Positions 1 to 64,000 of a stretch of 64,000 nt of DNA are shown here, piece after piece. The notes below the pieces were generated by a model. The model ran no database searches, had not been told where the DNA came from, and saw only the letters and a list, made by a program, of their open reading frames with translations. The stretch comes from Candidatus Contendibacter odensensis (lineage in GTDB: Bacteria > Pseudomonadota > Gammaproteobacteria > Competibacterales > Competibacteraceae): NCBI GenBank assembly GCA_002747185.1, contig PDTV01000004.1:291730-355729 (forward strand), in the 5' to 3' direction. Position numbers and translations under genes: made by a program. Positions within the stretch are counted from its first letter, which is position 1, and each line of letters begins with the position of its first letter.

Positions 1-294
1 AACCTCAGCCATCCCTGGAAAAAGTACGGTGTTGACTGCGATGGCGTGACGGTATATGTCCAGAAAGCGAGTGTTCATCTCATCATACAGTGGGTCATCG
101 GGGGAAAGTCCAAAGCTGGCTTGCAACATGCCCGGCGAGCCATGCGAAACAGTGGGCCGGATAGTATCGAGGGGCAGTGCCTCGAGATGGCACTTACGGC
201 GTAACTGGTTCAGCGCAGCCACCATGTCGGGAGCAGTATCCAGCAGTGTACCATCCAGATCGAATAGCACGCAGCCATTCGAGGAAGTGCTCAT
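1..294 (-). CDS. gph: Phosphoglycolate phosphatase, HAD family (partial, 3' end beyond window)
   Basis: This gene is not in the ORF track because it runs off the left edge; I read 98 codons from the ATG at 294. The product starts [19 protein letters not shown], which contains HAD motif I (DxDGTLxD) with the nucleophile and acid/base aspartates. The family hydrolyses 2-phosphoglycolate, and gph directly after ubiG is a common gammaproteobacterial arrangement. The start codon overlaps the ubiG stop as ATGA, implying translational coupling. HAD phosphatases vary in substrate, so the exact substrate is inferred from context. Motifs II to IV lie outside the window. Confidence 0.85.
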
Positions 295-1022
295 GATTCA
301 CTATCCAAGCGGCTGTGAGCCATGTAATTAACATTGATGCCGGGTGCGAGCCAGAAATTGCGAGTCAACGGGTTAACCTGTAGCCCGATTAAATCCTGAA
401 TTTCCAGGCCTGCGGATCGAGCCCATTCATCGAGTTCTGAGGGGCGGATAAACTTGCGAAAATCATGCGTGCCCTTGGGCAGGAGGCGTAGCAGGTATTC
501 TGCTCCGATGATGGCGAACAGATAAGATTGTGGATTGCGATTAATGGTTGAAAAAATCGCATGTCCAGCCGGCTTCAGCAGTTGAGCGCAGGCTTGAATG
601 GCAGATGCCGGATCGGGGACATGCTCCAGCATTTCCATACAGGTCACCACGTCAAAACGGCCGGGTTGCTGTGCAGCAAGCTCTTCGACAGTAATACATT
701 GATAATCAAGTTCTGCACCAGATTCAAGCTTGTGTAATTGTGCGACCGCCAGTGGAGCCTCTCCCATATCGATGCCCAGTACCTCGGCACCGTGCAGCGC
801 CATACTTTCGGCAAGAATGCCGCCACCACAGCCTACATCCAGTACGCGTTTTCCAGACAGACCGCCAACCCGCTCATTGATGTATTGCAGGCGTAGCGGA
901 TTGATATCGTGTAATATCTTAAATTCACTATCTGGATCCCACCAGCGATTGGCAAGCGCCTCAAATTTGGCAATTTCCTGAGGATCAACATTCAAATTGG
1001 CAGAGTTCATATGAGGATTCAT
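291..1022 (-). CDS. ubiG: Ubiquinone biosynthesis O-methyltransferase UbiG
   Basis: A 243-residue class I SAM methyltransferase that performs the two O-methylations in ubiquinone synthesis at the cytoplasmic face of the membrane. The SAM-binding motif [10 protein letters not shown], is at about residues 60-68, and the UbiG-typical [11 protein letters not shown] follows at about 128-138. The N-terminal [15 protein letters not shown] and the C-terminal NYMAHSR are also family hallmarks, and the length fits (about 240). Translation may start at codon 5 (ATG at 1010), which has an AGGA upstream at a loose spacing. It is followed by gph with a 4-nt overlap. The SAH it produces is a likely substrate of the neighbouring MtaD. 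Confidence 0.95.
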
Positions 1023-1183
1023 CCTGGCTAACGTGGGGTATGACGCAATTGTCTTGGCCCATCAGGGACAGTGTTAGTGCTGAACGCTTTGTTCTGATAA
1101 AGAAATTCATCACTATCATTTGGTTTAAAAAACTCTACGCTGGGAAGCCATTAGCTTGTCGAGGTTACGCTATAATGCCTGAT

Positions 1184-2512
1184 TTATGCGTGGCGCTTGG
1201 CAACGATTTTTTCCTGCCAGCGGCGGGCGCGCTCAAGCGTTTCGGTCAGATCCAGGGTCGTAAGATGGCGATCAGCCAATACCCGCCGACCCGCAATCCA
1301 GACATCACTGACCTGATGGCGGCTGACCGCATAAACCAGCTTGGAAATCGGGTTGTGAACCGGTTCAGTTTCCGGGTGACCGAGATCGATGGCAACAATA
1401 TCAGCCGATTTGCCCCGTTCCAGTGAGCCGATTTCATGCTCCAGTCCCAGTGCACAGGCGCCGTTAAGCGTAGCCATACGTAGGGTGCGTGCTGCCGGTA
1501 AAACCGCCGGATCGCCGGCCACACCCTTGCCCAGCAGGGCAGCGGTACGCAGCTCACCCAGCATGTCAAGGTCGTTATTACTGGCTGCACCATCGGTACC
1601 AATAGCAACATTAACATGATGGTTATCCAGTTGTGCAATCGGGCAAAACCCGCTGGCTAGCTTGAGGTTGGATTCTGCACAGTGTACGACATGGGCTTTT
1701 GCCTTGGCTAATTGTTCAATTTCGGCGTGCTCCAGCTGGGTCATGTGTACTGCCAGCAAGCGGTGTGACAGCAAGCCGATTTGTTTTAGTCGTTGTAGGG
1801 GACGGCAGCCATGTTGCGTTTTAAACTGGTTGACTTCAGCAGCAGTCTCGTGGATATGAATATGAATACGCAGGTTCATATCCGCCGATAATTGGCCAAT
1901 GCGCTCCAGCGATGCGGCGGATACTGTGTAGGGTGCATGAGGTGCAAAGGCGGTACGAACCAGAGGATCGTCTTTAAGACGATCATGTAATGCCAAACCT
2001 TTCTCTAAATAGTCATCCAGGTTATTGGCATAGGCACTGGGGAAGTCCAGCGCAATCAGCCCTACATGGGCACGGATACCACAGTTGCGAGCAGTTTCAG
2101 CGGTTGCTTCCGGAAAAAAATACATGTCGTTAAAGCAGGTGGTACCGCCGCGCAGCATTTCTGCAATGGCCAGTTGGCTGCCGTCATGGATAAAATCAGG
2201 ATCGACCCAACGGGCTTCAGCAGGCCAGATATGATCCTGTAGCCAAGTCATCAATGGCAAGTCATCCACAAGTCCACGCAGCAGGGTCATACTGGCGTGG
2301 GTGTGGGCGTTGACCAACCCGGGTATCAGTACATGACGATCAAGATACAGATGCGTTGTGGCGGTATAGCGGGTACTTGCTTCGTTCTGCGGCAGAATAT
2401 CAAGGATACGACCCTTGTCAACGACAAGGCTGTGATGCTTTAAGATATGAGTCTCCGGTTGAACCGGAACGATCCAGCATGCATCAAGCAGGGTATCGAT
2501 GGATTGTGGCAT
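1184..2512 (-). CDS. mtaD: 5-methylthioadenosine/S-adenosylhomocysteine deaminase (amidohydrolase)
   Basis: A 442-residue metal-dependent amidohydrolase of the TrzN/MtaD type that deaminates methylthioadenosine or S-adenosylhomocysteine to the inosine form. The metal-binding HTH is at residues 70-72 in NAHTHASMTLLRG, a second histidine group HIHIHE is at 217-222, and the metal-ligand aspartate is in GTDGAASNNDLDM near 307. Length is typical. It lies between ubiG, whose product makes SAH, and mtnA, which acts on methylthioribose-1-phosphate, so a role in salvage of SAM by-products is likely. Guanine or triazine deaminase activity cannot be excluded from sequence alone. Confidence 0.88.
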   Translation of the reverse strand: MPQSIDTLLDACWIVPVQPETHILKHHSLVVDKGRILDILPQNEASTRYTATTHLYLDRHVLIPGLVNAHTHASMTLLRGLVDDLPLMTWLQDHIWPAEARWVDPDFIHDGSQLAIAEMLRGGTTCFNDMYFFPEATAETARNCGIRAHVGLIALDFPSAYANNLDDYLEKGLALHDRLKDDPLVRTAFAPHAPYTVSAASLERIGQLSADMNLRIHIHIHETAAEVNQFKTQHGCRPLQRLKQIGLLSHRLLAVHMTQLEHAEIEQLAKAKAHVVHCAESNLKLASGFCPIAQLDNHHVNVAIGTDGAASNNDLDMLGELRTAALLGKGVAGDPAVLPAARTLRMATLNGACALGLEHEIGSLERGKSADIVAIDLGHPETEPVHNPISKLVYAVSRHQVSDVWIAGRRVLADRHLTTLDLTETLERARRWQEKIVAKRHA

Positions 2513-2551
2513 TCGCAGCTCTCCAGCGTTGGCAACGCTGGATTATAACGC

Positions 2552-2580
2552 GAAAAAACGCCCTGGTGGATAACCAGGGC
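2552..2580 (-). terminator. Rho-independent terminator after the OmpA-family gene
   Basis: On the minus strand, GCCCTGG pairs with CCAGGGC around a 7-nt loop and is followed by GTTTTTT. It lies 34 nt past the ompA-like stop and before mtaD on the same strand, so the two genes are probably transcribed separately. A second hairpin (CCAGCGTT/AACGCTGG, 2523-2541) follows it. Confidence 0.8.
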
Positions 2581-2613
2581 ACAGAGAGTATCAGGAGAAA
2601 AACCCAGTCGGGC

Positions 2614-3240
2614 TTAGCGGCTGATCACTTTCTCCTGAGCTGTCACGGTAATCACTACGCGGCGGTTAAGCGCGCGGCCACGCGGGTTGTCCTTGCCATT
2701 TGGCAGGGTGTTTGGAGCAACCGGATCAAGCTCGCCGCGACTTTGAGCTGTGATGATAGACGCAGGTACGCCGTTATCGATCAGATAATTGGCGACTGTA
2801 TTGGCACGACGTTGACCGAGACGGTAGTTGTAGGCTTCACTACCCTTGCTGTCGGTGTGACCTACGACCAGAATATCGGTAACGCTGGTGACACGACGCA
2901 GGTCGGTCACGAGACGATCCAGTCTGGCGCGACCTCTTGGCTTCAAGGTCGAGCGGTCAAAATTGAACAGTGCTTCTGCACCCAGCGTCAGTGTTTCAAC
3001 AACAGGCGCGGCTGGTGGTGGCTCTACAGCAGCTACACCACCGCATTCCGGAATGTTCTTCTCGGCAGACCAGTAAGGCGTACGGATGCAGTTGCCGTAG
3101 GGGTCCTTAACAATCTGGTCATAGGGATCGACAGCATAGATACAGCCGTATTTGTTGATGGCGTGTGCCGCCGGTGCGGCAGCAAACAGTATCACTGAGG
3201 CAGCCAGACCCAGACCAAGCTTATGCAGTTTCATTTTCAT
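2614..3240 (-). CDS. OmpA-family peptidoglycan-binding outer-membrane protein
   Basis: I shorten the 254-aa ORF to 208 residues. The ATG at 3240 follows GGGAGAG at good spacing and gives a clean signal peptide, MKMKLHKLGLGLAASVILF, with cleavage after AAHA. The mature N-terminal part of about 70 residues has four cysteines and a proline-rich linker but no beta-barrel. The C-terminal half is an OmpA/MotB domain, with FNFDRSTL at its start, the peptidoglycan-contacting VVGHTDSKGS and a downstream NRRVVI. Proteins like this tether the outer membrane to the wall. It is too short for true OmpA and lacks a lipobox, so it is not Pal. The specific role is unknown. Confidence 0.85.
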   Translation of the reverse strand: MKMKLHKLGLGLAASVILFAAAPAAHAINKYGCIYAVDPYDQIVKDPYGNCIRTPYWSAEKNIPECGGVAAVEPPPAAPVVETLTLGAEALFNFDRSTLKPRGRARLDRLVTDLRRVTSVTDILVVGHTDSKGSEAYNYRLGQRRANTVANYLIDNGVPASIITAQSRGELDPVAPNTLPNGKDNPRGRALNRRVVITVTAQEKVISR

Positions 3241-3622
3241 CGATATACTCTCCCAAAGAGGCGCTATGAAATCCGAAAATCTAATACACGGCATGTCAAA
3301 AATCTTTACAGGTTTCGGGAATCGGGCCAGCTTAACCGCGAATCCGTATACCCAGCATATCCGAGCGGTTGCCACCAAGATAGCAAACCAAACGGCCTTA
3401 CGGTGTAATGATACAATGCTGTGTCAGAATTGCAAAAAATGTTGTTTCAACAATAAATGTCTTAATTCTGCGCGCTTTTTTACTCTTATTGCAAGTGAAT
3501 TTCATGCTTTTTGAGAGTAAGCACTGTAATGTTGTTCTTTAGCAACAGCCTTATCGGTTGTTTGGAAACAACTTAATCCGTAATTTTTCCCCAAAAACCC
3601 GCCCTTTAAGACCAGATCTCCT
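3241..3622. other. Intergenic region between divergent ompA-like gene and mtnA
   Basis: This AT-rich 382-bp stretch must hold the promoters for the two divergent genes, but I see no pair of boxes good enough to call. It contains a small perfect hairpin, GTTGTTTGGAAACAAC (3557-3572). The ORFs predicted across it (such as 3152-3514) show no protein-like features. Confidence 0.5.
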
Positions 3623-4675
3623 ATGCCGCGAAATTATGATTGTGTACGTGCTGTTATTTGGCACGAAGGCACCTTGCAGCTGCTTGATCAACGCCGCTTA
3701 CCCATGGAAACGGTTTACCAACATTTAAAAACCGCAGCCGAGGCGGCACAGGCTATCCGCAATATGGTGGTGCGTGGTGCACCGGCTATCGGTATCACCG
3801 CTGCCTATGCTGTGGTGTTGGCAGCACGCGTTCGCTATGCAGAAAATTCTCGACGGTGGCGCGCATTGATGGCTGAAGATTTGGCGCTGCTTGCGGCATC
3901 TCGACCAACAGCCGTTAACCTGGGTTGGGCATTGCAGCGTATGGAGCGTGTGATGGCCGAAAGCGACACCAGTCCGGTCGAACGGTTGTTAGCTGAAGCA
4001 CAGGCGATACATACAGAAGATATTGTAGCTAACCAGCACATGGGGCGATTGGGGGCAGGTCTTTTGACCGAACGTAGCGCAGTGTTGACCCATTGCAATA
4101 CCGGTTCACTGGCTACCGGAGGTTACGGAACAGCATTGGGCGTCATTCGCCAGGCCTATGCAGCAGGCCAGATTACACACGTTTACGCAGATGAAACCCG
4201 TCCATGGTTACAGGGTGCACGGCTAACAGCCTGGGAGCTGGTGGCAGATGGTATTCCAGTGACACTGTTAGCCGATGGTGCAGCGGCAGCGTTGATGCAG
4301 CATGGTGAGATAGCTTGGGTTATCGTTGGCGCTGATCGGATTGCAGCGAACGGCGATGTTGCGAATAAAATTGGAACTTATCATCTGGCAGTGGCCGCCC
4401 GTTATCATGGTGTGCGTTTTATGGTTGTTGCACCTACCTCAACGGTAGATTTGAGTATTGCCAATGGATCGGTTATCCCCATCGAGCAGCGCGCTGCCGA
4501 GGAACTACTGAAAATGAACGGTCAACCGGTTGCGGCTGCTGGTGCTGAAGCCTGGAATCCGTCATTTGATGTTACACCTGCAGCACTGATCGATGTGTTG
4601 GTTACGGAGAGAGGCATTATTTTCTCGCCGAATGTCGAAAAATTGGCACAGATGATGATAAAGCCAGCTGATTAG
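3623..4675 (+). CDS. mtnA: S-methyl-5-thioribose-1-phosphate isomerase
   Basis: A 350-residue member of the eIF2B-alpha-like sugar isomerase family that converts methylthioribose-1-phosphate to methylthioribulose-1-phosphate in methionine salvage. Visible hallmarks are [15 protein letters not shown] near 49-63, the catalytic cysteine in [12 protein letters not shown] (C158), [15 protein letters not shown] near 188-202, and the catalytic aspartate in [18 protein letters not shown] (D238). Length matches the family. It starts at an ATG about 280 bp upstream of gyrA. No other mtn genes lie nearby, so the rest of the pathway would be elsewhere. Confidence 0.95.
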
Positions 4676-4901
4676 TGGCTGGCGCAATTATTTTTGCCGG
4701 CAAAGTGTTTACCGGATTAATTGTGCTTTTAAATAGATGCATGGTCGGTCATATAGTGTAACTTTAGTAAACGAATAAAATTTTTCGGATAAGTGTTTTT
4801 CTAAAACAAAGAGATAGCGCTGAATGGGTTTATCAGGACAAAAGTATTTGATTATATTTGTGATGCTGGCTTTGCCAACTAAGTATTTTTGTTGCAAGTC
4901 A

Positions 4902-4910
4902 TGATATAAT
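4902..4910 (+). promoter_or_regulatory. Extended -10 promoter candidate for gyrA
   Basis: TGATATAAT is a perfect extended -10 box (TGnTATAAT) about 47 bp before the gyrA ATG. No good -35 box lies at standard spacing, which is tolerable for extended -10 promoters. It is inferred by pattern only. Confidence 0.5.
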
Positions 4911-4957
4911 CTTTCGTCTCAAAAAATTGTAAACTAAATTTTAAATCAAGGCTTCGC

Positions 4958-7900
4958 ATGACTGAAATTGCTAAAGAAATTGTGCCGGTCAATCTCGAGG
5001 ATGAGATGCGGCAATCCTATCTTGATTACGCCATGAGCGTGATTGTTGGGCGGGCATTGCCAGATGTGCGTGACGGTCTGAAACCAGTGCATCGGCGGAC
5101 ACTGTTCGCAATGAATGAGCTGGGTAATGACTGGAATAAGCCTTATAAAAAATCGGCTCGTGTAGTCGGCGATGTGATTGGTAAATATCATCCCCATGGT
5201 GATACAGCCGTCTACGATACCATCGTGCGTATGGCGCAGCCATTTTCAATGCGTTATGTGCTTGTGGATGGCCAGGGTAATTTTGGAAGTATCGATGGTG
5301 ATGCACCGGCAGCAATGCGATATTGTGTGACGGGCGGCACCCGAATTAAAACAGATAAAGGATTGGTAGCCATTCAGGATTTGGTCAGTCATTCAAAACC
5401 AGATAGTGAGCATTCATTAAATATTAATGTCCTGTCTCTATGTGGGAAAACAAATAAGGCTACCCGTTTTTTTAATTCGGGATATCACCCGGTCTTTCAG
5501 CTAAAAACCAAGGAAGGTTTTTGTATTGAAGGCACTGAAAATCACCCAGTTGCTGTGATAGCGACAGATTTAAATGGTAAGCCGGAATATGTCTGGAAGC
5601 TGCTCGGAAATGTGCAATCAGGTGATAAAATCATCATTGATAGAAGCCAGATTAGTCTCAACGATAAACCGTCTACAAATACTGAAGAAAATCTCGCTAT
5701 TGTTGCAGGTTGCTTGTTAAGAAATGGATTGACTGGTAACAATAAAATAAGTTTTTTAACGGATAGTGAAGCTTGTTTTCATCGTTTTGAAAGTGCTTAT
5801 CAACAAAGTATCGGTAACTATTTTTATAGTCACATACATGATCTGGAGTCAGGTACTCTGGTTTATGGTCTGAGTGTGCCTGAATTGGCAGAATTCTCCA
5901 ATTGTCCACTATATGCTGACTTGGTAAACATTAAAGATAACGCCAGAAAAATTCCTGCCTATATTTTTGCGGCTTCAAAACAAGCCCAAAAAATATTTTT
6001 GCAATATTTATTTGCCGGTTATACAACAGCTTTTGCATTAGATCAGAAGGCTACACATTTTCAATATGCTACCCGGAGCCAGCAATTGGCACAGGATGTT
6101 CAGCTGTTGTTGCTTGAATTTGGCGTTATTGCAACGATACATCATCTTGAAGAAAAACAGGGTTATACGGTTAGTGTTAGCGGCAGCTATAATATCGCCA
6201 GGTTTCATCAGAATGTTGACGTTGCGGCACTACGACTGGATCAGGAAAATGCTGTTATTCCTGATAAGGGAAGCTGTCTGCCATCCGCACTGTCATTGGC
6301 GATAAAGCTCGCATCCCATGTCGGTCATGGTGTATGGGAAAGCACAAAAAGATCCTGTTTTATAAAAGGTTTTAGTAGCCGTGAATCCACGATTTCAGGT
6401 TCTCCGGAAGCGGTACAGGCCACATATGGATATGCTGTTCAGCTTGTTAACCAGTTGCTTGCCAATAATTATTATTTTGCCACTGTTGACTCCTGTGAGC
6501 GGCAACATGATGAAAAAATTGTTTATTCAGTACGGGTAGCAAGCGACTGCCATTCTTTTGTGGCCAATGGTTTTGTTAATCATAATACCGAGATTCGTAT
6601 GGCGCATGTTGCGCATGAGTTATTGGCAGATCTCGATAAAAAAACGGTTGATTTTGTCCAGAATTATGATGAGTCGGAACAGGAACCGGTCGTCTTTCCA
6701 ACCCGATTGCCCAATTTGCTGGTTAATGGTTCTTCAGGTATCGCAGTGGGTATGGCGACGAACATCCCGCCGCATAACCTCGGCGAGGTCGTAGGTGCTT
6801 GTGTGGCACTCGTGGATGAGCCGAACTTAAGTATTGACGAATTGATGCGTTATATTCCGGGGCCTGATTTTCCAACGGCTGCGCTGATTCATGGCATCAG
6901 CGGTATCCGTGAGGCTTATCATACCGGTCGGGGGCGTGTGCAGATGTGCGCTCGTACCGAGATTGAAACGGATGAGTCGCGTGGCCGACAGGCGATTATC
7001 GTTAATCAATTGCCTTACCAGGTTAATAAGGCACGATTGATCGAGAAAATTGCCGAACTGGTTAAAGAGAAGAAGATTGACGGTATTGCAGAGTTGCGTG
7101 ATGAATCCGATAAGGACGGCTTACGGATTTATATTGAACTGCGACGTGGTGAAACGGCAGATGTGGTACTGAACAATCTTTTTAGATACACAGCCTTGCA
7201 AAGCAGCTTTGGCATTAACATGGTGGCGCTGGTCGAAGGCCAGCCGCGCCTGTTGAATCTCAAGCAGGTGTTGGAGGCTTTTTTGTCACACCGTCGCGAG
7301 GTGGTGGTACGGCGTACCGCTTTTGACCTGCGTAAGGCTCGTGAGCGTGCTCATATCGTTGAGGGCCTGGTCGTAGCACTAGTGAACCTGGATGCACTGA
7401 TTGCCCTGATTCGTGCTGCGGCTGATCCGGCCTCGGCACGTACCGCGTTACTTGAGCAGGTTTGGGTCGCCGGTTCGGTGACTGAATTATTATCACGATC
7501 CGGTGCAGCAGCATCGAGGCCTGATGATTTATCGACCGAGTATGGCCTGAATGAAGCCGGCTATCATTTTTCACCCATGCAGGCACAGGCTATTCTGGAT
7601 TTGCGCTTGCATCGGTTGACCGGACTGGAGCAGCAAAAACTGCTGGGCGAGTATCAGGAATTATTGGCGCGTATCCAGGATTTCCTGGAAATTCTGACCG
7701 TCCCGGAACGGTTGACAGCTGTGGTGCGTGCTGAGTTACTCGAACTTCTTGATCAATATGCGGATGTTCGCCGTACCACGATTTTGCCTGATGAGCGGAA
7801 TTTGAGTCTGGAAGACCTGATTAATGAGGCCACCATGGTGGTGACGCTATCCCATGCAGGTTATATCAAGGCGCAGCCGTTAACACTTTATCGAGCGCAG

Positions 7901-8857
7901 CGGCGCGGTGGTCGAGGTCGGGCAGCCACCGCTGTCAAGGAAGAGGATTTTGTCGATCAGTTGTTTATTGCCAGTACCCACGACACCATTCTGTGTTTTT
8001 CCAATCGGGGGAAGGTATATTGGAAAAAAGTGTATGAATTGCCACAGGCCGGTCGAGCTGCACGAGGCCGGCCCATTGTAAACTTGTTGCCGCTACAGGA
8101 AGGTGAGCGCATCAATGCCGTGTTGTCAGTGCGTGAGTTCGATGATGATCATTATGTGTTTTTCGCCACGGCAAACGGTACAGTCAAGAAAACGCCACTA
8201 TCGGCATATTCCCGCCCGCGTCCCGGCGGCATTATCGCCATTGATCTGCGTGACGGTGATCAGTTAGTAAATGTGGCATTAACACACGGCCAGTCTGATG
8301 TAATGCTGTTTAGCAATACGGGAAAGGTTTTACGTTTTTCTGAAACCGAGGTGCGGATAACAGGGCGTTCAGCGTGTGGTGTACGTGGCATCCGTCTGGA
8401 TGAGGGGCAACAGGTTATCAGTCTGATTGTTGTCAGTGAGGGTAATATTCTGACCGTTACCGAAAATGGTTATGGCAAGCGTACACCGGTTGAGGATTAT
8501 CCGCTTCGCAAGCGTGGCGGACTCGGTGTCATTTCCATTCAAACCTCTGAACGCAATGGCCAGGTCAATGGTGCGGTGCAGGTGGAAGGTGACCATGATG
8601 TCATGCTGATTACTGATGGCGGTACTTTGGTACGGACTCCGGTTGAGCAAATCTCGGTGGTCAGTCGTAATACACAAGGTGTCAAGCTGATTAACCTGCA
8701 TAACGGTGAAAAGCTCATCGGACTCGAAAGGATCGAAAACATTAATGGGCAGGATGCCGAGGATGTTGAGAGTGACGATGTGGCATCTGATGATGATCTG
8801 GATCCTGATGCAAACCGTACGACGTCCAATGAAGGTGTCGATAATGGCGATGATTGA
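4958..8857 (+). CDS. gyrA: DNA gyrase subunit A, precursor containing an intein
   Basis: A 1299-codon ORF that encodes GyrA interrupted by an in-frame intein at codons 123-543. Removing it leaves 878 residues, close to the usual length of about 875. The N-terminal extein has the family start [20 protein letters not shown], the quinolone-region [20 protein letters not shown] (threonine at the E. coli Ser83 position) and ends at the active-site tyrosine Y122 in AAMRY. The C-terminal extein resumes with [16 protein letters not shown], and the GyrA-box QRRGGRGR starts the DNA-wrapping domain. An acidic tail follows. Splicing must occur for the gyrase to work, because the insertion directly follows the catalytic tyrosine. 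serC, often found between gyrA and pheA, is absent. Confidence 0.97.
5324..6586 (+). mobile_element. GyrA intein (421 aa) with degenerate LAGLIDADG endonuclease domain
   Basis: The insertion begins with Cys ([19 protein letters not shown], block A) and has the block B TENHPV. It ends with the block F/G sequence [19 protein letters not shown], giving the terminal His-Asn; the following extein residue is Thr. The insertion point (AMRY/TEIR) is the same as that of the mycobacterial GyrA inteins as I recall them. The middle has the two endonuclease blocks in degraded form: VAGCLLRNG and YLFAGYTTA, where LAGLIDADG-type motifs would carry the catalytic acids. Splicing residues look intact, so I predict a splicing-competent but nuclease-dead intein. 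Its DNA is visibly richer in A+T than the exteins. Confidence 0.95.
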
Positions 8858-8866
8858 GAGTTCGGT

Positions 8867-9955
8867 ATGATTGAATCCGGTAGTTTACAAACATGGCGTG
8901 AGCACATTGATACACTGGACCAGCAAATTCAAGCGCTGATTTCAGAACGGGCAAGGTGTGCCCAGCAGATTGGTGTCATCAAGCAGGCTGCGGGTGCTAC
9001 AGGAAATCTCCATCGCCCTGAGCGTGAAGCCCAGGTGTTGCGGCGGGTGATGGAAACCAATCGTGGCCCGCTAAGCAATGAAGAAATGGCGCGATTATTT
9101 CGTGAAATCATGTCAGCCTGTCTAGCACTGGAGGATCCATTACGGATCGCGTTTTTTGGTCCGGAAGGTACATTTACCCAGGCCGCCGCACTAAAGCATT
9201 TCGGACAATCCATTCACGGCATTCCATTGCGGGCGATTGATGAAGTATTCCGCGAGGTTGAAGCAGGTACGGCTGATTATGGCGTGGTGCCGGTGGAGAA
9301 CTCTACCGAGGGTGTAGTCAATCATACTTTAGACATGTTTTTGCAATCGCCGCTAAGGGTTTGTGGCGAAGTGCAAATGCGCATCAACCATCATCTGATT
9401 AGCTGCGAAAACCATTTGAGTGGTGTCCATCGTATTTATTCTCACCGACAATCGTTGGCACAATGCCGTGAGTGGCTGGATGCCAAGATGCCAAATGTAG
9501 AACGGGTTGAAGTGAGCAGTAACGGTGAAGCCGCTTTGCGTGTGCGCGATGGGGCAGCAGGCACGGCCGCTATAGCAGGCCAGTGTGCTGCTGATATTTA
9601 TGGCCTGCCAATACTGGTGCGGAATATTGAGGACGAACCGAACAATACGACCCGCTTTCTGATTATTGGCACGCAGCCCATCCCGCCGTCTGGCGATGAT
9701 CGTACCGCATTGCTCGTGTCGTCACTTGATCGACCCGGTTCGTTGTTTAGACTATTGGAGCCACTGGCTCGACATGAAATTAGCATGACCCGTATTGAAT
9801 CACGACCCTCGCGGCGAGGTATGTGGGATTATGTATTTTTTATTGATCTGGATGGGCATGTTGAAGATGCCTCGATAGCCAGTGCAATCGCCGACTTGCG
9901 CCAGCAGGCCAGCTTGTTTCGCGTGCTAGGATCATATCCCAAAGGTGTGTTATAG
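8867..9955 (+). CDS. pheA: Bifunctional chorismate mutase/prephenate dehydratase (P-protein)
   Basis: 362 residues in three parts. An AroQ chorismate mutase occupies about 8-95 (REHIDTLDQQIQALISERAR). Prephenate dehydratase follows at about 100-280 (FGPEGTFTQAAALKHFG, with NNTTRFLIIG at its end). A C-terminal ACT domain for phenylalanine feedback control contains ESRPSRRGMWDYVFFIDLDGH. It turns chorismate into phenylpyruvate in the cytoplasm. It starts 9 bp after gyrA and heads the aromatic block pheA-hisC-tyrA-aroA. The usual serC upstream is missing. Confidence 0.96.
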   Translation: MIESGSLQTWREHIDTLDQQIQALISERARCAQQIGVIKQAAGATGNLHRPEREAQVLRRVMETNRGPLSNEEMARLFREIMSACLALEDPLRIAFFGPEGTFTQAAALKHFGQSIHGIPLRAIDEVFREVEAGTADYGVVPVENSTEGVVNHTLDMFLQSPLRVCGEVQMRINHHLISCENHLSGVHRIYSHRQSLAQCREWLDAKMPNVERVEVSSNGEAALRVRDGAAGTAAIAGQCAADIYGLPILVRNIEDEPNNTTRFLIIGTQPIPPSGDDRTALLVSSLDRPGSLFRLLEPLARHEISMTRIESRPSRRGMWDYVFFIDLDGHVEDASIASAIADLRQQASLFRVLGSYPKGVL

Positions 9956-10004
9956 GCCGGCTTGAACATCAATGCAGTGAAAACCAGCATCAGAATATTG
10001 TGTC

Positions 10005-11129
10005 ATGACTTGTGATTATCTCGCACTAGCGGTTCCAGGTGTACGTGATCTGCACCCTTATAAGCCGGGTAAGCCGGAGAGTGAGTTGCGACGGGAATAC
10101 GGCCTGAGTGATATTGTCAAGCTGGCCTCTAATGAAAATCCTCTGGGTGCCAGCCCAAAGGCATTGGCTGCTGTGAGGGAAGCACTGGATAGTTTGGCGC
10201 GCTATCCTGACGGTAACGGTTTTGAATTGAAAAAAGCGTTATCGGCTAGGCTGGATGTGCCGATGGCGGCATTAACATTGGGCAATGGTTCCAACGATGT
10301 CCTGGAGTTGATCGCGCGGGCATTTTTGACATCGCAGCATGAAGCGGTATTTTCTGAATATGCTTTTGCGGTTTATCCATTAGTGACGCAGGCCGTTGGT
10401 GCGACCGCTCGGGTGGCCAAAGCGAATCCGGCGGATCATGTCATGCCGTATGGTCACAATCTAGCCGCTATGCAGGCCCTGATCGGTGAAAGAACGCGGA
10501 TAGTCTTTATCGCGAATCCCAATAATCCGACCGGCACCTGGCTAAAAACCAATGAGTTGGAAACCTTTTTGGCCGCTGTACCCGAACAGGTGCTGGTCGT
10601 ATTGGATGAAGCCTATTTTGAGTATGTGGACGCAACAGCGGATTGTCCCAATGCACTGTACTGGCTGAATCGTTTTCCCAATCTGGTAGTAACGCGCACC
10701 TTTTCCAAAGCCTATGGCCTGGCGGGTTTGCGGGTCGGTTATGCGGTCTCACAACCGACGATTGCTGATGTGTTAAATCGGGTTCGCCAGCCGTTTAATG
10801 TCAACAGTTTGGCGTTAGTGGCGGCGACAGCGGCGCTGGAAGATGATGACTATCTTGCAAAGAGTCAGGCGATGAGTCGTGTGGGTATACAGCAGCTACA
10901 GCAAGCCTGCCGCCGGTTAGGGTTAAACTGCCTGCCATCGATGGGCAATTTTCTCTGTGTCGATGTCGGTCGCCCAGGACAAGAGGTCTTTTTGGCGTTA
11001 CTCAGGCAAGGTGTCATTGTTCGGCCTGTTGATAATTATGGATTGCCACATTTTTTGCGTATCAGCGTGGGCAGCGAGCCAGAAAATGCTCGATTGATTG
11101 AGGCACTGGATGTAGTGCTAGGGGTTTGA
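10005..11129 (+). CDS. hisC: Histidinol-phosphate aminotransferase (aromatic-block paralogue)
   Basis: A 374-residue fold-type I PLP aminotransferase. The PLP lysine is in TRTFSKAYGLAGLRVGYA, and LASNENPLGASPKAL and FIANPNNPTGTW are family hallmarks. Sitting between pheA and tyrA, it probably transaminates aromatic keto acids as well as, or instead of, imidazole-acetol phosphate, as suggested for HisC2-type enzymes in this gene order. It ends 1 bp before tyrA starts, so the two are likely co-translated. The substrate is inferred from context. Confidence 0.92.
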   Translation: MTCDYLALAVPGVRDLHPYKPGKPESELRREYGLSDIVKLASNENPLGASPKALAAVREALDSLARYPDGNGFELKKALSARLDVPMAALTLGNGSNDVLELIARAFLTSQHEAVFSEYAFAVYPLVTQAVGATARVAKANPADHVMPYGHNLAAMQALIGERTRIVFIANPNNPTGTWLKTNELETFLAAVPEQVLVVLDEAYFEYVDATADCPNALYWLNRFPNLVVTRTFSKAYGLAGLRVGYAVSQPTIADVLNRVRQPFNVNSLALVAATAALEDDDYLAKSQAMSRVGIQQLQQACRRLGLNCLPSMGNFLCVDVGRPGQEVFLALLRQGVIVRPVDNYGLPHFLRISVGSEPENARLIEALDVVLGV

Positions 11130-11130
11130 T

Positions 11131-12009
11131 ATGACGATACAACAACCGCTGGTTCGGCGACTGTGCGTAATTGGTGTCGGTTTGATTGGTGGCTCGTTGA
11201 TTCGGGCGCTTCGGGAGGCGGCAGCCGTTGGTGAGGTGGTCGGCTGCGGGCGTGGTGAGGAAAATCTGCAGGCAGCGCTGCGTTTAGGCGTGGTGGATCG
11301 TTACTATACCGATCCTGCGGATGCTGTGGTGGGTGCGGATGTTGTGGTGATTGCTGTACCTTTAGGAGCGATTGAAGCCGTTGTGGATGCCATCGTCCCG
11401 CGTGTGGCTGAGGATGCGGTGTTGACCGATGTAGGCAGTGCCAAAGGTAGTGTCGTTGCTGATGTAATGCGCGTTTATGGTCATATGCCACCGAATTTTG
11501 TCCCCGGTCATCCGATTGCAGGCACTGAGCAAAGTGGCGTAGAGGCTTCTTTTGCCACCCTCTTTCAGGGGCGGCGTGTGATTCTGACACCAATGGCAGA
11601 AACGGCTGCTACCGCCCATCATCGCATTCGGAATATGTGGGAATTGACCGGTGCTGAAGTCGTCGATATGGGAGTAGAGCATCATGATGCAGTGCTGGCA
11701 GCGACCAGTCATTTGCCACATATGCTGGCTTATAGCCTGGTAGGTACGTTGGCCCATCTGGATGATCGGGCTGAGATTTTCCGCTATGCTGCTGGCGGTT
11801 TTCGGGATTTTACCCGCATTGCATCGAGTGACCCGCAGATGTGGCACGATATATGTATCGCTAATCGCAAGCAGTTGCTGGAAATGATTGCATTATTTAG
11901 TAGCGACCTGGAGCGGCTGGCTGAGGCGATTCGCAATGATGACCGTGCTGCTGTATTGGCCTTGTTTCAGCGGGCAAAACGCGCCCGCGATAATTTGTAT
12001 CTTGATTGA
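11131..12009 (+). CDS. tyrA: Prephenate (or arogenate) dehydrogenase
   Basis: 292 residues with the NAD-binding VIGVGLIGGSLIRAL at the N-terminus and the prephenate dehydrogenase signatures DVGSAKG, PGHPIAGTEQSGV and SHLPHMLAYSLV. It carries out oxidative decarboxylation toward tyrosine. There is no fused chorismate mutase or ACT domain. In several gammaproteobacteria tyrA is fused to or directly abuts aroA; here they are separated by 385 bp holding a MITE-like element. Whether substrate preference is prephenate or arogenate cannot be seen. Confidence 0.94.
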   Translation: MTIQQPLVRRLCVIGVGLIGGSLIRALREAAAVGEVVGCGRGEENLQAALRLGVVDRYYTDPADAVVGADVVVIAVPLGAIEAVVDAIVPRVAEDAVLTDVGSAKGSVVADVMRVYGHMPPNFVPGHPIAGTEQSGVEASFATLFQGRRVILTPMAETAATAHHRIRNMWELTGAEVVDMGVEHHDAVLAATSHLPHMLAYSLVGTLAHLDDRAEIFRYAAGGFRDFTRIASSDPQMWHDICIANRKQLLEMIALFSSDLERLAEAIRNDDRAAVLALFQRAKRARDNLYLD

Positions 12010-12394
12010 TGCTATTGTACAAACCCGATCAATTGATAAATCTTAATGTCTCCTTCGGTGATTCAAAATCCCTCGCCTTCAGGCGAGGGGGAAGTAATGC
12101 GAAGGAAGGTGGGCCAGTCCATGAGGTATAGTCAATATTCAAATTGACCAAATTGACCCGGGCTGTTAACCCCTCGACTTATAGTCGAAGATTGTTTGGT
12201 GCTTGGTTAAGTGTTAGGAGTTACGCGGTTGACGCTCATCTGGTAGGCGATATGGGTTTTAGGCCACTATATGTTGTTCTCGATCCTACCAATTGCATAA
12301 CTCCTAAGTGTATTAAATCTACGCTGGAGATTATATTTTCCGGCCGTGTTCTAATCTCCACGATATTCTGCCTGTTTTCCTTCCGGAATTTTTT
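12010..12394. other. Intergenic tyrA-aroA region with hairpin and MITE
   Basis: The 385-bp gap holds a perfect 8-bp hairpin CCCTCGCC/GGCGAGGG (12070-12089, no U-tract, REP-like), a poorly structured stretch, and the 92-bp MITE-like element described separately. The predicted ORF 12144-12398 merely reads through the element and is not supported. Confidence 0.7.
12215..12306. mobile_element. MITE-like element, copy 1 (92 bp)
   Basis: It begins TAGGAGTTACGC and ends GCATAACTCCTA, with imperfect terminal inverted repeats (14 of 19 by eye). Direct 5-bp repeats AGTGT flank both sides (12210-12214 and 12307-12311), as expected of a target-site duplication. It aligns without gaps to copy 2 at 50279-50370, with about 77 of 92 positions identical by manual count. 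There is no internal gene, so it would depend on a transposase in trans. Confidence 0.85.
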
Positions 12395-13711
12395 ATGAGT
12401 GATTTAACCTTCACTGTCAAACCTGGCGGTGCTTTATGTGGGCGCTTGCGTGTTCCAGGAGATAAATCGATTTCACACCGCTCCATTATGCTGGGTTCGT
12501 TGGCGCAGGGGGTAACACGAATTTCCGGTTTTCTGGACGGTGAAGATTGCCTGGCAACGCTTAAAGCATTTCGTGCCATGGGTGTGCAGATTGACGATCC
12601 TGTGGAAGGGCAGTTTGCGGTACACGGTGTCGGCCTGCATGGTTTGCGGGTGCCTGATAAGCCCTTGGATTTAGGTAATTCAGGGACATCAATGCGATTG
12701 ATGGCTGGTATTTTGGCCAGCCAGTCTTTTGATAGTGTGTTGATAGGTGATGCGTCTTTAAATCGCCGCCCGATGCGACGGGTTACAGAGCCACTCACAC
12801 AGATGGGCGCACATATTGAAACAACGGTAGAAGGCACAGCTCCATTGCATATACGCGGTGGTCAGCGCTTGCATGGGATTGATTATCCTTTGCCAGTGGC
12901 CAGTGCCCAGGTGAAATCCTGTTTATTGCTGGCTGGATTGTATGCTGAAGGGGTGACACGCATCACTGAGCCTGCAACCACCCGTGATCATACCGAACGG
13001 ATGTTGGAGGGGTTTGGCTATTGCGTGCGGCGTGAGGGCGAGTGTACGTTTGCAGTGGAGGGTGGCGGGTCGTTAGTGGCCGCTGAAATTAATGTGCCTG
13101 CGGATATTTCTTCAGCTGCATTTTTTCTGGTTGGAGCCAGTATTGCGCCTGGGTCAGACTTGCTGTTAGAACACGTGGGGGTCAATCCAACCCGTACCGG
13201 TGTGATGGATATTTTGTTACAGATGGGGGCAACTATTGACGTTTTGAATCCACGGCAGATTGGTGGCGAGCCAGTGGCTGATTTGCGGGTACGGTACGCA
13301 CCATTACAAGGTATTCAAATTCCTGAAAAACTGGTGCCATTAGCTATTGATGAATTTCCTGCGCTGTTTATTGCGGCTGCCTGTGCTGAAGGAGAAACCG
13401 TACTGACCGGCGCTGAAGAGCTGCGGGTTAAGGAAAGCGACCGTGTACAGGCTATTGTTGATGGCCTGACCCTTTTGGGGGTATCGGCTCAAGCCACTTG
13501 GGATGGCATCATTATCCGGGGCGGGCCATTATCCGGAGGCGAGGTGAATAGCTATGGCGATCATCGCATCGCCATGAGTTTTGCCATGGCCGCATTGCGC
13601 GCGAAACATGCAATTCATATTCGTAACTGTGCGAATGTTAATACCTCATTTCCCCATTTTGCCAGGTTGGCTCAAGGCGCAGGATTACTGATTGATGAGG
13701 TTGCTGCATGA
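12395..13711 (+). CDS. aroA: 3-phosphoshikimate 1-carboxyvinyltransferase (EPSP synthase)
   Basis: 438 residues. [20 protein letters not shown] near the N-terminus and [15 protein letters not shown] near 90-105 are the substrate-binding motifs, with [12 protein letters not shown] and [15 protein letters not shown] toward the C-terminus. It joins PEP to shikimate-3-phosphate in the chorismate pathway. The stop overlaps the cmk start by 4 nt (ATGA). Its upstream partner tyrA is cut off by the MITE-bearing gap, so it may now depend on its own promoter. Confidence 0.97.
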
Positions 13712-14403
13712 GCCATTGTGTACCGGTTATTACCGTCGATGGGCCAAGCGGGGTAGGTAAGGGGACGCTGTGTCAGTGGCTGGCACAGCACCTGGGTTGG
13801 CATCTTTTGGATAGTGGCGCCTTGTACCGCTTGACGGCATTGTCGGCGCTACGCCGCAATACCCCTTTGGACGATGAAGCACAAATCTCGGCAGTCGCCA
13901 ATACCTTGGATGTGAAATTTATACCCAAAGAGCAAGACTCAGTGCGTGTTATTCTCGAGGGTGATGATGTGAGTGATACCATTCGCAGTGAGGCATGTGG
14001 CAATGCAGCGTCACAAGTTGCAGTATTGCCTGCGGTACGTAATGCACTGCTTCAGCGACAGCGCGGCTTTCGACAATACCCTGGGCTGGTTGCTGATGGG
14101 CGAGATATGGGGACGGTGATATTTCCTGATGCCAATCTCAAGCTGTTCTTGACGGCCAGTGCTGAAGAGCGTGCTAAAAGACGTTATAAGCAGTTGATTA
14201 AGAAAGGCATCGATGCTAATCTTCCATGCCTTGTCAGGGAGATCGCCGAGCGTGATAAGCGTGATACCCAACGGGCAGTATCTCCGCTGGAGCCTGCGAT
14301 TGATGCAGAGCTTGTGGATACCACGCAGCTTGGCATTCAAGACGTCTGTAAATTAGTATTAACATGCATTACCCGGCGATTGACAATATCGGTAACTCCT
14401 TAG
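13708..14403 (+). CDS. cmk: Cytidylate kinase
   Basis: 231 residues with the P-loop [16 protein letters not shown], the nucleotide-binding [10 protein letters not shown] and the LID-region arginines in [13 protein letters not shown] and [13 protein letters not shown]. It phosphorylates CMP and dCMP. It is translationally coupled to aroA by ATGA and precedes rpsA, the standard gammaproteobacterial order. The length is ordinary for the family. Confidence 0.96.
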
Positions 14404-14629
14404 GGGTTAACACTTTACGCCAGCGGTGGCTTTGGCTAGTCTTTTAGAGTTACCAAATGCTGTTTGAGCGTGCCACGGCCAGCCGTTGGGTGTGCGTCCC
14501 TAAAGTTTTTTCCTGAAGTGTATGTGAAACTACAGCCAAAACGTGGGTTCGAAATACAGTCATGTTGAACCCGTAATTGCAACTAACCTGTGGTGGTTTA
14601 ATGCCGCCTGATTTTTTGGGCTATAACCT

Positions 14630-16303
14630 ATGACCGAAAGTTTTGCCGAACTGTTTGAACAGAGCCTAGCCGACAAACAGATGCAACCTGGTGCCATTGT
14701 TGAGGGAATGGTAGTAGAAATCCGCCCGGATGCCGTGGTCGTTAACGCGGGTCTGAAGTCAGAAGGACTGATTCCTCTTGAGCAGTTTTATGATGAGGAA
14801 GGTGTTCTCGAAGTCAAGGTCGGAGATTTGGTTGAGGTGGCCCTCGACGCATTGGAAGACGGATTTGGAGAGACACGTCTTTCCCGTGAAAAGGCCAAGC
14901 GGGCTCGTGTCTGGAACGCTCTGGAACAAGCCTTTGAACAGGAAGAGATTGTCAAGGGCCTGATTAGCGGCAAGGTGAAAGGCGGGTTTACTGTGGATAT
15001 TGGTGAAATTCGTGCTTTTCTGCCGGGGTCACTGGTTGATGTTCGTCCGGTGCGCGACGCAGGTTACCTGGAAGGCAAAGAACTGGATTTCAAGGTTATC
15101 AAGCTGGATCGGCGGCGTAATAATGTGGTGGTATCTCGCCGTGCCGTGGTGGAGCAGGAATATAGCGCCGAACGTGAAGCCTTGCTTGAGAGCCTTCAGG
15201 AAGGCCAGGTTGTCGATGGTGTAGTGAAGAATCTCACCGATTATGGCGCATTTCTGGACCTGGGCGGCATCGATGGTTTGTTGCATATTACGGATATGGC
15301 ATGGCGGCGGGTCAAGCATCCTTCAGAGGTGGTTGCTGTTGGCGATGCCATCAAGGTCAAAGTGCTCAAGTTCGATCGTGAGCGCAACCGTGTATCATTG
15401 GGTTTGAAGCAACTGGGCGATGATCCATGGATTGCCCTGGCGCGTCGCTATCCGGTCAATAATCGGGTATTTGGCAAGGTCACCAATATTGCCGATTACG
15501 GCTGCTTTGTGGAGATTGAAGAAGGCGTTGAAGGCCTGGTTCACGTCTCTGAGATGGATTGGACAAACAAGAATGTTAACCCGAACAAGGTCGTGGCTCT
15601 GGGTGATGAGGTTGAAGTCGCGGTACTTGACATTGATGAAGAGCGTCGGCGTATCTCGCTGGGTATGAAGCAATGCCGGCAAAATCCTTGGGATGAGTTC
15701 GATCAGAGTCACGGTAAGGGCGATCATGTTTCTGGCAAGATCAAGTCAATTACCGATTTTGGTATTTTCATTGGTTTGGATGGCGGTATTGATGGTCTGG
15801 TGCATCTATCCGATATCTCCTGGAACACAAGTGGTGAGGATGCAGTACGCCAGTACAAGAAGGGACAGGAAGTTGAAGCCGTGGTGTTGGCGGTTGATTC
15901 CGAGCGCGAACGAATTTCACTGGGCATCAAGCAACTTGATAAGGATCCCTTCTCTAATTTTGTTGCTGATAATCCCAAAGGCAGCATTGTCAAGGGGCAG
16001 GTTACCGCTGTGGATCCCAAGGGGGCGACGTTGGATCTAGGCCAGGGTGTTGAGGGCACGTTGCGTGCTTCCGAACTCTCTCGTGAGCGGGTAGATGATG
16101 CGCGTTCCTTGCTGAAAGAAGGTGAGGAGATTGAGGCCAAGTTCATCGGTGTTGATCGCAAGAACCGTACAATTAGCCTCTCTATCAAGGCGAAGGATCT
16201 GGCAGAAGAAGCCGAAGTGATGCACGATTACAGCCGTAAATCTGTGACGGGAGCAACACTGGGTGATATTTTCAAGGAGCAGATGAGTACTCAGGACGAG
16301 TAG
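14630..16303 (+). CDS. rpsA: 30S ribosomal protein S1
   Basis: 557 residues comprising six S1 (OB-fold) repeats: two divergent N-terminal ones that bind the ribosome and four similar RNA-binding ones from about residue 190 onward ([19 protein letters not shown] and its later relatives). The length equals that of the E. coli protein. It brings mRNAs to the 30S subunit. The 226-bp leader after cmk could house its own promoter and autoregulation site as known for rpsA, but I see no diagnostic structure. Confidence 0.98.
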
Positions 16304-16610
16304 TTGCAATTCAGGCTTTTCGTTTTCATATGATCGCGGGTGGGCAGGGAGAGCCCATCAATGATCGTATCTCCTTGCCTGTGAATTCCATTGGCCGAAC
16401 TTATTAGGGGGCTGTGGCGTATTGTACGGCCTTCTCACGATCTACAGATCAGGGTGGAAGAGACAGAGAAACAACAGGTTTTTATACATCAGTGTCTTGG
16501 TGCTAGAGGGTAAGCGATTGTGAGTAAAGAAGCTTCCTTCCCGCCTTTATTGATTCGTTTGGCAGTGCGCAATCAGGTTATGGTTAACGTATTTTCCTGG
16601 AGAAGTTTGT
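16304..16610. other. Intergenic rpsA-ihfB region
   Basis: 307 bp without a gene. It has a short stem TGGGC/GCCCA without a U-tract after rpsA, and the ihfB ribosome-binding site GGAGAAG about 5 nt before the start. No clear terminator or promoter was recognised. Confidence 0.4.
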
Positions 16611-16913
16611 ATGACTAAGTCGGAGCTGATCGAGATTCTCACGCATAAACGGAGAGATATTCCTTATAAGGATGTGGAGCAGGCGATCAAGACGATGCTG
16701 GAGCAAATGAGTGAATCCCTGGCGAATGGTGAGCGAATCGAGATTCGAGGGTTTGGTAGTTTTTCACTCCATTTTCGACCGCCACGGATCGGGCGCAACC
16801 CTAAAACAGGTGATGCAGTAGCTTTGGAGGGTAAATATGTCCCGCACTTTAAACCCGGTAAGGAGTTACGTGAACGGGTCAACGATAATCACCAAAAAAC
16901 CAAAAAATACTGA
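16611..16913 (+). CDS. ihfB: Integration host factor subunit beta
   Basis: A 100-residue HU/IHF-family DNA-bending protein. The DNA-contacting arm is [20 protein letters not shown], with [19 protein letters not shown] before it. [14 protein letters not shown] is the IHF-beta N-terminus. It pairs with IHF-alpha (not in this window) and bends DNA at specific sites for transcription, recombination and replication. The position after rpsA is conserved in the class. Confidence 0.97.
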
Positions 16914-17304
16914 TAGCTCGCTAATAACTATTCATTAACTGTTAATAATGGAAACCCACCGGATATGTGCTGGATGAGTGCCCTGTCGGTTTGCTTTTTA
17001 AGTTAACTCATTATTAATTTTGGTAATTTGGGGTACGTTAACCGATAAAGTGATGACAACAAGGTTTATTGTTGAAAAGTAGTTTCAAAAAGCAAGGTAT
17101 TTATGCCGGATCCTGAAGGGTGAGTATTTTTACACAATTCGGATTCATAATAGCGATAATGCTCGCTTCCATGCTGTTTGGAAACCCACGATAATCAAAG
17201 TGGGTTTTTTGTTGAATTGTGTAATAACCAAGATCTCTTATGTATGTATCACTCATCAGCACCTGGGGAAGTCTGGGTGTAAACCATTCTGGCAGGGGAA
17301 ATTC
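16914..17304. other. Intergenic ihfB-lapA region
   Basis: 391 AT-rich bp containing the terminator at 17182-17210. Predicted ORFs here (17101-17385 minus, and the 5' extension of lapA to 17200) lack support, because the lapA ribosome-binding site and family start lie at 17305. Confidence 0.5.
17182..17210 (+). terminator. Rho-independent terminator between ihfB and lapA
   Basis: AAACCCAC pairs with GTGGGTTT around a 10-nt loop and runs into TTTTTT. It would end ihfB transcripts about 270 bp past the stop and separate them from lapAB. Confidence 0.75.
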
Positions 17305-17607
17305 ATGTCCTGGATCAAATTTATTCTGATCGCTGCAATTTTTTTGGTTGTACTGCTGGTAGGTGTCGAGTTTTCTACACTCCATGCAGACAAGGTGACA
17401 ATCAACTATCTGTTGGGTATGACGACACAGCCGCTATCGATGGTGGTGGTGTGCGCGTTTGCTGCGGGTGTCGTGGTGACGATGCTTATAGGGGCTACTA
17501 TTGTACTGCCGCTACGATTGCAAGTATCTCGTTTGCAGCAGTCGGTTGTTAGCAAGGATCATGAGATCAAATTACTCAAAAAGAAGGCAGGGCGGGACGT
17601 TCGCTGA
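17305..17607 (+). CDS. lapA: Lipopolysaccharide assembly protein A (YciS family)
   Basis: I start this at the ATG at 17305 (GGGG about 8 nt upstream), giving 100 residues, rather than at 17200. The product MSWIKFILIAAIFLVVLLVG has two transmembrane helices (about 4-22 and 42-66), then a short cytoplasmic coiled segment rich in charged residues, as in LapA. It acts with LapB at the inner membrane in controlling LPS synthesis through LpxC stability. lapB follows 25 bp downstream. Confidence 0.9.
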   Translation: MSWIKFILIAAIFLVVLLVGVEFSTLHADKVTINYLLGMTTQPLSMVVVCAFAAGVVVTMLIGATIVLPLRLQVSRLQQSVVSKDHEIKLLKKKAGRDVR

Positions 17608-17632
17608 AATCGCGGCTCGGTTCAGCTGATTC

Positions 17633-18802
17633 ATGATGGAATTATTATGGTTGCTATTGCCTGTTGCTGCCGCGTCGGGTTGGTGGATTGCTCGACGCGG
17701 ACAGGTGGCTTGCAACAATGCGAGTGTCCGCAGTACTGAATATTTAAAAGGGCTGAATTACCTGATTGATGACAAGCCCGATGAAGCGATTGAAATTTTC
17801 ACCCGTATGGCTGATGTCGATCAGGATACGGTTGAAATGCACTTGATATTGGGCAATCTGTTTCGCCGTCGTGGTGAAGTGGATCGTGCCATTCATATTC
17901 ACAGTAGCCTTATCAAGCGTAATCACCTGACTGTAAAACAGCGCCATCAGGCGATGTTAGAACTCGGCGAAGATTATTTGCGTGCCGGTTTGCTTGACCG
18001 GGCCGAAGTACTTTTTCTGGAGTTGATGGATCAGTCGAAGCATACAGAAGTAGCACTTTCTCGCCTGGTTTATATCTTTCAGCAAGAGAAAGACTGGCAG
18101 CAGGCAATCATGTATTGCGACCGTCTGGAACAGATAAGCGGAATATCCAGGCGACGGGAGATTGCACATTATCGTTGTGAACTGGCTGAGGAATCGATCC
18201 AGCAGCAAGAACCAGCCAATGCCAGAAAGTGGCTGCAGGAGGCGCTGGTCCGTGATCCATGTTGTGTCCGCGCCAGTATGCTGTTGGGGTATTTGTTTAT
18301 GGATATGGGCCATTATCAAGAAGCCATTGCTGCATTTCAAGCGGTTGAGCAGCAAGATTTGGACTATTTTCCTGAAGTGATTAATGCGCTAAGCCAGTGC
18401 TACAGCCTATTGGGAAATCTTGATGAGTGGATTGCGTATTTGCGTAAGGTGCATGAGCGCGATCATGGTGGTCGTTTTACGGATGCATTGGCAGAGTGGC
18501 TTTTAAAGCAGGAAGGTGAAGAAGCTGCCCTTGACTTTCTTGAGCGTGAGTTAAATAACTATCCTACTTTACTTGGGCTGCGTCGCCTGGTTGAAATCAA
18601 GCTGGAACAGAGTAAGGGTGCGGAATATGCCGATTTGCGGACTCTGCATTGTATCAGTACCCAAATGTTGAATAGTACTGCCCGTTATCGGTGTGATAAT
18701 TGCGGCTTTGTGACCAGGTCTTTGCTCTGGTGTTGCCCAAGCTGTTTGCGCTGGAATACCATTAAGCCTCTTCCTGATCTGGTTATGAAAACCGGTGCCT
18801 GA
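17633..18802 (+). CDS. lapB: Lipopolysaccharide assembly protein B (YciM), TPR and rubredoxin-like
   Basis: 389 residues. An N-terminal membrane anchor (MMELLWLLLPVAAASGW) is followed by a series of TPR helices to about 340. A C-terminal rubredoxin-like metal site has CDNC and CPSC pairs in YRCDNCGFVTRSLLWCCPSC. LapB recruits FtsH to degrade LpxC and so balances LPS with phospholipid. The start at 17633 aligns with the E. coli N-terminus. pyrF, which often follows lapB, is not here. Confidence 0.95.
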   Translation: MMELLWLLLPVAAASGWWIARRGQVACNNASVRSTEYLKGLNYLIDDKPDEAIEIFTRMADVDQDTVEMHLILGNLFRRRGEVDRAIHIHSSLIKRNHLTVKQRHQAMLELGEDYLRAGLLDRAEVLFLELMDQSKHTEVALSRLVYIFQQEKDWQQAIMYCDRLEQISGISRRREIAHYRCELAEESIQQQEPANARKWLQEALVRDPCCVRASMLLGYLFMDMGHYQEAIAAFQAVEQQDLDYFPEVINALSQCYSLLGNLDEWIAYLRKVHERDHGGRFTDALAEWLLKQEGEEAALDFLERELNNYPTLLGLRRLVEIKLEQSKGAEYADLRTLHCISTQMLNSTARYRCDNCGFVTRSLLWCCPSCLRWNTIKPLPDLVMKTGA

Positions 18803-18958
18803 AGCCGCCAGGCCTTGTCGATAACCCGGAAAAGATTAAGGCGTGGTTCATGATTGCTATGATACTGAGGTAACCGGCCTTTTTAGCCGAAAAATACAAT
18901 ATATGGCGGAACCAGCTAGGTTTGATTAATTGGTTCCACTATATCCGTCTATTTTAAC

Positions 18959-19014
18959 GCGCAAATTATCACTATAAACAGTTCCAATTTATATATAGTG
19001 TTTGCGCTATATAT
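18959..19014. repeat. Palindromic repeat, diverged copy
   Basis: GCGCAAATTATCACTATAAA and TATATAGTGTTTGCGCTATA form an interrupted inverted repeat whose loop shares GTTCCAATTTAT with the clean palindrome at 43362-43411. It ends just before the ribosome-binding site of the ComEA-like gene. Confidence 0.55.
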
Positions 19015-19032
19015 TGGAAAGGAAAATCAACT

Positions 19033-19680
19033 ATGAAGCTTTTGAATATATTTTTTGGTTTGGTTTTAGCGCTGTGCTCCACTGTTGTTCAAGCGCTTGA
19101 TATCAATACAGCCTCTGCCAAAGAGTTGGCAACATTGAATGGTGTGGGTCCTAAGAAAGCAGCAGCGATTGTCAAATACCGCGAGGCGAATGGCTCTTTT
19201 CAGTCGCTTGATGATCTGAGTAAAGTGCCAGGTATTGGTGAAAAAACCTTGGATAAAAACAAAGGCATGTTGACATTGGGAGGTGTTGCGGCTCCGGCGA
19301 AACCGGCGGCGGCGGGTGCAACGTCGAAAATGTCAGATGCTGCAAAGGCCAAGATGCCAATGAAACCGACGGCGGCGGGTGCAACGTCGAAAATGTCAGA
19401 TGCTGCAAAGGCCAAGATGCCAATGAAACCGACGGCGGCGGGTGCAACATCGAAGATGTCAGATGCTGCAAAGGCCAAGATGCCAATGAAACATCGAAGA
19501 TGTCAGATGCTGCAAAAGCCAAAACACCTTCAATGCCCACAACCAAGATGCCTAAAGCACCTGCTGTTCCTGCAACCAAGATGCCTAAAGCACCTGCTGT
19601 TCCTGCAACCAAGATGCCTAAAGCACCTGCTGTTCCTGCAACCAAGTGAATATTACGTCAGTGGTTTTTTGCGTTTTTAG
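19033..19680 (+). CDS. ComEA-like helix-hairpin-helix protein with frameshifted repetitive tail
   Basis: 215 codons as read. A signal peptide (1-22, cleaved near VQA) is followed by a helix-hairpin-helix DNA-binding domain at about 23-83 (DINTASAKELATLNGVGPKK, then VPGIGEKTL), the ComEA fold that binds incoming DNA. GGAAAGGA precedes the ATG. The rest is a low-complexity Ala/Lys/Met/Pro tail of 21-residue repeats (GATSKMSDAAKAKMPMKPTA). After the third copy the frame shifts, and the sequence turns into an artefact-like H/L/Q-rich tail. In the other frame the repeats continue to a TGA at 19647-19649. A role in DNA uptake with ComEC is inferred from the domain. Confidence 0.85.
   Translation: MKLLNIFFGLVLALCSTVVQALDINTASAKELATLNGVGPKKAAAIVKYREANGSFQSLDDLSKVPGIGEKTLDKNKGMLTLGGVAAPAKPAAAGATSKMSDAAKAKMPMKPTAAGATSKMSDAAKAKMPMKPTAAGATSKMSDAAKAKMPMKHRRCQMLQKPKHLQCPQPRCLKHLLFLQPRCLKHLLFLQPRCLKHLLFLQPSEYYVSGFLRF
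19306..19648 (+). repeat. Two adjacent tandem arrays inside the ComEA-like gene
   Basis: A 63-bp unit (GGTGCAACGTCGAAAATGTC and on) is present three times in register, with GCAACRTCG at 19318, 19381 and 19444, then once more with a 19-bp deletion. A second array follows with three copies of a 33-bp unit encoding TKMPKAPAVPA in the ancestral frame. Confidence 0.9.
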
Positions 19681-19737
19681 TTTTTTCTAATACGCCGCCT
19701 GCGATTGTTTCCTGCCCAGGAAAATGTGTTGCTCTTT

Positions 19738-19774
19738 CTGTCCTCTCCTCCGCAGGGAGAGGACAGTTTGATTT
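19738..19774 (+). terminator. Hairpin and T-rich tail after the ComEA-like gene
   Basis: CTGTCCTCTCC pairs with GGAGAGGACAG (11 bp) and is followed by TTTGATTTT. It would end transcription before lolC. The stem resembles REP-like hairpins. Confidence 0.6.
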
Positions 19775-19935
19775 TGCTCTATAGGCAACATTGACTCGAT
19801 AAAAACCGTCTACATGGACAGTGTCTTTTTCTTGATTAAAACGACTGGCCATGGCTAATGTGGGCCGTTTTCCAAGTAATCAAAATCGTATAATAACGCC
19901 ACATTTAGCTGTTATTGCCAACCGGAATTGTCTCT

Positions 19936-21186
19936 ATGTTTCGTCCTCTGGAGTTGTTTATCGGGCTGCGCTATACCCGAGCCAAGCGCCGGAATCACTT
20001 TATTTCCTTTATCTCGTTCAGCTCAATGCTGGGTATTGCTTTGGGTATTACTGCACTGATTACTGTCTTGTCGGTGATGAACGGTTTTCAGGAAGAAGTG
20101 CGTAATCGTATCTTGGCGATGACACCCCATGCCACTGTCAGTCGCTGGAATGGATTACTGGAAGACTGGCAAGCTGTTCGAGGCCAGATACTGGAAAATT
20201 CCCGTGTGCTGGGAGGAACACCCTACATTCGTGGTGAAGCAATGCTGAATAATGCTTCTTTGGTTAGCGGTGCCCTGATTCAAGGTATCTTGCCGGAGGA
20301 GGAACAGAAAGTTTCGAAGATTGGTAGCAAAATGATTTACGGGTCGCTGGATGACCTGCGCCCCGGCGAGTTTGGCATCATATTAGGCAAGGCATTGGCC
20401 AATATTCTGGGGGTCGTGATGGGTGATAAGGTAACCGTCATTACACCACAAGCGAATGTAACTCCAGCGGGTTTGTTGCCACGGCTAAAACGCTTTGAAG
20501 TGATCGGCATTTTTAATGCGGGTATGTATGAGTATGATCGTGGACTGGCCTTGGTACATATCGCAGATGCCGGTCGATTATTTCAATTTCCTGAAGGAGC
20601 AGTGCACGGTGTGCGTTTAAAGCTGAATGATCTTTTCCAGGCGCCTTGGCTTGCTCGTGAGTTGAGCAATCACTTGCCGGATGGTTATATGATTCGTGAC
20701 TGGACACAAGATCATGTTAGTTATTTTCGGGCGGTACGGATTGAGAAAACGGCCATGTTCGTCATTTTGACCCTGATTGTAGCCGTAGCAGCTTTTAATA
20801 TTGTTTCGATGCTGATTATGGTTGTGACCGATAAACAATCTGATATTGCTATTTTGCGTACCCTGGGCGCAACGCCGCTTAGCATTATGGGTATTTTTAT
20901 TATCCAGGGTATCACGATTGGTTTGATTGGGACGCTTCTGGGGTTGATCGGCGGGGTATCGCTCGCCATGAATATTAATGTAGTCGTTCCATTTATCGAA
21001 GGTTTGTTTGGGATCAAAATTTTATCGCCGGAGGTATACCTTATTAGCGATTTTCCCTCGCAGGTACAGTGGGGTGATGTCAGTGCTGTTGGCTTGTTGG
21101 CCTTTGGGTTAGCCGCGCTGGCAACCCTATATCCCGCCTGGCGGGCAGCATGTACTCAGCCGGCAGAAGCATTGCGCTATGAATGA
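19936..21186 (+). CDS. lolC: Lipoprotein-releasing ABC transporter permease LolC/E
   Basis: 416 residues from the ATG at 19936; the ORF-track start 7 codons earlier lacks the family N-terminus [20 protein letters not shown]. It has one N-terminal transmembrane helix (about 25-48), a large periplasmic domain, and three C-terminal helices with the FtsX/MacB-type fold. It works with LolD to extract outer-membrane lipoproteins and hand them to LolA. There is only one permease gene here, so the transporter may use it as a homodimer (LolF-like) or have a partner elsewhere. It overlaps lolD by 8 nt. Confidence 0.92.
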
Positions 21187-21883
21187 ATCGATCATGACAG
21201 AACAGGTTGTCTTGGAATGTCGCAAGTTAACCAAGTCGTTTCGCGAGGGTGCGGAACGGCTAGATGTGCTGCGGGGGGTTGATTTTCAGATTCGACGCAG
21301 TGAGCGAGTAGCGATTGTGGGTAGTTCGGGTTCAGGTAAAAGCACATTATTACACGTGCTGGGTGGTCTGGATAAACCTACCAATGGCACTGTGTGGGTT
21401 GCCGGGCAGGAACTGAGTCATCTAAGCGATGCCCGTCGAGGGCATTTACGTAATCGTTATCTGGGTTTTGTCTACCAGTTTCATCATTTGTTACCGGAGT
21501 TCACCGCATTAGAGAATGTGGCAATGCCGCTGCTGATTCGAGGCGAGTCCAGTGCCGATGCAAGTCAATTATCGGCAGAATTATTAGGTCGGGTAGGACT
21601 GGGGCAACGCCTGACGCATAAACCTGGCGAATTATCAGGAGGTGAACGACAACGTGCGGCTGTTGCCAGGGCGCTGATTAGTCAGCCGGCTTGTATTTTA
21701 GCTGATGAGCCTACAGGGAATCTTGATCGGCATAGTGCGGATCATATCTTTGAAATGATGCTGGAATTAAATCGCGATTTGGGAACCAGTTTTGTCGTCG
21801 TGACTCATGATATGGGTTTGGCCAGTCGTATGGAGGCCATATGGCATCTGGCAGACGGTGTGTTAGTACTAGATGCCGGTTAA
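21179..21883 (+). CDS. lolD: Lipoprotein-releasing ABC transporter ATP-binding protein LolD
   Basis: 234 residues: Walker [10 protein letters not shown], the LolD-typical [16 protein letters not shown], signature [15 protein letters not shown], and Walker [13 protein letters not shown], with the switch histidine in VVVTHD. It powers lipoprotein release through LolC. The start overlaps the lolC end; a second in-frame ATG at 21194 is an alternative. Confidence 0.96.
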
Positions 21884-21912
21884 TTGCTATTTAATCGACA
21901 GGTTGAGTAACA

Positions 21913-24237
21913 GTGTGTTTGGGGGTAATCGCCTTTTTGGCAGGCGTGTTGGTTTTCCATATGCTGCCGGAATTACCCCATCGCGGGTGGTCGTTGGCAC
22001 TACCTGTGGTTTTCACCGTGTTACTGTTTATCCCTCGGTTACGATTACCTGCCTGGGGTATTGCCGGATTTTTATGGGCATTGCTACTGGCCTTGCCTCC
22101 TTCACTGTTCCCCATGGTACTGGAAGGTGTTGATCTGACTGTTGAAGGCTGGATAGCCTCGATTCCAAAACATGGTGGTCGTAGTACCCACTTTGAGTTC
22201 ACCGTAGCGCAGGCACAACATGATGATCAGCGGCTTGAGGTATTGACGGAACAACGGCTGCGTTTGTCATGGTGGGATCGGCTAAACGATAGCAGCAGAT
22301 CGCGTGAGTCACCTGTGCATTCAGCATTGCGAGTGGGTGATCGTTGGCGCTTGACTGTACGGCTCAGGCGACCCCACGGTTTTCGTAATCCGGGTGGGTT
22401 TGATTATGAGCGCTGGTTATATGCCAAAGGGATTGTTGCTACCGGTACTGTGCGTATCCGGCCGACACCGCATCTTTTAATCCATGCCGATCGTTATCCA
22501 CTAGATCGCTACCGCCAGTATGTCGCTGAGCGCTTTAGCCAGCAGCTCGCTGGAAATCCTTTTACAGGTGTATTGACTGCATTGGCTGTAGGTGAAAAGA
22601 GCGGTATCACGCCATGGCAGTGGGATGTTTTCCAGCGTACAGGGACAGTGCATTTGATGGCCATTTCCGGCGCACATATTGGGTTGATTGCCGGAATGGT
22701 CTTGGTGCTGTTTCAAGGTATCTGGTGCCGAATACCTGCATTGGCGCTACGTTGTCCTGCGCCCCTTGCAGCGTCGCTGGCAGCTTGGGTTGGAGCGGGT
22801 GGCTATGTGTTGCTGTCAGGATTATCCGTACCCTCACAGCGTGCATTTCTAATGCTGACCGTGGTCGTTATGGCACAGGTTACCCGTCGTCCTGTGGCAA
22901 TCGTGCGTATTGTGGCACTGGTATTATTATTGGTGCTGGTCGTTGACCCCGGTGCTCCATTGCAGGTGGGTTTCTGGTTGTCGTTTGTTGCCGTGGCCGC
23001 CATTTTGTACTGGGTGACTGGCCATCAGTACAGGTCCCGTCCATTACTGCAAGCAGTGCGCTTACAATGGGGTATCAGCCTGGCATTATTGCCATTTATG
23101 TTAATGTATTTCCAGCAGTTTCCCCTGATTTCACCTGTGGCTAACCTGATCGCTATTCCTTGGGTTGCCTGCACTGTATTACCATTGGATCTACTGGCTG
23201 TATTGGCGGGTTTATTCAGTACGACCCTGCAAAGCATGTTGTTGGCGCTGGCAGCGCTCACCATGGAAGGGCTGTGGCAGGTTTTGTTGTGGCTGGATCA
23301 ATGGTCGGATATGGTGTTATACCGTCCGGCACCACCACTATGGGTATTTTTATTGGCATTATTGGGTATTGTGCTATTGCTTTCACCACGAGGATTGCCC
23401 GGCCGCTGGCTGGGCGTGCCGCTGTGTTTGCCGTTATTATATCCACCCGTGGCTGTGCCGGTTGCGGGTGGTTTCTGGTTTACGTTACTGGATGTCGGTG
23501 AAGGGCTGGCGGCTGTTGTACGAACGCGAAATCATGTGCTGGTTTATGATACCGGCGCACGTTTAGGGGCAAATCTCGATGCCGGTCAGGTTGTACTCAC
23601 ACCCTTTTTACGTCAATGGGGTCTGGATCAAGTCGATATATTAATCGTCAGTCATGCCGATCGTCAGCATACCGGTGGGGTGCGTTCGCTGCGAACACAA
23701 TGGCCTATCGTGCGTATTTTGACTTCATCATTGCAACATACGCCCATCGATGGTGCTGAAATTTGCCGGTCAGGACAGTATTGGGAATGGGATGGTGTGC
23801 AGTTTCGGGTGCTGCATCCACCGATCAATAGTGATTTTAGCGGTAACAATGCCTCGTGCGTGTTGCAAGTAAACGGAGTCGCCGGTCGAGTATTGTTGGC
23901 CGGGGATATCGAAACGGCTGCCGAGACTGATCTGGTGGCACACTATGGTAGCGGATTGGCCGCTGAGGTACTGGTTGCGCCACACCAGGGACGACGGAAT
24001 CTGTCCACAGCCGCCTTTCTGAAAGCTGTACGACCGCACTATATTTTGTTTGCTACAGGCTATCATAATCGGTATGGCTACCCGCGCGCCGAGACGATAT
24101 CTCGCTATCGGGCAACGGGTGCGGTATTGTTGGATGCTGCATACGAAGGGGCATTGACCTTTCGCATGGAGCCAGGAAAATTGCTGATGCCGGAACGCCA
24201 CCGGCACGATGAACGCCGCTACTGGACAGCGCCTTGA
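21913..24237 (+). CDS. comEC: DNA internalization/competence protein ComEC/Rec2
   Basis: 774 residues from a GTG preceded in frame by a stop. Two N-terminal helices, a soluble OB-like domain, and the multi-helix Competence domain (HLMAISGAHIGLIAGMV near 250) are followed by a C-terminal metallo-beta-lactamase domain from about 525 (LDVGEGLAAVV, then SHADRQHTGGV). It forms the inner-membrane channel for transforming DNA. The C-terminal motif has Gln where ComEC nucleases usually keep a second Asp (SHxDxDHxGG), which may alter metal binding. Together with the ComEA-like gene 2.9 kb upstream it suggests natural transformation. Confidence 0.93.
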   Translation: MCLGVIAFLAGVLVFHMLPELPHRGWSLALPVVFTVLLFIPRLRLPAWGIAGFLWALLLALPPSLFPMVLEGVDLTVEGWIASIPKHGGRSTHFEFTVAQAQHDDQRLEVLTEQRLRLSWWDRLNDSSRSRESPVHSALRVGDRWRLTVRLRRPHGFRNPGGFDYERWLYAKGIVATGTVRIRPTPHLLIHADRYPLDRYRQYVAERFSQQLAGNPFTGVLTALAVGEKSGITPWQWDVFQRTGTVHLMAISGAHIGLIAGMVLVLFQGIWCRIPALALRCPAPLAASLAAWVGAGGYVLLSGLSVPSQRAFLMLTVVVMAQVTRRPVAIVRIVALVLLLVLVVDPGAPLQVGFWLSFVAVAAILYWVTGHQYRSRPLLQAVRLQWGISLALLPFMLMYFQQFPLISPVANLIAIPWVACTVLPLDLLAVLAGLFSTTLQSMLLALAALTMEGLWQVLLWLDQWSDMVLYRPAPPLWVFLLALLGIVLLLSPRGLPGRWLGVPLCLPLLYPPVAVPVAGGFWFTLLDVGEGLAAVVRTRNHVLVYDTGARLGANLDAGQVVLTPFLRQWGLDQVDILIVSHADRQHTGGVRSLRTQWPIVRILTSSLQHTPIDGAEICRSGQYWEWDGVQFRVLHPPINSDFSGNNASCVLQVNGVAGRVLLAGDIETAAETDLVAHYGSGLAAEVLVAPHQGRRNLSTAAFLKAVRPHYILFATGYHNRYGYPRAETISRYRATGAVLLDAAYEGALTFRMEPGKLLMPERHRHDERRYWTAP

Positions 24238-24322
24238 CAGCGCCGATTTGCGTATTCATTCAATAAGCGACCAAGCAGCGGCTGACCGTGACTGAGCGAT
24301 TGCAAACCACCAGGATGGCAGT

Positions 24323-24970
24323 ATGCCTGATTTGATGACTATTGATTCGTTGTCCAGCCTGTTGCGCGCAGGCGGCTGGTTGGTGTTGCCTATTATGGCT
24401 TGTTCGCTGGTGGCCGCTATCATTATTTTTGAGCGGCTACTGGCTTTGCGGCGATCGCGGGTGCTGCCTGACCCGTTGGTAGGTATTTTGCATCGCTGGG
24501 CCGATCAAGGTACAGTCAGCCAGAAAGATGTAGACGTATTGGCGCTGAATTCGCCCTTGGGTCGAATTGTGGCTACAGGATTAAAGCATCGGGGACGTGA
24601 GCGGCATGCACTTCGTGAGCGGGTTGAAGACACCGGTCGTCATGTAGCGCATGAACTGACGCTATTTCTCAATACATTGGGTACTATTGCCGCTATCAGT
24701 CCCTTACTGGGGTTATTGGGTACTGTGGCAGGTATGATTAAGGCTTTTCATGTGATTTCGGTTCAGGGCAATAGTGATTTCAGCCTGTTGTCAGTTGGTA
24801 TTGCTGAGGCACTGATGACAACGGCTATTGGATTGATTGTCGCGATTCCAAGTTTACTGTTTTATCGTTATTTCCAGTCGCGGGTTGATACCTTAGTGGT
24901 GTATATGGAGCAGGAAACACTCCATTTGATTGACCTCCTGGATCATGAAGCTGATCAAGGCAAGCCATAA
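24323..24970 (+). CDS. exbB: MotA/TolQ/ExbB-family proton channel protein
   Basis: 215 residues with three transmembrane segments: about 15-36, then a pair at about 110-135 and 150-180 with the family pattern ISPLLGLLGTVAGMIKAF and LMTTAIGLIVAIPSLLFYRY. It forms the proton-driven motor with ExbD and energises a TonB- or Tol-type process. The order exbB-exbD-lpxK-ycaR-kdsB is conserved in many gammaproteobacteria. No TonB gene is in the window, so its partner is unknown. Confidence 0.9.
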   Translation: MPDLMTIDSLSSLLRAGGWLVLPIMACSLVAAIIIFERLLALRRSRVLPDPLVGILHRWADQGTVSQKDVDVLALNSPLGRIVATGLKHRGRERHALRERVEDTGRHVAHELTLFLNTLGTIAAISPLLGLLGTVAGMIKAFHVISVQGNSDFSLLSVGIAEALMTTAIGLIVAIPSLLFYRYFQSRVDTLVVYMEQETLHLIDLLDHEADQGKP

Positions 24971-24972
24971 TC

Positions 24973-25449
24973 ATGAAGTTGCGTCTCCGCCATCTTCAAG
25001 AGGAACCCGGGCTTAATGGGGTGTCGATGACTGATGTCGTGCTGATGCTGCTTATCTTCTTTATGGCGGCTACCCGTTTACATCATGAACCGGAGTTTGA
25101 TATCCAGTTGCCGAGTGGCTCAGGACAACCTCGATCAAAAAACATCGCGCGGCTGGAGATTAGTATTGATGCTGCTGGTTGTTATGCCATCAATGGTCAA
25201 TGGCTACCTTCAACCGAGGCGGTTCAATTGCGGGACGCATTGAAAAAGGCTGCAAACGGTCGAGAAATACCGCTGACAGTGCATGCCGATGGTCGAACGC
25301 CACATCAAGCAGTAGTGACCGTATTGGATATTGGCCAGATAGAACTCAGACGACTCGCAATCGTGACTGAGAACGATCCGAATACGCTAAAACCTGCATC
25401 TGCAGTGGATCGATTACCTTTACTACCACCACGAGGTTCAAGACCATGA
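24973..25449 (+). CDS. exbD: ExbD/TolR-family biopolymer transport protein
   Basis: 158 residues: a short cytoplasmic lead, one transmembrane helix with the proton-path aspartate (VSMTDVVLMLLIFFMAATRL), and a periplasmic domain ending in a DRLPLLPPRG tail. It starts 2 bp after exbB and overlaps lpxK by 4 nt, so the three are co-translated. The expected partner is ExbB. Confidence 0.9.
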   Translation: MKLRLRHLQEEPGLNGVSMTDVVLMLLIFFMAATRLHHEPEFDIQLPSGSGQPRSKNIARLEISIDAAGCYAINGQWLPSTEAVQLRDALKKAANGREIPLTVHADGRTPHQAVVTVLDIGQIELRRLAIVTENDPNTLKPASAVDRLPLLPPRGSRP

Positions 25450-26516
25450 GCTGGCTGGATCGTTATGATGATTCGCTAAATTTGGTTTCGGTACTGCTAT
25501 GGCCGATGAGTTTGCTGTTTGCTGTGGTGGTACGGGTGCGGCGGCAACTGTATCTGCAAAATTTCCTGAAAAGCGAGTCATTAAAAGTCCCGGTTGTGGT
25601 GGTTGGCAATATTAATATGGGTGGCACGGGCAAAACCCCTCTTGTTGGGTTTCTGGTCAAATCATTGCGGGAAAAAGGTTACTCACCGGGAGTGATCAGC
25701 CGCGGTTATGGTGGTCATGTTACCGAATGGCCGTGCCATGTGACAGCCGATAGTGATCCCGACGAGGTAGGTGACGAACCGGTGTTATTGGCACAACGTT
25801 GCCAGTGTCCAATTGTTGTGGGGCCGGATCGGGTGGCCGCAGCACAGGCACTCTTGAAGGCTTATGATTGTAATATCATTGTGAGCGATGACGGGTTACA
25901 ACATTATCGCTTGCAACGTGATCTTGAAATCGCTGTCATCGATGGTTTTCGACGTTTTGGTAATGCCGCCTGCCTGCCTGCAGGTCCTCTGCGTGAGCCG
26001 GTTTCACGACTCCATACTGTGGATTTTGTGGTGGGCAATGGCGCTGCACGGGGGATGGAATCCCTGATGTCCCTGCATGGTGATGTGGCGGTCAATCTGT
26101 CCGATCCCGGTGTGAGCAGTGCGCTATCGGGGTTTAGTCAAAGTACGGTACATGCCGTGGCCGGTATTGGTGATCCCGGGCGTTTTTTTGATCATTTGCG
26201 CCGTGCCAGTTTGCGGCTTATTGAACATCCATTTCCTGATCATTATTCATTTCGTGCTGAGGATTTAAAGTTCCAGCAGGATTTTCCGGTCCTCATGACT
26301 GAAAAGGATGCAGTCAAATGCCGGAAGTTTAAGGTGGACAATGCCTGGTATGTTCCGGTCGAGGCACGCCTGGAGCCAGGATTTGAGGAGCGGTTTTTTA
26401 AACGGCTGATGCCGATTGCATTGTCCAAAGGGATTCAAATAGAAAATAGGGCTTCAAATTCGGACAGTCGCAGAGTATCAAAAACTGCAGACTCTCCAGA
26501 AACAAGGGTACATTGA
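25446..26516 (+). CDS. lpxK: Tetraacyldisaccharide 4'-kinase
   Basis: 356 residues. An N-terminal membrane-associated helix precedes the P-loop [17 protein letters not shown] (about 57-73), with VISRGYGG and the catalytic region [10 protein letters not shown] downstream. It phosphorylates the lipid A disaccharide at the 4' position at the inner membrane. A Ser/Arg-rich C-terminal stretch of about 25 residues goes beyond the usual end. It is joined by ATGA to exbD and precedes ycaR by 1 bp. Confidence 0.95.
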
Positions 26517-26517
26517 A

Positions 26518-26703
26518 GTGGATAAAAAATTTAGCTATTTGGTATGTCCGGTCAGCAAGGCACCATTGGTGTATGACAAGGTGCGACAAGAATTACGTTG
26601 TGAGGAAAGTCGGCTGGCCTATCCGGTACGCGATGGCATTCCAAGAATGATGGAATCCGAGGCAAGGCGGCTGGATGATGATGACGTGGTGACGGAAGGT
26701 TAG
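26518..26703 (+). CDS. ycaR: Trm112/YcaR family small protein
   Basis: 61 residues starting with GTG. The family core [34 protein letters not shown] is intact. One of the usual Trm112 metal-site cysteine pairs is incomplete (CPVSKAP rather than CPxCxxP), as in many YcaR proteins. It is encoded between lpxK and kdsB in tight spacing, the standard place. Its function is uncertain, possibly a methyltransferase-activating or LPS-related accessory. Confidence 0.9.
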
Positions 26704-26704
26704 G

Positions 26705-27502
26705 GTGCATCCTCGTTTTCGTGTGGTGATACCCGCGCGGTATGCCTCAACACGGTTGCCGGGTAAGCTATTGCGATTGTTGGCTGGTCGAACATTGCTT
26801 GAGCACGTTTATCGGCGAGCATTGGTCTGCGGTGCTAGTGATGTGGTTATTGCAACCGATGATGTGCGTATTCAAAAAGCGGCTGAGGGCTTTGGTGCAA
26901 TTGTCTGTATGACCTCAGCCGAACATCCTTCGGGTACTGACCGTTTGGCGGAAGTGGCGAGGCAATGTGCCTGGCCAGACGATGACCTGGTTATCAATCT
27001 ACAAGGTGATGAGCCACAAATACCACCTGTCTTGATTCAGCAAGTAGCGACGGCGCTGGATAAACATCCTGATGCAGGGATTGCGACGGCCTGTGCGCGT
27101 ATTCATGATTTGACCGAGATGTTCGAGCCAAGTACCGTTAAGGTCGTGCGGGATGCACAAGGCTATGCGCTGTATTTTAGCCGAGCACCGATACCTTACC
27201 ATCGTGAGCTTTTTGGTGCCATAGACCGTGCGGATTCGGTTGAATTGCCTGCTGAATTACCATCGGCTATCGGCTGGTTTCGTCATATTGGTTTATACGC
27301 TTATCGGGTGGAGGTTTTGTGTCGCTATCCGCAATTGGCGCCTGCGCCTGCGGAGCAGGCCGAATCACTGGAACAGTTACGGGCGCTATGGCATGGTATC
27401 CGTGTTTATGTGGCTGAGGCCACTGAAGTTCCTCCAGCAGGTGTTGATACCGAAGCCGATTTACAGCGCGTGGCGGCGGCATTTGAGCGCTCAACCCAAT
27501 AG
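26705..27502 (+). CDS. kdsB: 3-deoxy-manno-octulosonate cytidylyltransferase
   Basis: 265 residues from a GTG start 1 bp after ycaR. The nucleotide-binding VIPARYASTRLPGKLL, INLQGDEPQIPP and the Kdo-site HIGLYAYRVEVL are present. It activates Kdo as CMP-Kdo for the LPS inner core. It ends with a 12-bp convergent overlap with the small minus-strand gene at 27491. Confidence 0.96.
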   Translation: MHPRFRVVIPARYASTRLPGKLLRLLAGRTLLEHVYRRALVCGASDVVIATDDVRIQKAAEGFGAIVCMTSAEHPSGTDRLAEVARQCAWPDDDLVINLQGDEPQIPPVLIQQVATALDKHPDAGIATACARIHDLTEMFEPSTVKVVRDAQGYALYFSRAPIPYHRELFGAIDRADSVELPAELPSAIGWFRHIGLYAYRVEVLCRYPQLAPAPAEQAESLEQLRALWHGIRVYVAEATEVPPAGVDTEADLQRVAAAFERSTQ

Positions 27503-27760
27503 ATCAAATGCGGTCAGTTCAGGTAACTCAGGGTTTAAATCATCGCGACGGACGTTGAGCACGGCTACGGTAAAGGTTTGGGGTAACCAGTCGCCGGCAT
27601 CACCATATTGATTAGCTTGCAGAACTTTTCGATCGGTATTGTCGCGCAATACGAGCGTCAGTTCGTCGGCCAAAATCTCAATGACGCGACAGGGCATGCC
27701 TTGATAGGTCAATGTTTGATTTAGAAGCTGTTTGAGCTTTTCAGGATTAATGTACGGCAT
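27491..27760 (-). CDS. Conserved small protein of unknown function
   Basis: I shorten the 179-aa ORF to 89 residues (MPYINPEKLKQLLNQTLTYQ). The extra N-terminal part of the long ORF is the shadow of the phosphatase gene. The product looks like a soluble alpha/beta protein: an N-terminal helix, then strands (MPCRVIEILADELTLVLRD) and an acidic C-terminus. There are no cysteines in pairs, no membrane segment and no known motif. It starts only 56 bp from the divergent phosphatase gene, so the two may share a promoter region. I do not recognise the family. Confidence 0.65.
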   Translation of the reverse strand: MPYINPEKLKQLLNQTLTYQGMPCRVIEILADELTLVLRDNTDRKVLQANQYGDAGDWLPQTFTVAVLNVRRDDLNPELPELTAFDLLG

Positions 27761-27816
27761 CGGTGTTGTCGGCGTTTGTAAGGGCCAGTTTGGTGGCCGT
27801 GGGTCAGGGGCGAATA

Positions 27817-28296
27817 ATGTTAAAGGTTTTATTTGTTTGTATGGGCAATATCTGTCGCTCACCGGTGGCGGAGGGTGTATTCCAGCGGATGCTGGAAGAA
27901 GCAGACTTGTCCAGAAAAATTGCTGTGGACTCTGCAGGTACTCACTCTTACCATATTGGTTCACAGCCCGATACCCGTAGCCAATCGACAGCACGTCTTC
28001 GAGATATTGATTTAAGCAATCTGCGTGCACGGCAGATCGATAAGGCCGATTTTTCGGAGTTTGATTATATATTGGCGATGGATCGTAGCAATCTGGAGCA
28101 TCTCCTGTTCTTGTGTCAGGATAGCAGCTTGCAGCGCCGCATTCGGTTACTTATGGATTTCGCACCGGATTTGCCTGAGCGGGAAGTACCCGATCCTTAC
28201 TATGGTGGTGCGAATGGTTTTGATCGGGTCATGGATATGATCGAGGTCGCCGCACAAGGCTTGCTGAAACATATTCGTGAGCAGCATGGCATTTAA
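27817..28296 (+). CDS. Low-molecular-weight protein-tyrosine phosphatase
   Basis: 159 residues from the ATG at 27817, which follows CAGGGG; the ORF-track start at 27763 adds an unlikely leader. The active-site loop is CMGNICRS at about 8-15 (C-x5-R-S), and the general acid is in VPDPYYGG near 126. Such enzymes dephosphorylate protein tyrosines, often in polysaccharide export systems, but no tyrosine kinase is nearby. It is a single-domain cytoplasmic enzyme next to kdsB, a position seen in other gammaproteobacteria. Confidence 0.92.
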   Translation: MLKVLFVCMGNICRSPVAEGVFQRMLEEADLSRKIAVDSAGTHSYHIGSQPDTRSQSTARLRDIDLSNLRARQIDKADFSEFDYILAMDRSNLEHLLFLCQDSSLQRRIRLLMDFAPDLPEREVPDPYYGGANGFDRVMDMIEVAAQGLLKHIREQHGI

Positions 28297-28384
28297 TCGA
28301 CCGGGTGGGGATGCATACACAACAGGGCTACCATGCAGCCACGTGCAAACGATGCTTCGTATTACGCCTTCTTGATTTTTGCAA

Positions 28385-28678
28385 TCAGCTTGTTGTCGGC
28401 ACTTTGGTTCTTTGTCGCTCTCTCGATCCAATGTGGCTTTTCTTTTGGATCGAGAGGGGACAAGAGAGCCTGGTTGGAGTCTGGAGGAGAGGGATGAATG
28501 AAGCCCTGACCGTGCAGTCTTGTATTACTCCGGTAGTGTAAGCATTTCGGACTAATTGACCACCACAGCCTGCCACTGACCACAATCCTGTGGGCGGGAT
28601 CATGTCTAACGAAGAAGCTGGTCGTTTCACCCGCCTTGGCAATTTGTGGGGTAGGGCTAATTGTCCCTCCTGATCCTG
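28385..28678 (-). pseudogene. Decayed sixth repeat of the downstream secreted protein
   Basis: Directly after the stop of the 1079-residue gene, a different frame reads GSGGTISPTPQIAKAGETTS, the start of another C-terminal repeat. A further frame then reads AGCGGQLVRNAYTTGVIQDC, its end. One repeat unit is thus present but broken by at least two frame changes. The protein was probably longer once, or the sequence carries two indel errors. Confidence 0.75.
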
Positions 28679-31600
28679 CTAAGGTGCGGTGATAGTGCTA
28701 TGAAAGTGAACAGTGATTGTGCAGTCCTCGTCGATCACTCCAGTGGTATAGACATTATTCTCTGCTAATGTTCCACCACAGCCTGTCACGGATCCAATTA
28801 TATAGCCATAATCATGTGTGACGGTAAAACTGGCAGTGTCACCGGCATCAACCGTTTGCGAGGTGGGACTGATTGTTCCTCCTAAGTTGGTCGAGGTGCT
28901 AACCAGGAAAGTGGCATGTGTGAAATAAGCAGTGATTGTGCAGTCCTCGTGGATAGCTCCGGTGGTATAGACATTATCCTCTGCTAATGTTCCACCACAG
29001 CCTGTCACGGATTCAATCATATAGCCATTGTCATGTGTGACGGTAAAACTGGCAGTGTCACCGGCATTAACCGTTTGTGAGCCCGGGCTGATCGACCCAC
29101 CCGGTCCTGCCGAGGTGCTGATGAGGTAGTTGGCTTGGGTAAAGCTGGCAGTGATTGTGCAGTCCTCGTGGATAGCTCCGGTGGTATAGACATTACCTCT
29201 TAATGTTCCACCACAGCCTGTCACGGATTCAATCATATAGCCATTGTCATGTGTGACGGTAAAACGGGCAGTGTCACCGGCATTAACCGTTTGTGAGCCT
29301 GGGCTGATCGATCCACCCGGTCCTGCTGAGGTGCTGATGAGGTAGTTAGCTTGGGTAAAGTTGGCAGTGATTGTACAATCTTCGTGGATCACTCCGGTGG
29401 TATAGACATTATCCTCTGCTAATGTTCCACCACAGCCTGTCACGGATTCAATCATATAGCCATTGTCATGTGTGACGGTAAAACGGGCAGTGTCACCGAC
29501 ATTAACCGGTTGTGAGTCTGGGCTGATCGATCCGCCCGGTCCTGCCGAGGTGCTGACTAAGACAAAGGCCCGTCGGAATGTGGCATTGACTGTGCAGTTC
29601 TGGGTGATCGCTCCGGTAGTGTACGTGAGTTTTCGATTGAGAAAATCAAGCGGCCCAACGATTTTATTACCGTTACAGCCCTTCACTGACATAAGCTCAT
29701 AGCCATATTCATGTGTGATAGTAAAGCTAGTCGTTTCACCCGCATCGACCATTCTGGATGCCGGGCTGATATGTCCGCCAGGCCCTGCTGTAGCCTTAGC
29801 AGTAAATCGTTCTAGTTCTTCCTTTTCGGCATACCCGCTATCAGAATTGCTAAGGGGACTGCATCCTGAATCATTGCATGCTTTAACACTATAGAAGTAC
29901 ACCAAATCTAATTTCACAGATGTATCATCATAGAAACCTGAAGTGGTAGTACCAACAAGGGTGTTAATGTCATTAGTGATGCCAGAACGGTAGATTTCAT
30001 AAGATGAGGCACCCTCGACGGTATTCCAGGACACCCGAATGAAATCCGCAAAACTTCCATCACTGGCGCTGACATGGCTCGGTGTGGCGAGTGTATTGCT
30101 GTTATCTGTTTCAGGCGAAGCAACAGGGATCGGCGGTTGGGACTGTTCTGAGATAGCCGCTTGTGTTGCCGATTGCAAACAGGCGATACGATCACTGTTA
30201 TCCTGGCAAGGCGCTTCGCTGATATCTTCACCAAAGTTTAACCGCTGTGCGATTGCGGGAGGTAGATTATCGTCGGAATTATCGGCCTGAGGGATGCGCG
30301 CCTGCGCCAGACCCGCGAAAGAGCGGAGCAGGGGCGATTGGCACGCTTGCGGTGCAACAATACGGCTTAGACTCAAGCGTTCAGCGGCTGTTTTAACGGC
30401 ACACAGCGCCTCACCCGTAGCGACAGCACCCGAAAAAGCCATATTGGCCAGCAAGGCCTTGAGTGAAAAGCGCGAAATCGCATTATTCACCTGTGCTGTT
30501 TCCACAGGGGCCAACATCCGCATTGATGTTCCATCATCTTCACCCTGTCGAGCAGGCTGTGTCGCACCCCGCACCCGGCTGACAAGATCTTGCAGCGGTT
30601 TCAACAGGCCGGTTTCCACCGGCGTATTGTCTACCGGAGCACCCAGTGAATTACCGTCTGCATCGGTGAAACTGACCGTTACCGTATTGGCGGCTGTATC
30701 GTAATTGCTAAATTGCGCCTTTACGCCATTCGAATCGGTATAGACTGCCGGCAGGCCATTGGCTGCAAGGCTTACATCGGCGGCTTGACCGGTGGTGGTA
30801 TCGGTCCACGCCGTACCATTGACAGCAGTGGTTTCGCCGCTTGCGCCTTTGGCGACATAGACACCGATACTTTCCAGTAAACCGCTACCTAGGCCCATTA
30901 CGGCAAAATCGTTACGGCGGTCAGTTACTGCTGAAACCGTAGCAATTTTTTCACCAGTGGCTGTTGTTGTCTTGATCAGGAAATTCTGATGCGGCTCCGA
31001 CCAGCGGATTATGGTATGCTGTTTCTTGCTTGGAAAGTCAGGTAGCGCGAATGAGCCGCCGACACCGGTAATAAAATCCTGGCCAAGGGTGGCTACCGCA
31101 AAATTAACATTGGCAAACAGCACCCCATCCGCATAAGCTTTCAGGTTATGCACGCCATCACTGATGCTGTTCCAGTTAAACGTCAGACCAAAGCCATTGT
31201 TGTCGTCACCACAGAGCGATTGTGTATCACCCCGCTTGGTACCATATGCTGTAGGCCGCAATGCGCCACCATCAATACTGATTTCAACCCGCTCGGCATC
31301 ACACACCCAACCGCGAATCAAGCCGATACCACTTTCAGAAGACCCCTGTGAGGGCGATTCCAAAAACGTACCCGGCGCCACCGGAGGCTTAGCCACTGCT
31401 GGCACAGCGGTTTGATTGACAAAAACGAAATTTTGATGTGGTTCTGACCAGCGGACTGAAGGCGATGAGCCTGCCGCAGGAAAATCCTTCAGCTTGAACT
31501 GTCCCTTTAATCCATGGATAAAATTTTCCCCTAACGTCGTTACAGTAAAGTGGGTGTCCGCAAACTGTACGCCATCTGCATACGCTTTGATGTTATGCAC

Positions 31601-31918
31601 ACCATCGCCGATCTGATTCCAATTAAATGTCAGGCCGAAACCATTATCGGTATCGCCGCAAATGGATTGGGTATCCCCCCGCTTTGTCCCATACGCGGCC
31701 AGCCGCCGTTCACCGCCATCAATACTGATTTCAACCCGCTCGGCATCACACACCCAACCGCGAACCAGACCCACGCCGCTTTCGAAAAAAGTCTCCGATA
31801 TCGGTGATTCCAGATAGGCCTGTGCCTCGGCGGTCTGAATAAAGGGATGTGGCGACATCATTAGAAAAAGCACAAAAATACTACTTATCCTTTGAATGCA
31901 ATATTTTTTGATCATCAT
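28679..31918 (-). CDS. Large secreted repeat protein: two unknown modules, Fn3-like and five Cys-containing repeats
   Basis: 1079 residues. A signal peptide (1-32, ending TAEA) follows a good ribosome-binding site (CTGGAG). Two copies of a module of about 130 residues come next (about 35-167 and 184-320), each with RGWVCDAERVEISIDGG, a second Cys in a CGD motif, and WSEPHQNF at its end. A less ordered middle follows, then a fibronectin III-like domain (about 640-735, IRVSWNTVEGASSYEIYR). Five repeats of about 75 residues end the protein (GGSISPGSQTVNAGDTA, then FTVTHDNGYMIESVTGCGGT), resembling the InlB B-repeat-like bacterial repeat family. Each repeat has two cysteines that could form a disulfide. 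There is no membrane anchor or sorting signal, so it is probably exported or surface-bound. The role is unknown, and adhesion is a guess. Confidence 0.85.
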   Translation of the reverse strand: MMIKKYCIQRISSIFVLFLMMSPHPFIQTAEAQAYLESPISETFFESGVGLVRGWVCDAERVEISIDGGERRLAAYGTKRGDTQSICGDTDNGFGLTFNWNQIGDGVHNIKAYADGVQFADTHFTVTTLGENFIHGLKGQFKLKDFPAAGSSPSVRWSEPHQNFVFVNQTAVPAVAKPPVAPGTFLESPSQGSSESGIGLIRGWVCDAERVEISIDGGALRPTAYGTKRGDTQSLCGDDNNGFGLTFNWNSISDGVHNLKAYADGVLFANVNFAVATLGQDFITGVGGSFALPDFPSKKQHTIIRWSEPHQNFLIKTTTATGEKIATVSAVTDRRNDFAVMGLGSGLLESIGVYVAKGASGETTAVNGTAWTDTTTGQAADVSLAANGLPAVYTDSNGVKAQFSNYDTAANTVTVSFTDADGNSLGAPVDNTPVETGLLKPLQDLVSRVRGATQPARQGEDDGTSMRMLAPVETAQVNNAISRFSLKALLANMAFSGAVATGEALCAVKTAAERLSLSRIVAPQACQSPLLRSFAGLAQARIPQADNSDDNLPPAIAQRLNFGEDISEAPCQDNSDRIACLQSATQAAISEQSQPPIPVASPETDNSNTLATPSHVSASDGSFADFIRVSWNTVEGASSYEIYRSGITNDINTLVGTTTSGFYDDTSVKLDLVYFYSVKACNDSGCSPLSNSDSGYAEKEELERFTAKATAGPGGHISPASRMVDAGETTSFTITHEYGYELMSVKGCNGNKIVGPLDFLNRKLTYTTGAITQNCTVNATFRRAFVLVSTSAGPGGSISPDSQPVNVGDTARFTVTHDNGYMIESVTGCGGTLAEDNVYTTGVIHEDCTITANFTQANYLISTSAGPGGSISPGSQTVNAGDTARFTVTHDNGYMIESVTGCGGTLRGNVYTTGAIHEDCTITASFTQANYLISTSAGPGGSISPGSQTVNAGDTASFTVTHDNGYMIESVTGCGGTLAEDNVYTTGAIHEDCTITAYFTHATFLVSTSTNLGGTISPTSQTVDAGDTASFTVTHDYGYIIGSVTGCGGTLAENNVYTTGVIDEDCTITVHFHSTITAP
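28690..29815 (-). repeat. Tandem repeats of about 225 bp encoding the C-terminal repeats
   Basis: Five units code for the repeats. The three central ones are nearly identical at DNA level (for example TGTGACGGTAAAACKGGCAG recurs at regular spacing on the plus strand), while the first and last have diverged. This shows recent duplication or gene conversion. Confidence 0.88.
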
Positions 31919-31959
31919 GATATCTCCAGGAAAAAAACTATACTTTAATCAGGATAGTT

Positions 31960-31977
31960 ATATGATAGCTATCATAT
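31960..31977. promoter_or_regulatory. Perfect 18-bp palindrome upstream of the repeat-protein gene
   Basis: ATATGATAGCTATCATAT is a perfect dyad 41 bp before the start codon, in the promoter position. It is a plausible dimeric-regulator operator. No regulator family was recognised. Confidence 0.45.
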
Positions 31978-32048
31978 GCAGTTAAGTCGATTTAAACCTA
32001 GATATATAGACTTGTGGTTTTTAAGTATCCTGTCTTGTTTAGAAGCAG

Positions 32049-32735
32049 CTATATCGCTGTGCCTATTTGATAAAACCCAAAGAAAATCACCAATAATCCG
32101 GCAAGATGTCGCATGGCAGGATGCTGTATAAGACGTGTTATTGTTGCAGCAAATAGACCCATTGCCAGCAAAGCAGGTAACGTGCCAAGTCCAAAGCCAA
32201 GCATCAGCAGGCCACCCTTTGCAGCACTGCCTGCACTGATAGCCCAAACCAATACACTATAGACCAGTCCACACGGCAGCCAGCCCCATACCAGGCCGAT
32301 GCCTAGTGCTTGCGTAGGGGTGCGTATCGGTAATAAGCATCGTCCTAGCGGCTCAATGTGTTGCCACAATACGATGCCGCCTATCCGCTCAAGGTGAGCC
32401 AATCCTGTCCACCATCCATCCAGATAAAGACCAAGCAAGATCATGAATAATCCAGCCAGTACTTGCAGGATGAGCTGGGCATGTTGTACAGAAGTTAAGT
32501 GTGCTGTAACCCATGCGCCTAAACCGCCAGCCAATAGTCCTGCGATGACATAGCTGCTGATTCGCCCCAGATTATAAGCGAGAAGGTACGGTAGGCGACT
32601 TTGTAACGGATGTACTGAAGCTGGAGACAAGCCCATTGTCAATGCGCCGACAATACCACCACACATACCAAAACAGTGCACACCACCTGTGAGCCCAAGT
32701 AGAAAGGCTGTTACGTAAAGTGGTTCAATACTCAA
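32049..32735 (-). CDS. Sulfite exporter TauE/SafE-type (DsbD_2-like) membrane protein
   Basis: 228 residues with six predicted transmembrane segments. The family signatures are GLTGGVHCFGMCGGIVG at about 14-30 and WGWLPCGLVYSVLVWA at about 150-165, with paired cysteines and glycine-rich helices as in the UreH/DsbD_2 group. Relatives are found in cytochrome oxidase maturation and metal-handling clusters. No cco genes are here, so the substrate is open. It follows purU on the same strand with 12 bp between them. Confidence 0.8.
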   Translation of the reverse strand: MSIEPLYVTAFLLGLTGGVHCFGMCGGIVGALTMGLSPASVHPLQSRLPYLLAYNLGRISSYVIAGLLAGGLGAWVTAHLTSVQHAQLILQVLAGLFMILLGLYLDGWWTGLAHLERIGGIVLWQHIEPLGRCLLPIRTPTQALGIGLVWGWLPCGLVYSVLVWAISAGSAAKGGLLMLGFGLGTLPALLAMGLFAATITRLIQHPAMRHLAGLLVIFFGFYQIGTAI

Positions 32736-32747
32736 TAATGATGATCT

Positions 32748-33599
32748 CTAGCGTAAGACGATGGTTTTGCTGCCATTTAGAAATACACGCCGCTCCAGGT
32801 AATAGTGAATCGCTCGTGCTAATACAATGTTTTCAATATCACGCCCAACAGCAGCTAATTGTTCCGGTGTATGCGCATGATTAACCCGTTCGACTTCTTG
32901 TTCAATAATTGGCCCTTCATCCAGATTGGCAGTCACATAATGCGCAGTTGCCCCGATGAGCTTTACGCCGCGAGCATAGGCTTGATGATAGGGTTTGGCG
33001 CCTTTAAATCCTGGCAAAAAGGAATGGTGGATATTAATCACGCGCCCTTCTAGCGTTTTACAGAGTTCAGGTGAAAGTATTTGCATATAGCGAGCGAGTA
33101 TCACCAAATCAGTTTGGGTTTGGTTCACAATATCCAGGATTTGTTGCTCTTGCTGGCGCTTGGTGTCCCGAGTAACGGGCAGATAATGGAACGGTATTGA
33201 GTGCCACGTCGCTAGATGCTCCAGATGACGGTGGTTGGAAACAATCGCCGAAATATCCATCGGCAATGCACCGGTGCGATGTCGATACAGCAGGTCATTA
33301 AGACAGTGCTCTGCTTTTGACACCAAAATCATCACACGGGGACGTTGATGCGGGTTGTACAAGTACCAGTGCATTTCAAAATAACGACCTAAAGGTTGAA
33401 GTTCTTTAAGTAACATGGGTTCAGTAGTTTGATCCATGTCGAACACGATTCGTATAAAAAATTGTCCCGACTCAGTGTCGCTGAATTGATTGGACTCAAC
33501 GATATTGGCGCGATGGGTTGCCAATACACCCGATACAGCGGCAACAATACCAACACGGTCGGGGCAGGCGATGGTCAGGATATAGCGAAAGGATTTCAT
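32748..33599 (-). CDS. purU: Formyltetrahydrofolate deformylase
   Basis: 283 residues: an N-terminal ACT domain (about 1-85, ILTIACPDRVGIVAAVSG) and a C-terminal formyltransferase-fold domain. The catalytic set is in VINIHHSFLPGFKGAKPYHQ and the aspartate in ANLDEGPIIEQ. It hydrolyses 10-formyl-THF to formate and THF, balancing one-carbon pools. The length is typical. Confidence 0.96.
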   Translation of the reverse strand: MKSFRYILTIACPDRVGIVAAVSGVLATHRANIVESNQFSDTESGQFFIRIVFDMDQTTEPMLLKELQPLGRYFEMHWYLYNPHQRPRVMILVSKAEHCLNDLLYRHRTGALPMDISAIVSNHRHLEHLATWHSIPFHYLPVTRDTKRQQEQQILDIVNQTQTDLVILARYMQILSPELCKTLEGRVINIHHSFLPGFKGAKPYHQAYARGVKLIGATAHYVTANLDEGPIIEQEVERVNHAHTPEQLAAVGRDIENIVLARAIHYYLERRVFLNGSKTIVLR

Positions 33600-33743
33600 G
33601 ATTTTTTTAGAAGTAGAAGTAACTGAGCGAAAAGCTGCGCAGGATAACGCACGTTAAACTGTATCCTGCAAGTGCTTTGCGGTCTTGAGTCATCAGAATG
33701 AGCGGGTAACTGGACGATTATTTTGATAGGCGCGGTAAGAGTT

Positions 33744-34232
33744 TTACAAAATTACATGGCGGGGTCGGGCATCCAGTTGGGTCTGCAAAATACGATCCCA
33801 AGCGGTACGACACGCACCCGATGACCCCGGCAGGCAAAAGATCAAGGTAGCATTTGCAAGACCGGCTAGCGCCCGTGATTGCAGGGTTACCGCGCCTGTT
33901 TCTTCCCGGGACAACAGGCGAAATAGTTCACCAAAGCCTTGAATTACCTTGTCCAGCAGGTGGTGAATAGCCTCAGGGGTGCTGTCAGGCCGGGTTATGC
34001 CGGTGCCACCGGTGATCAGAATCACCTGAATTACCGGGTCAATGATCCAGTTGGAAACAGTAGCACGGATACGATAACTATCATCAGGAACGATGGTTTT
34101 TTCCGCTAATTGATGCCCTGCAGCTATGAGGCGCTCTACCAGTGTTTGGCCAGAGGTGTCATCAGCTTCCGTACGTGTATCCGAAACAGTCAGCACGGTG
34201 ATGATGAGTGGTACAAATGTATCATTATTCAT
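33744..34232 (-). CDS. moaB: Molybdenum cofactor biosynthesis protein MoaB/Mog family
   Basis: 162 residues with the MPT-binding fold: VLTVSDTRTEADDTSGQTL near the N-terminus, ILITGGTGITRPDSTPEA near 70-90, and LPGSSGACRTAW near the C-terminus. The family adenylylates molybdopterin before metal insertion, though E. coli MoaB itself is of uncertain activity. No other moa genes are nearby. It overlaps the end of tesA by 8 nt and is likely co-transcribed with it. Confidence 0.92.
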   Translation of the reverse strand: MNNDTFVPLIITVLTVSDTRTEADDTSGQTLVERLIAAGHQLAEKTIVPDDSYRIRATVSNWIIDPVIQVILITGGTGITRPDSTPEAIHHLLDKVIQGFGELFRLLSREETGAVTLQSRALAGLANATLIFCLPGSSGACRTAWDRILQTQLDARPRHVIL

Positions 34233-34872
34233 TGGTATTGTTGTTTAAAACAGGTTCCAGTACAGGCCACACATTATCCAGGATCCGCGGCTGCGCTTCA
34301 GCAGTGGGGTGTAGTCCATCAGCCTGAATGAGTGCGGGCTGGCCCGCTACGCCGTTGAGCAGGAACGGGATCAGGGTGATAGTGTGTTGTTTGGCGACTT
34401 CTCTGAAAGTGTCCTGGAATTTTTGGGCATACAAGGCGCCGTAATTGGGTGGAATACGCATTTCTGCCAGTAGCACATGGGCATTGATCTGTTGTGATAA
34501 CGTAATCATTTTGGCCAGGTTATGGGCCATTAACATCGGTGGCTGGCCGCGTAGCCCATCATTGGCGCCGAGTTCGATGATCACGATGCCGGGGTGATGC
34601 TGTGCCAGTGCCACCGGTAGTCGGCTCAGTCCACCACTGCTGGTATCGCCGCTGATGCTGGCGTTGATAACTTTGTGTGGATAGCCTTGTTTAGCGAGTC
34701 GCTGCTGTAGCAAATTGACCCAGCCATGTTCAACCGATAGGCCATAAGCAGCACTGAGGCTGTCACCTAATACCAGAATAACCGGCGCTTTGGCATGAAC
34801 CGGTATGCCATATCCAGGCACTAAGCAAGGTAGTAACAGTAGTAACCAGCGTAAGCAATTTGTTTTCATCAT
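34225..34872 (-). CDS. tesA: Arylesterase/lysophospholipase TesA (SGNH hydrolase)
   Basis: 215 residues from the ATG at 34872, which gives a signal peptide MMKTNCLRWLLLLLPCLVPG; the longer ORF to 34926 has an unlikely leader that would overlap ybbA. The SGNH blocks are LGDSLSAAYGL (Ser), ISGDTSSGG (Gly), ELGANDGLRG (Asn) and DGLHPTAEAQ (Asp, His). It is a periplasmic thioesterase/lysophospholipase. The divergent arrangement with ybbA-ybbP is conserved as in E. coli. Confidence 0.93.
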   Translation of the reverse strand: MMKTNCLRWLLLLLPCLVPGYGIPVHAKAPVILVLGDSLSAAYGLSVEHGWVNLLQQRLAKQGYPHKVINASISGDTSSGGLSRLPVALAQHHPGIVIIELGANDGLRGQPPMLMAHNLAKMITLSQQINAHVLLAEMRIPPNYGALYAQKFQDTFREVAKQHTITLIPFLLNGVAGQPALIQADGLHPTAEAQPRILDNVWPVLEPVLNNNTNE

Positions 34873-34899
34873 CGGAATCAGAAAAAGCGACCCTATATT

Positions 34900-35664
34900 A
34901 TGGCGTATCAAAGAGAAATAAATCATGGCACTAGCGTAGCGCCGGTATCTGGTTTGGACAACATAAAGGACGCCGGCATTGTGCAGGCTGTGCAGCTTAG
35001 CAAACAGGTCATCAGTCCAGAAGGGGTATTACGGATACTTGATACTATCAGCTTCAGTATTACTGCAGGTGAGAGTGTAGCCGTGGTGGGCGCATCAGGG
35101 TCGGGTAAATCGACTTTGCTCAGCTTGCTGGCTGGCCTGGATACACCGAGTGCAGGGCAGGTGTGGTTGGCCGGTGCGAATCTAGGGCAGCTTGATGAGG
35201 ATGGCCGTGCTTTATTACGGGCACAACGTGTTGGTTTTGTATTTCAGTCTTTCCAGTTGTTGGTTGGATTGACTGCGCTGGAAAATATTATGCTGCCGTT
35301 GGAATTGGCTGGTAATCCTGACGCTCATGCACAAGCCCTGGAATTGTTGGGGCGGGTTGGCTTACACGCACGCGCACGCCATTATCCGTCACAGCTTTCC
35401 GGTGGTGAGCAACAGCGGGTGGCTATCGCGCGCGCTTTTGCCGGTAATCCTGACGTATTGTTTGCCGATGAACCCACCGGTAATCTTGATCAGAAAACCG
35501 GCCATCGTATCGTTGAGTTGCTATTTGCATTGAACCGGGAGCAGGGGACAACGCTGGTGCTGGTGACTCATGATGCTGAGTTGGCTTCCTATTGTGACCG
35601 GATTTTGGAATTAGACGATGGGCACATGATGGAACGAACCATGCCGCCGGCCCTTGGGGATTGA
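34900..35664 (+). CDS. ybbA: ABC transporter ATP-binding protein, YbbA family
   Basis: 254 residues with Walker [10 protein letters not shown], signature [15 protein letters not shown], Walker [14 protein letters not shown] and H-loop VLVTHD. It closely matches the LolD-like YbbA type, and the gene sits between tesA and the large permease YbbP. The start is uncertain: the ATG at 34900 lies in the tesA-ybbA promoter region, while a GTG at 34981 with AAGGA upstream gives a more usual N-terminus. The substrate is unknown, possibly lipids or lipoproteins. Confidence 0.9.
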
Positions 35665-35668
35665 GGCG

Positions 35669-38218
35669 ATGTCGATGATAACCAAAACGAAGGTGCCTTT
35701 ACCTGAAACGCCGGTAGTGGGTTGGTGCAATATAAGTGCTATGGCGTTACGCGCTTTAGGTCGTGATTGGCAGTCGGGTGAGTTGCGGGTTCTGGCGATG
35801 GCGATATTGATTGCAGTTGCCAGTGTGGCTGCTGTTGGATTTTTTAATGATCGTATCCAGCAAGCGATGGAACATAAAGCCAGTGAGTTGCTGGGTGCGG
35901 ACCTGGTGGTTTCTGCCACCGCACCGATCCAGTCATTACTGGTGGATGAAGTGCGGCGACGTGGCTTGGAAAGCGCACAAATAATGAGTTTTCGCAGTGT
36001 GGTGCTCAAAGGGGAGTTGACACAACTGACTGAAGTCAAAGCGGTGGGTTTGGGTTATCCATTGCGGGGCGCATTGCAGGTGAGCGCTCGCTCGTTTACC
36101 ACGCCGCAGATCACCGATACCATTCCGGCTCCTGGCCAGGTCTGGCCGGATGAGCGCTTATCACAATTACTCGATCTAGACGTGGGTGATACGCTCCATC
36201 TCGGTGCGCGTGCGTTTCGGGTTGAGCATATTTTGAGCGGTGAGCCTGATCGTGCTGGTGATTTGTTCAGTATCGCGCCGCGTCTGATGATGAATGTAAG
36301 CGATGTCCCCTCAACCAAACTGGTTCAGCCCGGGAGTCGTGTTGAGTATCGGTTGCTGTTAACCGGTGATATGGCGGCGCTTGATGGGTTTAAACGCTGG
36401 GCGAAATCTCGGCTGAAGCGGTATGAGAAGTTGCAGGGAGTACGGGATGCCCGTGCCGAACTGCGCATTGCACTGGAGCGGGCACAACGGTTTTTCAATC
36501 TGGCCGCGCTGGTGAGTGTGATTGTAGCGGGTGTCGGAGTAGCGGTTGCCGTTCGCCGCTTTGCAGCGCGTCACTGGGATAGTGTCGCTATTCTGCGCTG
36601 TATGGGTGCAACCGAAACCCTGACTGTCAGGTTATTCACACTGGAATTATCTGCATTGGCGCTGCTGGCCGGTATAGCGGGTTTGATCGTGGGCTATCTG
36701 GGTCAGTATGGTTTAAGTCATGTCCTTGGGCAGTTGATCAGTGATACTGCACTGCCATTACCGTCGTGGAAACCGGTGTTACCCGCCCTGGTGACCGGCT
36801 TCATTACACTGCTTGGTTTTGGGTTGCCGCCACTGTTGCGTTTGCGGGAAGTGCCACCGCTACGTGTATTGCGTCGTGACCTTGATCCGGTCAATCCACG
36901 ACTACTGATGTTGTATGGTCCTGCTGTAATGGCTGTGATGGCGCTATTGATCTGGCAAGCAGGTGAATGGCAATTGGCGGGTTATATCTGCCTGGGTGTG
37001 GCCGGAACAGCAATAGTATTGTCGCTGGCAGCCTGGGGGTTAGTGAACGCACTGCGTTTATTGCGTGGGCGCGTGGGCATATCCTGGCGATTTGGGCTGG
37101 CCAATATCGCTCGGCGTGGCGCCGGTAGTGTGGTGCAAGTGGTCGCACTCGGATTAGGCTTGATGGCGTTACTGATGCTGACACTGTTACGAACCGATTT
37201 GCTGAGTAGTTGGCGTGCCAGTTTGCCTGTGGATGCACCTAATCATTTTTTGATTAATATTCAACCCGACGAAGTGTCTGATGTGCGGGCTTATCTGCGT
37301 AAGCATGGTTTGCGTGATGTGGAATTATTCCCCATGGTGCGCGGGCGGCTGATCGCCATCAATGATCAGCCGGTTGCAGCGGATAACTACGACGATCCCC
37401 GCGCACAACGTCTGGTTACACGGGAATTTAATCTATCTTGGACCGAACATTTGCAGGACGATAACCGTATCCTTTCCGGGCGCTGGTGGCAAAGTGGTGA
37501 TCAGGCCCAAGGTGGTGCATCGGTAGAAGTCGGTTTGGCGGAGGCTTTGGGTATCGCAATGGGTGATACGTTACACTTCCAGGTTGCCGGTCAGATACAG
37601 AAAGCAAAGGTACTCAGTCTGCGAAGTGTAAAATGGGATTCATTTCGGGTTAATTTTTTTGTTGTATTTCCCGCTGGAGTACTGGATAGCTATCCGGCAA
37701 CCTGGATTACCAGCTTTTATCTTGCCACTGAACAGAAGCCGGTATTGGCTGATTTGGTACGGCGCTATCCATCGGTGACTATGCTTGATGTTGAGGTGCT
37801 GATGGAGAAAGTGCGTGACATCATCAATCGAGTGATTACCACTATTGAGTACATTTTTCTGTTCACTGTAGCCGCCGGACTGGTCGTTTTGTACGCCACG
37901 ATTCAAGCGACCCAGGATGAACGCCGCTTTGAAAGTGCAGTGCTACGTACATTAGGCGCGTCTCGGCGTGTTGTGCAGAAAAGCCTGCTGTCAGAGTTTG
38001 CTGCGCTGGGTTTTCTGGCAGGAGTACTCGCTGCAGTGACTGCAACATTTTTGAGCTATATACTAGCAGTATATAGTTTCGATTTTTCATACCCATTGAA
38101 TGGGTGGATCGTATTGCCGGGCAGCATGGCAGGTGCAATCGGAGTCGGGTTGGCTGGATGGTTGGGGACACGATCGGTATGGCATCAGCCACCTTGGTGC
38201 AGTTTACGGGAACTGTAG
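35669..38218 (+). CDS. ybbP: Large FtsX-type ABC permease, YbbP family
   Basis: 849 residues from the ATG at 35669; the ORF-track TTG start is less likely, and an ATG at 35675 is an alternative. It has an N-terminal helix, a large periplasmic MacB-like domain (about 55-260), four central helices, a second extracytoplasmic domain and a C-terminal helix group (YATIQATQDERRFESAVLRT), the doubled FtsX layout of YbbP. It pairs with YbbA. The short overlap with ybbA implies one operon. Confidence 0.92.
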   Translation: MSMITKTKVPLPETPVVGWCNISAMALRALGRDWQSGELRVLAMAILIAVASVAAVGFFNDRIQQAMEHKASELLGADLVVSATAPIQSLLVDEVRRRGLESAQIMSFRSVVLKGELTQLTEVKAVGLGYPLRGALQVSARSFTTPQITDTIPAPGQVWPDERLSQLLDLDVGDTLHLGARAFRVEHILSGEPDRAGDLFSIAPRLMMNVSDVPSTKLVQPGSRVEYRLLLTGDMAALDGFKRWAKSRLKRYEKLQGVRDARAELRIALERAQRFFNLAALVSVIVAGVGVAVAVRRFAARHWDSVAILRCMGATETLTVRLFTLELSALALLAGIAGLIVGYLGQYGLSHVLGQLISDTALPLPSWKPVLPALVTGFITLLGFGLPPLLRLREVPPLRVLRRDLDPVNPRLLMLYGPAVMAVMALLIWQAGEWQLAGYICLGVAGTAIVLSLAAWGLVNALRLLRGRVGISWRFGLANIARRGAGSVVQVVALGLGLMALLMLTLLRTDLLSSWRASLPVDAPNHFLINIQPDEVSDVRAYLRKHGLRDVELFPMVRGRLIAINDQPVAADNYDDPRAQRLVTREFNLSWTEHLQDDNRILSGRWWQSGDQAQGGASVEVGLAEALGIAMGDTLHFQVAGQIQKAKVLSLRSVKWDSFRVNFFVVFPAGVLDSYPATWITSFYLATEQKPVLADLVRRYPSVTMLDVEVLMEKVRDIINRVITTIEYIFLFTVAAGLVVLYATIQATQDERRFESAVLRTLGASRRVVQKSLLSEFAALGFLAGVLAAVTATFLSYILAVYSFDFSYPLNGWIVLPGSMAGAIGVGLAGWLGTRSVWHQPPWCSLREL

Positions 38219-38414
38219 TTATTTGCTAGTGTTTCCATGCTGCATATTGGCCTGTAAAACTGAATTTTTAGGAAAATCGAAATCGCAATAAAGCTGATTC
38301 CGGCATCGTTTCTTCCCATAAGGGGGGCAAGAGAATAATCGTTGCTGTTGCTGCTGGCATGGGTAGTATACGCATCGAACCAACTTCATCTGAGCTGTGT
38401 GACCCAATAACGTT

Positions 38415-39860
38415 ATGGCATCATCCTTTTCTGACAACACTAATGGCACCGAAGTGATCGTGGCCGCACCACAGTCACAGCTACGAGTTCATTTTGAAAC
38501 GATCGATTTATGGGTGATCGATGGGCCGGATGCTGGCTTTGAAATCAGTTTGGGAGTGACTACTCTGCGTATTGGTTCAGCGCCGGATAATGATGTGGTG
38601 CTGAGCGATCGTGCCATCTCGCGCCATCATGCCGAGGTCAAAATAACACTTGAAGGATTGCTGTTGCGTGATTTGGATTCTACCAATGGCACCTTTATCA
38701 ATGGCGTGCGTATTACTGAAGCCTATGTCCCGCCTGAAGCAGAATGTACGTTGGGATATTCACGCTTGCAATTTCGTCAGCACACGGAAGAGCGTAGTGC
38801 AGCGGTTTTACGTCAGGAAGAGCGTCTGGGTGAGCTGGTGGGTGCCAGCGAACGTATGCGGGAATTGTATGCGCTGATTCGAGCCGTAGCCCCCACACCT
38901 ACAACAGTTCATTTGCATGGAGAATCAGGCTCTGGCAAGGAGCTGGTCGCCCGTACATTGCATGCCCTGTCTGGCCGTAAAGGGCCATTGGTGGTTTTTG
39001 ATGCCTCGGTGGCTGATCCAGAAATGGTGCGAAATGATCTTTTTGGTCATATCAAGGGTGCTTTTACCGGTGCAACCGGAGCACGCGAGGGCGCATTCCG
39101 TCAGGCCAATACCGGTACGCTGTTTATCGACGAAATCGGTGAGTTGCCGCTGGATTTACAGCCTCGGTTATTGCGGGTACTGGAAAGCCGCGAGGTGACA
39201 CCGATTGGTTCTGACCGATCGGTTCGGGTTGATGTTCGGGTCATTACAGCAACCCACCGTGATCTGGCCGCAATGGTAAGTGAAGGCTCATTCCGTTCTG
39301 ATTTGTATTACCGGCTATCGGTGATCCCTATAGAAATTCCACCCATACGGGAAATTCCTGAAGATATTCCGTTGATTGCTGAATACTTATGCCAAAAGAT
39401 GCAATTGAACTGCCGGATATCGAAGGCAGCCATGACCGTATTGCAAAATTACCCGTGGCCAGGTAATGGCCGTGAGCTACGTAATGCCTTGGAACGGGCG
39501 GCGGTCATCCGCGGTGATCAGGAGATTCGCCCTGAAGATTTGCTACTGCCCAAAGTCAGTATGCCAGGAGTGGCACCTGTACCGGAATTACCAGTGGTGG
39601 CCACGGAAGTCCAGGTGCTGCAGGCAGCGATAACTACACCTGTTGTGTCACCCGCTAACCCGCCAGCCTCGCTCCTGACCCCTGCCCCGACAACTGCTGC
39701 TGATGCACGTGCCCACCTGAAGGATATGGAGCGGCAAATGATTCTGGAAGCGTTGGAGCGTAATCAAAATAATAAAGCTGCGGTAGCACGTGAACTGGGT
39801 ATTCCATTGTCAACCTTAAAGCGCCGCCTCAAGGAATATGCCCTTAACGGCGATAATTAG
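38415..39860 (+). CDS. FHA-domain sigma-54-dependent transcriptional activator
   Basis: 481 residues. An N-terminal forkhead-associated domain (about 30-120, LRIGSAPDNDVVLSD, ISRHHAEV, DSTNGTFING) probably reads phosphothreonine. An AAA+ domain follows (about 140-375) with Walker A HGESGSGKE, the sigma-54-contacting GAFTGA and an intact arginine-finger region (FRSDLYYRLSVIPI). A Pro-rich linker leads to a C-terminal Fis-type helix-turn-helix (NKAAVARELGIPLSTLKRRL). It should activate sigma-54 promoters in response to a Ser/Thr kinase, neither of which I see in the window. Its targets are unknown. Confidence 0.92.
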   Translation: MASSFSDNTNGTEVIVAAPQSQLRVHFETIDLWVIDGPDAGFEISLGVTTLRIGSAPDNDVVLSDRAISRHHAEVKITLEGLLLRDLDSTNGTFINGVRITEAYVPPEAECTLGYSRLQFRQHTEERSAAVLRQEERLGELVGASERMRELYALIRAVAPTPTTVHLHGESGSGKELVARTLHALSGRKGPLVVFDASVADPEMVRNDLFGHIKGAFTGATGAREGAFRQANTGTLFIDEIGELPLDLQPRLLRVLESREVTPIGSDRSVRVDVRVITATHRDLAAMVSEGSFRSDLYYRLSVIPIEIPPIREIPEDIPLIAEYLCQKMQLNCRISKAAMTVLQNYPWPGNGRELRNALERAAVIRGDQEIRPEDLLLPKVSMPGVAPVPELPVVATEVQVLQAAITTPVVSPANPPASLLTPAPTTAADARAHLKDMERQMILEALERNQNNKAAVARELGIPLSTLKRRLKEYALNGDN

Positions 39861-39878
39861 ACACTTGTTGCCGGCGGC

Positions 39879-40013
39879 AATCGTGGAGCCGAGCTACGCT
39901 CCAGTCACCTGGCGGCTTGCGCCGCAACACGTCACTGGCGCCGACTGCGGTGTTGCTGCCTCGCAAGCACGCTTGCTCCGCTTCAATAGCCTCGCGGCCT
40001 CAGCTCCACGATT
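39879..40013. repeat. 135-bp multi-stem inverted-repeat element between convergent genes
   Basis: AATCGTGGAGCCGAG at the left is matched by an inverted copy (CTCAGCTCCACGATT) at the right, 14 of 15 bases. Inside are GCGGC-TTGC-GCCGC, CAACAC/GTGTTG and GCAAGC-AC-GCTTGC, so a branched fold with several stems is possible. It is richer in G+C than its flanks and fills the gap between the stops at 39860 and 40015. Confidence 0.65.
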
Positions 40014-40014
40014 A

Positions 40015-41097
40015 TCAGGTGGGGCGTTTTTTCTCTGCCTGCTCTGCCAACGCCCAATGGACATGTTCCCGCACATTTTCGGAAGGATGCGTCAGACGCA
40101 TACGCAAGGCATCCATGACTGCCGGTGTATTTGGTGCGTTGCCCAGCGCTACAGCAATGTTGCGTAACCAGCGCTCGTGACCGATTCGACGAATAGCGCT
40201 GCCTTCTGTACGGCGCAGAAATTCCATTTCATCCCAGTGAAACAGCGCAATCAAATCCGGCGCATCCAGTCGGTGTCGGATACGAAAATCGGGTTCAACG
40301 GTGTTTTGAGCAAAACGGTTCCAGGGACAAACGAGCTGACAATCATCACAACCATAGATTCGATTGCCCATGGCACGACGGAATTGCAGCGGAATTGAGC
40401 CACGCAGCTCAATGGTGTGGTAAGAGATGCAGCGGCGGGCATCGACGCGATAAGCAGCAATAATAGCTTGGGTCGGACAAATTTCCAGACAGGCATTACA
40501 CTGTCCGCAGTGCGCCGTTGCCGGTTGATCGACGGGTAAAGGTAAATTAACGTAAATCTCGCCCAGGAAGAACCATGAGCCGACGCGCCGGTCAAGCAGG
40601 TTGCTGTGTTTGCCGATCCAGCCTAATCCTGCTTTTTGTGCTAATGCTTTTTCCAGTACGGGCGCACTGTCGGTAAAGACACGATAGCCAAATGCACCAA
40701 TAGCGTTGGTGATCTGCTTTGCTAGTTTTTGCAGGCGCTGGCGCAACAGTTTGTGATAATCTCGTCCCAGTGCATAACGGGAAATATACCCTAGATCCGG
40801 TCGCTTGAGGACATGCCATGGGTCAGCAGCATTCGATAGCCAGTAATTCATCCGTGCGGTAATGACCCGTAATGTTCCTGGCACCAGTTGTGCCGGGCGG
40901 CTACGTTTGGTTCCATGCCGCGCCATATAATCCATTTCACCGTGGTAGCCTGCTGTTAGCCAGTTCAGTAAGTAAACCTCGTGTTCATCCAGTGTAATAT
41001 CGCTAATACCGACGTGCTGAAAACCGAGGGAATGTCCCCAGGTTTTGATTGTGGTTGCCAGATTAGCAAGTTCAGTGGGTGATAACACAGAAGGCAT
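40015..41097 (-). CDS. queG: Epoxyqueuosine reductase
   Basis: 360 residues with the cobalamin- and iron-sulfur-dependent fold of QueG. The ferredoxin-like clusters are CGQCNACLEICPTQAI (about 196-211) and CDDCQLVCPWN (about 251-261), and a HEAT-like C-terminus (ENVREHVHWALAEQA) follows. It completes queuosine in tRNA. It is divergent from nnr, whose true start is downstream. The family cofactor is cobalamin, which fits with B12 being available to the cell. Confidence 0.95.
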   Translation of the reverse strand: MPSVLSPTELANLATTIKTWGHSLGFQHVGISDITLDEHEVYLLNWLTAGYHGEMDYMARHGTKRSRPAQLVPGTLRVITARMNYWLSNAADPWHVLKRPDLGYISRYALGRDYHKLLRQRLQKLAKQITNAIGAFGYRVFTDSAPVLEKALAQKAGLGWIGKHSNLLDRRVGSWFFLGEIYVNLPLPVDQPATAHCGQCNACLEICPTQAIIAAYRVDARRCISYHTIELRGSIPLQFRRAMGNRIYGCDDCQLVCPWNRFAQNTVEPDFRIRHRLDAPDLIALFHWDEMEFLRRTEGSAIRRIGHERWLRNIAVALGNAPNTPAVMDALRMRLTHPSENVREHVHWALAEQAEKKRPT

Positions 41098-41279
41098 CGT
41101 GGGTATTGATCCTGGAGTTGAAAACCTTTTTATCAGGCGGCTTTTATCCTAAAAGCTATCGATTTATCGGGGCGGTGCGATATCGTGTAGGATGGTTGCT
41201 GCCGGGTATTTTGAGCCGTACCGTTATCCTTAATTGTGATGCTGTTTTGCCGCAATCCTGTCAGCCAAGGAGATTTTCC

Positions 41280-42764
41280 ATGCGCGAACTACCCATTAGA
41301 TTATACCGTACCGCACAAGTGCGAGAGCTGGATCGCATCGCTATCGAAGATCGCGGTATTCCTGGTTACACGTTAATGAACCGTGCCGGTGAGGCTGCGT
41401 TTCGATTACTTTGCCAGCGCTGGCCAGCAGTACAGCGCATGGTAGTGCTTTGTGGTGGTGGCAACAATGGGGGTGATGGCTATGTCGTGGCGCGATTGGC
41501 CCATCAGTCCGGATTGACTGTACAGGTGCTGACATTAAAGGATCCTGGAACATTGGCCGGCGATGCCTTGACTGCGTACCAGGATGCCCATGCGCTGGAT
41601 ATACCGATTATTCCTTTTACCCCCAATGCGCTGAGCGAAGCAGAATTAATTGTCGATGCGATTTTTGGTACGGGTTTGGAGCGTGAGGTCAGTGGTATTT
41701 GGCGGGAAGCGATTGAGGCTGCAAATAAACATCATGCCGATATTTTGGCACTTGATATCCCTTCGGGCCTGCATGCGGATACAGGCGCCAGTCTGGGTAT
41801 CGTTGTACAGGCAAAGGCAACCATCACATTTATTGGCCTGAAGCAGGGACTCTACACCGGCCAGGGGCCGACCTGCTGTGGTGATCTCTATTTTGAGGAT
41901 CTCGATGTACCTGCTGACGTTTATTCAGTGATTCATCCTGCCTGCTGGCGCTATGCCGGTCAGGATCTAGGGACATGGTTGCCAAAACGCCCACGCAGTG
42001 GACACAAGGGGCTTTTTGGGCATGTGTTGATCATTGGTGGTGATTTGGGTATGGCCGGTGCAGCACGGATGGCTGCTGAAGCGGCTGCCCGTTGTGGTGC
42101 CGGATTGGTGAGTGTAGCAACCCGTTGTGCTCATGCCGGTTTGCAAGCAACCGTGTGTCCAGAACTGATGTTTCATGGTGTCGAGACACCGGAGGCATTG
42201 GAGCCTTTATTACGCCGAGCGACAATCATTGCGATTGGGCCGGGTCTGGGGCGTAATGATTGGGGACGAGCGATGCTGCATGCCACACTGGCCAGTGATA
42301 AGCCACTGATTATAGATGCCGATGGTTTGAATCAGTTGGTAGTTGAGCGTCATTATCGGGACGACTGGATTTTAACGCCCCATCCTGGTGAAGCGGCGCG
42401 GTTGCTGAAAATGTTGCCAGGTGAGGTCGAGGCCGATCGGTTTACGGCGGTTGAAGAGTTGGCGGTGCGTTTGGGTGGTACAGTGGTGCTCAAGGGAGCA
42501 GGCTCGCTGATTGCCAGTCGGAAAGCAGGCCAGGTTATGCTGTGTGCTGCCGGTAATCCGGGGATGGCAAGTGGTGGAATGGGGGATGTATTAACAGGTG
42601 TCATTGCTGCTTTACGCGGGCAAGGGTTGTCACCTTTCGTGGCAGCCAAGGTGGGCGTTTATCTGCATGGACGGGCAGGTGATCTGGCAGCACAAGCAGG
42701 TGGTGAACGCGGGTTATTGGCAACCGATTTGCTCCCTTTCTTGCGGCAATTAGTGAATCCATAA
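41280..42764 (+). CDS. nnr: Bifunctional NAD(P)H-hydrate epimerase/dehydratase
   Basis: 494 residues from the ATG at 41280 (AAGGAG 8 nt upstream); the ORF-track start at 41079 adds 67 unlikely residues that overlap queG. The N-terminal YjeF_N epimerase (about 1-215) has VVLCGGGNNGGDGYVVARL and VDAIFGTGL. The C-terminal kinase-like dehydratase (about 225-494) has DADGLNQL, LTPHPGEAARLL and NPGMASGGMGDVLTGVIAAL. It repairs hydrated NAD(P)H. It precedes tsaE, as is common. Confidence 0.95.
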   Translation: MRELPIRLYRTAQVRELDRIAIEDRGIPGYTLMNRAGEAAFRLLCQRWPAVQRMVVLCGGGNNGGDGYVVARLAHQSGLTVQVLTLKDPGTLAGDALTAYQDAHALDIPIIPFTPNALSEAELIVDAIFGTGLEREVSGIWREAIEAANKHHADILALDIPSGLHADTGASLGIVVQAKATITFIGLKQGLYTGQGPTCCGDLYFEDLDVPADVYSVIHPACWRYAGQDLGTWLPKRPRSGHKGLFGHVLIIGGDLGMAGAARMAAEAAARCGAGLVSVATRCAHAGLQATVCPELMFHGVETPEALEPLLRRATIIAIGPGLGRNDWGRAMLHATLASDKPLIIDADGLNQLVVERHYRDDWILTPHPGEAARLLKMLPGEVEADRFTAVEELAVRLGGTVVLKGAGSLIASRKAGQVMLCAAGNPGMASGGMGDVLTGVIAALRGQGLSPFVAAKVGVYLHGRAGDLAAQAGGERGLLATDLLPFLRQLVNP

Positions 42765-42839
42765 ATGATGATGAGACGGCGGTTATTGCGAAGCGTTAGT
42801 CCCCGGTAGCGAATTGGTGAATCCATAAATGATGATGAG
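42748..42839 (+). repeat. 28-bp direct duplication at the nnr-tsaE junction
   Basis: AATTAGTGAATCCATAAATG at 42748 recurs with one mismatch (AATTGG) at 42812. Each copy runs through ATGATGATGAG, 28 bp with 64 bp between starts. The second copy supplies the tsaE start codons; the first has the nnr stop followed by unused ATGs. Confidence 0.85.
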
Positions 42840-43281
42840 CCATACACTTGATGCGGCAGCAGCTACTGAAGCGCTTGGGGCGCAGTTGGCTACAGTATTG
42901 GTGCCTGAATGTATCATTTTCCTCAGCGGTGATCTGGGTGCCGGAAAGACGACATTGGTTCGTGGGTTACTGCGCGCCTTGGGTCATGAGGGCGCGGTGA
43001 AAAGCCCAACTTATACCTTGCTGGAATCCTATCAGTTAGCGGACTGGCAACTATTTCATTGGGATTTATATCGTTTGGCTGATCCTGAAGAACTGGAGTT
43101 TCTCGGATTACGAGATCAACTTGATAGCGAAGCTGTTTTGTTGATTGAGTGGCCCGATCATGGCTATGGCGAATTGCCGGCGGCAGATTTACGTATTGAG
43201 TTGCAGTATGCCGGTCAAGGACGGCACTGCCGGCTAGAAGCCTTGTCTTGGAAAGGGAAAACGCTATTGGCGCGGATGTGA
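42829..43281 (+). CDS. tsaE: tRNA threonylcarbamoyladenosine biosynthesis ATPase TsaE
   Basis: 150 residues with the P-loop GDLGAGKTTLVRGLLRALG (about 35-53), SPTYTLLESYQ and the conserved HWDLYRLADPEELEFLGLRD. It works with TsaB, TsaC and TsaD in the t6A37 modification of tRNA. Three ATG codons in a row begin the gene, any of which may serve. A bulged hairpin overlaps the stop. Confidence 0.94.
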   Translation: MMMSHTLDAAAATEALGAQLATVLVPECIIFLSGDLGAGKTTLVRGLLRALGHEGAVKSPTYTLLESYQLADWQLFHWDLYRLADPEELEFLGLRDQLDSEAVLLIEWPDHGYGELPAADLRIELQYAGQGRHCRLEALSWKGKTLLARM

Positions 43282-43361
43282 GCTTGCTTGCTCCGCGCCC
43301 AATGAACGGCGTGTTTTACACAATCAGGCTCGCTCCTCCAGCTGCTTTGCAGTCAATTACA

Positions 43362-43411
43362 TATAGCGCAGCCACTATAAACGTGTTCCAATTTATAGTG
43401 GTTGCGCTATA
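43362..43411. repeat. 50-bp palindromic repeat (TATAGCGC type), intact copy
   Basis: TATAGCGCAGCCACTATAAA and TTTATAGTGGTTGCGCTATA are inverted copies with one mismatch, separated by a 10-nt loop. Relatives occur at 18959-19014 and, as a half, near 63690. It supplies the last codons and the stop of the truncated dksA-like gene. Confidence 0.75.
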
Positions 43412-43518
43412 ACGTGTTCGTCTTGAGCGTCATGAGCCATACGTTGCCCTTCATCGGCTAACGCCTGTTTCCAGTTTTGCACAATGTTGTGGAAGTGCTC
43501 TTTTTGATTCTCGTTCAT
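43393..43518 (-). pseudogene. Truncated DksA-like gene fragment (41 codons)
   Basis: Not in the ORF track because of its length. From the ATG at 43518, preceded by AAAGGA, the product reads MNENQKEHFHNIVQNWKQAL, then MAHDAQDE. This resembles the DksA coiled-coil N-terminus (MNEAQLAHFRRILEAWRNQL, then HMQDE, from memory of the E. coli protein). The reading stops inside the palindromic repeat after HVIAQPL. The DksA zinc-finger part is missing. It lies downstream of znuA on the same strand; zinc-independent DksA paralogues are known to belong to Zur regulons, so this may be the remnant of one. Confidence 0.65.
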
Positions 43519-43689
43519 GTAGTCCTTTCCTCTTCCATGTGATAGGGCGTTCTTTCCGTATGCCTGTCAGTCATTGTCCTCGCCTTTGGTGTTGGAAAAA
43601 ATAAAGTTAGCTCACTAATGGTTATGGTTTTAGATACGGGATAACGGCGTAGACCATGATTGATGAAATACAGATGACGAAGTTCGATT

Positions 43690-44742
43690 TTACTTATCTA
43701 AACAAATATATAGTGTTCTTGCTAGTTGCTGCATGAGCTGAAAGTAGCTGTTCGGTCCGGCTTTCAGTGAGGCACCAAGCGGGTCGAGCACACCGGTATT
43801 GGCACCACTATCAGCTATGACTGTTTTCACTAAATGAGGTTTGAATTGTGGTTCACTAAAAACACAATGGACTTTCAGACGCTGAATCCGGTTACGAATT
43901 TCTTTCACTCGCCTGACGCTGGGTTGTTGCTCAGGGTTGAGTACTACTGAACCTGCTGCGTTCAAGTTATAGCGCTGTTCAAAATATTGGTAGGCATCGT
44001 GAAATATGATGTAGGACTTTTGTTGAACTGGCACAAGCTGGGTTACTAACTGCTTGTGCAATGATTCCAGTCGCTGGATTAAGCGTGCGCCATTTTGTTC
44101 ATATTGGTTTTTATGGCCGGGGTCGATTTCACTAAGTACGCTTATAATCTGACGTGTTATGGCGATGGCATTGAGAGGATCCAGCCAGATGTGAGGATCT
44201 GTATCTGGCCTGTGTGCGTGCGCATCTTGTTCGTGGCCGCCTTCGTGGTCGTTGTCATGTTCAGCATGTTTCCCTTTCTTGTGATGGTGGCCATCCTCAT
44301 GTTCAGCATGTTTCTTTTGCATATCGTGGGAGCTTTCATGCCCATCATGGTGATGTGTTTCCCAGGCGCCGCCTTCCCGTAACGATAATAGTGTGATATC
44401 AGGGGCATCCAGTAACGGTACTGTCCGAACTGTTTTTTTGGCGTTATCGATAGGTTTGACCAAAAAACTTTCTAGTGTTGCGCCGATCCAGAACACCACA
44501 TCTGCTTTGGCAATAGCCTGTGCTTCTGAGGGACGCAGGTGGTAGCCATGTGGTGAGCTTCCACCTTTAATCAGCAAATAAGGCTCATTGACACCCTCCA
44601 TGACACCAGCGACGAGCGAGTGAATCGGTTTGATACTGGCGACAACCCGCGGCTCGGTCGCAGTAGCCACTAGAGTTGTTCCCGGCAATAATGTTATTAA
44701 TAGTATTTTGGCGAATAGTTTCAAAAGGTTATCTTTATTCAT
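43690..44742 (-). CDS. znuA: Zinc ABC transporter substrate-binding protein ZnuA
   Basis: 350 residues: signal peptide (about 1-27), then a cluster A-I binding protein. IKPIHSLVAGVMEGV and SPHGYHLRPSEAQAI contain the first zinc histidine, and a long His/Asp-rich loop (about 130-190, DGHESSHDMQKKHAEHEDGH and more) precedes DPHIWLDP. Later FHDAYQYFE and FSEPQFKP follow. It captures zinc in the periplasm for ZnuCB. It is divergent from zur-znuC-znuB, with a shared regulatory region. Confidence 0.95.
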   Translation of the reverse strand: MNKDNLLKLFAKILLITLLPGTTLVATATEPRVVASIKPIHSLVAGVMEGVNEPYLLIKGGSSPHGYHLRPSEAQAIAKADVVFWIGATLESFLVKPIDNAKKTVRTVPLLDAPDITLLSLREGGAWETHHHDGHESSHDMQKKHAEHEDGHHHKKGKHAEHDNDHEGGHEQDAHAHRPDTDPHIWLDPLNAIAITRQIISVLSEIDPGHKNQYEQNGARLIQRLESLHKQLVTQLVPVQQKSYIIFHDAYQYFEQRYNLNAAGSVVLNPEQQPSVRRVKEIRNRIQRLKVHCVFSEPQFKPHLVKTVIADSGANTGVLDPLGASLKAGPNSYFQLMQQLARTLYICLDK

Positions 44743-44764
44743 ATGCCAATTTACCTATATCAAG

Positions 44765-44915
44765 ATGAATATGGGGATCACCTTGTTACAAATGGAAATT
44801 CCACACCAGTGGATATGATGAGTCGCAAGATTCCGTTTCACAGCAAAAACACCTGTCCCTAGTAGAAGGGAGGCTTGGGCGGGAAGCCAGGAGACAGCTT
44901 TTGCCAGCTGCGTAA
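44765..44915 (+). promoter_or_regulatory. Cobalamin-riboswitch-like sequence (tentative)
   Basis: The plus strand has CACCTGTCCC, then GGGAGGC, then GGGAAGCCAGGAGACAGC, which resembles the 3' part of cobalamin riboswitches (AGYCAGGAGACC box). The 5' part is not convincing. It precedes zur. It might be degenerate, a remnant, or a coincidence. Confidence 0.3.
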
Positions 44916-44937
44916 TACCTGACAGATTACAAGCAAT

Positions 44938-44961
44938 AATGTAATGTTATGACATTACATT
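44938..44961. promoter_or_regulatory. Candidate Zur operator
   Basis: AATGTAATGT-TATG-ACATTACATT is a perfect 10-bp inverted repeat that resembles the gammaproteobacterial Zur box (TGTTATANTATAACA core). It lies 48 bp before zur and overlaps a possible -35 (ATGACA) with -10 TATGTA. It could also act on znuA 195 bp away. A zinc-responsive, autoregulated locus is inferred. Confidence 0.7.
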
Positions 44962-45009
44962 TACCAGTATTATGTAATAGCAATCTTTTATCAAGATGGA
45001 GCCTGAGAA

Positions 45010-45504
45010 ATGATCTCATCGCCAAATTCCCATGATATGCAATCAGGGGATATTCAGCAGCTTCTTCTATCAGCTGAAGCGATTTGTCTACAGCGAGGTG
45101 TCCGTTTGACGCATCTGCGTCGCCGGGTACTAGAGATTATTTGGGAACATCAATCGCCATTAGGTGCTTATGCGATTTTAAATCGGCTATGCAGTGATGA
45201 CGGTCGAATGGGTGCGCCGCCGACGGTATATCGTGCGCTAGACTTTTTATTAGAGCATGGACTGATCCATCGATTGGCATCATTGAATACATTTATTGGT
45301 TGTCGCCAGCCCAGTCATGAGCATATTGGCCAATTTTTGGTGTGTCGAGATTGTGGCCGGGTTGATGAGCTTAATAACCCAATGGTTGAAGAGGCCTTGC
45401 ACGCTGAGGTGATCGCTCGCCGCTATGAAGTGCTGGCACAAACAGTGGAGATTGTTGGGCGTTGTCCGTGTTGTCAGCAGGAGGCGATACAGGATGCTAA
45501 CTGA
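45010..45504 (+). CDS. zur: Fur-family zinc uptake regulator
   Basis: 164 residues: a winged-helix DNA-binding domain (about 20-95, [39 protein letters not shown]) followed by a dimerisation domain with [16 protein letters not shown] and a C-terminal CPCC. These give the structural CxxC zinc site and the regulatory site of Zur. It overlaps znuC by 11 nt. The context with znuA and znuCB makes Zur more likely than Fur or PerR. Confidence 0.93.
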
Positions 45505-46252
45505 GGAGCTGCTAATAGGTATTGAAAACGTCAACCTGACACTTCGTGGCAATGCTATTTTGCAGGATGTCAGCCTGCGAGTGGCTGCCGGTGAGATCGT
45601 TGCACTTGTCGGTCCAAATGGTGCAGGAAAGTCAACCTTGGTGCGGGTGGTTTTGGGTTTAATTCGGCCTGATAGCGGTCAGGTTCGATTGAAGCCTGGT
45701 CTGCGGGTGGGCTATATGCCACAGCGCTTGGTTGTGAGTGACACGTTGCCATTGACAGTACAGCGCTTTATTACGCTGGGTACGCCTGCCGGACGCAAAC
45801 AGATACAAGCGGTGCTGGCAGAGGTAGGCGCGGATCATGTCATTGATTCGCCCGTGCAAGCCATTTCCGGTGGTGAAATGCAGCGAGTATTGCTGGCGCG
45901 GGCACTGTTACGCGAGCCTGATTTGCTGGTGCTTGATGAACCGATCCAGGGGGTCGATATCGCAGGCCAGTACGAACTGTATGATTTAATTACAGGCCTG
46001 CGTCAACAGCGAGGCTGCGGCATTTTAATGGTATCTCACGAGTTGCATCTGGTTATGGCAGCGACTGATCATGTGTTATGTCTAAATCGGCATGTCTGTT
46101 GTTTTGGTCATCCTGATCATGTCGCACAAGACCCCGCGTATCTGGAGTTATTTGGCGTTGAAGGTGCAAGACGATTGGCGGTTTATCATCACCATCACCA
46201 CCATGACCTGCATGGTGATATTGTGACGATGGAGCAAGCGACCGATGGATGA
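45494..46252 (+). CDS. znuC: Zinc ABC transporter ATP-binding protein ZnuC
   Basis: 252 residues from the ATG at 45494; the longer ORF is the read-through of zur in another frame. Walker [10 protein letters not shown], signature [15 protein letters not shown], Walker [13 protein letters not shown] and the switch VSHELH are present. A six-histidine run near the C-terminus ([13 protein letters not shown]) is like the His-rich tails of ZnuC proteins. It overlaps znuB by 8 nt. Confidence 0.95.
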
Positions 46253-47036
46253 TTTTTTAATCCGGGCGCTGCTCGGAGGCGTTGGCGTGGCATTAGTCGC
46301 CGGTTCGCTGGGTGCCTTTGTGGTATGGCGGCGGATGGCCTATTTCGGTGATACGCTGGCTCATTCTGGACTGCTTGGTGTGGTCTTGGGTGTGATTCTG
46401 GATATAAATCCGCAGTTTGGGGTGATGCTGACCTGCCTGCTGGTTGCGCTGGTATTGGTATTGCTGCAGCGACAGCAACATTTAGCGGCTGATACGCTGC
46501 TGGGTATTCTTGCCCACGCTACGCTATCATTGGGCTTGGTCGCGCTCGCTTTTCTGGAAACTGTGCGCGTTGATTTGGTGGGTTATTTATTTGGCGATAT
46601 CTTGGCTATTAGTACTCAGGAATTGTATTGGATCTGGGGAGGTGTCCCGCTGGTATTGGTCGCCTTGGTCAAGTTATGGCGGCCATTACTGGCTACAACG
46701 GTTCATGAGGAATTAGCCCAGGTAGAAGGTGTGCCGGTTTTTTCAATTCGCTTGTGTTTTATGTCACTCATTGCCGTGACCATTGCAGTGGCGATGAAAG
46801 TCGTTGGTATTCTGTTAATTACTTCTTTGCTGATTATTCCGGCCGCCGCCGCACGACGTTTTGCGCACTCACCAGAGAGTATGGCTATTTTGGCTAGTGG
46901 ATTGGGTTGTATTGCGGTGGGCCTGGGATTGTGGGCGTCATTGCATTGGGATACACCCGCAGGGCCTTCGATTGTTGTTGCCGCTACCGGCTTGTTCCTG
47001 TTGGGTATTGTTATTCCGGTTCGGGTGCGACACTAG
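46245..47036 (+). CDS. znuB: Zinc ABC transporter permease ZnuB
   Basis: 263 residues of an ABC-3 family permease with about eight transmembrane helices; [20 protein letters not shown] near 27-46 is the family's cytoplasmic contact region for ZnuC. It forms the inner-membrane zinc channel. It is the last gene of the zur-znuC-znuB operon. Confidence 0.95.
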
Positions 47037-47528
47037 TACATCCCCGATCTAGAGCCACTCATATATATAATGCGGGGCTCGGCGGAGTACAGGCATGGTG
47101 TTAATTCACAAAAGCCGATTACAGCCAGGAACCTGTTGAGGTGCTCCAATGGGTTCAATGAATGCTTAGCCATGTTCAGATTGTAAATTATGCCTTTTAT
47201 TAGCAAGCTGTCACAGACGGCCTGGTCAGGCAAGCAATTGCCGGCCGAATTGGATCAATGTGAGTCAGCATGGCCTGGTCTTATACAATAAATACGATGT
47301 ATTGTAGAACAATGCCTTGATTTTAAAGTCAAAGTGCGAAAGTGTTTTCTAATATTTAGAATCATGGCCTGATTTGTGAGTCGAATTGAGTTACAGCAGT
47401 GCTGGATACAGGACCAAATTATAGAATATTGTTGTTTTCTTGATTTAAACTGTGGCTATATCGATACTTGGTTGGTATAGTGGCAACCTGATATTGAGAT
47501 ACTTCAGCGCATGGGGTTTATTGTTGCC
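47037..47528. other. Intergenic region before the L,D-transpeptidase gene
   Basis: About 490 bp of AT-rich sequence in which I see no convincing gene, RNA or repeat. The minus ORF 47033-47233 has no protein-like features. Promoters for the next gene should lie near its end, but I cannot place them. Confidence 0.4.
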
Positions 47529-49364
47529 ATGTCCAGGCAAATTATTTTTTCCATATGGGTATGTGTACTGCTGGGTGCGTGTACGTTTAATAGCGTACCG
47601 GTGATTGCCCAAAATGATGCGGTTACCGCAGCATCATTATTGCAAGGTGGTGGCCTGCCACTTGCCGTGCAACATCAGCGAACACCACCGTCAGTACAGG
47701 AATCAGAAGCATCTGATCCGGCAGAAACCCAGGCTCAGGAAGAGCAGGCTGCTGAGGTTGCCGAAGAGCCGCCACTATTGCCATTTTGTCCAGAAAATGT
47801 GTTTGATCTCGCAGGGCAGGTGGCTATTCAGATTTGCCAACAGATCCGCAGTGACCCACTGCCAACCCGCCTGAAAGTGCGAGGCCAATCATTGCGATCA
47901 CTGAAGGCGCTGGTTCCGTTCTACGCACAGCGTGGTTATCAGCCCGCCTGGCTGGATAGCAGAGGTCAACCCTCGCCGTTAGCAGAGCAACTGCTGGCAG
48001 CGTTGGATCGTGCCGGTGAGGAAGGTTTAAGCAAGGCAGATTACTCTCCAGTGCAGCTACGGGCGCTTCTTGTTGATTTACCAGCGGATGCCAGGATGCT
48101 GAGTGAGTATGACCTGATATTTACCGATACGTTTTTGACGTACGGCTCACACTTGTTGTCTGGGCGATTTTTACCGGGCAAAGTTGATCCCGATTGGACT
48201 ATCAAGCCTCGTTCCCGTGATCTTGGTGAGGTGCTTGAGGGAGCGTTAGTCAGCGGTCGAGTAGTCGATGCTTTACTGGATCTGGCGCCAAAAAACCCGG
48301 GCTATACGCAGTTACGTGGCCTGCTGCAGCAGTATCGGCAGATCGAAAAAGAGGGTGGTTGGCGCACAATTGCTCGTGGCTCCACCCTGCGACGAGGATC
48401 GAAAGGTGCACGGGTGCAGGCATTGCGGGCGCGATTACGCGCTAGTGGTGATCTTGAGGAAGAAGGGACAACCTTTGATAAAGCGGTTACTGCAGCAGTG
48501 CGCCGCTTTCAGAAGCGCCATGGATTGCGAGTAAACGGTATTGTTAATGTCTCCACACGCAAGGCATTGAATATGCCAGTAGCAGAGCGGATTCGCCAGA
48601 TTGAGCTGAATCTGGAGCGTTGGCGTTGGCTGCCTGATGGTTTTGGCTCACGTTATATTCTGGTGAATATTCCTAACTTTAAAATGAATGTCTTTGAAGA
48701 TGGCAAACCGGTTTTTGAATCAAAAGTGGTGGTTGGGCGCAAGGATCGACAAACGCCAACGCTGAATGCTGATATGGAGTATCTGGTACTCAGTCCTAAG
48801 TGGTATGTGCCACGTTCTATTGCTGTCAAGGACAAACTGCCGAAATTAAAACGTAATCCTCATGCGCTTTCCCGGCAGGGTATCAAGATTTATAACAGTG
48901 CAGGAAAGCAGATTAACCCCAGTTCAGTGAACTGGAAGTCGGTCAATGCCAAAAATTTTAAATACTATTTACGTCAGGATTCCGGCCCGCGCAATGCGCT
49001 GGGTGGTGTTAAGTTCATGTTCCCTAATCCTCATAGTATTTATCTGCACGATACGCCATCGAAAAGGTTGTTCAGGCGTAGTCAGCGTACCTTTAGTTCC
49101 GGGTGTGTGCGGGTTTCCAGGCCGCTGGAATTGGCAGAATACTTGTTAAAAGATAATCGTCGCTGGAATCGAAGGAAGATCAAGGCCGCTTTTAAGGCCA
49201 GGAAACAACAGGTTGTACATTTACAGGAAGGTTTGCCGGTGTATTTGCTTTACTGGACGGTCTGGATAGATAGCGATGGCGTGGCTAATTTCCGTAAGGA
49301 TATTTACAAGCGTGATAAACCATTGCTACGTGCCATGCGTAAAATCCACCGTAGTGGTGTTTGA
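47529..49364 (+). CDS. L,D-transpeptidase, YcbB/LdtD-like, lipoprotein-type signal
   Basis: 611 residues from the ATG at 47529 (the ORF track begins 6 codons earlier). The N-terminus has a lipobox-like LLGAC. A Gln/Glu-rich linker is followed by a scaffold domain (about 110-290), a peptidoglycan-binding domain (about 295-355, GSKGARVQALRARLR) and the YkuD catalytic domain with HDTPSKRLF and SSGCVRVSRP, which holds the active cysteine. It forms 3-3 crosslinks or attaches partners to peptidoglycan in the periplasm. The size matches LdtD. Confidence 0.92.
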   Translation: MSRQIIFSIWVCVLLGACTFNSVPVIAQNDAVTAASLLQGGGLPLAVQHQRTPPSVQESEASDPAETQAQEEQAAEVAEEPPLLPFCPENVFDLAGQVAIQICQQIRSDPLPTRLKVRGQSLRSLKALVPFYAQRGYQPAWLDSRGQPSPLAEQLLAALDRAGEEGLSKADYSPVQLRALLVDLPADARMLSEYDLIFTDTFLTYGSHLLSGRFLPGKVDPDWTIKPRSRDLGEVLEGALVSGRVVDALLDLAPKNPGYTQLRGLLQQYRQIEKEGGWRTIARGSTLRRGSKGARVQALRARLRASGDLEEEGTTFDKAVTAAVRRFQKRHGLRVNGIVNVSTRKALNMPVAERIRQIELNLERWRWLPDGFGSRYILVNIPNFKMNVFEDGKPVFESKVVVGRKDRQTPTLNADMEYLVLSPKWYVPRSIAVKDKLPKLKRNPHALSRQGIKIYNSAGKQINPSSVNWKSVNAKNFKYYLRQDSGPRNALGGVKFMFPNPHSIYLHDTPSKRLFRRSQRTFSSGCVRVSRPLELAEYLLKDNRRWNRRKIKAAFKARKQQVVHLQEGLPVYLLYWTVWIDSDGVANFRKDIYKRDKPLLRAMRKIHRSGV

Positions 49365-49386
49365 CGCCAGCGCGGTTTGAGTTGAT

Positions 49387-49423
49387 AAAAAATCCCCCTG
49401 GCCGGTTACGGCAGGAGATTTTT
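49387..49423 (+). terminator. Probable terminator between the L,D-transpeptidase gene and truA
   Basis: AAAAAATCCCCCTG pairs imperfectly with CAGGAGATTTTT around a small GCC/GGC stem and ends in a T run. It is near-symmetric and could work in both directions. Confidence 0.5.
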
Positions 49424-49446
49424 CTGATTACCATAAGGTTACTAAA

Positions 49447-50241
49447 GTGCGCGTAGCGGTGGGGGTGCAGTACGATGGCTGCGCATTTCGGGGCTGGCAG
49501 GCGCAGTCGCTAGGGATACGTACGGTACAGGCTTGCCTGGAGCAAGCCCTTTCTAACATTGCAGATCATCCTATTCAAGTGGTTTGTGCCGGTCGCACTG
49601 ATGCGGGTGTCCATGCACTCAATCAGATCGTGCATTTCGATACAACAGCACATCGGTCAGAGCAAGCCTGGGTGCGGGGCGGCAATACACATCTGCCTGC
49701 TGATTTGAATATAAACTGGGCGTGTCAGGTCCCGGATGATTTTCATGCACGCTTTTCAGCACAATCACGCCGCTATCGTTATCTGATACTAAACCAGCCG
49801 CAGCGCTCAGCACTATGGCAAGGGCGGGCTGCCTGGTGTTATCGTTTATTGGATGCGCAACGAATGCATAGAGCCGCCCAGCCACTGATAGGCGAGCATG
49901 ATTTTAGTTCGTTTCGTGCTGCTGAATGCCAGGCACATCATCCAGTACGGGTATTGTATGAATTAACGGTACGTCGAAGGTATAGAGGTATCATTATTGA
50001 GGTTGAGGCGAATGCCTTTCTGCATCATATGGTACGCAATATTGCAGGGGTGCTGATGGCGATTGGTGCGGGTGATCAACCCGTATCATGGACAAAAAAA
50101 GTACTGGAGGCCCGTGATCGTACTCAGGCGGGTATCACTGCGCCTGCTGAGGGATTGTACTTGCTGATGGTTCACTATCCAGAATACTTCAGGCTACCGA
50201 TTGCAGTCGAGACAGCGCCACTGTTTGATGGGTGCAGCTAG
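49447..50241 (+). CDS. truA: tRNA pseudouridine(38-40) synthase
   Basis: 264 residues from a GTG. The catalytic aspartate is in VCAGRTDAGVHALNQI, and YDGCAFRGWQ and HHMVRNIAGVLMAIG are family hallmarks. It modifies the anticodon arm of tRNAs. The length matches TruA. The second MITE copy lies immediately after it. Confidence 0.96.
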   Translation: MRVAVGVQYDGCAFRGWQAQSLGIRTVQACLEQALSNIADHPIQVVCAGRTDAGVHALNQIVHFDTTAHRSEQAWVRGGNTHLPADLNINWACQVPDDFHARFSAQSRRYRYLILNQPQRSALWQGRAAWCYRLLDAQRMHRAAQPLIGEHDFSSFRAAECQAHHPVRVLYELTVRRRYRGIIIEVEANAFLHHMVRNIAGVLMAIGAGDQPVSWTKKVLEARDRTQAGITAPAEGLYLLMVHYPEYFRLPIAVETAPLFDGCS

Positions 50242-50595
50242 GCGTAACGCAAAACTGTCAGCTGCAATCTATTATGATTAGGAGTTACGCAGTTGGCGCT
50301 CATTGGGTAGGCGCGATGCGTTTCAGACCACTATATGCTGTGCTCGACCCTGCCAACTGCGTAACTCCTAATGATTTTAATATACTGATGCAATATGAAC
50401 TCTGTTTAAGCCCTGTGGATGTGCGGGGTGATGCCCCCAGCTTATCCGGATATGGATCGTAATACTGTTCAAACCCTGTGAATGTGTAGGGGCCCAATAA
50501 CATTTAGGCTGTTTCCGTAGAGTGGTAGACATGAATAAAACCATATCATTCCGTTATGACGGTAGCGGCCAGCCTGTTCGTGTTGTGTTTTTACG
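50242..50595. other. Intergenic truA-mraZ-like region with MITE and direct repeat
   Basis: 354 bp holding MITE copy 2 (50279-50370), then an imperfect 27-bp direct repeat: CTGTTTAAGCCCTGTGGATG at 50402 and CTGTTCAAACCCTGTGAATG at 50465, 22 of 27 equal by count, 63 bp apart. The repeats might be regulatory for the MraZ-like gene. Confidence 0.6.
50279..50370. mobile_element. MITE-like element, copy 2 (92 bp)
   Basis: Terminal inverted repeats of 19 bp are perfect here (TAGGAGTTACGCAGTTGGC). The 5-bp flanks ATGAT (50274-50278 and 50371-50375) are identical. Copy 1 is at 12215-12306. The perfect ends suggest this is the younger insertion. Confidence 0.88.
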
Positions 50596-51108
50596 ATGAC
50601 AACCTTGCTCGGCGAATATGATTGCAAGCTGGATTCCAAGTCACGAATTGCGTTACCGGCTGCACTCAGAAAGCAGCTTCCTCCCGAAGCTGAAGGCCGT
50701 TTTGTCGTTAATCGCGGTTTTGAGCAACATCTGGTGTTTTATCCGTTGAATGAGTGGCGCAGGGTTACTGCCGAAATTAACAAGCTCAATTTGTACGTCA
50801 GGAAGAACCGTGACTTTGTTCGCTATTTTCATCGAGGAGCAACCGAATTAGAACTGGACAGTAGCGGGCGTTTGCTACTGCCTAGACGGTTGCTGAGCTA
50901 TGCCAGTATTCACGAAACCGTGATTTTATTGGCATATGCCAATCGTATCGAGTGCTGGGATACCAGGCTGTACGACGATTTGTTGACAGATGAGCCTGCT
51001 GATTTTGCTGGATTGGCTGAAGAGATTATGGGCCATGACAAGACGATGGAACAGCATGATTCGTTGGAATATAGGGTTCCGTTTATGCCGCCCGGTTCAC
51101 GGCATTGA
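50596..51108 (+). CDS. MraZ-like AbrB-fold DNA-binding protein outside the dcw cluster
   Basis: 170 residues with two swapped-hairpin MraZ repeats: LLGEYDCKLDSKSRIALPAA near the N-terminus and ATELELDSSGRLLLPRRLL near 80-100. MraZ normally starts the division and cell-wall cluster before rsmH, but here the neighbours are truA, pyrC and argG. The stretch NKLNLYVRKNRDFVRYFHRG looks to me like Bacteroidetes MraZ rather than the proteobacterial form. It may be a transferred paralogue acting as a transcriptional regulator. The last 25 residues are less conserved. Confidence 0.8.
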   Translation: MTTLLGEYDCKLDSKSRIALPAALRKQLPPEAEGRFVVNRGFEQHLVFYPLNEWRRVTAEINKLNLYVRKNRDFVRYFHRGATELELDSSGRLLLPRRLLSYASIHETVILLAYANRIECWDTRLYDDLLTDEPADFAGLAEEIMGHDKTMEQHDSLEYRVPFMPPGSRH

Positions 51109-51134
51109 GCCCCAAGGCTCGTTTGTCCAGGCAA

Positions 51135-52169
51135 CTAAGGCACTAATTGCCAGCCCAGAACCTGGCCAGCACGTAGCGGGATGACATGATCCTCACCGAA
51201 AGGGACTGTTTTGGGAATCCGCCATTGTTTGTGATGCAAGGTCACGGTTCCAGTATTCCGTGGTAGGCCATAAAAGTCTGCACCATGAAAACTGGCGAAG
51301 GCTTCCAGCCGATCCAGAGCGTTCATCGTATCAAAGGCTTCAGCATACAGCTCCAGTGCAGCGTGAGCGGTGTAGCATCCGGCGCAGCCGCAGGCGCTCT
51401 CTTTGCCTTGGCGCGGATGTGGAGCACTGTCAGTGCCAAGAAAATATTTTGGGTTGCCGCCAGTGGCCGCTTTAAGCAGTGCTTGCCGATGGCGCTCGCG
51501 CTTGAGAATGGGTAGGCAGTAATAATGGGGTCGAATACCTCCCTGAAAAATAGCATTGCGATTGTAAAGCAGATGATGGGCGGTAATCGTGGCGGCTACT
51601 GTGTCCGGTGCATCCCGCACATAGTCGGCAGCATCCTGTGTCGTGATATGCTCCATCACGATTTTGAGTGCAGGAAACTCTTTCACCAGCGGTGATAATA
51701 TTTGCTCAATAAACAGAGCTTCTCGATCAAATATATCGATATCAGGGTCGGTGATTTCGCCATGAACCAATAATGGTAGCTCTTGTTGCTGCATGGCTTC
51801 CAGGGTTGGGTAAATTTTGCCGATATCGGTCACCCCGGAATCAGAATTGGTTGTCGCTCCAGCCGGATAGAGCTTGGCGGCTTTAATATGTTGTGCTGCT
51901 TTGGCATCGCTAATTTCGGCAGGCGGGGTATTATCAGTCAAATACAGCGTCATCAACGGCTGAAATACGGATTCTGTTGGCAGGGCTTCCAGAATGCGTT
52001 GTCGATAGGCCAGTGCCTGTTGTGTGGTTGTAACCGGCGGCTGCAGGTTAGGCATGATGATAGCACGGGCAAATTGATCAGCGCTGTGTGCGACAATTGA
52101 CCGCATCGCTACACCGTCGCGCAGGTGCAAATGCCAGTCATCGGGGCGAGTCAGCGTGAGGGTTTCCAT
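51135..52169 (-). CDS. pyrC: Dihydroorotase (type II, E. coli-like)
   Basis: 344 residues, close to the 348 of E. coli PyrC. The metal-binding histidines are in [11 protein letters not shown] near 13-23, the carbamylated lysine in [16 protein letters not shown] near 93-108, and [11 protein letters not shown] and [20 protein letters not shown] carry the remaining ligands. It cyclises carbamoyl aspartate in pyrimidine synthesis. It is convergent with the MraZ-like gene. Confidence 0.96.
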
Positions 52170-52351
52170 AACGTGTCCAGGTCAATAGTAATTCGATGGT
52201 GGTGGAAGGCGATGGCCAATTAGATTATACGGTAACGATTCTCTTGACGCGCCGTAACAAAACTTTAAGCTAATGGGCTTGTAGCGGTTCGGATCGAAAG
52301 CTCCGGGCCGTTCTTAGTTTATCAATCTGATGGATGGTGACGGGGAACATT

Positions 52352-53569
52352 ATGTCCGATGTCAAAAAAGCAGTGCTGGCCTATTCGGGCGGTTTAGATA
52401 CTTCAGTGATTTTGAAGTGGCTACAAGATGTCTATCAATGTGAAGTCGTAACACTTACCGCCGATCTGGGCCAAAATGATGAATTAGAGGCGGCCCGCCA
52501 GAAGGCTGAGATGTTTGGTATCAAGCCAGAAAATATCTTTATTGAGGATCTGTGCGATGAGTTTGTGCGTGATTACGTGTTTCCCATGTTCCGCGCCAAT
52601 GCCGTTTATGAAGGTGAGTATTTGCTGGGTACCTCAATTGCTCGCCCGCTGATTGCCAAGCGTCTGGTGGATATTGCGGTGCAAACCGGAGCCGATACCA
52701 TGGTGCACGGCTCGACTGGCAAGGGCAATGATCAAGTACGTTTTGAATTGGGCGTTTATGCATTAAAACCGGATATCCAGATTATTGCCCCGTGGCGGGA
52801 GTGGGACTTGCTTTCCCGTGAAAAACTGTTGGCCTATGCAGATAGTCACGGTATTCCGGTGGAAATGCGCCAGGGTAAAAAATCACCTTACTCAATGGAT
52901 GCCAATATGCTGCATATTTCCTATGAGGGTGGTCGTTTGGAAGACCCGTGGTGTGAGCCGGATGAAGCGATGTGGCGCTGGACGGTGTCACCAGAAAACG
53001 CACCGGAACAGCCGCGTTATGTGGAGCTGGAATATCAGCGCGGTGATATTGTGGCCATTGATGGTCAAGCCATGACACCGGCTGGCGTATTGACCAGGCT
53101 GAATCAGCTGGGGGGCGAGCATGGTATTGGGCGGCTAGATATCGTGGAAAACCGTTATGTCGGGATGAAATCACGCGGTTGTTACGAAACACCTGGTGGC
53201 ACCATCATGTTGACAGCCCATCGGGCAATGGAGTCGCTAGCATTGGATCGGGAAGTGGCGCATCTCAAGGATGAATTGATGCCACGCTACGCCACATTAA
53301 TTTATAACGGCTATTGGTGGAGTCCGGAGCGTAAATTACTGCAATCCCTGATTGATGAGTCACAAGTGCATGTCAATGGTACGGTGCGCGTCAAGCTGTA
53401 TAAGGGTAATGTGATCGTTGCTGGTCGCACGTCTCATGACAGTTTGTTTGATACTGATATGGCGACTTTTGATGATGATGCGGGTGTCTATAACCAGAGC
53501 GATGCTGATGGCTTCATCAAACTCAATGCGTTGCGGATGCGGATTGCGGCAACGAAAGGGCGGCTATAG
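52352..53569 (+). CDS. argG: Argininosuccinate synthase
   Basis: 405 residues from the ATG at 52352 (GGGGAA upstream); the ORF-track start 6 codons earlier is less likely. The ATP-binding [15 protein letters not shown] is near the N-terminus, followed by [15 protein letters not shown] and [13 protein letters not shown]. It joins citrulline and aspartate in arginine synthesis. It stands between pyrC and rsmG with no other arg gene near. Confidence 0.97.
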
Positions 53570-53992
53570 TACGCGGCTTAAAGTATTTGTATTCTTGAGC
53601 GAGCAGGCGCCGGCTGTGGCTGGCGCTGGTAAAACCCGGGCAAAACGAATCACATTGAGCGGTTTAACGGCCCCCCACCCACAGACAACGGGCGGAACGG
53701 CTGGCACCAAAACCATGCCCGTTTTCCAAAAAACCCGACACTCACATCGGCGCTATTTGGAATTTCATCCACCACTGTAATTTCACCAAATCCCTATTTT
53801 TGTAGGACTGTCAAGGTTTTTATGATGGTCTGCTGCATCTGCAATGGCAAACAGGCATAATAAAGCTTTACAAGCCGGTCGGCAGGCATAACCATGCAGG
53901 CGAATACAGCGAACATATGGCAAGCAGGCCTAGTATGATTTTACGCTATTCTACGTTTGTGCAGATGGGGAGGGGGAACCAACCCCTAGATT
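53570..53992. other. Intergenic argG-rsmG region
   Basis: 423 bp without a supported gene. A GC-rich hairpin-forming stretch (GGCGCCGGCTGTGGCTGGCGC, 53607-53626) may end argG transcription although no T run follows. The ORF 53418-53780 is mostly an argG shadow. mnmG, the usual partner of rsmG, is absent. Confidence 0.45.
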
Positions 53993-54631
53993 ATGAGTAT
54001 TGAACAATCGATTATTGGGGGCAGTAAACAGCTCGGTATTTCCTTGTCCAGTGAAGCTGTTTCGCAACTGCTGGATTATCTGGCGCTACTGGAGCGCTGG
54101 AATCGCGCTTATAATCTAACTGCTGTACGCGAGCCTGAGATAATGGTAGTTCGACACCTGCTCGATAGCTTCTCCATTTTGCCCTGGTTACAGGGAGGGC
54201 GGATTCTGGATGTCGGCAGCGGTGCAGGCCTGCCTGGAATACCATTGGCAATTGTTCAGCCTGAGTACGAATTTTATCTACTAGACAGTAACGGTAAGCG
54301 CACCCGTTTTATGACCCAGACGGCCGCTGAGCTACAATTAAGCAATGTGCATGTAGTGCGCTGTCGGGTAGAGGACTATCAACCGGTGGAATTATTCAAT
54401 AGCGTGGTATCAAGGGCGTTTTCGACATTAGCAGACATGGTGTCAGATGCCGGGCGACTGTGTTTGCCAGAAGGTCGATTGCTTGCAATGAAAGGCGTTT
54501 TTCCTGATGAAGAATTGTCTTGTTTGCCAGCGACCTACCGGGTTGTTGATGTTTATCCGCTGCAAGTTCCCGATCTGGATGCTGAACGGCATCTGGTTCA
54601 TATGATACCTGCACCTGCCGCTTCGCATTGA
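53993..54631 (+). CDS. rsmG: 16S rRNA (guanine527-N7)-methyltransferase
   Basis: 212 residues of the GidB family: SAM-binding ILDVGSGAGLPGIPLAI (about 66-82), NLTAVREPEIMVVRHLLDS before it and SRAFSTLADM after it. It methylates G527 of 16S rRNA. It is followed directly by parA-parB as in many proteobacteria near the origin. Confidence 0.95.
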   Translation: MSIEQSIIGGSKQLGISLSSEAVSQLLDYLALLERWNRAYNLTAVREPEIMVVRHLLDSFSILPWLQGGRILDVGSGAGLPGIPLAIVQPEYEFYLLDSNGKRTRFMTQTAAELQLSNVHVVRCRVEDYQPVELFNSVVSRAFSTLADMVSDAGRLCLPEGRLLAMKGVFPDEELSCLPATYRVVDVYPLQVPDLDAERHLVHMIPAPAASH

Positions 54632-54643
54632 GCTTGCGTGTTT

Positions 54644-55441
54644 ATGGCTATTATCATTGCAATTGCCAATCAAAAGGGTGGTGTGGGTAAAACGACTACC
54701 GCTGTAAACCTGGCCGCTTGTCTGGTTGCATTGAAGCAACGAGTGTTATTGATCGATCTCGATCCGCAAGGTAATGCCACCATGGGATGTGGTGTTGATA
54801 AACATGCAGTGACTGCAACGAGCTATGAGGTTTTGCTGGATGAAACCGCACTATCCGATGCGCTGCATTCGGTTGAGGCGACGGGTTTGCAATTATTGCC
54901 GGCGAACGGTGATTTGACTGCTGCTGAGATTGATTTGTTGCGTACCGAAAATGCTGCCTGTCGATTGCGCGATGCACTTGCTACAGTGCGAGAGCGTTTT
55001 GATATCGTGCTGATTGATTGTCCACCATCGCTCAGCATGTTGACTGTGAATGCCTTGACTGCAGCAGAGGCTGTAATGATTCCTATTCAGTGTGAATATT
55101 ATGCACTTGAGGGTTTATCAGCACTGCTTGATACCATCGAAAAAGTGCGCCACTCGACGAATCCCAAACTTCGCATCGAAGGGTTGTTGCGAACCATGTT
55201 TGATGCCCGCAATCGTTTGGCAAATGAAGTATCGTCACAATTGCTGGAACATTGTGGCAAGGTTGTCTATAAATCAATTATTCCGCGTAATGTGCGCTTG
55301 GCTGAAGCACCTAGCTATGGACTTTCAATCATTCGCTATGATGGCAATTCACGCGGTGCGCACAGCTATCGCGCTTTAGCGCAGGAGCTGTTAGCGCGAA
55401 TACAGCAGCAGTCAACGACTGGAACAGAATCACAGGCATGA
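54644..55441 (+). CDS. parA: Chromosome partitioning ATPase ParA (Soj)
   Basis: 265 residues from the ATG at 54644; a GTG at 54638 begins the ORF-track version. The deviant Walker A KGGVGKTTT (about 9-17), DLDPQGNATMG and the Walker B VLIDCPPSLSMLTVNAL are clear. It is a DNA-binding ATPase that separates newly copied origins with ParB. It overlaps parB by 4 nt. Confidence 0.96.
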   Translation: MAIIIAIANQKGGVGKTTTAVNLAACLVALKQRVLLIDLDPQGNATMGCGVDKHAVTATSYEVLLDETALSDALHSVEATGLQLLPANGDLTAAEIDLLRTENAACRLRDALATVRERFDIVLIDCPPSLSMLTVNALTAAEAVMIPIQCEYYALEGLSALLDTIEKVRHSTNPKLRIEGLLRTMFDARNRLANEVSSQLLEHCGKVVYKSIIPRNVRLAEAPSYGLSIIRYDGNSRGAHSYRALAQELLARIQQQSTTGTESQA

Positions 55442-56298
55442 TGAGGAAAAAAGGCGGATTAGGTCGTGGATTGGATGCCCTGCTAGGCGCGGGGGTAGAG
55501 CATGTCGAGTCAAGGGAATCGTTGCGGCAACTACCGATTGACCAGATTCACAGGAGTCGTTACCAGCCCCGACAGGATTTACGCGAAGATACCCTGCAAG
55601 ATCTGGCTGATTCGATTCGAACACAAGGGCTTGTGCAGCCGGTCGTTGTTCGATCGCTGGATGAGGGTGGTTACGAGTTGATCGCCGGTGAACGTCGTTG
55701 GCGTGCTTCACAGCTTGCCGGCCTGCAAGAAATACCGGCGGTTATTCGTGAGGCCAGCGACCAAACGGTTGTTGCTATGGCGCTGATCGAAAATATCCAG
55801 CGCGAAGATCTCAACCCGCTGGAAGAAGCACAGGCCTTGCAGCGATTGATTGCTGAATTTGATTTGACCCATCAACAAGCGGCTGAAGCTGTAGGCCGTT
55901 CGCGGGCAACGGTCAGTAATTTATTACGCCTGCTAGAGCTTGCTGAGGATGTGCAACAGTGGGTAAGAGCACGCAAGCTGGATATGGGGCATGCGCGTGC
56001 TTTGCTGCAACTACCATTGTCCTTGCAACGAGAAGCTGCACAGCAGGTTTTGTTACATGGGTTGTCAGCCCGTGAGACAGAAAATCTAGTGCGTCGCTTA
56101 CGACAGAAGGAACAGGGATGTGAAATAAATACAGTTGAGCAATCAATGGATCCGAACGTGCGTCTCTTGCAAGATGATTTGTCAGAGCGCTTTGGTGCAA
56201 AGGTGCAAGTCCGTCATGGCGTATCAGGTAAGGGACGAGTGATTATCCATTATAACACTTTAGATGAACTGGACGGTATCGTATCAAAGATGAAGTGA
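55438..56298 (+). CDS. parB: Chromosome partitioning protein ParB (Spo0J)
   Basis: 286 residues: GLGRGLDALLG near the N-terminus, the CTP-binding ParB/Srx domain (IAGERRWRASQLAGLQEIPA), a central helix-turn-helix (VGRSRATVSNLLRLLELAEDV) and a C-terminal dimer domain. It loads at parS. I found no obvious parS copy (TGTTTCACGTGAAACA-type) in this window. Confidence 0.96.
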   Translation: MMRKKGGLGRGLDALLGAGVEHVESRESLRQLPIDQIHRSRYQPRQDLREDTLQDLADSIRTQGLVQPVVVRSLDEGGYELIAGERRWRASQLAGLQEIPAVIREASDQTVVAMALIENIQREDLNPLEEAQALQRLIAEFDLTHQQAAEAVGRSRATVSNLLRLLELAEDVQQWVRARKLDMGHARALLQLPLSLQREAAQQVLLHGLSARETENLVRRLRQKEQGCEINTVEQSMDPNVRLLQDDLSERFGAKVQVRHGVSGKGRVIIHYNTLDELDGIVSKMK

Positions 56299-56390
56299 TA
56301 CGAAATAAATCTACATTGACCCAGGTAAGTTATATTTTTATAATATTTTCATTTCGTGAGCTTGTTGGTGCAAATTGGTTGGCAAATTTA

Positions 56391-56399
56391 TGCTATAAT
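56391..56399 (+). promoter_or_regulatory. Extended -10 promoter candidate for the atp operon
   Basis: TGCTATAAT is an extended -10 box about 115-130 bp before atpI. The leader after it forms the hairpin TGGGCTT-TCCC-AAGCCCA (56419-56436) without a T run. No -35 was identified at good spacing. Confidence 0.5.
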
Positions 56400-56525
56400 G
56401 CTCCTCAGAAAGTGTTGATGGGCTTTCCCAAGCCCAAAGCATAATAAAGGTATAATGATAAATATAAAGCCAAACACAATGAAGCCCTATGCTATGCAGC
56501 ATAAAGACTGTCGTTGTTAAAAGCG

Positions 56526-57679
<1,154 letters not shown>

Positions 57680-57805
57680 GGTTTTAATCCTTTAATGGGG
57701 CCAGGTGAGTGTGGCTGACCCCATAAAGATCAAGTTGTATTTACATCCACACCTCTGAACCTTTAAACATCTCTATCTCTATACAAGTAAAACGGGAGAC
57801 AATAA

Positions 57806-58090
<285 letters not shown>

Positions 58091-58137
58091 CTGGATTTTT
58101 GTCATGCACTTAATGTTTGTTTCGAGGAGATAACCAC

Positions 58138-58608
58138 GTGAACTTTAATGCCACGCTGATAGGGCAGATGATCACGTTTGGCCTTTTGGTGCTCTTTACC
58201 ATGAAGTTTGTATGGCCACCTATCATGAAGGCCATGCAGGATCGCCAGAAGCAAATTGCTGATGGTTTGGCATCCGCAGAACGCGGTTTGCGCGAGCAAG
58301 AATTAGCGCAGGCAAAGTCCGCACAATTGCTCAAGGAAGCCAAACAACAAGCAGCCGAGATCGTTGCCCAAGCCCATAAACGAGCTAATGAAGTGATTGA
58401 ACAGTCTAAACAAGATGCTCGTGCTGAGGGCGACCGCCAGCTCATGGCCGCAAAAGCTGAAATTGAGCAGGAGGTGAATCGTGCCCGTGAACAGCTTCGG
58501 AGCCAGGTTGTCAACCTTGCTGTCGCTGGCGCAGGCAAGGTTCTTAAGCGCGAGGTCGATGAAGCAGCTAATACAGCTATGCTGGATGACCTGGTCGCAC
58601 AGCTATAA
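58138..58608 (+). CDS. atpF: F0 ATP synthase subunit b
   Basis: 156 residues from a GTG at 58138 with GAGGAG upstream, the same length as in E. coli; the ORF-track start at 58117 adds an unlikely leader. It has an N-terminal helix [20 protein letters not shown] and then a long charged coiled coil that serves as the peripheral stalk. Confidence 0.95.
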
Positions 58609-58626
58609 CAATTACGGATCACGCCA

Positions 58627-59199
58627 ATGGCTGAAACGACAATCATCCGACCCACGACTGCTGCCCGACCTTATGCACGTGCTGCGTTCGAGGAAGCCCG
58701 GGATACGCAGGCATTGCCGCTATGGGCCGAGCTTTTGCAAACAGCCGCGACTGTTGCGGCCAATCCCGCAGTGAACCGCCTGATCGGTTCGTGGAATCCA
58801 AAACTGCGCGGTGAGCAAAAGGTCGATTTGGTAGCAGACCTGTGTTGTGACTTACGCAAAGGTGCAAAAACACCGGCGGCGTTTGTTACCTTTCTTAAGA
58901 TATTGGCCGAGTTCCATCGCCTGGATCAGTTGCCAAGTGTCGCTGTACTGTTTGAGCAGTTACGCGCTGATGCTGAAAGCGTTGTTTATGCTGAATTTAC
59001 TAGTGCTGCTGCTGTAAGCGATACCCAGCGTGTTCAGGTGATTAAAGCACTTAAAGTGAAATTCCAGCGGGATGTCGAGCTGGACTGCAAGACTGATTCA
59101 TCGTTGATTGCAGGTGCAATCATTCGAGTCGGTGATTTGGTTATTGACGGTTCAGCGCGCGGTCGGTTGGAAAAACTTGCCATGGCCTTGAGCCAGTAA
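58627..59199 (+). CDS. atpH: F1 ATP synthase subunit delta
   Basis: 190 residues, slightly longer than the usual 177-180 because of its N-terminal lead. RPYARAAFEEARD marks the helical N-domain and AIIRVGDLVIDGSARGRLEKL the conserved C-terminus. It joins the stalk to F1. Confidence 0.95.
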   Translation: MAETTIIRPTTAARPYARAAFEEARDTQALPLWAELLQTAATVAANPAVNRLIGSWNPKLRGEQKVDLVADLCCDLRKGAKTPAAFVTFLKILAEFHRLDQLPSVAVLFEQLRADAESVVYAEFTSAAAVSDTQRVQVIKALKVKFQRDVELDCKTDSSLIAGAIIRVGDLVIDGSARGRLEKLAMALSQ

Positions 59200-59214
59200 G
59201 GGGAATACCGTTTT

Positions 59215-60774
59215 ATGCAACTCAAACCATCCGAAATCAGCGATCTGATTCGGCAACGCTTGCAAGGCTATGAGGCTACTGCCGAAGCACGCACGGAAGG
59301 CACCATTGTTAGCCTGGCCGATGGCATTGCCCGAATCTATGGTCTCGATAATGCAATGCAAGGTGAGATGATCGAGTTTCCGGCTCCTCGGGAAGGCGAT
59401 CCTGTCACTTACGCCCTGGCTCTGAACCTGGAGCGTGATTCTGTCGGCGCTGTGGTGCTCGGTGATTATGAGCACCTGTCAGAAGGCGACAAGGCACTTT
59501 GTACCGGCCGCATCCTGGAGGTGCCCGTAGGTCCACAGCTGCTGGGGCGCGTTGTTAACGCCCTAGGTCAGCCGATTGATGGCAAAGGCCCCATTGAAGG
59601 GGAAGGCAGCGAGCCTATTGAAAAGATAGCGCCGGGCGTAATTGAGCGACAATCGGTCAGTCAACCGGTACAGACGGGCCTCAAGTCAATCGATTCCATG
59701 GTGCCTATTGGTCGTGGTCAGCGTGAATTGATTATTGGCGACCGCCAGACAGGTAAGACTGCGGTTGCCATCGATACGATTATTAACCAAAAGGATACAG
59801 GCGTTAAGTGTATCTATGTCGCCATTGGCCAGAAAAATTCATCAATTGCCAATGTGGTGCGCAAGCTGGAAGAACACGATGCGATGAAGCACACCATCAT
59901 CGTCGCGGCCAGCGCCTCTGAATCAGCAGCGATGCTGTTTGTTGCGCCCTACTCGGGTTGCTCGATGGGTGAGTATTTCCGCGACCGCGGTGAAGATGCA
60001 CTCATCGTTTATGATGATCTGTCCAAGCAAGCTGTAGCTTATCGTCAGGTATCCTTGTTGTTGCGTCGTCCGCCAGGACGTGAGGCTTTTCCAGGCGATG
60101 TATTCTACCTGCACTCTCGCTTGCTGGAACGGGCATCTCGCATTAATGCTGATGAAGTTGAACGTCTCACCGATGGTGCGGTAAAAGGACAAACCGGTTC
60201 ATTAACAGCATTACCGATTATCGAAACCCAGGCGGGTGACGTGTCAGCGTTCGTGCCGACAAACGTAATTTCCATTACGGATGGCCAGATTTATCTGGAA
60301 ACTGATCTGTTCAACGCGGGTATTCGGCCTGCTATTAATCCAGGTCTTTCAGTATCCCGTGTTGGTGGTGCTGCCCAGACCAAGATTATCAAGAAGCTTG
60401 GTGGTGGTATTCGCCTGGCGCTGGCTCAGTATCGTGAGTTGGCAGCATTTGCCCAATTCGCATCTGACCTGGACGAAGCGACACGTAAGCAGCTTGAACG
60501 TGGCCAGCGTGTTACCGAGTTGATGAAGCAAAAGCAATATTCGCCCATGTCTGTGGCAGAAATGTCGGTTTCGCTATTTGCCGTGGATCGAGGCTATCTT
60601 GATGATGTGCCCTTGGAAAAGATAGGCGACTTTGAAGCTGAATTGCTGGCGTCCGTGGGGGCGAACCACGCCGGACTGGTTGATATGATTAATCAATCGG
60701 GTGATTTTAACGATGAAATCGAAGCTGGCCTTGTTAAGGCAGTGGATGATTTTAAAGCCAACTACGTCGGTTAA
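59215..60774 (+). CDS. atpA: F1 ATP synthase subunit alpha
   Basis: 519 residues. The Walker A is [18 protein letters not shown] (about 170-187), [17 protein letters not shown] is the family signature, and [14 protein letters not shown] is present. It forms the noncatalytic nucleotide sites in the hexamer. It is a few residues longer than E. coli AtpA. Confidence 0.98.
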
Positions 60775-60786
60775 GCGGGTGTCAGC

Positions 60787-61650
60787 ATGGCCGGTGCCAA
60801 AGAGATAAGAAGTAAAATCAAGAGTGTTCAAAGTACTCAGAAGATTACCAAAGCCATGGAAATGGTGGCGGCGAGCAAGATGCGCAAGGCATTGGAACGC
60901 ATGCAAGCGGCTCGGCCCTATGCGCGGAAGATTCGTAATGTCATCTCGCACTTGGCTCATGCACATACCGAGTATCGTAGCCCGGGCATTGTGGAGCGTG
61001 AGGTCAAGCGCGTTGGCCTCATCGTTATTTCGACGGATCGTGGTTTGTGTGGTGGCTTAAACAGCAATCTGTTCAAGGCGACTATCGCTGCCATGGAGGA
61101 ATGGCGCAATCAGGGTGTCGAGATTGATGTGTGTACCGTCGGCGCCAAGGCGCTCCAGTTTTTCCGTCGGGTACAGGGTAATATTGTCGCTCATACATCT
61201 CGTTTGGGCGATTCACCTCGCTTTGAGGACGTGCTCGGTCCGGCCAAGATCATGGTTGATGCGTTTGATGAAGGGCGCATTGATGCGATCTATATGGTCT
61301 ACAACGAGTTTGTTAACACTATGAGCCAGAAGCCAAAGGTCGAGCGGTTGGTGCCAATCACGGCTGATGCGAAGGATGATGAACCTGCACATCGTTGGGA
61401 TTACATCTATGAGCCTGATCCAAAGGAACTCATCGAGTTGCTGCTGCGCCGCTATGGCGAGTCTGTAATCTATCAGGCTTTAGTGGAGAACGTCGCTTGC
61501 GAGATGGCAGCACGTATGGTTGCCATGAAGAGTGCATCTGACAATGCAAGCTCCCTGATCGACGAGCTACAACTGATTTACAACAAAGCGCGACAGGCAT
61601 CAATTACTCAGGAGCTTGCCGAGATTGTCGGTGGTGCTGCAGCAGTGTAG
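60787..61650 (+). CDS. atpG: F1 ATP synthase subunit gamma
   Basis: 287 residues. The N-terminal helix [26 protein letters not shown] and the C-terminal [21 protein letters not shown] form the rotor shaft, with [11 protein letters not shown] in the middle. The length is typical. Confidence 0.97.
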
Positions 61651-61693
61651 GGTCATGATGCACACCTGGATCTATTGCAGATATCAGGTGTAA

Positions 61694-63100
<1,407 letters not shown>

Positions 63101-63175
63101 TGGGGTCACGGTTCGGGGATACTGTTTTCTATTCTTCGAGCCGTACTTCATAAGTAATCGATCAGGAGATACCCC

Positions 63176-63607
63176 ATGGCTATGACACTACATGTTGATA
63201 TCGTCAGTGCAGAAAAGGAGTTGTTTTCTGGAGCTGCGGAGTCGGTAATTGCATCAGGTGAAATGGGCGAACTCGGCATTCTGCCACGGCACAGCCAGTT
63301 GCTGACCCGACTCAAGCCGGGACAGATTCGGGTTCGGTTACAAGGTGGAGAAGAGCAGCTCTTCTATGTGTCGGGTGGGCTGATGGAAGTTCAGCCCCAT
63401 TTAGTGACGATTTTATCGGATACGGCTGAGCGTGCCAAAGATCTGGATGAAGTTGCGGCACAGAATGCCAAGCAACATGCTGAGCGGGCATTAGCCGATC
63501 GTCGCGGTGAACTTGAGCTTGCCAAAGCGAAAGTTGAGCTGGCTGAAGCTATTGCCCAGTTGCAGATAATCGAAAAAATGCGTAAATCATGTGGTAAATC
63601 ACTTTAA
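63176..63607 (+). CDS. atpC: F1 ATP synthase subunit epsilon
   Basis: 143 residues. An N-terminal beta-sandwich ([39 protein letters not shown]) is followed by a helical hairpin ([15 protein letters not shown]). It couples rotation and inhibits ATP hydrolysis. It is the last gene of the atp operon. Confidence 0.97.
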
Positions 63608-63640
63608 ATATAATCAATAATAAAACTTATCCTTATTGTT

Positions 63641-63668
63641 GGCCGTGGTATTCGTCACGGCCTTTTTT
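63641..63668 (+). terminator. Rho-independent terminator of the atp operon
   Basis: GGCCGTG pairs with CACGGCC around an 8-nt loop and is followed by TTTTTT, 33 bp after the atpC stop. A strong terminator shape. Confidence 0.9.
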
Positions 63669-63761
63669 ATAGTCTGTTTAACGAGTTTGCGCTATAACTC
63701 AACAGCGAGTTGCTACTAAGCTCAGGTATCAATCCACTTCTATTCAGGGGAGTAAGTTGCA

Positions 63762-63935
63762 ATGAGTAATCCAGTAGGCTGGTTTGAAATTTATGTCCAG
63801 GATATTTCAAGGGCAAAAACATTTTATGAAAATGTGCTTTCCTTGAAACTTGAAGAGGCGCAAATGCCTGGATTGGAAATGTGGCTATTTCCAATGGAGC
63901 ATGTAACTACTAAGCCCGTAATAGGCTGTATGTAA
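63762..63935 (+). pseudogene. Truncated VOC/glyoxalase-family fragment (57 codons)
   Basis: Too short for the ORF track. It has CAGGGGAG upstream and reads MSNPVGWFEIYVQDISRAKT, FYENVL, then MPGLEMWLFPME, the first third of a VOC-family protein of about 120 residues. After that it departs into VTTKPVIGCM and stops. The remaining strands and metal ligands are missing, and no continuation is seen in the last 65 bp. The half palindromic repeat near 63690 lies just upstream. Confidence 0.7.
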
Positions 63936-64000
63936 GAATGTTGATATAGTTCATATAAAAATCAAACGCAAATTCAATGTATTGAGACGAAAATTATTCT

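Follow-up and report, generated by a model that had tools for sequence, protein, structure and literature searches.

A paired immunoglobulin-like module on unrelated exported proteins of Competibacteraceae and Binatota, a possible adaptor to the cell surface or matrix

PPC (PF04151) is a C-terminal beta-sandwich accessory found on proteins that are exported, secreted proteases among them. Type IX secretion, which is typical of the Bacteroidota, has a C-terminal sorting domain (TIGR04183 and related models) that is likewise a C-terminal beta-sandwich common to unrelated secreted proteins. Export signals of type IX secretion include Ig-like C-terminal domains (PMC4804311). The module described here, encoded within 64,000 nucleotides of Candidatus Contendibacter odensensis DNA (the window), is similar to PPC as a C-terminal beta-sandwich accessory but belongs to a different sequence family, and the weak PPC matches in some carriers lie beside it rather than in its place. 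It differs from the type IX sorting domain in having no NCBIfam match, in occurring also at N-termini and in having hosts that are not Bacteroidota. A search for SprA of the type IX translocon matched none of 39 genomes, with control genomes giving no signal either. The module is closer to Big_7 (PF17957), with which it has in common an Ig-like fold and a similar motif order (P..G..SG...RGW, DG, G.H...A.DG), but to which it adds an invariant cysteine pair, a tail of about 35 residues and a mostly fixed tandem pairing. InlB B-repeats (PF18998) and PASTA repeats (PF03793) make up the C-terminal stalks of type A proteins, those with an N-terminal module pair; these stalks are partners of the module rather than relatives, and substitute for one another between lineages. 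Neither the fold class nor the general concept of an Ig-like accessory domain is novel. The complete module, the rule of its pairing and its distribution over exported proteins of Competibacteraceae and Binatota are in neither Pfam nor NCBIfam, and no description of them was found among open-licence papers.

The window gene lies on the minus strand (28679..31918), as do its parts and the elements just downstream of it, and encodes a modular secreted protein of type A with 1079 aa, delimited by the open reading frame list and by an alignment of 12 sequences comprising modules and core. A putative Sec-type signal peptide (residues 1-34, MMIKKYCIQRISSIFVLFLMMSPHPFIQTAEAQA; 31817..31918) has a charged n-region, a hydrophobic stretch and an AQA site according to a signal-peptide heuristic. 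It is followed by module copy 1 (residues 36-168; 31415..31813), with a Big_7-type Ig-like subdomain and a W-x-E-x-x-Q-N-F tail, and by module copy 2 (residues 186-318; 30965..31363), both delimited by profile. The two copies, of about 132 aa each, were about 69% identical over 125 residues, with RGWVCDAERVEISIDGG, CGD, AYADGV and WSEPHQNF common to both. Each scored >200 bits against a profile built on relatives, placing the duplication far above chance.

Downstream of the modules, a core region of about 265 aa (residues 321-585; 30164..30958), located by sequence comparison and AlphaFold, was beta-rich at first and helical after, with cysteines in CAV..ACQSP and APC..CL. Next came an Fn3-like domain (residues 611-693; 29840..30088) that matched PDB 3mpc (E=1.6e-4), and five InlB B-type repeats (residues 707-1079; 28682..29800) that matched PF18998 in five stretches with 67.6 bits against a gathering score of 23.6 (E=9e-19). 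Each of the five repeats contained a cysteine pair, and R2-R4 were almost identical. Past the stop codon, the remnant of a sixth repeat was found in two other frames (28500..28676), reflecting either a formerly longer gene with a decayed C-terminus or an assembly error. A terminator-like inverted repeat (CTCTCGATCCAA/TTGGATCGAGAG; 28420..28456) was recognised in the sequence further downstream of the gene. Matches of the protein to CtsR, A2M_BRD, LPD30 and RodZ were dismissed as chance hits to repetitive or low-scoring stretches. The reading frame, the duplicated module, the Fn3-like domain and the five cysteine-pair repeats had all been proposed in a sequence-only reading of the window and were borne out here; that reading did not mention the conserved core between the modules and the Fn3 domain. 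Its description of the gene as the largest accessory gene in the window needs qualifying, as there is a longer open reading frame of 1299 aa at 4958-8857.

The core was confined to type A proteins of Competibacteraceae: except on partial contigs, it was not seen apart from the module, and 13 of the 39 family genomes, counting that of the window, had it. After the core, type A proteins carried InlB repeats, PASTA repeats or neither. Three type A genes stood in tandem in genome G034 (L026, 4746-14007), the first one fragmented by frameshifts, a recent amplification. The assembly of the window's genome, 1.25 Mb in size and 62.8% complete, contained a second module-type gene at the end of contig C12 (L137, 2760-2945), truncated at the contig end, in which a cysteine-less module directly followed the signal peptide.

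An alignment of 92 module sequences had 11 invariant columns, both cysteines included, and 23 further columns that were nearly invariant. The module consists of an Ig-like part of about 95 residues and a short beta tail of about 35 residues that finishes in W-x-E-x-x-Q-N-F-V-I. AlphaFold predicted a single N-terminal module as an Ig-like sandwich with high confidence (pLDDT 94), and the module pair together with the core at pLDDT 86. Foldseek searches against solved structures returned generic Ig domains only, with TM-scores ≤0.40 among the best 50 matches, so that the Ig-like assignment of the model is one of fold class only. The whole model of the window protein gave nothing beyond generic tandem-Ig matches (TM ~0.1).

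The window module scored 16.1 bits against Big_7, below the Pfam gathering score of 24.1, and only isolated full-length relatives passed this cut-off, with 25.5-28.3 bits. Similarity to Big_7 was found at E<1 for 11 of 24 members and at E<0.01 for 1 of 92. The cysteine pair was present in all 92 cysteine-type modules, and a sister subfamily was found from which both cysteines are absent together, a pattern that fits a candidate disulfide between them. This cysteine-less subfamily matched Big_7 at E down to 8e-15, and its alignment to the profile of the cysteine type spanned 130 columns, full length and tail included (hhalign E=1.7e-13). Since it links the two, the first ~95 residues of the cysteine-type module are assigned, from profile comparison and modeling, to a diverged Big_7-type Ig domain. 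None of the 92 modules matched any NCBIfam model, sorting domains included, at E≤0.01, and, whether queried with single sequences or with profiles, Pfam, NCBIfam and PDB gave no sequence match to the module over its full length. The domain had been called unrecognised; this remains true in that no curated library names it, but not for its first ~95 residues. No described family with a known function emerged, as Big_7 carries no specific function.

A search of 59 kin genomes with module 1 gave matches in 23: the window's own, 21 of the 36 other Competibacteraceae, and G052, the only matching genome from another family. Likewise, when 369 genomes were drawn evenly from the class, the module turned up at E<1e-12 in none but G052 and members of the window's family. 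Among 84,980 species genomes scanned, the module was confirmed at 128 places. The 77 loci listed among these were mostly from Competibacteraceae and Binatota, with a few from Chromatiaceae and others, and three Binatota genomes had 32, 27, and 32 module hits. Module relatives were absent from the plasmids and viral contigs searched, and a link to mobile elements was rejected. The genes flanking the window gene were not next to type A genes in other genomes, and the LMW-PTP and sulfite-exporter-like neighbours were non-adjacent in other genomes of the family; genomic context therefore yields no functional clue. According to the sequence-only reading, the neighbourhood explains neither export nor function; a route of export is available, given the protein's own Sec-type signal peptide and the type II secretin genes (GspD) located elsewhere in the same genome. 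Type II secretins were discarded as an explanation of the module's distribution, being present in nearly all family members, module-free ones too.

Far from being a lone oddity of the window protein, the module recurred in other genomes as a two-copy accessory with many unrelated domain partners. The module was combined with PqaA-like (PF10142), trypsin-like, thermolysin M4, arylsulfotransferase, GDSL lipase, glucose/sorbosone dehydrogenase (GSDH), Spondin_N, LRR and beta-propeller domains, and cysteine-less modules occurred with reprolysin, C-type lectin and BACON domains. The pair was C-terminal in most enzymes and N-terminal in type A proteins. Four giant LRR proteins of 1824-2020 aa (L096, L104, L106 and L112), close copies on one Binatota chromosome, had the pair at the C-terminal end. 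By one heuristic, a signal peptide was found in 85 of 89 module ORFs and in 96 of 375 (26%) control ORFs from the same loci, and a later hydrophobic segment was detected in only 3 of 59 module ORFs.

Exactly two module copies were present in 75 of 96 module ORFs, a count drawn from loci that match the module well and that does not describe the divergent single-module proteins of Binatota. Several of the remaining ORFs were incomplete because of a contig end, a frameshift or a run of N, and true single-module proteins occurred in Binatota and some Gammaproteobacteria. Where two full modules of the cysteine type were present, the linker was 17-30 residues long in 62 of 63 proteins and 50 in the exception, and most C-terminal pairs ended 3 residues short of the stop. 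The two copies of a protein were closer to each other than to any other module in the set in 27 of 70 cases, and the module tree had many supported sister pairings of copies from one protein, so homogenisation or re-duplication of the copies has recurred, with their number staying at two. Three cysteine-less pairs were 100% identical even in DNA, which may also be an assembly effect. Within each of two adjacent genes at locus L038 (4802-7432 and 7788-10334), the compared part of the cysteine-less modules was 100% DNA-identical, and modules were ~75% identical between the genes, a pattern due either to concerted evolution or to an assembly effect.

The PqaA-like enzyme exists both with and without the pair, which is interchangeable on it. 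The enzyme was found in 25 kin genomes, 17 with C-terminal module sequence (some copies being incomplete where a contig ends or an N run intervenes) and 8 without. The catalytic part stopped at a common point, '...YAGTAC' or nearly so, followed by the pair, a stop codon or another tail; in G007 and G030 (L153, L160), repeats of the form GDWxGxGKxxVGxFR with paired cysteines replaced the pair. Enzymes with and without the pair were both found within genera g8 and g11. Other module proteins were present in 13 of the 17 genomes with a tailed enzyme, and all eight genomes with a pair-less enzyme were devoid of the cysteine-type module anywhere (Fisher p=4.6e-4, relatedness ignored). This all-or-none pattern is valid for the cysteine type only, as some tail-less genomes carry the cysteine-less subfamily.

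A two-copy module on unrelated exported enzymes suggests a common way of fastening them to the cell surface or slime. Because the tail is common to unrelated exported proteins, occurs at either end, is dispensable and replaceable, and is mostly in two copies, the pair is best read as a bivalent adaptor that would fix exported proteins to the producer's surface or matrix, a reading to which we assign a probability of about 0.5. The export signals, the confident Ig-like fold with its invariant cysteines, and the C-type lectin and BACON partners of the cysteine-less modules also speak for it. Two observations run counter to it: single-module proteins exist, so that two copies are not obligatory everywhere, and the module matched no known carbohydrate-binding family by sequence (Pfam, NCBIfam) or fold (Foldseek). 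A more elaborate version seems unlikely. In it, Competibacteraceae and Binatota would have a protein-display system not described before, in which the pair is the tag that a dedicated surface receptor or matrix polymer recognises, and loss in a lineage would leave every protein untagged together; this simultaneous loss is hinted at by the all-or-none pattern on PqaA-like enzymes.

The main rival to an adaptor is that the pair acts through its conformation as a signal for sorting or export. Either the type II machine or a surface-display machine not described before would read it, in a role comparable to that of the type IX C-terminal domain. The usual place of the pair at the extreme C-terminus with its 3-residue end, the export function described for type IX Ig-like domains (PMC4804311), and the co-variation of the cysteine-type module with the pair on the PqaA-like enzyme over 25 genomes would all suit such a signal. 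We nevertheless regard it as somewhat improbable, since type A proteins have N-terminal pairs, close relatives have a tailless PqaA-like enzyme with the signal peptide retained, no NCBIfam model matches, sorting domains included, and a dedicated partner gene was not identified. It is quite unlikely that the modules are inert Ig spacers keeping catalytic domains off the surface: spacer number usually varies, whereas the module mostly stays at two, its conservation, with 11 columns invariant and 23 nearly so over 92 sequences, is more than a spacer should need, and at a free C-terminus, where it often lies, there is nothing to space, even if Ig-like folds often serve as stalks and Fn3 and InlB repeats are present in the window protein too. 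The position directly after the catalytic domain in many enzymes could point to an intramolecular chaperone or pro-domain that stabilises or matures the attached enzyme, but the module is also found on unrelated folds and non-enzymes, and the PqaA-like enzyme exists without it, making this very improbable.

Under the adaptor reading, proteins with the module pair would leave the cytoplasm by Sec export, probably followed by type II secretion. Outside, the pair would bind, as its ligand, some shared constituent of the surface or extracellular matrix of the producer itself. The bound pair would retain its attached domain close to the cell or within the aggregate, and this domain may be enzymatic, an LRR array or a scaffold of repeats. 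The window protein would represent the scaffold type, with its module pair, conserved core and stalk of Fn3 and InlB repeats, the stalk of some relatives having PASTA repeats, and most likely links matrix components or cells.

Competibacteraceae are glycogen-accumulating bacteria that abound in activated sludge and granules, and to our knowledge little is known of how their matrix proteins are assembled. The module marks a share of the exported proteins in this family and in the uncultured Binatota, and accounts for the tails of a set of enzymes left unannotated by family databases. It offers a sequence handle for listing candidate surface or matrix proteins, together with a concrete hypothesis of what they may bind.
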